DNA from: a virus
Reading direction: 5' to 3' (one strand)
DNA length: 21,462 nucleotides
Virus record (IMG/VR): IMGVR_UViG_3300030102_002630
Location: 1-21,462 of that record
The notes below the pieces were generated by a model. The model had not been told where the DNA came from. It ran no database searches and was given only the letters and a program-made list of their open reading frames with translations. A program made the translations under genes and the position numbers. Each line of letters begins with the position of its first letter. Positions within the stretch are counted from its first letter, which is position 1. Shown piece after piece: positions 1 through 21,462 of the stretch.

Positions 1-1
1 A

Positions 2-382
2 ATGATGAGAGTCCTACTGGCATTGCTTCTTCTATCTTCGTCACTAGCAGGTTGTGCTGAGATGATACCAGACCCACCAGTAGAGAATGATAAACCCGTT
101 TGGGTTACAGAGTATCATAACTTCACATACGAGAACAACACTACACTACCAACGATATCCTTTGGTGACAACACAACATTGTTTGAGGTATTCTCAGCAA
201 GCGTGATTATGTACAATGAAACCGTCAACCAAACAGTTGAGGTAAAGCCATTCTTCCTACTTGACGATACGAGGTTCAGACAACAACATGCTCCGGGAAT
301 GGGAGAAGTATCGTTGGTATTGATAGACTTGGAAGGATATCAGTACAATTGTACTGTTGTGTATAGGTTGTGGGAATTGTGA
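2..382 (+). CDS. predicted membrane lipoprotein
   Basis: This 126-residue protein begins MMRVLLALLLLSSSLAGCAE: a short basic start, a hydrophobic core of about 12 residues and an LAGC lipobox with the lipidated cysteine at residue 18. That is a classic lipoprotein signal sequence, so the mature protein should be anchored on the outer face of the cytoplasmic membrane. The rest is rich in Asn and Thr with several NxT/NxS sequons (for example NFT, NNT, NET) and looks like one small beta-rich domain. It could act at the surface of an infected cell, for instance in superinfection exclusion, but nothing in the sequence proves a role. Two adjacent ATG codons open the frame at the very edge of the window, so an upstream start cannot be excluded. 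Confidence 0.7.
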   Translation: MMRVLLALLLLSSSLAGCAEMIPDPPVENDKPVWVTEYHNFTYENNTTLPTISFGDNTTLFEVFSASVIMYNETVNQTVEVKPFFLLDDTRFRQQHAPGMGEVSLVLIDLEGYQYNCTVVYRLWEL

Positions 383-780
383 AGCGAGCGATTTCTATCA
401 ACTTCCCTGCTCCTATTGGAGCGCAGATAACATGCCCCATTTGTGAAGGAAACAAGTGTAAGGTATGTGACATGACGGGTAAGATAGAAGTCAATGTCGG
501 TGCAAAGGTTCCCATTCAGCAACAATTGATTGTGAAGTACGTTGCTGAGAATCTAGAAGAAGTATCATCTGAGTTGTCGAAGCACTTCGGTCTTGTTCCT
601 ATGGTACAGACAGAAGACATGTTCAACGTAGGTGAGAAGACGTATGAGTTGGTGAAGATAAGTAGTGTCGGGGGAGTGATTTGGGTTGCTCACAGAGTTG
701 ATGAGTTGGAGTCCCCAAGATACTTCACTTCCGTAGTTGACCTTTCAAAATTCAAAGGAGGAATGAGCAATGAGCAATGA
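379..780 (+). CDS. DnaJ-like zinc-finger protein of unknown function
   Basis: About 133 residues. The N-terminus carries CPICEGNKCKVCDMTGK, two CxxC pairs spaced like one half of a DnaJ cysteine-rich repeat, which should bind one zinc ion. The remaining ~105 residues have no motif I recognise. Two GTG starts are possible: 370, or 379, which makes a four-base GTGA overlap with the stop of the lipoprotein gene. I chose 379 because this overlap type recurs through the operon. Its stop overlaps the PC4-like gene. DNA or RNA binding is a reasonable guess, but the partner is unknown. Confidence 0.75.
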   Translation: MKRAISINFPAPIGAQITCPICEGNKCKVCDMTGKIEVNVGAKVPIQQQLIVKYVAENLEEVSSELSKHFGLVPMVQTEDMFNVGEKTYELVKISSVGGVIWVAHRVDELESPRYFTSVVDLSKFKGGMSNEQ

Positions 781-1003
781 CAAGATGAGGATAGTGGCTA
801 GGTTTCCTAGAAGCGCAACAACTGAGTTAGTGGTACAAGAAGGAGAGTATTGGAACATCGAGGTAATTGACGTTCGATGGTTCAATGAAGGAAAGCCCAC
901 AAGGAAGGGCATAAGAATAAACAAGGACGAGTTAGGGAATCTCTTGAAAATTCTCAATAAAATTGGTGATGAAAATGTGGATAAGAATGGCGAGGATGCT
1001 TGA
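770..1003 (+). CDS. PC4/p15-like ssDNA-binding transcription coactivator
   Basis: A 77-residue protein whose middle and end match the PC4 (Sub1/p15) fold. The run VIDVRWFNEGKPTRKGIRI corresponds to the family signature (hydrophobic beta-strand, then W/Y-x-x-x-GKPTRKGI) and is followed by an amphipathic helix (KDELGNLLKILNKI). PC4 proteins dimerise and bind single-stranded or melted DNA in transcription and replication; phage T5 and some archaea encode versions. The start ATG at 770 has the strong Shine-Dalgarno AAAGGAGGA ending 7 bases upstream and overlaps the previous gene by 11 bases. Lying next to ligase, it may act as a small ssDNA-binding protein or as an activator of late viral transcription. 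Confidence 0.85.
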   Translation: MSNDKMRIVARFPRSATTELVVQEGEYWNIEVIDVRWFNEGKPTRKGIRINKDELGNLLKILNKIGDENVDKNGEDA

Positions 1004-2522
1004 AGTAATAGAGAATGTAAACAGTACAAATGCAAAGGTCGAAGCAATAGAGAGAAATTTCAGTTCTTTCAACACCGGATGGGCCGGGATGATGACTGTA
1101 CTCTTGGGCGATTATGGGCCTAGTAATATAGGAGAGAAGAGAGCAATCTCTTGGTTGGCTTCTATACTAGGAGTGCATGAAGAAGAAATAAAGTCGTATG
1201 CAGAGTCATATGGTGACTTGGGTGAAGGTGTGTACATGTTCGGTGGTATTTCAGAAACACCTTCTGACATTACCATAACAACCGTTTTGAGATTGTTCAA
1301 TATGGATTGTTCTTCTATAAATGGTCAAGCGTATTCCATGTACGAAGAAATTCTCAGACAGATGGATTCTTTGGAGTTGAAGTGGTTTGTTAGATATTGG
1401 TTGAAGACACCTAGGAATGGCGTTAGTACATCAACAGTAACGAAAGCCATGGCACAACGACATGGTTCTAGGTTCGTTTCAAGGTTGAGAGACTTTGATA
1501 TGATTACGTTATTGTCATATGCAGAAGCAAATCCAGATGATTGGGAAACGCATCTACCAGAAGTAAGTCACATTGGTAGGTACATCAAGCCGATGCTTGC
1601 TAAGAAGTTAGAAGACAACCAACCACTACCAGAAGAATACGTGATTGATATCAAGTATGATGGTAACAGGTATCAGATACATCATTCTCCAGATACTACT
1701 ATGATATTCAACAGAGCAGGTAAGTTAGTTACTGAACAGTATCCAGATGTAGTTAGTATATTGGAAGACTGTACAGATACCTTCATTGTTGACGGGGAGA
1801 TTTATCCAGTCAACCATGATGGTTCTCCCGCAGAACATAAGAAACTAGGAACGAGAGTGCATTCTAAAGACAAGGCTCAAGCCGTAGCAGATTGCCCAGT
1901 AAAACTGGTCGTCTTTGACATAATGTATGATGGGTTTGAGTCTCTTCTTGATAAGCCATATAGAACAAGACTAGAGCAACTAGAGAAGTTTGTTGTCCTA
2001 AGACCACACATCGCAAGGGTTCTATCTCAAGACCGTGTTGCTTCCTACAACTACGCAATCAATGAAGGATACGAAGGTATCATGATTAAAGATTTGAATG
2101 CGCCTTACGAATCTAAGAGAAGTAAGGCTTTGTTGAAGCACAAGCCACCGAGGATAGATTTCGATGTCGTGATATTATCAACCAAGTACGGCGGTGGAAA
2201 GAGAAGCGATGTCTTTGGTACGTTTGAAGTGGGAGTGGTTAGCGATGATGGCTACACATCCGTAGGTTCTGTTGGTTCTGGTCTTAGTGATGAAGACCTT
2301 TTGTCATTGACTACACAACTCAAGAGGATAGTCGAAAGATATGACAACAAGACAGACACGTTTCACGTACTACCAAGGATTGTACTACAGGTGACTGCTG
2401 ATTTAGTATCAAGAGATGCCAATGGAAACTATGGTCTGAGATTCCCCAGAGTACAGAGAATCCGACATGACAAGTATCCTGCTGATTGCAACACCTTAGA
2501 TGACGTAAGAGGCGAGGCGTGA
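996..2522 (+). CDS. lig: ATP-dependent DNA ligase
   Basis: About 508 residues, close to archaeal LigI length (~560). It seals nicks by way of a lysine-AMP intermediate. All nucleotidyltransferase motifs are visible: motif I KYDGNR with adenylated Lys about 220, motif III VDGEI (~265-269), motif IIIa VFDIMYDG (~306-313), motif IV EGIMIKD (~360-366) and motif V LLKHKP (~379-384), followed by an OB-fold region. The first ~190 residues form a helical DNA-binding domain as in archaeal enzymes. Starts at 963 (TTG), 966 (GTG), 969, 975 and 987 are also in frame; I chose ATG 996 because it gives the shortest overlap (8 bases) with the PC4-like gene. It presumably joins Okazaki fragments with the PCNA encoded downstream. 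Confidence 0.95.
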   Translation: MLEVIENVNSTNAKVEAIERNFSSFNTGWAGMMTVLLGDYGPSNIGEKRAISWLASILGVHEEEIKSYAESYGDLGEGVYMFGGISETPSDITITTVLRLFNMDCSSINGQAYSMYEEILRQMDSLELKWFVRYWLKTPRNGVSTSTVTKAMAQRHGSRFVSRLRDFDMITLLSYAEANPDDWETHLPEVSHIGRYIKPMLAKKLEDNQPLPEEYVIDIKYDGNRYQIHHSPDTTMIFNRAGKLVTEQYPDVVSILEDCTDTFIVDGEIYPVNHDGSPAEHKKLGTRVHSKDKAQAVADCPVKLVVFDIMYDGFESLLDKPYRTRLEQLEKFVVLRPHIARVLSQDRVASYNYAINEGYEGIMIKDLNAPYESKRSKALLKHKPPRIDFDVVILSTKYGGGKRSDVFGTFEVGVVSDDGYTSVGSVGSGLSDEDLLSLTTQLKRIVERYDNKTDTFHVLPRIVLQVTADLVSRDANGNYGLRFPRVQRIRHDKYPADCNTLDDVRGEA

Positions 2523-2941
2523 TGTTCAGTAGGGACTATCTTGCGGGAATGCTTTACGCAAAGGCACAACCTGTAATCAGAGTATCCAAGAATGCAGACT
2601 CTGCCTTGGGATATAGAGTAACCATGATGGTGAATTTCAAATTAAGAGGTGAGATAGATGAGCATCACTCTGCTCTATTGAAGGCTATGCAACGAACATT
2701 GCTTCAATATAAAATCGAGTCAACTATCAATAAGAAAGGACTTACTATTGCCAGAATTGATTCGATTGACAGTTTGATGGCTTTGATGTTAATCGCACCC
2801 AACTGTGGAAATAATCTGCCTCTAGAGTATAGATTAGGGGGGAGATGGGAAAAGTTCGCAAGAGTGTGGGCTTTCTACTCTGTAGGAGAACACCTTACCC
2901 AAGATGGGTTAAATCAGATTATTGAAATACTAGGAGTCTAA
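2519..2941 (+). CDS. degenerate LAGLIDADG-fold protein (probably no nuclease activity)
   Basis: 140 residues. The N-terminal RDYLAGMLYAKAQPVIRV and the following pattern (hydrophobic strand, DEHHSALLKAMQRTL helix, I-x-S-T-I-x-K-K-G-L-T-I-A-R-I strand, DSIDSLMALM helix) match one LAGLIDADG repeat. The motif helix reads LAGMLYAKA, so the catalytic acidic residue near its end is a lysine and DNA cleavage is unlikely. Single-repeat LAGLIDADG proteins act as homodimers, and some, such as WhiA-type proteins, have become DNA-binding regulators. The start overlaps the ligase stop (ATGA with a preceding GAGGCGAGG); a second ATG follows at 2522. No intron or intein is seen nearby, which argues for a domesticated DNA-binding protein. 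The fold assignment is by eye. Confidence 0.6.
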   Translation: MMFSRDYLAGMLYAKAQPVIRVSKNADSALGYRVTMMVNFKLRGEIDEHHSALLKAMQRTLLQYKIESTINKKGLTIARIDSIDSLMALMLIAPNCGNNLPLEYRLGGRWEKFARVWAFYSVGEHLTQDGLNQIIEILGV

Positions 2942-2951
2942 GACGATTCCT

Positions 2952-3332
2952 GTGAAGAGGACTGAGATTAAGGGCATCAATCTATGCCCCAGATGCGAAC
3001 TCCGACCAACGGGGTTCCAGAAAAGACACTGTTCTCCGTGTCAATTGAGAATATCAATGTCACCTACATTCCCACCTATCTCCGATGATGAGATAATCGA
3101 CCATTATGTGTTTGAGATGTTGAAGAGGGGATGTAGGGAATGTGGGGAGAACAGAGAAGGACACTTCTACTTTGAAGCGGGTGTCCAAGATGAAGATGAA
3201 AATGGAATAAAGAATGGATTGAAGTGGTACATGGCACAGGTAGAATGCCATTCATGTAATTGCCACTACGATGAACTCTTTGAAGTAAGAGGCGAATTGA
3301 ATGAGTTTAATAAAAACGATAAAGAAACATAA
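2952..3332 (+). CDS. zinc-binding protein with two Cys clusters
   Basis: 126 residues, GTG start, 10 bases after the preceding stop. Two treble-clef or zinc-ribbon-like modules are visible: CPRC...HCSPC at the N-terminus (residues ~12-30) and CREC...CHSC in the middle (~61-100), each with two pairs of cysteines. The segment between is acidic (QDEDENG). No enzyme motif is seen. It is one of the larger members of the set of cysteine-paired proteins spread through this block. Nucleic-acid binding or protein-protein contacts within the replication machinery are guesses. Confidence 0.75.
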   Translation: MKRTEIKGINLCPRCELRPTGFQKRHCSPCQLRISMSPTFPPISDDEIIDHYVFEMLKRGCRECGENREGHFYFEAGVQDEDENGIKNGLKWYMAQVECHSCNCHYDELFEVRGELNEFNKNDKET

Positions 3333-4155
3333 TGATAGCAAACCAATAATAATTGTAGGAAAACCCGGAAGCAAGAAGATAGACAAAGCGATGTCTTTCG
3401 TATCAGATACTCCGATTATCACATACGCTAATGAGTATGACATCGAGGATATCTGGAGCATCCCATTAGAGAGGGGTATCATAATCCAAGAGGTGAATTT
3501 CAAACCCAAGAAGGATTTGATAATGAGAACCCTATCTGGATACAATGGTCAAGTGGTGTTGACTTCTGATAATCAGAAGGATGTACCGAAGCCAATCTTC
3601 GACATGTGTATGTTGAAGCGGTCTAGGGTACTACGTGATGAGTTGAAGGAGAAAGCACCACATGCCGAGGAACCAGTCAATTACGAGATTGATATCTATT
3701 CCTTGGTAATGGACTATCTAAAGAACGCAGATAGAGATGATGTTGCTACCAAGTTGAAACTGAATGCCCCACCGGATGTTCAGTTTGTTTCTTGGTTATC
3801 TCCTAATGTGCATCCTAACAAGTTATCATTTGCAGATTGCATAGTGAAGCGTAGGTGGTCTAACGATTACTTCTACGAGTTACTTGCGTATGCACATGAT
3901 GGTAGGATGTACAGGAAGATACAAATGCCGAAGAGAATGAAGAGAAACAACTTGGAGAAGATTTGCTACAAGTTAGGACTCAAGGGTACAGAGAGATACC
4001 TTCTCGCTGACCTGATGAAAGATGAAGGTTTCAAAGCCTACATGAAGAACGAATTAGATGGCACTGAGACTAGAATGTTGAAGTTAGGTGCTAAGACAAG
4101 AAAGAAGAAGTTAGATGTAACTTACGCTAACAATGACCTAAGAAGGTGGATATAA
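3301..4155 (+). CDS. degenerate AAA+ clamp-loader-like subunit
   Basis: 284 residues. The N-terminus has PIIIVGKPGSKK, the shape of a Walker A loop but ending SKK instead of GKT/S; the Walker B position reads GIIIQEV, with Q for the usual D; and VVLTSDNQKDVPKPIFDMC resembles the sensor-1 to SRC region of clamp loaders (compare TAN...SRC in the RFC gene at 5017). I therefore read it as an RFC-type AAA+ protein that has lost ATPase residues, analogous to inactive clamp-loader subunits such as bacterial delta-prime or to T4 gp62. The C-terminus is basic (KTRKKKL). It overlaps the previous gene by 32 bases. A DNA-binding accessory protein of other origin remains possible. Confidence 0.5.
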   Translation: MSLIKTIKKHNDSKPIIIVGKPGSKKIDKAMSFVSDTPIITYANEYDIEDIWSIPLERGIIIQEVNFKPKKDLIMRTLSGYNGQVVLTSDNQKDVPKPIFDMCMLKRSRVLRDELKEKAPHAEEPVNYEIDIYSLVMDYLKNADRDDVATKLKLNAPPDVQFVSWLSPNVHPNKLSFADCIVKRRWSNDYFYELLAYAHDGRMYRKIQMPKRMKRNNLEKICYKLGLKGTERYLLADLMKDEGFKAYMKNELDGTETRMLKLGAKTRKKKLDVTYANNDLRRWI

Positions 4156-4157
4156 AA

Positions 4158-4322
4158 ATGGAAGAAGAAATAGATGAAAGAATAGAAATGATATGGCTAC
4201 AAACATCTGGAACGGGAACGCAAGCGTTTCCTATGAGATGGGTGAACACCAGTAAGCCAATGAGTGCGAAGGAGTATTTCCACAGGATAACGTGGAACAA
4301 TCAAGGGAATGTGAAACAATGA
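4158..4322 (+). CDS. small protein with a copy of the helicase Walker A region
   Basis: 54 residues starting just after the previous stop in TATAAAAATG. Residues 8-20 read RIEMIWLQTSGTG, nearly the same as RIQLIWMQTSGTG in the large P-loop ATPase at 16864, but the next residues are TQ rather than the catalytic KS, and no other part matches. The C-terminal half (FPMRWVNTSKPMSAKEYFHR) is unfamiliar. The stop overlaps the next start (ATGA), which supports real translation. It could be a fragment left by duplication or a peptide that contacts the same partner as the ATPase. Confidence 0.55.
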   Translation: MEEEIDERIEMIWLQTSGTGTQAFPMRWVNTSKPMSAKEYFHRITWNNQGNVKQ

Positions 4323-4501
4323 GTGAAATAGAAGACAATGTGATAATAAAGATAGCAAGAAGAAGCGTAGCAGGGGAGAGAAAATACGGCACTACTATGG
4401 AACGTAAAGACCTAACACGCAAGGAATGGCTAATCCATGCTCAAGAAGAAGCGATGGACTTAGCAGTTTACCTAGAGAGATTGATACAGGAGGAAGAGTG
4501 A
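4319..4501 (+). CDS. MazG-like nucleotide pyrophosphohydrolase-type small protein
   Basis: 60 residues. The run RKYGTTMERKDLTRKEWLIH followed by AQEEAMDLAVYLERLI matches the phage all-alpha NTP pyrophosphatase type (GxKYG-T-x-x-R-x-DL-x-x-x-EW-x-x-HA-x-EE-x-x-D-x-x-x-YL). The EExxD acidic cluster is the Mg2+-binding part of MazG-type enzymes, which hydrolyse (d)NTPs to monophosphates. At 60 residues it is shorter than full MazG and must work as an oligomer if active. ATG 4319 forms an ATGA overlap with the previous gene; the longer in-frame start at 4292 lies inside that gene. Confidence 0.7.
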   Translation: MSEIEDNVIIKIARRSVAGERKYGTTMERKDLTRKEWLIHAQEEAMDLAVYLERLIQEEE

Positions 4502-5017
4502 ATGAATATATTTTGTACAGATAAGTCGCCAGTTGTTTCAGCAAACAACGTAATCGACAAGCACGTAGTTAAGATGCCTTTGGAAAGTTTGCAAATGATG
4601 TCAACTATCGCAGACTACCTAGGATTCGATAGTCCTTACAGACCAGTAATGTTGAACCATCCTTGTACCATCTGGGCTAGGAAAAGCAGAGATAACTTCC
4701 TATGGCTATGGGAACACGCAGGTTCTCTTTGTGAAGAGTATACCTCTAGGTATGGCAAGACTCACAAGTGCGAACTAACAATGAATGACTACAACCACAT
4801 TTGGATTGATGTAGTCGAAGCACTACCAGACATAGGATTGACTCCCTTTGCCATTGCTATTTCAGAGAACATGAAATGCAGACAGGTCAAGGGATTCGAT
4901 GATATGTCTGAGATAGATAAGTACAGGCAATACTACATCCAAGACAAAGCAAGGATTGCTACTTGGAAGAAGAACAAACCTTGGTGGTATACATCATGGT
5001 ACGGGGTGAATGCATAA
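4502..5017 (+). CDS. phage-type protein related to pyrimidine-dimer DNA glycosylases
   Basis: 171 residues, starting right after the previous stop with AGGAGG upstream. It shows the pattern MNIFCTDKSP...DKHVVKMPLESLQM that I associate with a widespread phage family, plus HPCTIWARKSRDNFLWLW, RYGKTH and a C-terminal KPWWYTSWYG that resembles the PTWYKYYG end of T4 endonuclease V (DenV). DenV excises UV-induced pyrimidine dimers; members of this phage family are sometimes annotated that way. The link rests mainly on the C-terminal motif and on memory of the family, so the repair role is tentative. Its place between nucleotide-metabolism and clamp-loader genes fits DNA maintenance. Confidence 0.6.
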   Translation: MNIFCTDKSPVVSANNVIDKHVVKMPLESLQMMSTIADYLGFDSPYRPVMLNHPCTIWARKSRDNFLWLWEHAGSLCEEYTSRYGKTHKCELTMNDYNHIWIDVVEALPDIGLTPFAIAISENMKCRQVKGFDDMSEIDKYRQYYIQDKARIATWKKNKPWWYTSWYGVNA

Positions 5018-5934
5018 TGTTGTGGACAGAGAAATACAGACCAGATAGATTGAGCAAGATAGTTGGACAACCGGGATTCGTTATGGATGCTGAGAGATGG
5101 GTGAAGAATCCAGATGACATGATGAACGTCTTGTTGTATGGTGTAGCAGGTGTAGGTAAGACTGCGGCGGCTACTGCTTTGTCCAATGAGATACTAGGCG
5201 AATTCAAGTCTGGTAACTTCTTTGAGATTAATGCATCAGACGACAGAAGGTTGGATACGGTTAGAAACAAAATCAAGGAGATTGCTTCTACCCAAGTCAT
5301 CGGTGATGCACCATTCAAGATTATCCTATTGGATGAGATGGATGGTATGACCAAGGATTCGCAGAACGCTCTCAAAAGAATCATGGAGAGGTATGCTGAT
5401 AATTGCAGATTCATCATGACTGCCAATGAGAAGTTCAGGATTATCTATCCACTACAATCTAGATGTGCAAACTATGGCTTCGGCAGGATTAGTGATGACC
5501 ACATCATGGATGTCCTATGTGACATCCTAGACCAAGAAGGACACAAGAATCGGTACACCATAGAGGACTTGACAACTTTTATTAGTCACTTGCATGGTGA
5601 TTTGAGAAGGGGGATAGGCGAGTTACAGGCATCTGTGAATAGCGATTCGACACTCTCAAGCCAGATAGACAAGTCCCTTCAACCATATACAACACTAGTA
5701 TCTAATCTAAATTCTAATGACTATGACAATTCTATATCGGGTGTGCATAAATTGATTCAAGACTCTGCGACAATGAAGGAGATTTGCATTAATCTCCATG
5801 ATGTTGTTATTAAGTCTGATATGGATTCCGATAGAAAATTCAAAATGTTGAGGGTCATCGGAGAGGCAGAATGGAGAAGCAGTAATATGACTCCAAAGGT
5901 TCTGGCTTCTTGGATGATAGGACAGTTGATTTGA
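5017..5934 (+). CDS. rfcS: replication factor C small subunit (clamp loader ATPase)
   Basis: 305 residues, similar to archaeal RFC small subunits (~320). It opens with the family signature WTEKYRP, then Walker A GVAGVGKT (42-49), Walker B ILLDEMD (103-109), sensor-1 TAN (135-137) and the SRC motif (148-150) that supplies the trans-acting arginine finger. The C-terminal part is the helical collar. RFC loads PCNA at primer ends. ATG 5017 shares one base with the previous stop (TAATG) and places WTEKYRP at the N-terminus as usual; the longer in-frame ATG at 4963 would add 18 unrelated residues. No canonical RFC large subunit is seen; the protein at 3301 may be its partner. Confidence 0.95.
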   Translation: MLWTEKYRPDRLSKIVGQPGFVMDAERWVKNPDDMMNVLLYGVAGVGKTAAATALSNEILGEFKSGNFFEINASDDRRLDTVRNKIKEIASTQVIGDAPFKIILLDEMDGMTKDSQNALKRIMERYADNCRFIMTANEKFRIIYPLQSRCANYGFGRISDDHIMDVLCDILDQEGHKNRYTIEDLTTFISHLHGDLRRGIGELQASVNSDSTLSSQIDKSLQPYTTLVSNLNSNDYDNSISGVHKLIQDSATMKEICINLHDVVIKSDMDSDRKFKMLRVIGEAEWRSSNMTPKVLASWMIGQLI

Positions 5935-6020
5935 TGGATGGTTTGACGGTTCTATTGATATTTGTTGTATGGAGATTTATTTACAAACTAATGGATAGCG
6001 GGCCGAGAGGAAGATGGTAA
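5934..6020 (+). CDS. 28-residue single-pass membrane peptide
   Basis: ATG 5934 shares one base with the RFC stop (TGATG). The product, MDGLTVLLIFVVWRFIYKLM followed by DSGPRGRW, is a single hydrophobic helix with a basic C-terminal tail. Coupling to RFC and its similarity in form to other small membrane ORFs in the window (14506, 19183, 19875) favour a real gene, but 28 codons could remain open by chance. Confidence 0.45.
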   Translation: MDGLTVLLIFVVWRFIYKLMDSGPRGRW

Positions 6021-6025
6021 TATGA

Positions 6026-6280
6026 ATGGTGATAATAATGGTGAAGAAAATATTAGATTTGAATGAAGACGGCGAAGTTAACTTTGACGACTTCAAACAT
6101 CTCATGCTAAGGTATGAGATAATACTAGTTGGGGGATTACTCCTAACTATACTTCCCTTGCTAAAACTAGCAGGGGTATTGACATTAGATTCCGATTGGT
6201 TTTGGATATTGGCCGGAGTGGTCATAAGTGCCGAAGCCGTATTGGAAATTCTAAAAACAAAAAAAGAAAACAATAGGTGA
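6026..6280 (+). CDS. EF-hand membrane protein
   Basis: 84 residues. A canonical Ca2+-binding EF-hand or dockerin-type loop DLNEDGEVNFDDF (D1, N3, D5, G6, E7, D12) sits near the N-terminus, followed by two hydrophobic segments (EIILVGGLLLTILPLLKLAG and WFWILAGVVISAEAVLEIL) and a lysine-rich tail. Two membrane passes with a calcium-responsive cytosolic or exterior loop are predicted. In-frame starts are ATG 6026, GTG 6029 and ATG 6038; 6038 puts the protein start closest to the EF-hand. It could be a holin-like or membrane-signalling protein, but there is no direct evidence. Confidence 0.7.
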   Translation: MVIIMVKKILDLNEDGEVNFDDFKHLMLRYEIILVGGLLLTILPLLKLAGVLTLDSDWFWILAGVVISAEAVLEILKTKKENNR

Positions 6281-6286
6281 AAAAAA

Positions 6287-7597
6287 ATGGAAATAAGTAA
6301 GAAAATGGAAACAGAAATAGGAAATGCCGCGAAGCATCTAGGAATGGATGTTGAAGAAGCATTGGAGAAGTTTACGTCAATCTGTGAAAAGAACAACGTA
6401 GACCCCTCCGAGAATGAGCAGTTGGCTCTGTCGTTATGGCGACAGTATTTCGTCAACTTGAGGTCAATGCAAGCAAAACCTGCACCTGCCGGAAGCAGTA
6501 ACTCCGGTGGAAGCAATGCGTTTTACAAGCAAGCATCTGGCTTCTTTGCAACTGCTGATGACCCGTTTGATATGATGGCGATTCAGAGGGAGAAAGCAGT
6601 TGCTGAGTACGAGAGAGATGGTAGTAATGCCTACAACATGGGTATTGTTGCTATCGCTACTGCTACGTCTGACGGAACGTATGATGTGAAGCAGACATAC
6701 CGAGGTAAGGAAGTAGAGAAGAACCTACCACACCTACCTGAGAACCACGTTGAGGTAAGTGAGGGAACCTTTGTGATTCCCCTAGACACGCTTGACCAAG
6801 ACTGGAACAAGGCTCGGTATGGAAAACCTCTACCAAAGGAGGAATGGAGAATGCAAGGTGTATTCTTCGGAATGGTAGATGGTAAGATGGGTAAGTGGTT
6901 CTTCCACTACCGAGGCCCATCTGCTGAAGAGTTCACACCAGATACCTTCAGGCTTCTACACTTCTCCTGTGTCTTGAATAGCAACGACCCAAGCAAGATA
7001 CATGGGGCTAAGGCAACGACCCTAGGTTCTCTGTTGTATGATGATGACCTAGATACCGACCATGAGTTGAAGATGGACTTTGATGACGAGGATGTGAGTG
7101 AATTCCAAGATGCACTCATGGAGCATTCGTCTGCTAACTACAGTCCTCTCATCGACCTTGAGGCGTATCACGCTACTGTTGAAGAGAAGGCTTACACAGA
7201 TAGGTTCGTCTTCACGGATGGTACTGTGAATAGCATCAACATGAATGTATCAGAGAAGACTGGAAACAGGATAATCAACCTAGATGACATCACTACCTTC
7301 GGAGCAGGTGACTTCGACTATGGTGGGGAGCAACAGTCTCTAGGTGTGACATGTTGGATTCCAGAGAAGATACCAATCAACTTCGGTATCGGTTCTGAGG
7401 TCGTAGTAGTAGGAAGGACAACCCAAGGTACAGACCAAGAGACTGGTGAGTTAAGACCAGTATCAATCAATGTACTAGGGCTACTACCTACCAGTATCAC
7501 AGGCTCGGTTCCAGATGCAATCACTAGCGATGGTGATGATGATGACTGGATTCTACCCGATGCTGATGACCTAGGCTTTAGCGAGGGAGACAAGTGA
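6287..7597 (+). CDS. RPA/SSB-like single-stranded DNA-binding protein
   Basis: 436 residues. The N-terminal ~65 residues form a helical region, followed by a Ser/Gly/Pro linker (APAGSSNSGGSN). Two beta-rich segments follow: residues ~125-260, with a Trp/Tyr/Phe-rich stretch (KWFFHYRG), and ~295-400, with VNSINMNVSEKTGNRIINLD and EVVVVGRTTQ, resembling OB-fold strands. The C-terminus is strongly acidic (SDGDDDDWILPDADDLGF), the hallmark of SSB tails that recruit replication and repair partners. It lies in front of a Sak4/RecA-like recombinase and downstream of RFC. I infer a replication protein A equivalent; no zinc finger is present. A structural protein is less likely in this neighbourhood. 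Confidence 0.6.
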   Translation: MEISKKMETEIGNAAKHLGMDVEEALEKFTSICEKNNVDPSENEQLALSLWRQYFVNLRSMQAKPAPAGSSNSGGSNAFYKQASGFFATADDPFDMMAIQREKAVAEYERDGSNAYNMGIVAIATATSDGTYDVKQTYRGKEVEKNLPHLPENHVEVSEGTFVIPLDTLDQDWNKARYGKPLPKEEWRMQGVFFGMVDGKMGKWFFHYRGPSAEEFTPDTFRLLHFSCVLNSNDPSKIHGAKATTLGSLLYDDDLDTDHELKMDFDDEDVSEFQDALMEHSSANYSPLIDLEAYHATVEEKAYTDRFVFTDGTVNSINMNVSEKTGNRIINLDDITTFGAGDFDYGGEQQSLGVTCWIPEKIPINFGIGSEVVVVGRTTQGTDQETGELRPVSINVLGLLPTSITGSVPDAITSDGDDDDWILPDADDLGFSEGDK

Positions 7598-7890
7598 GTA
7601 AGGGATATTATCCCTCATTCACAATCTCATCAATGGGAAGCGGTGACCACGTAATTCATGGGGGCAGTTATTCTGTCCCTGTGAACAACGTTGACTTCAC
7701 TACTTGGAAGAAGAACCACGAAACTGGTGAGTTCTGGGTTAAACTCCATACCATGTCTGGTAAGGAGATAAGGCTCAGAGTGTCCTATGAAGGACTAAAT
7801 CAAATCCTAAAGATAACAGGAAATGATAAGGTACAATATGAAAATGGTGATAATGATGGCATGGAATACAACGAACAAGAAAGAAGATAG
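7594..7890 (+). CDS. conserved-looking small protein of unknown function
   Basis: 98 residues, GTG start in a four-base GTGA overlap with the RPA-like gene. The sequence is beta-rich with aromatic positions (YYPSFTISS, FTTWKKNHETGEFWVKLHTM) and an acidic end (NGDNDGMEYNEQE). No motif is recognised. Its position between the RPA-like and RecA-like genes suggests an accessory ssDNA-handling role, which is inference only. Confidence 0.65.
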   Translation: MSKGYYPSFTISSMGSGDHVIHGGSYSVPVNNVDFTTWKKNHETGEFWVKLHTMSGKEIRLRVSYEGLNQILKITGNDKVQYENGDNDGMEYNEQERR

Positions 7891-8734
7891 GATATCTTAT
7901 GAAGAACGAAGAGAAGCAATAAGGCAACAGAGACTTGCCAGACAAAGGAGAGACAATGAGTTTCTTCTCTGTGCAGTCCTTGGGCATCCCAAGACTACCA
8001 AGACAGGTATCGTTCTAGATTGCAGAAGCGAACAGGAGAAGAAAGATGGGTACACGGTTCGTGTACTTGACTTCGATGACGGTGCTTTGGCTACATGGGA
8101 TTCTGCTCATGATAGAGATGAAGGAATAGACATCTACGTTCCTAATGTTCTGAGAGCAGATGGAACGTATGATTGGAATGAAACCTTTGAGAATGCTCTA
8201 GCATGGCTAGATGAAACCAAGGAAGAGATTGAGAAAGGCAAGGTAAAGGCAGTTGCAATAGATGGTATGGACAAGGTGTACGATGGTTCTGGAGATATAA
8301 TGCGAGAGGCATTGGTAAACATGAACCAAGACAGACAGGACATCATTAGAGATACAATCAATCTGACTGTGAAGCCTTTCCAATGGAAGGTAAGGAATGA
8401 TATCTACAAGAGAATACAGGACACGTTCATGAACCTAGATACACATAGGTTCATCATCACACACCTGAAGCCTATCTATGGTAGTGCTAACCTAAGCGAA
8501 GGCCCAACACATTGGGAAGCAGATTGGCACAAGAACACACCACAGAGAATGCTACAGACTGTATGGTGCGAGAAGGTAACTCTTGGAAACGATGTGTCCT
8601 ACAAGGCTATCTTGAGAGATTGCAAGACCAATCCTTCAGCAGTTGGTAAGACTTGGGAAACCTTCAAGGTAAACTCTGGGGAGAAGGAAAACGAATGGTT
8701 CGGGTTCCCCCCGTTTGTGGAAGGTAGGTTCTGA
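7856..8734 (+). CDS. RecA/Sak4-like P-loop ATPase (recombination)
   Basis: About 292 residues. A basic, Arg/Gln-rich N-terminal segment (RREAIRQQRLARQRR) precedes a RecA-type core: Walker A-like GHPKTTKT (residues ~43-50, with T where G is usual), a strand VLDFDDG, Walker B VKAVAIDGMD (Asp ~136) and RFIITHLKP in the sensor position. This order is that of phage Sak4/RecA-fold ATPases, which work with an SSB to anneal or exchange single strands. The RPA-like protein upstream and the RecB/Cas4-like nuclease downstream support a recombination role. In-frame starts exist at 7823, 7838, 7844, 7853 and 7856; the last two sit close to the first folded residues. A packaging or regulatory ATPase is an alternative. 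Confidence 0.65.
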   Translation: MAWNTTNKKEDRISYEERREAIRQQRLARQRRDNEFLLCAVLGHPKTTKTGIVLDCRSEQEKKDGYTVRVLDFDDGALATWDSAHDRDEGIDIYVPNVLRADGTYDWNETFENALAWLDETKEEIEKGKVKAVAIDGMDKVYDGSGDIMREALVNMNQDRQDIIRDTINLTVKPFQWKVRNDIYKRIQDTFMNLDTHRFIITHLKPIYGSANLSEGPTHWEADWHKNTPQRMLQTVWCEKVTLGNDVSYKAILRDCKTNPSAVGKTWETFKVNSGEKENEWFGFPPFVEGRF

Positions 8735-8913
8735 TGTCAGTCAAGAGATATCATTACGAAACGGATGAGGAATACTACAAGGCCAAGGACAAGGAAGCCA
8801 ATGACTTAGTTATGTGGATGCACAACTTCCACATCAAAAGAGAGGGTTTCTGGAAGACTGCATGTTGGATTTCTATATTGGTGAATGTCATATTGCTCTA
8901 CGAGGTGCTTTAG
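8734..8913 (+). CDS. small C-terminally anchored membrane protein
   Basis: 59 residues. ATG 8734 shares one base with the previous stop (TGATG). The N-terminal two thirds are charged and aromatic (RYHYETDEEYYKAKDKEAND), and the end is a hydrophobic helix (WKTACWISILVNVILLYEVL). It is too short for most gene callers, but the frame fills the whole gap between two genes exactly and the next ATG follows the stop directly. Function unknown. Confidence 0.6.
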   Translation: MSVKRYHYETDEEYYKAKDKEANDLVMWMHNFHIKREGFWKTACWISILVNVILLYEVL

Positions 8914-9177
8914 ATGAAGTATGGAAGGGCAGACCCAACAGGTGCTAAGGTAATCATAGGTCTTTCAAAAAGTAAGTTGGCTGAATTTAGACATCGAGAA
9001 GTGTTCACTTGTGCATTGTGCGATGAACCTGCTACCTTCTACGTTGAAGATACGCCTGTAGGCATCAGAGGTTTCTGCACAGAGAAGCACTATGCTGAGT
9101 ATATGGGTCTGCCCTTCGTAACAGAAGGGTGGTATGGAATGAAGAAGAATAACCCCATAGGAGACTTGAAAGAATGA
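8914..9177 (+). CDS. small zinc-binding protein
   Basis: 87 residues. FTCALCDEPATFYVEDT followed ~20 residues later by GFCTEKHYAEY gives CxxC plus C...H, a likely mononuclear zinc site. Basic N-terminus (MKYGRADPTG). It starts immediately after the previous stop and ends in an ATGA overlap with the nuclease gene. No known family recognised. Confidence 0.65.
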   Translation: MKYGRADPTGAKVIIGLSKSKLAEFRHREVFTCALCDEPATFYVEDTPVGIRGFCTEKHYAEYMGLPFVTEGWYGMKKNNPIGDLKE

Positions 9178-10040
9178 TGAGAGAATTCACATATGATTGG
9201 AAGGTAGATGAGTATCCAGATGGGCCTATATTGAAGATAACAAAATCTTCGCAAGGCTCATACAACTGGTGTCCACAGAAATATCACTTCAACTATCGAG
9301 AGAGACTACCACAGGATACTACTGAGGCTATGACCAAAGGGACTATCATACACAATGCCAGAGAGGATTACTTCAACGTCTACGACTTGAAGAAGGCAGA
9401 GAGTATGGAGACACTAGAGGAATTGATAGCATACAACTACAGTCTCTATCCGATAGATGACTACACAGATGTCTACTATTCGATGGCATGTTTCGATGCT
9501 AATCGTTTGATGGATGCTAAGGATGAAGGTAGCACAGATGATTTCCTACCAGTCCTAAATGAAGTGAAGTTGGATGCTGAGTTTCTAGTTAGGGCTAATG
9601 CCTTTGACCACGTTGAGTTAAGAAGAAACTATCTGGTTCACCTGCAAGGTATAATTGACAGGTTGTATTTCAGCGAGGGTGGCTACATACCCATGGAGTT
9701 GAAGACAGGTGCATGGGGCAAACACAAGGCTACAGGTATGAGAAAGGAAATGGCATTCTACAAGTTGTTATTCGATGAATCAACTGATGCCCACCTTAGA
9801 GAGAATGGTATCGACCCACAATATGAGATGACCCATTGGGGTTGGTACTTTCCTGTAGCGAACCACATTCAAGTGGAGAAGGTGAAGAAGATTAGCGAGA
9901 GTGCTATGTTGAAGGGCATTGCCAACTTGTTACATGCTTACGAGAACAATGACTTTGAAGGTAAGTACAACGAAAGGTCTTGTGCTAGTTGCAGTTATTT
10001 CAGCATATGTCCTACTGCTAGTATGGCGGGATGGGTATGA
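9174..10040 (+). CDS. Cas4/RecB-family PD-(D/E)XK nuclease with Fe-S cluster
   Basis: 288 residues, the size of RecB/Cas4-like viral exonucleases. Motifs in order: SSQGSYNWCPQKYHFNYRER (first cluster Cys33), KGTIIHNARED (His60), GIIDRL with catalytic Asp162, PMELKTG with Glu175 and Lys177, a QxxxY-like helix, and the C-terminal cluster CASCSYFSIC (Cys270, Cys273, Cys279). The four cysteines should hold a 4Fe-4S cluster as in Cas4 and AddB. Such nucleases resect DNA ends. There is no CRISPR array or cas1/cas2 here, so a viral replication-recombination role with the Sak4-like ATPase is more likely. Tandem ATG starts lie at 9174 and 9177. Confidence 0.88.
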   Translation: MMREFTYDWKVDEYPDGPILKITKSSQGSYNWCPQKYHFNYRERLPQDTTEAMTKGTIIHNAREDYFNVYDLKKAESMETLEELIAYNYSLYPIDDYTDVYYSMACFDANRLMDAKDEGSTDDFLPVLNEVKLDAEFLVRANAFDHVELRRNYLVHLQGIIDRLYFSEGGYIPMELKTGAWGKHKATGMRKEMAFYKLLFDESTDAHLRENGIDPQYEMTHWGWYFPVANHIQVEKVKKISESAMLKGIANLLHAYENNDFEGKYNERSCASCSYFSICPTASMAGWV

Positions 10041-10318
10041 GCGAGGAAGTTATACAATGTGTCCTTTGTAAGAAGGACATAGAACATAGAACACATCAAG
10101 GTGTAGTTTATTGGACATCTGGAAACAATGCTCAACCTGTTGCTGATGGTAGATGTTGTGATGCATGTGACTGTTTGATAGTGATACCTTACAGAATGGC
10201 AAGTCTGTTCGGAGATGAGAAGTTTGAGACATCTCTACGGTCTGTGATAGAGTTTGGTAAGTTTGAGTTAGAGCAACGGCTTGCAAGATATGAGGCGATG
10301 AATCATGGGGAAGAATAG
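10037..10318 (+). CDS. small zinc-binding phage-type protein
   Basis: 93 residues. Cysteines: QCVLCKKD at the N-terminus and RCCDACDC about 30 residues later, followed by VIPYRM. A CxxC, then a loop, then CCxxC before V-I-P-x-R is a pattern I recall from small phage proteins of unknown function. The C-terminal half is helical. ATG 10037 overlaps the nuclease stop (ATGA); the in-frame ATG at 10031 is an alternative two codons upstream. Confidence 0.65.
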   Translation: MSEEVIQCVLCKKDIEHRTHQGVVYWTSGNNAQPVADGRCCDACDCLIVIPYRMASLFGDEKFETSLRSVIEFGKFELEQRLARYEAMNHGEE

Positions 10319-10466
10319 ACACGCAGTTGAATGTACGGTTTGCCATGAGAACCTGTGCTATTATGGTGCTACAGTATGTTCCGAATGTGAGGATTGGGGA
10401 ACATTGGAAGGAGAATATGAAGAATATTTGAGGAATAAAAATGAGAATAGAAATGAAGAAGAATGA
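10305..10466 (+). CDS. zinc-ribbon mini-protein
   Basis: 53 residues (MGKNRHAVECTVCHEN...TVCSECEDW...). Two CxxC pairs about 15 residues apart form a minimal zinc ribbon, followed by a very acidic, Glu/Asn-rich tail. It overlaps the preceding gene by 14 bases and the PCNA gene by 26. Function unknown; belongs to the recurring set of cysteine-paired small proteins. Confidence 0.6.
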   Translation: MGKNRHAVECTVCHENLCYYGATVCSECEDWGTLEGEYEEYLRNKNENRNEEE

Positions 10467-11208
10467 ATTTAATGAAATGTTAGATAGAGTAGAGATGAGA
10501 GGAAAGTATTACGATGGTGAGTCTGCGAAGAATGGCGTACTATCCAACTACGTTCACATCGAAGTGGTGAATGGTCAGACAATACTAACCAATGGTGACA
10601 ACACTACTGCTTGTATTATTAAAGATAGTATATTGCAAGAGGATGGTGATTCGCTAGACGGAACGTGTGTGTTGGATATCACCAAGTTGGGTAAGTATCT
10701 GAGTCCCTTTGAGGATGATGTCACCATGTCGGTTGATGGCTTTGTGACTCTAGACGATGGTAACAGTAAGGCTAAGTTACCTGTTGTCGTAGAGCATCCG
10801 GCAATCACTATGGTAAATCTAGTTAGGGAGAGGTTTGATGCAATCCTTTCAGAAGAAGACTACCCCACGTTTGGTAAGACCAAGTACGACAACATGGTGA
10901 AGATACCAACCACGGAGTTGCTCAATGCGGTGAAGGGTTGTGATGTCACTAACTTGGCTAGATACAAGTTTGTCTTTGATGGTGAGTCCTTGACCCTATC
11001 AAGTCAACGTAGTACAACAGACGGATTTACTGCTGACATACTCGTTGCGGAGTCAAGTGGTGATGGTGCATCTGTTGAGTTTACTGGTAACATTACCAAG
11101 TTTCTGGGAAGCGACAACTATGTGACTCTTTATTTGCGAGATGACTCTCCGGTTATCATAACTACTGCTAACTCTCTGTTGGTCAAAGCACCTTACTTGA
11201 GGCGATAA
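10441..11208 (+). CDS. pcn: PCNA-like DNA sliding clamp
   Basis: 255 residues, the usual PCNA length (~245-260). The two-domain beta/alpha pattern is visible, with central loop region DDVTMSVDGFVTLDDG, an interdomain region VEHPAITMVNL, and the C-terminal strands YVTLYLRDDSPVIITTANSL, where PCNA has the corresponding P-x-x-I/L-x-x end strands. It should trimerise around DNA and hold polymerase, ligase and nuclease. Divergent at residue level, but its position directly before PolB and the presence of RFC in the same operon support the call. ATG 10441 follows AATAAAA; ATG 10453 is an alternative. Confidence 0.85.
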   Translation: MRIEMKKNEFNEMLDRVEMRGKYYDGESAKNGVLSNYVHIEVVNGQTILTNGDNTTACIIKDSILQEDGDSLDGTCVLDITKLGKYLSPFEDDVTMSVDGFVTLDDGNSKAKLPVVVEHPAITMVNLVRERFDAILSEEDYPTFGKTKYDNMVKIPTTELLNAVKGCDVTNLARYKFVFDGESLTLSSQRSTTDGFTADILVAESSGDGASVEFTGNITKFLGSDNYVTLYLRDDSPVIITTANSLLVKAPYLRR

Positions 11209-11209
11209 A

Positions 11210-12889
11210 ATGATTATTGATACTACGACAAAGGGAATACTGCTTAGATGGAGAGATGAATACAAGAAGGTTCAGACGAAGGAAGTATCCTTCGATGAAT
11301 TCAAGCCTAGGTTCTACATCAAGGATAGTGAGATTGAGATGAATGAGTGCAAGGGTAGAGATGCCTATGGTAGTTTCACATTGAAGCCATCATACGAGAA
11401 GACTGATTTCGTCAATCTTGACGGTGATAGACTAAAGCAAGTTTCTTGGTCACCACCAAAACCACACTATGCTAAGTTGATGAGAAACTGGTTTGACAGA
11501 AACAACATTGACACATACGAAGGAGATGTTGCACATCATCACAGGTATGCTATAGAGAACCCGGATTTCTTTCCAGAGTATGAAATGAGAAAGTTGTATT
11601 GGGATATGGAATGGATGCAAGGTGGAGAACATGATGGCGCGATTACTTGTATTGCTACATACGACAGTTATGACAATTGGTACAAGACATATGTTTGGTA
11701 TCCAGATGGTAGAGATACAGATGGGTTAGGACAAGGTGTGAAGTTTTATTCTTCTGAGAAGAAGATGCTACAGGCTTTCCTTAGCGATATCATCTTCCAT
11801 GACCCAGACATGCTTATCTCTTGGTTCGGTTGGAAGTTCGACCTGCCTAAGTTGATTGAGAGGCTCATCCATAACAAGTTAGATGCTCAACTGCTTTCTC
11901 CTTGTGATGAAGTTAGTGGAGTGTATTGGGATAAGAAGACAAAGCAAGTCGCTATGGATAAGAAAAAGGTGAACAGTTACTCACCTACATACCAACCAAT
12001 CAAGGGTAGGATATGTGTTGCTCTAGATGCGGCGTTTGAAAGACAATGGTTGGATTCTCAGAGAGGAACATTGCCTTCAATGGCACTTGACTACATAGGT
12101 GAAACCGTTCTTGGAAAGAAGAAACTAGTGAGTAATAGGTTTCCAGATAAGAACGAATTCTTTGCTAGGGCTTGGTTGGAGGATTCAGATGTCTATCTGG
12201 AGTATGCTAGGATAGACGTAGAATTACTAGTTGAACTAGATACTACCAACCACATCACGGAAGCAATACTATCTCTTCAGAGACTTCTGAAAGCACCGTA
12301 TGATGCATGTCATCATGCGACTAAGATGGCAGGAATTTACTTCATGCGTAATGCTTCTTGGAAGGCTCCTACAGGCAAGAAAGGAGAGTCTAGGTCATAT
12401 GATGGGGCAATGGTGTATGACCCGCTTAGTGAAGGCACAAATGGGCTTCATTTTGGTGTAGCCGCATTTGACTTCGCGGGTCTGTATCCAAGCATGATGA
12501 TTGCAAGAAACATTTCGTGGGAGACAAAATCGAGAGTACCAACTGAGTTTGCAGTAAACATCAGCACTCCCAAGGATTTCAGCGAATCAACTCACACGAA
12601 TATGAGATACTTCAAGACGGATGACTTAGGACTTCTGCCACGTTCTCTTTTGGGGTTGAAGAAGTTGAGGAACGAGTACAAGGTGAACATGAAGAATGCA
12701 TCTGACAAATCCGAGTACGTTATGTGGAACAACAACCAACTAGCGGTCAAGAGATTGATGGCTTCGTTCTATGGGATTGTTGGATTCCAAGGATACGGTT
12801 GGTGTGATATCGAATTAGCAGAGGCAATTACTGCTAGTGCTAGGGAAGCGATTAGAGAAGCGGCCTACCAAGCGAGGCGATACGAATGA
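11210..12889 (+). CDS. polB: family-B DNA polymerase, N-terminal half (exonuclease, motifs A and B)
   Basis: 559 residues. The 3'-5' exonuclease motifs are ExoI YWDMEW (Asp132, Glu134), ExoII WKFDLP (Asp211) and ExoIII YARID (Tyr332, Asp336). Polymerase motif A is DFAGLYPS (421-427, catalytic Asp421) and motif B is KRLMASFYG (514-522), where the usual Asn of KxxxNSxYG is Ala. The fingers helix ends ITASAREAIREAAYQARRYE and the frame then stops, before motif C. The missing catalytic palm and thumb are encoded by the gene at 13487, so the active enzyme must assemble from two chains. It starts one base after the PCNA stop. The start context of the next small ORF (ATGA) shows translation is coupled rather than merely broken. 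Confidence 0.93.
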   Translation: MIIDTTTKGILLRWRDEYKKVQTKEVSFDEFKPRFYIKDSEIEMNECKGRDAYGSFTLKPSYEKTDFVNLDGDRLKQVSWSPPKPHYAKLMRNWFDRNNIDTYEGDVAHHHRYAIENPDFFPEYEMRKLYWDMEWMQGGEHDGAITCIATYDSYDNWYKTYVWYPDGRDTDGLGQGVKFYSSEKKMLQAFLSDIIFHDPDMLISWFGWKFDLPKLIERLIHNKLDAQLLSPCDEVSGVYWDKKTKQVAMDKKKVNSYSPTYQPIKGRICVALDAAFERQWLDSQRGTLPSMALDYIGETVLGKKKLVSNRFPDKNEFFARAWLEDSDVYLEYARIDVELLVELDTTNHITEAILSLQRLLKAPYDACHHATKMAGIYFMRNASWKAPTGKKGESRSYDGAMVYDPLSEGTNGLHFGVAAFDFAGLYPSMMIARNISWETKSRVPTEFAVNISTPKDFSESTHTNMRYFKTDDLGLLPRSLLGLKKLRNEYKVNMKNASDKSEYVMWNNNQLAVKRLMASFYGIVGFQGYGWCDIELAEAITASAREAIREAAYQARRYE

Positions 12890-12957
12890 GTCAAACTTGG
12901 AAGTCCTACTTCAAAGCGAAGAAAGCATGGAGGAAGCGACATGGGAGAGGTGGCTAG
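12886..12957 (+). CDS. 23-residue basic peptide ORF between the polymerase halves
   Basis: MSQTWKSYFKAKKAWRKRHG followed by RGG. It forms an ATGA overlap with the stop of the polymerase N-half and is very basic (nine Lys/Arg of 23). The arrangement suggests translation, but 23 codons could be chance. It overlaps the next zinc protein by 17 bases. Confidence 0.3.
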   Translation: MSQTWKSYFKAKKAWRKRHGRGG

Positions 12958-13144
12958 ATGTGCGGTATGTCATGTAGAGTCCGAAGGTTGTATGACGGAA
13001 CATGGTTTCGTATGCAAAGCATGTATCGGACATTGGCTACATGACTATCTGAGAATGGTGAATCCATTCCCACATTTAGATGAAAAGAAGATTATGAAAA
13101 TAAAAAAGGAATTGATAAAATGGAAAGAAGAGCGAGAAGCGTAG
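12941..13144 (+). CDS. zinc-binding mini-protein between the polymerase halves
   Basis: 67 residues. ARCAVCHVESEGCMTEHG then FVCKACIGHWLH gives two CxxC pairs with extra Cys/His, consistent with one or two zinc ions. A basic C-terminal helix (KKIMKIKKELIKWKEEREA) follows. It is not HNH or GIY-YIG in pattern, so I see no homing nuclease here. It overlaps the next gene by 25 bases. Confidence 0.65.
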   Translation: MGEVARCAVCHVESEGCMTEHGFVCKACIGHWLHDYLRMVNPFPHLDEKKIMKIKKELIKWKEEREA

Positions 13145-13353
13145 CACACGTAGAATATGAAATATTAGATTGGGTAGGAAGAAGAGCATGGTTAGATGGC
13201 CTAATGGCCGAGATGGTTCCGAAAGGAGACAAGATTGCTGAGAAGCGTTTCCGAACAGGAGCCACTAACATTAGCGGTTATCTTAGAAACATGATGGAAA
13301 GAAGGCAACACAAGTTACCTAAAGACCATGATAATTACAAGGAGAGAGAATAA
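13120..13353 (+). CDS. small basic helical protein of unknown function
   Basis: 77 residues, MERRARSVAHVEYEILDWVG and on to GATNISGYLRNMMERRQ. Predicted helices, strongly basic at both ends, no cysteines. The internal pattern (a hydrophobic helix, then a loop, then SGYLRNMM) could be a small winged-helix or HTH-like domain, but this is weak. Its stop shares a base with the next ATG (TAATG). Confidence 0.6.
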   Translation: MERRARSVAHVEYEILDWVGRRAWLDGLMAEMVPKGDKIAEKRFRTGATNISGYLRNMMERRQHKLPKDHDNYKERE

Positions 13354-13484
13354 TGGATGGCGAATGGGGAAAATGTGTTGAATGTAGAAAAGATGTATTC
13401 TTTACTAGAACAGGAACAATGTGTAGAACATGTTTCTTTGAGTTATGGGAAGGAAAGCCCATTGTAGAATTTGGAGATGAATAA
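13353..13484 (+). CDS. zinc-ribbon mini-protein directly before the polymerase C-half
   Basis: 43 residues. GKCVECRKDVFFTRTGTMCR then TCFFELWEG: two CxxC pairs separated by 13 residues, the minimal zinc-ribbon spacing. It starts in TAATG with the preceding gene and ends two bases before the polymerase C-half start. Function unknown. Confidence 0.6.
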   Translation: MDGEWGKCVECRKDVFFTRTGTMCRTCFFELWEGKPIVEFGDE

Positions 13485-13486
13485 TA

Positions 13487-14401
13487 ATGAAGGTAGTTTA
13501 TGGACACACAGATTCCATCTATGTAGATTGTGAATCTGTTGAGAAAGGTAAGGAAGCAGTAGAGCATATAAACAAGGAAGTACAGAAGTTGTTCCCAAAC
13601 ATTCTAGGTTTGGATGAGCATCCCGTACAGTTAGAGTTTGAGAAGTATTTCAAAACTCTAGGTGTAGGTGTGACAAAGAACAGAAACGCAGGTTTGATTA
13701 CTTGGAAAGATGGAGAGTTCCTTGAAGAAGACGAGTTCTCAATGACTGGTTTTACTGCCAAGAGACAGTCTATCACTAAACTAGGTAAGGAGACACAAAC
13801 ACAAGTCTTGAACATGTGGGTCAATGCATGTAGTGAAGAAGAGGTGACTGATTACCTACATGGGCTTTACAATGCAGTATTGCAAGGTAAGATTCCTGTT
13901 AGCGATGTTCTAACAAGAACGAGATACAAAGAATCTAGGTTCAAGGTAATCTGTAACAACTGTAGAAAGAACGGTTGGAAGAGCAACTTTACCCTTCATG
14001 AGTTGATGGAAAGAAAGCAGATGGGAAGAGAGTGTTGTGATAAACCAGATTATGTCACATCAGAAGGAAAGCGACCTACCATCGGTTCTGGTATAGAGGG
14101 TGTATTGTATCACGATACTATATCGGATACACCTATTACAGATTCATATCTGTACTTTAGGATTGACCCACACTCTCCCGCCACATACACACATCCGTTC
14201 TCTGGTAGGTCAACAAGACCATCCTACTTCTCCTTCATAACCGAGAAGGAACTATCGGAGTCATGGCACGAACCAGATTGGAGACATTATGCAGAGTCGG
14301 TTCTAAAGAAAGCCACACCAATCTATCATGCAATGGAATGGGACTTACAGGCAATTAAGAAAGATAGAAATCAAAGTGCCTTGGGGGAATGGTTAGTTTG
14401 A
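13487..14401 (+). CDS. polB: family-B DNA polymerase, C-terminal half (motif C palm, thumb, PIP box)
   Basis: 304 residues beginning MKVVYGHTDSIYVD, which is motif C of a B-family polymerase (normally YGDTDS). The metal-binding second Asp (Asp9) is present, the first Asp is His. KNRNAG (64-69) and FTAKRQSITKLGKETQ (~89-104) are the KKRYAG and KR-S-x-x-x-K-x-Q regions of the palm and thumb. A cysteine set CNNC (156-159) and CC (183-184) inside the thumb region suggests an inserted zinc site. The last residues QSALGEWLV fit a PCNA-interacting peptide (QxxLxxWL), as at the C-terminus of other archaeal PolB. It begins almost exactly where the N-half at 11210 ends, so the two make one polymerase. 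Confidence 0.92.
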   Translation: MKVVYGHTDSIYVDCESVEKGKEAVEHINKEVQKLFPNILGLDEHPVQLEFEKYFKTLGVGVTKNRNAGLITWKDGEFLEEDEFSMTGFTAKRQSITKLGKETQTQVLNMWVNACSEEEVTDYLHGLYNAVLQGKIPVSDVLTRTRYKESRFKVICNNCRKNGWKSNFTLHELMERKQMGRECCDKPDYVTSEGKRPTIGSGIEGVLYHDTISDTPITDSYLYFRIDPHSPATYTHPFSGRSTRPSYFSFITEKELSESWHEPDWRHYAESVLKKATPIYHAMEWDLQAIKKDRNQSALGEWLV

Positions 14402-14505
14402 ATGGCATAGTCACCGTAAAATGTGAGACATGTAATGAGTTCATAATGATGGGAAATAGATGGTGTAGAAAATGCATAGAGGAACAAATAAGAGAGGAAG
14501 AATGA
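14398..14505 (+). CDS. zinc-ribbon mini-protein with TTG start
   Basis: 35 residues read from TTG 14398, which overlaps the polymerase stop as TTGA: MNGIVTVKCETCNEFIMMGN then RWCRKCIEEQ. Two CxxC pairs 10 residues apart. The first ATG in the area (14402) is in another frame and stops at once. The cysteine spacing and the exact coupling support it. Confidence 0.5.
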   Translation: MNGIVTVKCETCNEFIMMGNRWCRKCIEEQIREEE

Positions 14506-14637
14506 ATGAATGGAGATGAATTGGAATACTGGAGTCAAGACCGTTTTGCTAGAATGGCCTTGTTCAGAACGATAGCCGCAGGAGTAAACATACTCTTGTC
14601 GCTATTACTAATAGCAAAAATATGGGGAGTGATATAG
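14506..14637 (+). CDS. small single-pass membrane protein
   Basis: 43 residues. A charged N-terminus (MNGDELEYWSQDRFARMALF) precedes one hydrophobic helix (AGVNILLSLLLIAKIWGVI) at the C-terminus. It directly follows the preceding stop and abuts the next start (TAGTG). Function unknown; similar in layout to the small membrane proteins at 5934, 8734 and 19183. Confidence 0.5.
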   Translation: MNGDELEYWSQDRFARMALFRTIAAGVNILLSLLLIAKIWGVI

Positions 14638-14975
14638 TGAGAGATAGAATAGAAGAAATGCTACAAGAAAAACAATGGACTTTTGCAGAGATGCAGGATA
14701 TGTCTGCTTTGGTTGATATGTTCGCTGAAAGGATATACACAGATATGTCTGCCAAGGAGAAATTAGATTTCGTCTGGCAGGACATAGGTGAGGACTTTCA
14801 GAGAATCCTCATTACCAGATTAAAGGAAGACGTAGCGATAGAAGTCAAAGAATTACTAATGAATGCAAATATTAATTTTAATGGAGATGATAAGAATGAG
14901 ATACCCAAGGGAAGTTTGGGCCGGAAGTCACATCAAAGGCTCAAGGCAAATACCAAGAAAACTAGTGAAGAGTAG
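14637..14975 (+). CDS. helical protein of unknown function upstream of primase
   Basis: 112 residues from GTG 14637, which shares one base with the previous stop (TAGTG); ATG 14622 in the same frame would add five residues. The protein is acidic and largely alpha-helical (RDRIEEMLQEKQWTFAEMQD, AKEKLDFVWQDIGEDFQRIL), ending in a basic tail (GRKSHQRLKANTKKTSEE) that lies within the ~80-base overlap with the primase gene. A long overlap like this is unusual for the window, and one of the two starts may be further in. No family recognised. Confidence 0.6.
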   Translation: MRDRIEEMLQEKQWTFAEMQDMSALVDMFAERIYTDMSAKEKLDFVWQDIGEDFQRILITRLKEDVAIEVKELLMNANINFNGDDKNEIPKGSLGRKSHQRLKANTKKTSEE

Positions 14976-15888
14976 AGAAGAATATCTGAAATGGTTGAAC
15001 ATGAACAATGGCAGAATGAACTGCTACATGACCGTGTATGAGTTTGAGAGGTTCACGGACAATACCAAGATAGATAGTTCTGCGATTCTAGACAAGATGT
15101 TTCTGGATTTTGATGCTCACGGTGAACCATTGGAGAATGCCCACAGAGATTTCCGTGGAGTATGTAAGAAGTTTCAAGATGAGGGTATTAAGTTCAGACC
15201 ATTCTTTTCTGGCAAAGGTTTTCACATCATCGCTTATGGTAAGAGAGCAGATGATATCAGAAGCATTCAAGCGTATTATACCAAGTTGGCTAAGGATTAT
15301 CCTACGTTAGACAGGACAGGCATTCAGACCACCAGACTTCGTAGGATACCAAACACACTCAACCTAAGTAGTGACGGATACTATTGTATTCCACTAGATA
15401 TGGATAAGACGGCAAGTCTCGATACTATCATTGAGATGGCAAAGAAACAAGTACAGGAGGACTTCGTGTATGGTGGCAAACTGATTGATTGGCCGAAGGT
15501 CAAACCAGTTAGTGTATCGGATACTGAGATTGAGATGCCAGACAAACTGGCAAGCCTACCTATCCTACCATGCTTGCAAAACGCCATTACAGTTGAGAAT
15601 CCTAGCCACTATGCTAGGGTATATCTCATTCAATGGTATAGAGATTTATTGAGTATAGGTGAGAGGCACATCGGGCTACCACAACAGGAGAAGATAGTAA
15701 GTATGATTATGGATGAATTGGAGACAATAGCAGAGAAGCCGGGTATCTGGCTTGATTGGAATCGTGGTCTAAGTGAGAAGTATGTTAGGGGAATCGTGCA
15801 GAAGGGGTATCATGCTCCGGGTTGCGAGTCTGTTCTAATACCACAAGGATATTGTATTGGCAGGTGTTGGAGGTATCCTGATGAGTAG
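14896..15888 (+). CDS. priSL: PriS-PriL fusion DNA primase
   Basis: 330 residues. The N-terminal ~190 are an archaeo-eukaryotic primase catalytic domain: MFLDFDAH with metal-binding Asp71 and Asp73, FFSGKGFHIIAYG (105-115) as the SxGxH motif, and TTRLRRIPNTLNL with the conserved basic residues. The C-terminal ~110 resemble the PriL Fe-S domain: LPCLQNA (Cys226), SHYAR, YHAPGC (Cys310), GYC (Cys320) and GRC (Cys324), the four-cysteine 4Fe-4S pattern. Both primase subunits are thus compressed into one chain, as known for Nanoarchaeum and some archaeal elements. It makes RNA/DNA primers for the polymerase. Starts at 14863-14887 are possible; ATG 14896 gives MRYPREVWA, typical of the family's N-terminus. 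Confidence 0.9.
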   Translation: MRYPREVWAGSHIKGSRQIPRKLVKSREEYLKWLNMNNGRMNCYMTVYEFERFTDNTKIDSSAILDKMFLDFDAHGEPLENAHRDFRGVCKKFQDEGIKFRPFFSGKGFHIIAYGKRADDIRSIQAYYTKLAKDYPTLDRTGIQTTRLRRIPNTLNLSSDGYYCIPLDMDKTASLDTIIEMAKKQVQEDFVYGGKLIDWPKVKPVSVSDTEIEMPDKLASLPILPCLQNAITVENPSHYARVYLIQWYRDLLSIGERHIGLPQQEKIVSMIMDELETIAEKPGIWLDWNRGLSEKYVRGIVQKGYHAPGCESVLIPQGYCIGRCWRYPDE

Positions 15889-16051
15889 CATTCGGTTCAA
15901 GGATAACAGATGCCCATGTAACAGATGGGGTAAACTACCATCACCTCCCAATGTGAAGAAGAGAATTTGCTTAGACTGTAAAAAGATACAGACATTGACA
16001 GATTACTCTAAGGTAGATAGACATGGGAGGAAAAGAAATGCGGGGAGTTAA
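15881..16051 (+). CDS. zinc-ribbon mini-protein
   Basis: 56 residues from ATG 15881, overlapping the primase stop by eight bases. RFKDNRCPCNRWGKLPSPP then RICLDCKKIQ: CxC and CxxC pairs with a basic surround (KKR, RHGRKRN). The longer in-frame start at 15857 lies inside the primase Fe-S domain and is not preferred. Likely nucleic-acid or protein binding; function unknown. Confidence 0.6.
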   Translation: MSSIRFKDNRCPCNRWGKLPSPPNVKKRICLDCKKIQTLTDYSKVDRHGRKRNAGS

Positions 16052-16169
16052 GTGTCCAATATGCAAAGGTAGGATGTTTGCTACCGAATATTCCTTTAGA
16101 AATGCCGCAAGGATACAGAAGGCAATAATGAAATGCGATACATGTAATCATAGGGAGGTTTTCAAATGA
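16038..16169 (+). CDS. zinc-ribbon mini-protein
   Basis: 43 residues: GVKCPICKGRMFATEYSFR then MKCDTCNHREVF. Two CxxC pairs about 23 residues apart form a textbook zinc ribbon. The start ATG has a GGGAGG Shine-Dalgarno (16025-16030) seven bases upstream, and the stop overlaps the ERCC4 start (ATGA). Confidence 0.65.
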   Translation: MRGVKCPICKGRMFATEYSFRNAARIQKAIMKCDTCNHREVFK

Positions 16170-16861
16170 ACAAACTCATCATCGACAGTAGGGAAAATTC
16201 TGTTCTAACCGAACAAGTAGAAGAAAAAGCAAGGAAGATGAACATACCCTTTGAGAAGGAATGGATTGAGTTTGGAGACTATACCTTCAACAACGTCTGC
16301 TTTGAGGCGAAGTCATCCTTCGACTTCCTACAGTCGGTGCAGAACAAGAGACTGTGGAAGCAACTCGATAATATGGATAGAGCCTTTGACAACAACCTTG
16401 TGATAGTACACGGTTCATTTGACAAAGCATTCAGACAACATCTTGCACATGTCAAGTCTGATATCAATCCAAAAGTCCTACGCACCTTGACTTGGAAAAA
16501 GTTCTATGGTGCATTAGGCAGAATAATACTAGATACCGATTGTAGTGTAGTATGGGTCAAGGACTCATTGACTGCCGCAGAGGTGATTTGTACGGTATGT
16601 AAGATGCAACCAATCACCAGAGAAGTATACACTCCTAGAATTGTAAAGAGAATAACCACCACCGATTTGAGGGTGGATGTTCTGACTACAATCAAAGGAA
16701 TTAGTCTGAATAAGGCTAAACTCATGTTAGACAAATTTGGTTCTATCATGGAAATAGGAGAAGCAACAATTTCAGAATTGTGCGAAATAGAAGGCGTAGG
16801 CCAAACTCTAGCAGAGAGAGTAATAAACACTCTGAACAAAGAAACAAAAATGGAGATATAA
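16166..16861 (+). CDS. ERCC4/XPF-type structure-specific nuclease with HhH domain
   Basis: 231 residues. The N-terminal nuclease domain has IDSRE (6-10), GDY (37-39) and FEAKSSFDF, which is the ERKxxxD active site with Ala for Arg (Glu47, Lys49, Asp53 kept). The C-terminal ~60 residues are two helix-hairpin-helix motifs (TIKGISLNKAKLML, IEGVGQTLAERVI) that bind DNA as in XPF and Hef. The family cuts branched DNA such as flaps and stalled forks, normally as a dimer and often with PCNA. GGGAGGT six bases before ATG 16166 sets the start. It is placed next to primase and the candidate helicase, fitting fork processing. Confidence 0.9.
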   Translation: MNKLIIDSRENSVLTEQVEEKARKMNIPFEKEWIEFGDYTFNNVCFEAKSSFDFLQSVQNKRLWKQLDNMDRAFDNNLVIVHGSFDKAFRQHLAHVKSDINPKVLRTLTWKKFYGALGRIILDTDCSVVWVKDSLTAAEVICTVCKMQPITREVYTPRIVKRITTTDLRVDVLTTIKGISLNKAKLMLDKFGSIMEIGEATISELCEIEGVGQTLAERVINTLNKETKMEI

Positions 16862-16863
16862 AT

Positions 16864-18351
16864 ATGAATGAAAAAGAAATAGCAAGAGAAGCAAGAGAGG
16901 CTCACGTTGAACGTGAGTATTGGGAGTCTTTGTCAAAAGAAGTCCCGAAGGCGAAGCAACGGAAGTTACCTAGCCTAGTTGAGCAGTATGTCAATTCTGC
17001 ATCAGAGGTGTCTTATTACAACGAGATACCTGCGGCATTGTCATACTTTGTTTTACTAGGTCAGATATGTAAGGACATGGCCGCAATACCACATGGAAGA
17101 AGGACAGATGATACCAGAATCCAATTGATATGGATGCAGACATCTGGTACTGGAAAGTCCGAATTGTACAACTTCTTCGGCCCTGTATCCAACTATGTGT
17201 TTGAGGTTCTCAATGCGAACCACGGAACCAACTTCGATATCATGGATGTCGAAGACACAACTGATGCAGGTTTGATTGGAACGATAACAGAAGAAAGAGA
17301 AACGTTGACTGACGATGAAGGTAATGCTACTGTAGTGGATGTTCCCGTACAAGTGTACGGTGCATTGGAAGGTAGTGGATTAGTCGCATATGACGAGTTT
17401 GAGTATTCTGGTGTCTTCAAGAGTTCACAACACAAGGAAAACGTTGTGATGTACATGAACAAGTTCATGAATTCGCTTCATGGGAATAATCACCTTATCA
17501 AGAAGAAGTTGGCTAAGGGCCATGTTCTAATTTGTGATTGTCAGAGAAGCATCTTCGCAACTACCTACATCCCAACTAACATGACTAGGGTTATTGCAGA
17601 GACTGGTTTAATGCAGAGGTCGGTACTCTTCATCAGGGAGATACCAATAGAACTACAGAACGAACTACGTGCAAAAGTAGCAGACTCATATGGTACAGTT
17701 GCAGATAGCGCACAACCCATCAATCAGTTTGGAGATGCGATAGTAAAGGTGTATGAATGTCTGAAAGAACACTTTGAAGAAAACGGAAAGGATAGAACGA
17801 AGACAATGAGATTCGCTCCTAACTTTAGAGATTCAATCAAGGCCGAGACAAAGAAGTTTGAGAATTATGTTCAGTCAAGTAGGCCATCGGTGTTGTCATT
17901 GGCTAACAACTTTATCACTAGGATGCAAGGAAGCATGGCGAGGATGGCAGTATTGTGTGCTATCACAGAAGCCCCTACCATCAGAACCAAGAAGAACAGA
18001 TACTATGTCACAGACAAGCACGTTCAACAGTCTTCTAGATTGATACGAGCATGTTACAAGTCTCTCATATCGTGGTTGGATACTTCACTTAGACAGGAGA
18101 GAATATCTGGTCAAGACAAATTAGGAATCAAAGTATTCAAGGCAGAATATGAAAACCTAAAAACCGTAGCAGATAGTGAAGGGAGAGTGAACAAGCAACA
18201 GTTATTGGAGAATGTCCGTAAATCAACAGGTAAAGGACAGGCTACGATATACCGAAACTACAAAGAATTGGCTAAGACTGGAGTATTCAACGAGGCCAAG
18301 AAGGGAAGGTCGGTTTACACAAAGATTGTCGAAAAGGAGGTTAAAGAATGA
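16864..18351 (+). CDS. large P-loop ATPase, candidate replicative helicase
   Basis: 495 residues from ATG 16864 (an in-frame start at 16780 lies inside the nuclease gene). Walker A is QTSGTGKSEL (Lys about 98) and Walker B LVAYDEFE (Asp177, Glu178). The segment between contains AALEG-like phage features and VYGALEGSGLVAYDEF, and a later GLMQRSVLFIRE fits the Gx(L/M)xR sensor-type motif seen in DUF3987- and D5-like primase-helicase ATPases. The C-terminal ~80 residues form a probable winged helix (VNKQQLLENVRKSTGKGQAT). I see no MCM or DnaB signature. As the only large ATPase in a block with every other replication function, it is the likeliest helicase. A DNA-packaging or partition ATPase is the alternative. 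Confidence 0.7.
   Translation: MNEKEIAREAREAHVEREYWESLSKEVPKAKQRKLPSLVEQYVNSASEVSYYNEIPAALSYFVLLGQICKDMAAIPHGRRTDDTRIQLIWMQTSGTGKSELYNFFGPVSNYVFEVLNANHGTNFDIMDVEDTTDAGLIGTITEERETLTDDEGNATVVDVPVQVYGALEGSGLVAYDEFEYSGVFKSSQHKENVVMYMNKFMNSLHGNNHLIKKKLAKGHVLICDCQRSIFATTYIPTNMTRVIAETGLMQRSVLFIREIPIELQNELRAKVADSYGTVADSAQPINQFGDAIVKVYECLKEHFEENGKDRTKTMRFAPNFRDSIKAETKKFENYVQSSRPSVLSLANNFITRMQGSMARMAVLCAITEAPTIRTKKNRYYVTDKHVQQSSRLIRACYKSLISWLDTSLRQERISGQDKLGIKVFKAEYENLKTVADSEGRVNKQQLLENVRKSTGKGQATIYRNYKELAKTGVFNEAKKGRSVYTKIVEKEVKE
18335..18341 (+). promoter_or_regulatory. strong Shine-Dalgarno AGGAGGT
   Basis: AGGAGGT lies six bases before ATG 18348, inside the end of the ATPase gene. It fixes the DUF4177-like start and shows that bacterial-type ribosome binding is used within overlapping genes here. 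Confidence 0.75.
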
Positions 18352-18590
18352 AGAAGCAATATGAAAACATGTATCTTGTTTTCCAAGTTGCAGAAGGCCC
18401 GAAGATAATCATCGAGTCTTTGAATACTTATGGACAGGAAGGTTGGGAAGTAAAGACCATGATAAGCGTAGCAGGTGACAAACTTGTTGCGTTCATGGCT
18501 AGGGAATCTGTAATAGAAGACCCAGACCCCGCTAAATCTGCTAAAAAGAAATTGGATTCTATCTGGTCTGCTGACACAGAGGAATCATGA
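18348..18590 (+). CDS. DUF4177-like small protein
   Basis: 80 residues. YLVFQVAEGPKIIIESLN then TYGQEGWEVKTMI and LVAFMARE match the short DUF4177 pattern (LNxxGxEGWExV...hhhhR). DUF4177 proteins are small alpha/beta domains of unknown role found widely in phages and bacteria. The C-terminal ~25 residues (DPDPAKSAKKKLDSIWSADT) are a charged extension. Start ATGA-overlapped with the ATPase stop. Confidence 0.7.
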   Translation: MKKQYENMYLVFQVAEGPKIIIESLNTYGQEGWEVKTMISVAGDKLVAFMARESVIEDPDPAKSAKKKLDSIWSADTEES

Positions 18591-19183
18591 TGTCTGTACT
18601 AGCAATTGATTTGGAAACCAAAAACTACGCCCATGAGATAGGTGGGTGGGGTAATACCCACATGTTCCGAGTCTCTACTGTATGTACTTACGATGGAGAC
18701 AAAGGAACCATCTACATAGACAAGGCATTGGATGACTTGAAACTCCCCAATACGATTGTAAAGTCTATGTCTGAGTTGAAGTTTGACTTGGATGACCACT
18801 TTGAGAAGGGAGGTAAACTACTAGGACACAACATAGTAGGGTTTGACCTACCAGTATTGAAGAATGCGATGGACATCTATTGTATCAAGAAGTATATGGA
18901 TGCGGAAGCATACATCGACACTAGCCACATACTACAAAAGGAATTCAAAGAGAGGTATTCCTTGAATAATCTAGTCCATCATACGCTAGGTGCGGAGAAA
19001 CTGATGAAGAGCGAAGATGCTCCTAAAGTCTGGAAAGCGGGTGGTTACGCAGAGGTAGCAGAATATTGCCTCATGGATTGCGAGTTAGTCTACAAATTGT
19101 GGGAACATGGACAGAACAATAAAGTAGTCAAGGGCTTCTCATTAGACCAAGAGGAAGTCCTCGACCTAGGAGTTGATTGGTAA
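18587..19183 (+). CDS. DEDDy 3'-5' exonuclease (DnaQ/RNase D fold)
   Basis: 198 residues. Motif I AIDLETK (Asp-x-Glu at 8 and 10), motif II LLGHNIVGFDLPVL with the conserved Asp, a middle PolB-exonuclease-like YSLNNLVHHTLG, and motif III AEYCLMDCELVY (YxxxD) define a DEDDy exonuclease. It is a stand-alone enzyme separate from the proofreading domain already present in the polymerase N-half, so it could serve primer removal, resection or host DNA/RNA turnover. Tandem ATG starts at 18587 and 18590, the first overlapping the previous stop as ATGA. Confidence 0.85.
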   Translation: MMSVLAIDLETKNYAHEIGGWGNTHMFRVSTVCTYDGDKGTIYIDKALDDLKLPNTIVKSMSELKFDLDDHFEKGGKLLGHNIVGFDLPVLKNAMDIYCIKKYMDAEAYIDTSHILQKEFKERYSLNNLVHHTLGAEKLMKSEDAPKVWKAGGYAEVAEYCLMDCELVYKLWEHGQNNKVVKGFSLDQEEVLDLGVDW

Positions 19184-19359
19184 TGGCAACGACATTTGAG
19201 TGGATTCTAGGGATATTTTTCATCATGGGGATGTCCCTACTTTTCTTTGCTACCTTTGGTAGTTCCAAATATGATGAGAAGACAATAGACGAGTATATGA
19301 CCAGATTGGAAAATCAGATTCTTGAAGAGCAGAGGTCTGGTCGTGTCCCTCCGCAGTAA
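19183..19359 (+). CDS. small N-terminally anchored membrane protein
   Basis: 58 residues from ATG 19183, which shares a base with the exonuclease stop (TAATG). The hydrophobic segment WILGIFFIMGMSLLFFATFG is followed by a charged helical tail (SKYDEKTIDEYMTRLENQIL). Single-pass membrane protein; a holin-like or envelope role is possible, with no direct evidence. Confidence 0.6.
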   Translation: MATTFEWILGIFFIMGMSLLFFATFGSSKYDEKTIDEYMTRLENQILEEQRSGRVPPQ

Positions 19360-19480
19360 GTGCAAGTTCTGCGAAAAAAGAACAATCCCAAGAAGAATCA
19401 AAGGCCATGTAGTTGGCTCTTTAGAAAAAATCCTAATCTGGGAATGTAAAGAATGTAAAGCCCTTTGGCGGGAAGAGTAA
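19343..19480 (+). CDS. zinc-ribbon mini-protein, last gene of the block
   Basis: 45 residues from GTG 19343 (MSLRSKCKFCEKRTIPRRIK then IWECKECKALW). Two CxxC pairs about 24 residues apart. It overlaps the previous gene by 17 bases and ends just before the transcription-stop region. Its arrangement matches the other cysteine-paired mini-proteins. Confidence 0.55.
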   Translation: MSLRSKCKFCEKRTIPRRIKGHVVGSLEKILIWECKECKALWREE

Positions 19481-19486
19481 TCTTCC

Positions 19487-19531
19487 GGCCATTGGGCCAA
19501 CTTTTTTTTTGGCTTCCAAACACTTTTTTTT
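19487..19531 (+). terminator. hairpins with T-tracts at the end of the replication block
   Basis: GGCC-ATTG-GGCC (19487-19498) is followed by nine T (19502-19510), then TTTGG-CTT-CCAAA (19508-19520) and eight T (19524-19531). Oligo-T tracts end archaeal transcription and hairpin plus T-tract is also a bacterial-type terminator. It sits directly after the last gene of the long plus-strand series. Confidence 0.65.
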
Positions 19532-19536
19532 ACTTT

Positions 19537-19587
19537 CTATATGAAAAAGTAGTTTTCTATATGAAAAGGTAGTTTTCTATATAGAAG
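19537..19587. repeat. 20-bp tandem repeat with TATA-like cores
   Basis: CTATATGAAAAAGTAGTTTT at 19537-19556 is repeated with one change (A to G) at 19557-19576, and the first six bases recur at 19577. The 20-bp period is close to two DNA turns, so bound proteins would line up on one face. Each unit has an AT-rich TTTCTATAT core. Candidate iterons of an origin, operator sites or alternative promoter elements. Confidence 0.6.
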
Positions 19588-19599
19588 CCGATTCTAATA

Positions 19600-19626
19600 A
19601 CTGAAGAACTACGGAGAAACTTCAGT
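19600..19626. repeat. inverted repeat (7-bp stem)
   Basis: ACTGAAG (19600-19606) and CTTCAGT (19620-19626) are exact complements separated by a 13-base loop. It lies in the gene-free region next to the tandem repeats. Role unknown; too long a loop for a good terminator. Confidence 0.5.
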
Positions 19627-19724
19627 ATTTGCGAAACATCAAATCCGAGAGTATATGAAGTTCCGAAAACCAAATCTCAATGTGTAGTAAGGTAGATTGT
19701 GTAGATTTTAACGACAATATTTAT

Positions 19725-19741
19725 GGTGTAATTTTTACACC
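19725..19741. promoter_or_regulatory. near-perfect palindrome, possible operator
   Basis: GGTGTAA-TTT-TTACACC is a perfect 7-bp inverted repeat with a 3-base centre, 31 bases before the start at 19773 and just after a TATA-like AATATTTATGG (19717-19726 region). The geometry fits a dimeric repressor site over a promoter. The remaining gene-free sequence of 19481-19772 (~290 bases) shows nothing else I can name. Confidence 0.45.
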
Positions 19742-19759
19742 GCGCTTTCATGGATGTCG

Positions 19760-19765
19760 GGAGGT
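19760..19765 (+). promoter_or_regulatory. Shine-Dalgarno GGAGGT deciding the start at 19773
   Basis: GGAGGT ends seven bases before ATG 19773. It rules in favour of the 32-residue product rather than the longer open frame from 19680, which runs through the palindrome. Confidence 0.7.
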
Positions 19766-19772
19766 TTACCAG

Positions 19773-19871
19773 ATGGCTAATGAAAAGGATAGGCATGATA
19801 TTAGATTAGAAAAATTAATGGAAAAACATCCAGATTGGGATTGGGAATATTGGAAAGCGCAGGTAAGATAA
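19773..19871 (+). CDS. 32-residue charged peptide
   Basis: MANEKDRHDIRLEKLMEKHP followed by DWDWEYWKAQVR. Charged, helical and Trp-rich at the end. The good ribosome binding site, and a position as first gene after the regulatory region, support it. Function unknown. Confidence 0.55.
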   Translation: MANEKDRHDIRLEKLMEKHPDWDWEYWKAQVR

Positions 19872-19874
19872 ACT

Positions 19875-19997
19875 ATGGAATACTCACCCTTTCTTCCCGT
19901 CTATATCCTAATGGGCTTCTTTCTTTTTTGCGCTTCGTTTCTTCTGGTAAATGAATTCAAAGAAATAGCCAAATATTTTAGGAGTGAAGAACCATGA
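19875..19997 (+). CDS. 40-residue single-pass membrane protein
   Basis: MEYSPFLPVYILMGFFLFCA then SFLLVNEFKEIAKYFRSEEP: one membrane helix and a charged tail. It follows the previous stop by three bases and overlaps the next start (ATGA). Confidence 0.5.
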   Translation: MEYSPFLPVYILMGFFLFCASFLLVNEFKEIAKYFRSEEP

Positions 19998-20155
19998 TTG
20001 AAATTCTGGACATGAGTTTCTTACATGACTTGTCTTTTGAAATACCTCTGAGTTTCTACACTCCTTTCATGATTGTGTTTGCAAGTGGTCTAATTTCGTG
20101 GTTGGGCAGGTTGGATTACCTCGCCATGGAGTGGGCCAAAAATCGTTCTCTCTAG
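19994..20155 (+). CDS. 53-residue probable membrane protein
   Basis: MIEILDMSFLHDLSFEIPLS then FYTPFMIVFASGLISWLGRL and a charged end (DYLAMEWAKNRSL). One hydrophobic segment. Starts in an ATGA overlap and is the last rightward gene before the convergent structural module. Two successive small membrane proteins here could be lysis or envelope-associated, but no motif proves this. Confidence 0.45.
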   Translation: MIEILDMSFLHDLSFEIPLSFYTPFMIVFASGLISWLGRLDYLAMEWAKNRSL

Positions 20156-20262
20156 GGTGGGTTATAAGGGTCATCTAGAAAACTAATTTACAATGGGGTT
20201 GCATTTTGGATTTACCGTTGAAGAAAGTAAGATTGAATCGCTTTCGATGGTGGGATTGCGAG
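20156..20262. other. convergent intergenic region
   Basis: 107 bases between the rightward small genes and the leftward tail module. I see no gene, clear hairpin-terminator or repeat in it. Confidence 0.5.
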
Positions 20263-20535
20263 TTAATTTAGCCAAGATGGTATTGTTGGTAGGTTTGCCA
20301 TTGCCTCAAATGGGTCATCGTAGTCACTTGGCAAATCTAGAAGTGCCTGTCTGTATGTAGCCAACTCATTTTGTTGTTCTTCTGTTAGAGTATTGTAAAC
20401 TAATACACCTTGATAGATGTCTACTTTCTTCAAGCGCATGGCTCTCCTTGCTCTAAGGTCTTCCCAAGCAAAACTAATATGACCGTTCTCATCATACTCT
20501 GGATGCCCCGGCCCTACATCGTAATGCACTGTCAC
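20263..20535 (-). CDS. phage tail-assembly-chaperone-like protein, possibly frameshifted at its start
   Basis: 90 residues from GTG 20535. The C-terminal part, LTEEQQNELATYRQALLDLP followed by SDYDDPFEAMANLPTIPSWLN, matches the small phage tail protein pattern (Phage_tail_APC type: W/YRQALRDLP...P-x-x-P-x-W). Members are tail-fibre assembly or tip proteins encoded next to the fibre gene, as here. The frame is open upstream to 20593 (GDYIVEHGVEEEEAPSN) but has no ordinary start codon. An ATG at 20600 in another frame reads MVRYEVIT and then stops; a one-base slip would join it to the rest. The true N-terminus is therefore uncertain. Confidence 0.6.
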   Translation of the reverse strand: MTVHYDVGPGHPEYDENGHISFAWEDLRARRAMRLKKVDIYQGVLVYNTLTEEQQNELATYRQALLDLPSDYDDPFEAMANLPTIPSWLN

Positions 20536-20581
20536 ATTGCTTGGTGCTTCTTCTTCTTCTACTCCATGTTCAACTATGTAA

Positions 20582-20644
20582 TCACCTCGTACCTAACCAT
20601 ATTGCAAACAATATCAAATAAACTGTAAAAATTTCTGCACCCAT
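20582..20644 (-). CDS. 20-residue hydrophobic peptide ORF
   Basis: MGAEIFTVYLILFAIWLGTR, one membrane helix. On the minus strand an AGGTGAG ribosome-binding-like sequence overlaps the tail-fibre stop and precedes the ATG by about five bases. Too short to be sure; overlaps the possible upstream start of the tail-assembly gene. Confidence 0.3.
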   Translation of the reverse strand: MGAEIFTVYLILFAIWLGTR

Positions 20645-20653
20645 TATACTCAC

Positions 20654-21462
20654 CTAAGCATTATCAATACTAAACCAAACATCCACTATGTAATCACCCA
20701 TATCAACTGCACCCGAATTTCTTCTTACCGCTAATGTATCACCTGCATTGTAGGAGGTACTGAGTCCTGTGGTCACTAGTGAATGATGAGTTGCGTTGGA
20801 GTTCTCAGAGTTGTGTCTTGTGAATTGGCTGGCGTTATAGGAAACATCGAGTAGGGTTCCTGTCCCTGCATTTCCATTTGCGAATATTCTCAGCACTTGA
20901 GCAGTAGTACCGGAAAGAACAACACCGTTGGTTCTAATGACAACTGCTCTTATCGTAATATCTCTAGGTACGGAATAGACTGGCGAACCTGCCTCGTCAT
21001 CATCGAATGTCATTCTTTTGAGGCCATGACCATCCCCATTGGAAGTTCCATAGTCATTCTTGCCCCAAGTCACCTTATGCCAAAGATTCCAACCGTTCGC
21101 GTTGGATACTGCTTCGATTCCCCCGACATTGTTTATCTTGAGTCTCTGAGAGCCATTCGTCATCAATGCTAGAGTGTGATTGGTCGAAGTTCCAAATACA
21201 CCAGTTGATGCTTGTGCCTGTGTCTTAATTCCCGCACCGCTTGCTCTTTCGACAAATAACTCTCCATTACCACCATCTATCCCTTCTAGATGTAATAGAT
21301 GGTCAGGAGCAGTACCCGCATCTCCAACTCCTATCCGTTGTGTGTTCGCATTGATGTAGAAAAAATCTGCCGTAGCGTCTGAATTATAGCAGAAGTCTAT
21401 GTCATCAAGTTGAGAGTTTATCTCAATTTGCCTAGCACCAGACCTCCATCTCATGTATTCTT
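20654..21462 (-). CDS. tail fibre / receptor-binding protein, C-terminal part (N-terminus beyond window)
   Basis: At least 269 residues; the frame stays open to the right edge, so the first visible ATG (21454) is internal. Near the visible N-terminus, RWRSGARQIEINSQ, DFFYINANTQRIGVG and HLLHLEG are the repeated beta-strand segments common in marine phage tail fibres, with NGSQRLKINNVGGIEAV of the same type. The last ~110 residues (from RDITIRAVVIRTNGVVLSG) form a beta-sandwich-like tip rich in Asn, Ser and Thr that probably contacts the host surface. Opposite strand to the replication block, as expected of a late structural module. Confirms a tailed virion rather than a plasmid. Confidence 0.85.
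   Translation of the reverse strand, partial: EYMRWRSGARQIEINSQLDDIDFCYNSDATADFFYINANTQRIGVGDAGTAPDHLLHLEGIDGGNGELFVERASGAGIKTQAQASTGVFGTSTNHTLALMTNGSQRLKINNVGGIEAVSNANGWNLWHKVTWGKNDYGTSNGDGHGLKRMTFDDDEAGSPVYSVPRDITIRAVVIRTNGVVLSGTTAQVLRIFANGNAGTGTLLDVSYNASQFTRHNSENSNATHHSLVTTGLSTSYNAGDTLAVRRNSGAVDMGDYIVDVWFSIDNA

Follow-up and report, generated by a model that had tools for sequence, protein, structure and literature searches.

A B-family DNA polymerase gene divided between motifs B and C, at a break site shared across a lineage of marine, probably archaeal, viruses

Introduction

B-family DNA polymerases (PolBs) divided into two parts are known from several quarters, as the first-pass annotation of the DNA analysed here had noted. 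The archaeal PolB of Methanothermobacter thermautotrophicus consists of two polypeptides according to the accessible part of PMC7776575, and the accessible parts of that paper and of PMC3984812, PMC3087415 and PMC2527604 give no break site for it. Among viruses, the available portion of PMC2988022 reports that 43A and 43B, the split products of Aeromonas phage 25, purify together and are active as a DNA polymerase, and that their genes are separated by untranslated sequence in phage 44RR and by a seg homing endonuclease gene in phage 25. In PolB16 OarG, the two chains are rejoined by intein segments, as described in the accessible part of PMC10189870. Poseidoniales virus YSH_150918 (Aoguangviridae, Magrovirales) carries the labels PolB-NTD and PolB-CTD in its genome-map legend (PMC10768690).

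Here we describe a viral locus in which PolB is encoded by two genes separated by a group of small open reading frames (ORFs). The arrangement is real and old, and its general kind is already known; in open-licence papers we found no account of the break site, its conservation, the fused sister polymerases or the turnover at the seam, and an earlier description is possible.

Results

Gene layout and identity of the two halves

The window (the whole 21,462-nucleotide stretch analysed, from IMG/VR record IMGVR_UViG_3300030102_002630) encodes the following features around the divided polymerase:

10441-11208, plus strand: putative PCNA-like sliding clamp, immediately upstream of the N-half
11210-12889, plus strand: PolB N-half, 559 aa, with the N-terminal and exonuclease domains, motif A and the fingers with motif B; its last element is the helix before motif C
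13487-14401, plus strand: PolB C-half, 304 aa, with motif C (YGHTDS), the rest of the palm, a thumb with a cysteine cluster and a PIP-box-like tail

Both reading frames are open throughout. The N-half matches Pfam families PF00136 (DNA_pol_B, 80.7 bits) and PF03104 (exonuclease, 28.1 bits) and the C-half matches PF00136 (40.1 bits), all above the curated cut-off of 23. The DNA_pol_B profile is covered in register, first by the N-half (35-195) and then by the C-half (222-370); phrog_262 is likewise matched by both halves in order (18-558 and 574-716), and in a profile search of solved chains the N-half ends at residue 743 of the 7kc0 DNA polymerase chain and the C-half begins at 758. Since the same families and the same solved chain are matched in order, the halves are, as judged from sequence, complementary parts of one polymerase; their derivation from paralogous polymerases, named in the first-pass annotation as what would overturn its reading, was tested and is ruled out. 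As in naturally split two-chain PolBs, the two ORFs are complementary, have their own starts and share no region.

The exonuclease acidic residues and motif A aspartate of the B-family are present in the N-half, in which D132, E134, D211, D336, D421, K514, Y521 and G522 are invariant across 21 aligned sequences. The two-aspartate motif C typical of most B-family members is absent: the motif reads YGHTDS in 93/95 split polymerases listed and YAHTDS in the other 2/95, the first aspartate being histidine in all these viruses. B2, G2 and primer-independent PolBs likewise lack this residue, according to the accessible part of PMC7544198, and because such exceptions exist its absence lowers the standing of these enzymes as typical members without affecting membership.

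In the AlphaFold model of L256, a fused relative (pLDDT 88.4), the seam corresponds to a three-residue turn (561-563) flanked by a helix (537-560) and a strand (564-569). The palm-fingers-thumb fold of the B-family is recovered from this model (top match 7b0h_F, E 2.0e-43, TM 0.75 by query) and from that of the window C-half, which superposes on KOD residues 533-756 (4k8z; Z 11.0, rmsd 3.9, 214 aligned) and on 3k59_A (Z 11.6, rmsd 4.3, 219 aligned); the palm of the C-half model is poor, but it derives from an alignment of 20 rows and carries little weight for or against.

The window copy of the clamp candidate has no Pfam or PHROG match, and a PDB profile search gave nothing convincing for it; 3/15 of its orthologues match phrog_947, 'DNA polymerase processivity factor' (best 2.8e-7). 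In 81/81 loci listed (the window and 80 relatives), the N-half is preceded by a homologue, which is within 20 bp in 65 of the 81 and at most 384 bp away. The window also encodes a ligase and RFC (Pfam), and the longest contigs of the split clade span 90-103 kb, a 90-110 kb genome with its own replisome being the criterion for Magrovirales. The virus is marine and probably infects archaea. Chaperonin, considered as a lineage marker, was present in only 2/9 records.

A conserved break site and its probable single origin

Relatives were taken from the matches listed (up to 80 loci per collection search; more exist). Among the 80 loci listed in the first set, every one of the 68 whose contig includes a C-half match is split at the same place (68/68), and in the other 12 the contig ends 18-678 bp past the N-half. 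Split sequences counted below number 95, comprising the window and 94 relatives on viral contigs, all non-identical, with near-copies remaining. Outside the split and fused counts stand 14 unique sequences whose contigs show no C-half match (15-1544 bp remaining beyond the N-half), and 50 unique sequences below 250 bits served as outgroups only, where named. L155, whose N-half frame stops at profile position 346, was left out of the seam counts, and L027, in which no C-half start was recognised, lies outside the residue sums and start counts.

The first-pass annotation placed the split between motifs B and C with almost no residues lost, and both points were confirmed: beyond the complementary profile matches, all 95 split sequences listed are broken in one and the same turn, ahead of motif C. 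The distance between the N-half terminus and the start of the ITAS motif is 19-25 residues in 94/95, and the C-half begins 4-6 residues before the motif C tyrosine in 94/95. Whereas the span from ITAS to TDS is 30 residues in 14/14 fused sisters listed, the summed N-tail and C-head come to 29-32 residues in 91/95 split sequences, with outliers of 33, 35 and 46 (the last being L011, with a longer N tail), so that residue loss at the break is nil or nearly so. Assembly error, the other condition under which the first-pass annotation would have fallen, was also tested and does not hold; it and chance are made very unlikely by the recurrence of the split in about a hundred contigs. One relative from a cellular genome, on a contig assigned to a Maricaulis MAG, is likewise split and is probably a misbinned virus.

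The fused sister clade comprises 14 listed sequences (L256 and 13 others) with a one-chain PolB and GHTDS at motif C in all 14. A quick tree grouped split and undetermined sequences with SH-aLRT 99, and a more careful tree, in which 107 sequences were thinned to 72 (60 of them split) and joined by 3 outgroup sequences, recovered the split clade with UFBoot 94 and SH-aLRT 74; both carried long-branch warnings involving the fused clade. Among the sequences listed, neither tree placed a fused polymerase inside the split clade. With moderate support from the careful tree (94/74), a single origin of the split is the simplest and most likely reading of the sequences.

The seam is a gene boundary in turnover

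Between the halves lie:

12890-13486: insert of 597 bp, with ORFs of 23, 67, 77 and 43 aa
12886-12957, plus strand: 23-aa ORF, with tblastn homologues in L003, L013, L016 and L018, all in the seam
12941-13144, plus strand: 67-aa protein with two CxxC pairs, zinc-ribbon-like from its sequence; insert cluster 3, 14 loci listed
13120-13353, plus strand: 77-aa protein; insert cluster 2, 16 loci listed, median dN/dS 0.17
13353-13486, plus strand: cassette of 134 bp from start to start, holding a 43-aa CxxC/CxxC ORF at 13353-13484

This agrees with the earlier description of an insert of about 600 bp encoding two zinc-binding proteins (those of 67 and 43 aa, each predicted as such from two CxxC pairs) and with its coupled starts, each insert ORF overlapping the preceding stop or beginning within 2 bp of it. 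The 67-, 77- and 43-aa ORFs have no Pfam or PHROG match. Among the matches listed, the 67-aa protein has homologues in the seams of 8 loci, and in 2 more, which are cut short of the C-half, they follow the N-half; the 77-aa protein has them in 14 seams, in 4 loci likewise cut short, and outside the seam in L034 and L035. No homologue of the 43-aa ORF was found at E 1e-3 in the 80 relative loci listed, and the 134-bp cassette is missing in L003 despite a 99% identical N-half (pairwise DNA alignment). In all, 213 insert ORFs were counted, in 59 groups. Ten larger insert ORFs included no homing endonuclease by Pfam; one of them, in L043, has a Rep-like domain.

The exact position of these small genes, and the recurrence of some constrained families in the seam (six families have median dN/dS values of 0.17-0.51), could suggest extra subunits that bridge or chaperone the halves, and the homologues of the 77-aa protein elsewhere in L034 and L035 would allow a role in trans. 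Against this, 6/95 split sequences listed (L032, L034, L051, L077, L172 and L293, in four lineages) have no insert, the halves overlapping by 4 or 1 bp (gap -4 or -1 bp), and insert content differs between clades, gaining or losing sequence between close relatives, as with the cassette present in the window and missing in L003. The view that something other than a simple break is present was thus not upheld, the insert ranging from nothing to 1.8 kb. Some other boundaries behave similarly: the seam differs by >30 bp in 45/104 close pairs, the highest share of eight boundaries tested, compared with 26/62 between the C-half and a 341-aa ORF at 14863, 21/61 and 19/59 at two others, and 18/132, 9/85, 0/50 and 0/59 at the rest, the pairs not being independent. 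The seam is lively and not unique as a hotspot, some other operon boundaries turning over about as much. Because of the insert-free loci, the turnover between close relatives and the similar turnover elsewhere, the inserted proteins are probably no part of the break or of the enzyme and look like passengers; a bridging role seems very unlikely.

Start signals and conservation of the two halves

The end of the N-half gene carries a potential translation signal:

12866-12889, plus strand: N-half tail with a Shine-Dalgarno-like GAGG within the last codons; its stop TGA overlaps the next ATG (ATGA)

A Shine-Dalgarno-like word occurs in this tail in 94/95 split sequences listed, against 18% of 1920 random N-half windows, and at the homologous place in 1/14 fused sisters. 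The N-half stop overlaps the next start as ATGA in 42/95 split sequences, and a start abuts it in 33/95. C-halves begin with ATG in 91, GTG in 2 and TTG in 1 of the 95 (none found in 1), behind a Shine-Dalgarno-like word in 84/94, against 17% of 2077 internal Met codons; a stricter word list still gave 67/94, against 16%, while 10/94 lacked any such word by the list used.

A fixed break site with near-zero residue loss would also suit exact rejoining into one chain before or during translation, by intron splicing, frameshifting or ribosome hopping. Such rejoining is highly improbable: the gap is free to vary from -4 to 1802 bp and modulo 3 (35/32/27), the C-half has its own start codon and, in 84 of those 94 loci, a Shine-Dalgarno-like word, the window insert is full of coding ORFs, and no Rfam family matched at its gathering score in the window or four other loci (5 sources).

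Median dN/dS is 0.070 for the N-half (162 pairs) and 0.069 for the C-half (112 pairs), pointing to equally strong purifying selection on both; N and C distances correlate (r = 0.914, 0/999 permutations, 87 sequences), and N-half identity across the split clade falls to about 45%. The interrupted gene and the change from aspartate to histidine in motif C might suggest a decayed polymerase that the virus no longer uses, with halves left as relics or in another role, but the low dN/dS of both halves, the invariance of the exonuclease and remaining polymerase acids in the sequences aligned, the co-divergence of the halves and the presence of the same histidine in the fused sisters make decay extremely improbable. 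Joining by split-intein trans-splicing, which in the accessible part of PMC10189870 occurs in PolB at motif C, adjoining this site, is practically negligible here, the N-tail and C-head lengths leaving no room for intein segments.

Discussion

Sequence comparison leads us to conclude that these viruses very probably build a single replicative B-family DNA polymerase from two polypeptides held together non-covalently. The ancestor of the lineage would have had an uninterrupted gene, as its sister clade still does, which broke, most likely once, in the turn that links the helix following motif B to the motif C strand. The C-part would then have started at its own methionine behind a ribosome-binding word in the last codons of the N-part, and would now be translated by coupled re-initiation or from its own ribosome-binding site. 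The N-half is predicted to supply proofreading, motif A and motif B. From the C-half would come the remaining motif C aspartate, the thumb, what is left of the palm, and a PIP-like tail with which to engage the putative clamp. Since residues of both chains are required in the active site, an obligate heterodimer is expected. Activity is not readable from motif C alone, its first aspartate being histidine here and in the fused sisters. The seam would now be a gene boundary, at which small genes come and go with neither half disturbed. A more tentative and rather unlikely extension is that the two-chain state is itself useful and selected, since no fused sequence lies within the split clade and the ribosome-binding word in the N tail lacks a counterpart in the fused sisters; the C-half may then be a catalytic cap for the clamp, dosed separately and exchangeable, with assembly as a control point.

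A replicative polymerase thus ceased, most likely on a single occasion, to be one covalent chain, and it has remained divided while its sequence diverged widely. The site in the palm at which it broke is evidently tolerated in nature and is useful for split-polymerase design. With fused sisters at one end, halves separated by 1.8 kb at the other and overlapping halves between them, these viruses form a natural series in which to ask how genes split, how a ribosome-binding site arises within the last coding stretch of the upstream half, and why the halves stay unjoined.

Among known systems, the fused sister clade has a homologous polymerase, shares YGHTDS and, in the sequences compared, mostly has a PIP-like tail, whereas those fused sequences lack the cluster of thumb cysteines seen in the split clade. 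Haloviruses HVTV-1 and VOLN27B have YGDTDS at motif C, and the homologous HVTV-1 polymerase is a single chain. PolB16 OarG is encoded by two genes broken at motif C, as here, and differs in the intein segments that define a split intein on both halves, which these polymerases lack. The split PolB of Methanothermobacter thermautotrophicus is a cellular enzyme, its two genes lying far apart, whereas the present one is viral. Virus YSH_150918 has a genome similar in size to that of the present virus and probably belongs to the same lineage; its published text offers the legend label and is silent on where the break lies, on relatives, on origin and on what the seam contains (PMC10768690). The T4-like Aeromonas phages 25 and 44RR, as described in the available part of PMC2988022, resemble the present virus in carrying a viral PolB in two adjacent genes. 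In 44RR, the break lies upstream of motif B, leaving motifs B and C together in the C-part, whereas here it lies downstream of B and before C, and the intergenic content of the Aeromonas phages is unlike the several small genes in turnover that occupy the seam of this lineage.

One polymerase encoded by two genes

The B-family DNA polymerase (PolB) lies in a replication operon on the plus strand of the window, together with a DNA ligase, an RFC small subunit and an ERCC4 nuclease (all from Pfam) and an exonuclease-like gene (from PHROG). The genes at and immediately before the polymerase are:

10441-11208, plus strand: putative, divergent sliding clamp, 1 bp before the N-half
11210-12889, plus strand: PolB N-half
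13487-14401, plus strand: PolB C-half, 597 bp after the N-half

Both halves match the same Pfam, PHROG and PDB profiles, in order and without overlap. Across 21 aligned N-halves, there is no variation in the exonuclease acids D132, E134, D211 and D336, in motif A (D421, LYPS) or in motif B (K514, YG); the motif names follow common usage and PMC7544198. The second Asp of motif C is likewise invariant across 20 C-halves. Their tail has an invariant Trp together with a Gln and a Leu shared by at least 90% of the rows, a PIP-box-like pattern. The thumb of the split clade also carries a cysteine cluster (CxxC ... CC, C-half residues ~156-183), absent from the fused (uninterrupted) polymerases compared, and in four N-halves of one sub-clade (L275, L280, L284 and L291) motif A is immediately preceded by an insert with four cysteines that resembles a zinc ribbon.

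The label of the upstream gene (10441-11208) as a sliding clamp is tentative and drawn from sequence comparison: the window's candidate has no match in Pfam or PHROG and nothing convincing among PDB profiles; 3 of 15 orthologues match a 'DNA polymerase processivity factor' family, and the gene sits no more than 384 bp upstream of the N-half in all 81 loci examined. At the window's right end, a minus-strand ORF of 266 aa (20654-21454) resembles a structural protein, as read from its sequence.

Conservation and origin of the break

Searches of wider collections gave at least 296 loci with an N-half match, at least 174 of them unique. Among the loci listed, 124 unique ones exceeded 250 bits, comprising 96 split, 14 fused and 14 without a C-half match on the contig; one split locus with its frame broken elsewhere (L155) was left out, leaving 95 split rows, window included. 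A C-half match was present in 68 of 80 relatives listed (viral contigs), all 68 split at the identical place; in the remaining 12, the contig stops 18-678 bp past the N-half. N-half tail and C-half head together span 29-32 residues in 91 of the 95 split rows (more in three, no sum in one), and the corresponding span is 30 residues in all 14 fused rows (L244, L245, L247-L251, L256-L258, L260-L262 and L264). We conclude that the break is fixed and old, and that the first-pass annotation was right to read one PolB as two complementary genes. The N-half of one locus, L011, has a tail ~16 residues longer that looks as if the end of the helix had been duplicated over a short stretch. L304, a contig of 24 kb assigned to a Maricaulis MAG, carries the split viral polymerase and is probably a misbinned virus.

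We located the break structurally using an AlphaFold model of a fused relative, L256 (pLDDT 88.4, pTM 0.82), computed from an alignment of fused rows and separate halves. The model resembles archaeal PolB structures and places the seam at a three-residue turn (561-563) between a helix (537-560) and the motif C strand starting at 564. Modelled alone (20-row alignment), the window's C-half superposes on KOD residues 533-756 with a confident thumb, while palm residues 53-94 fall below pLDDT 50. The active site would thus be completed only where both chains meet.

In a quick tree of 128 N-regions, 93 split rows and the 14 without a C-half match on the contig fall on one side of a branch (SH-aLRT 99), and the branch uniting this side with the fused clade has SH-aLRT 93; in a careful tree of 75 rows, all 60 split rows fall on one side (UFBoot 94, SH-aLRT 74). 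Both trees gave long-branch warnings involving the fused clade. The split is most simply read as having a single origin, for which the support is moderate. Motif C has the unusual form YGHTDS in 93 of the 95 split rows and YAHTDS in two (the window's His is at 13505-13507, C-half residue 7), and YGHTDS in all 14 fused sisters; the likewise fused polymerases of haloviruses HVTV-1 and VOLN27B have YGDTDS. Because the Asp-to-His change is common to the fused sisters, it most simply precedes the split.

Expression and selection

In 94 of 95 split rows, the N-half's final 18 nt include a Shine-Dalgarno (SD)-like word, compared with 18% of 1920 random windows, and the N-half stop overlaps the following start (ATGA) in 42 rows and abuts a start in 33. 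The conserved tail peptide could by itself favour such words, but the homologous place in the fused sisters holds one in just 1 of 14. Since the word is near-universal in split rows and so rare in fused ones, it appears to have arisen with the split, as a site for re-initiation inside the N-half end; it would serve the C-half directly in viruses where the genes overlap and the first small gene in others. An SD-like word also lies ahead of the C-half start in 84 of 94 rows (67 by a stricter list), compared with 17% (16%) of 2077 internal Met codons. Expression of the halves as one chain by frameshifting or hopping is opposed by gap lengths spread across all three frames (modulo 3, 35/32/27).

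Selection on both halves is strongly purifying and of equal strength (median dN/dS 0.070 and 0.069); across 87 rows their divergences correlate (r = 0.914), and the nearest neighbour is identical for both in 52. The two-gene polymerase is real and old, and it looks functional. We propose an obligate heterodimer, in which the N-half chain would supply the exonuclease and motifs A and B, and the C-half chain motif C, the thumb and a putative clamp-binding tail.

Content and turnover of the seam

The insert measures between -4 and 1802 bp, with a median of 315 bp. Six loci have none (L032, L034, L051, L077, L172 and L293), representing four lineages on the quick tree, with L172, too short for the tree, put beside L077 by C-half sequence. 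The seam also turns over between close relatives: the window and L003 have N-halves 99% identical, yet the window carries one additional 134-bp start-to-start cassette (a 43-aa CxxC ORF), and among pairs >93% identical, seam length differs by >30 bp in 46 of 87. In a comparison of eight boundaries of the operon, the seam had the highest rate of change (45 of 104 close pairs), the boundary between the C-half and a 341-aa ORF was similarly variable (26 of 62), and two showed no change in any close pair. The special role first proposed for the insert finds no support in the six loci without one or in this turnover.

The window's 23-, 67- and 77-aa ORFs are real genes, as homologues occur in other seams; the few base differences between their copies in the window and L003 do not allow selection to be judged. 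Six insert families have median dN/dS of 0.17-0.51, a looser constraint than on the polymerase, and the small genes are best seen as passengers. One seam (L043:5410-5754) holds an ORF with a Rep-type endonuclease domain (Viral_Rep, 4.4e-17), its nearest solved chains being replication-associated proteins, which is odd for such a virus. In several loci, small ORFs of the insert have Glu-rich C-termini (EEE-stop); such tails may provide an SD site for the following gene, which would make these ORFs self-contained cassettes.

Comparison with known systems

None of the open-licence papers searched was found to describe the site of the break, the fused relatives or the turnover of the seam. The ICTV profile labels the PolB of magrovirus YSH_150918 as PolB-NTD/CTD (PMC10768690), so that a split PolB in a magrovirus has already been published, as a label. 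Split PolB is also known in Methanothermobacter (PMC7776575). In Aeromonas phages PolB is also split, with the break in 44RR preceding motif B, and Aeromonas phage 25 offers a direct precedent for a two-chain PolB (PMC2988022).
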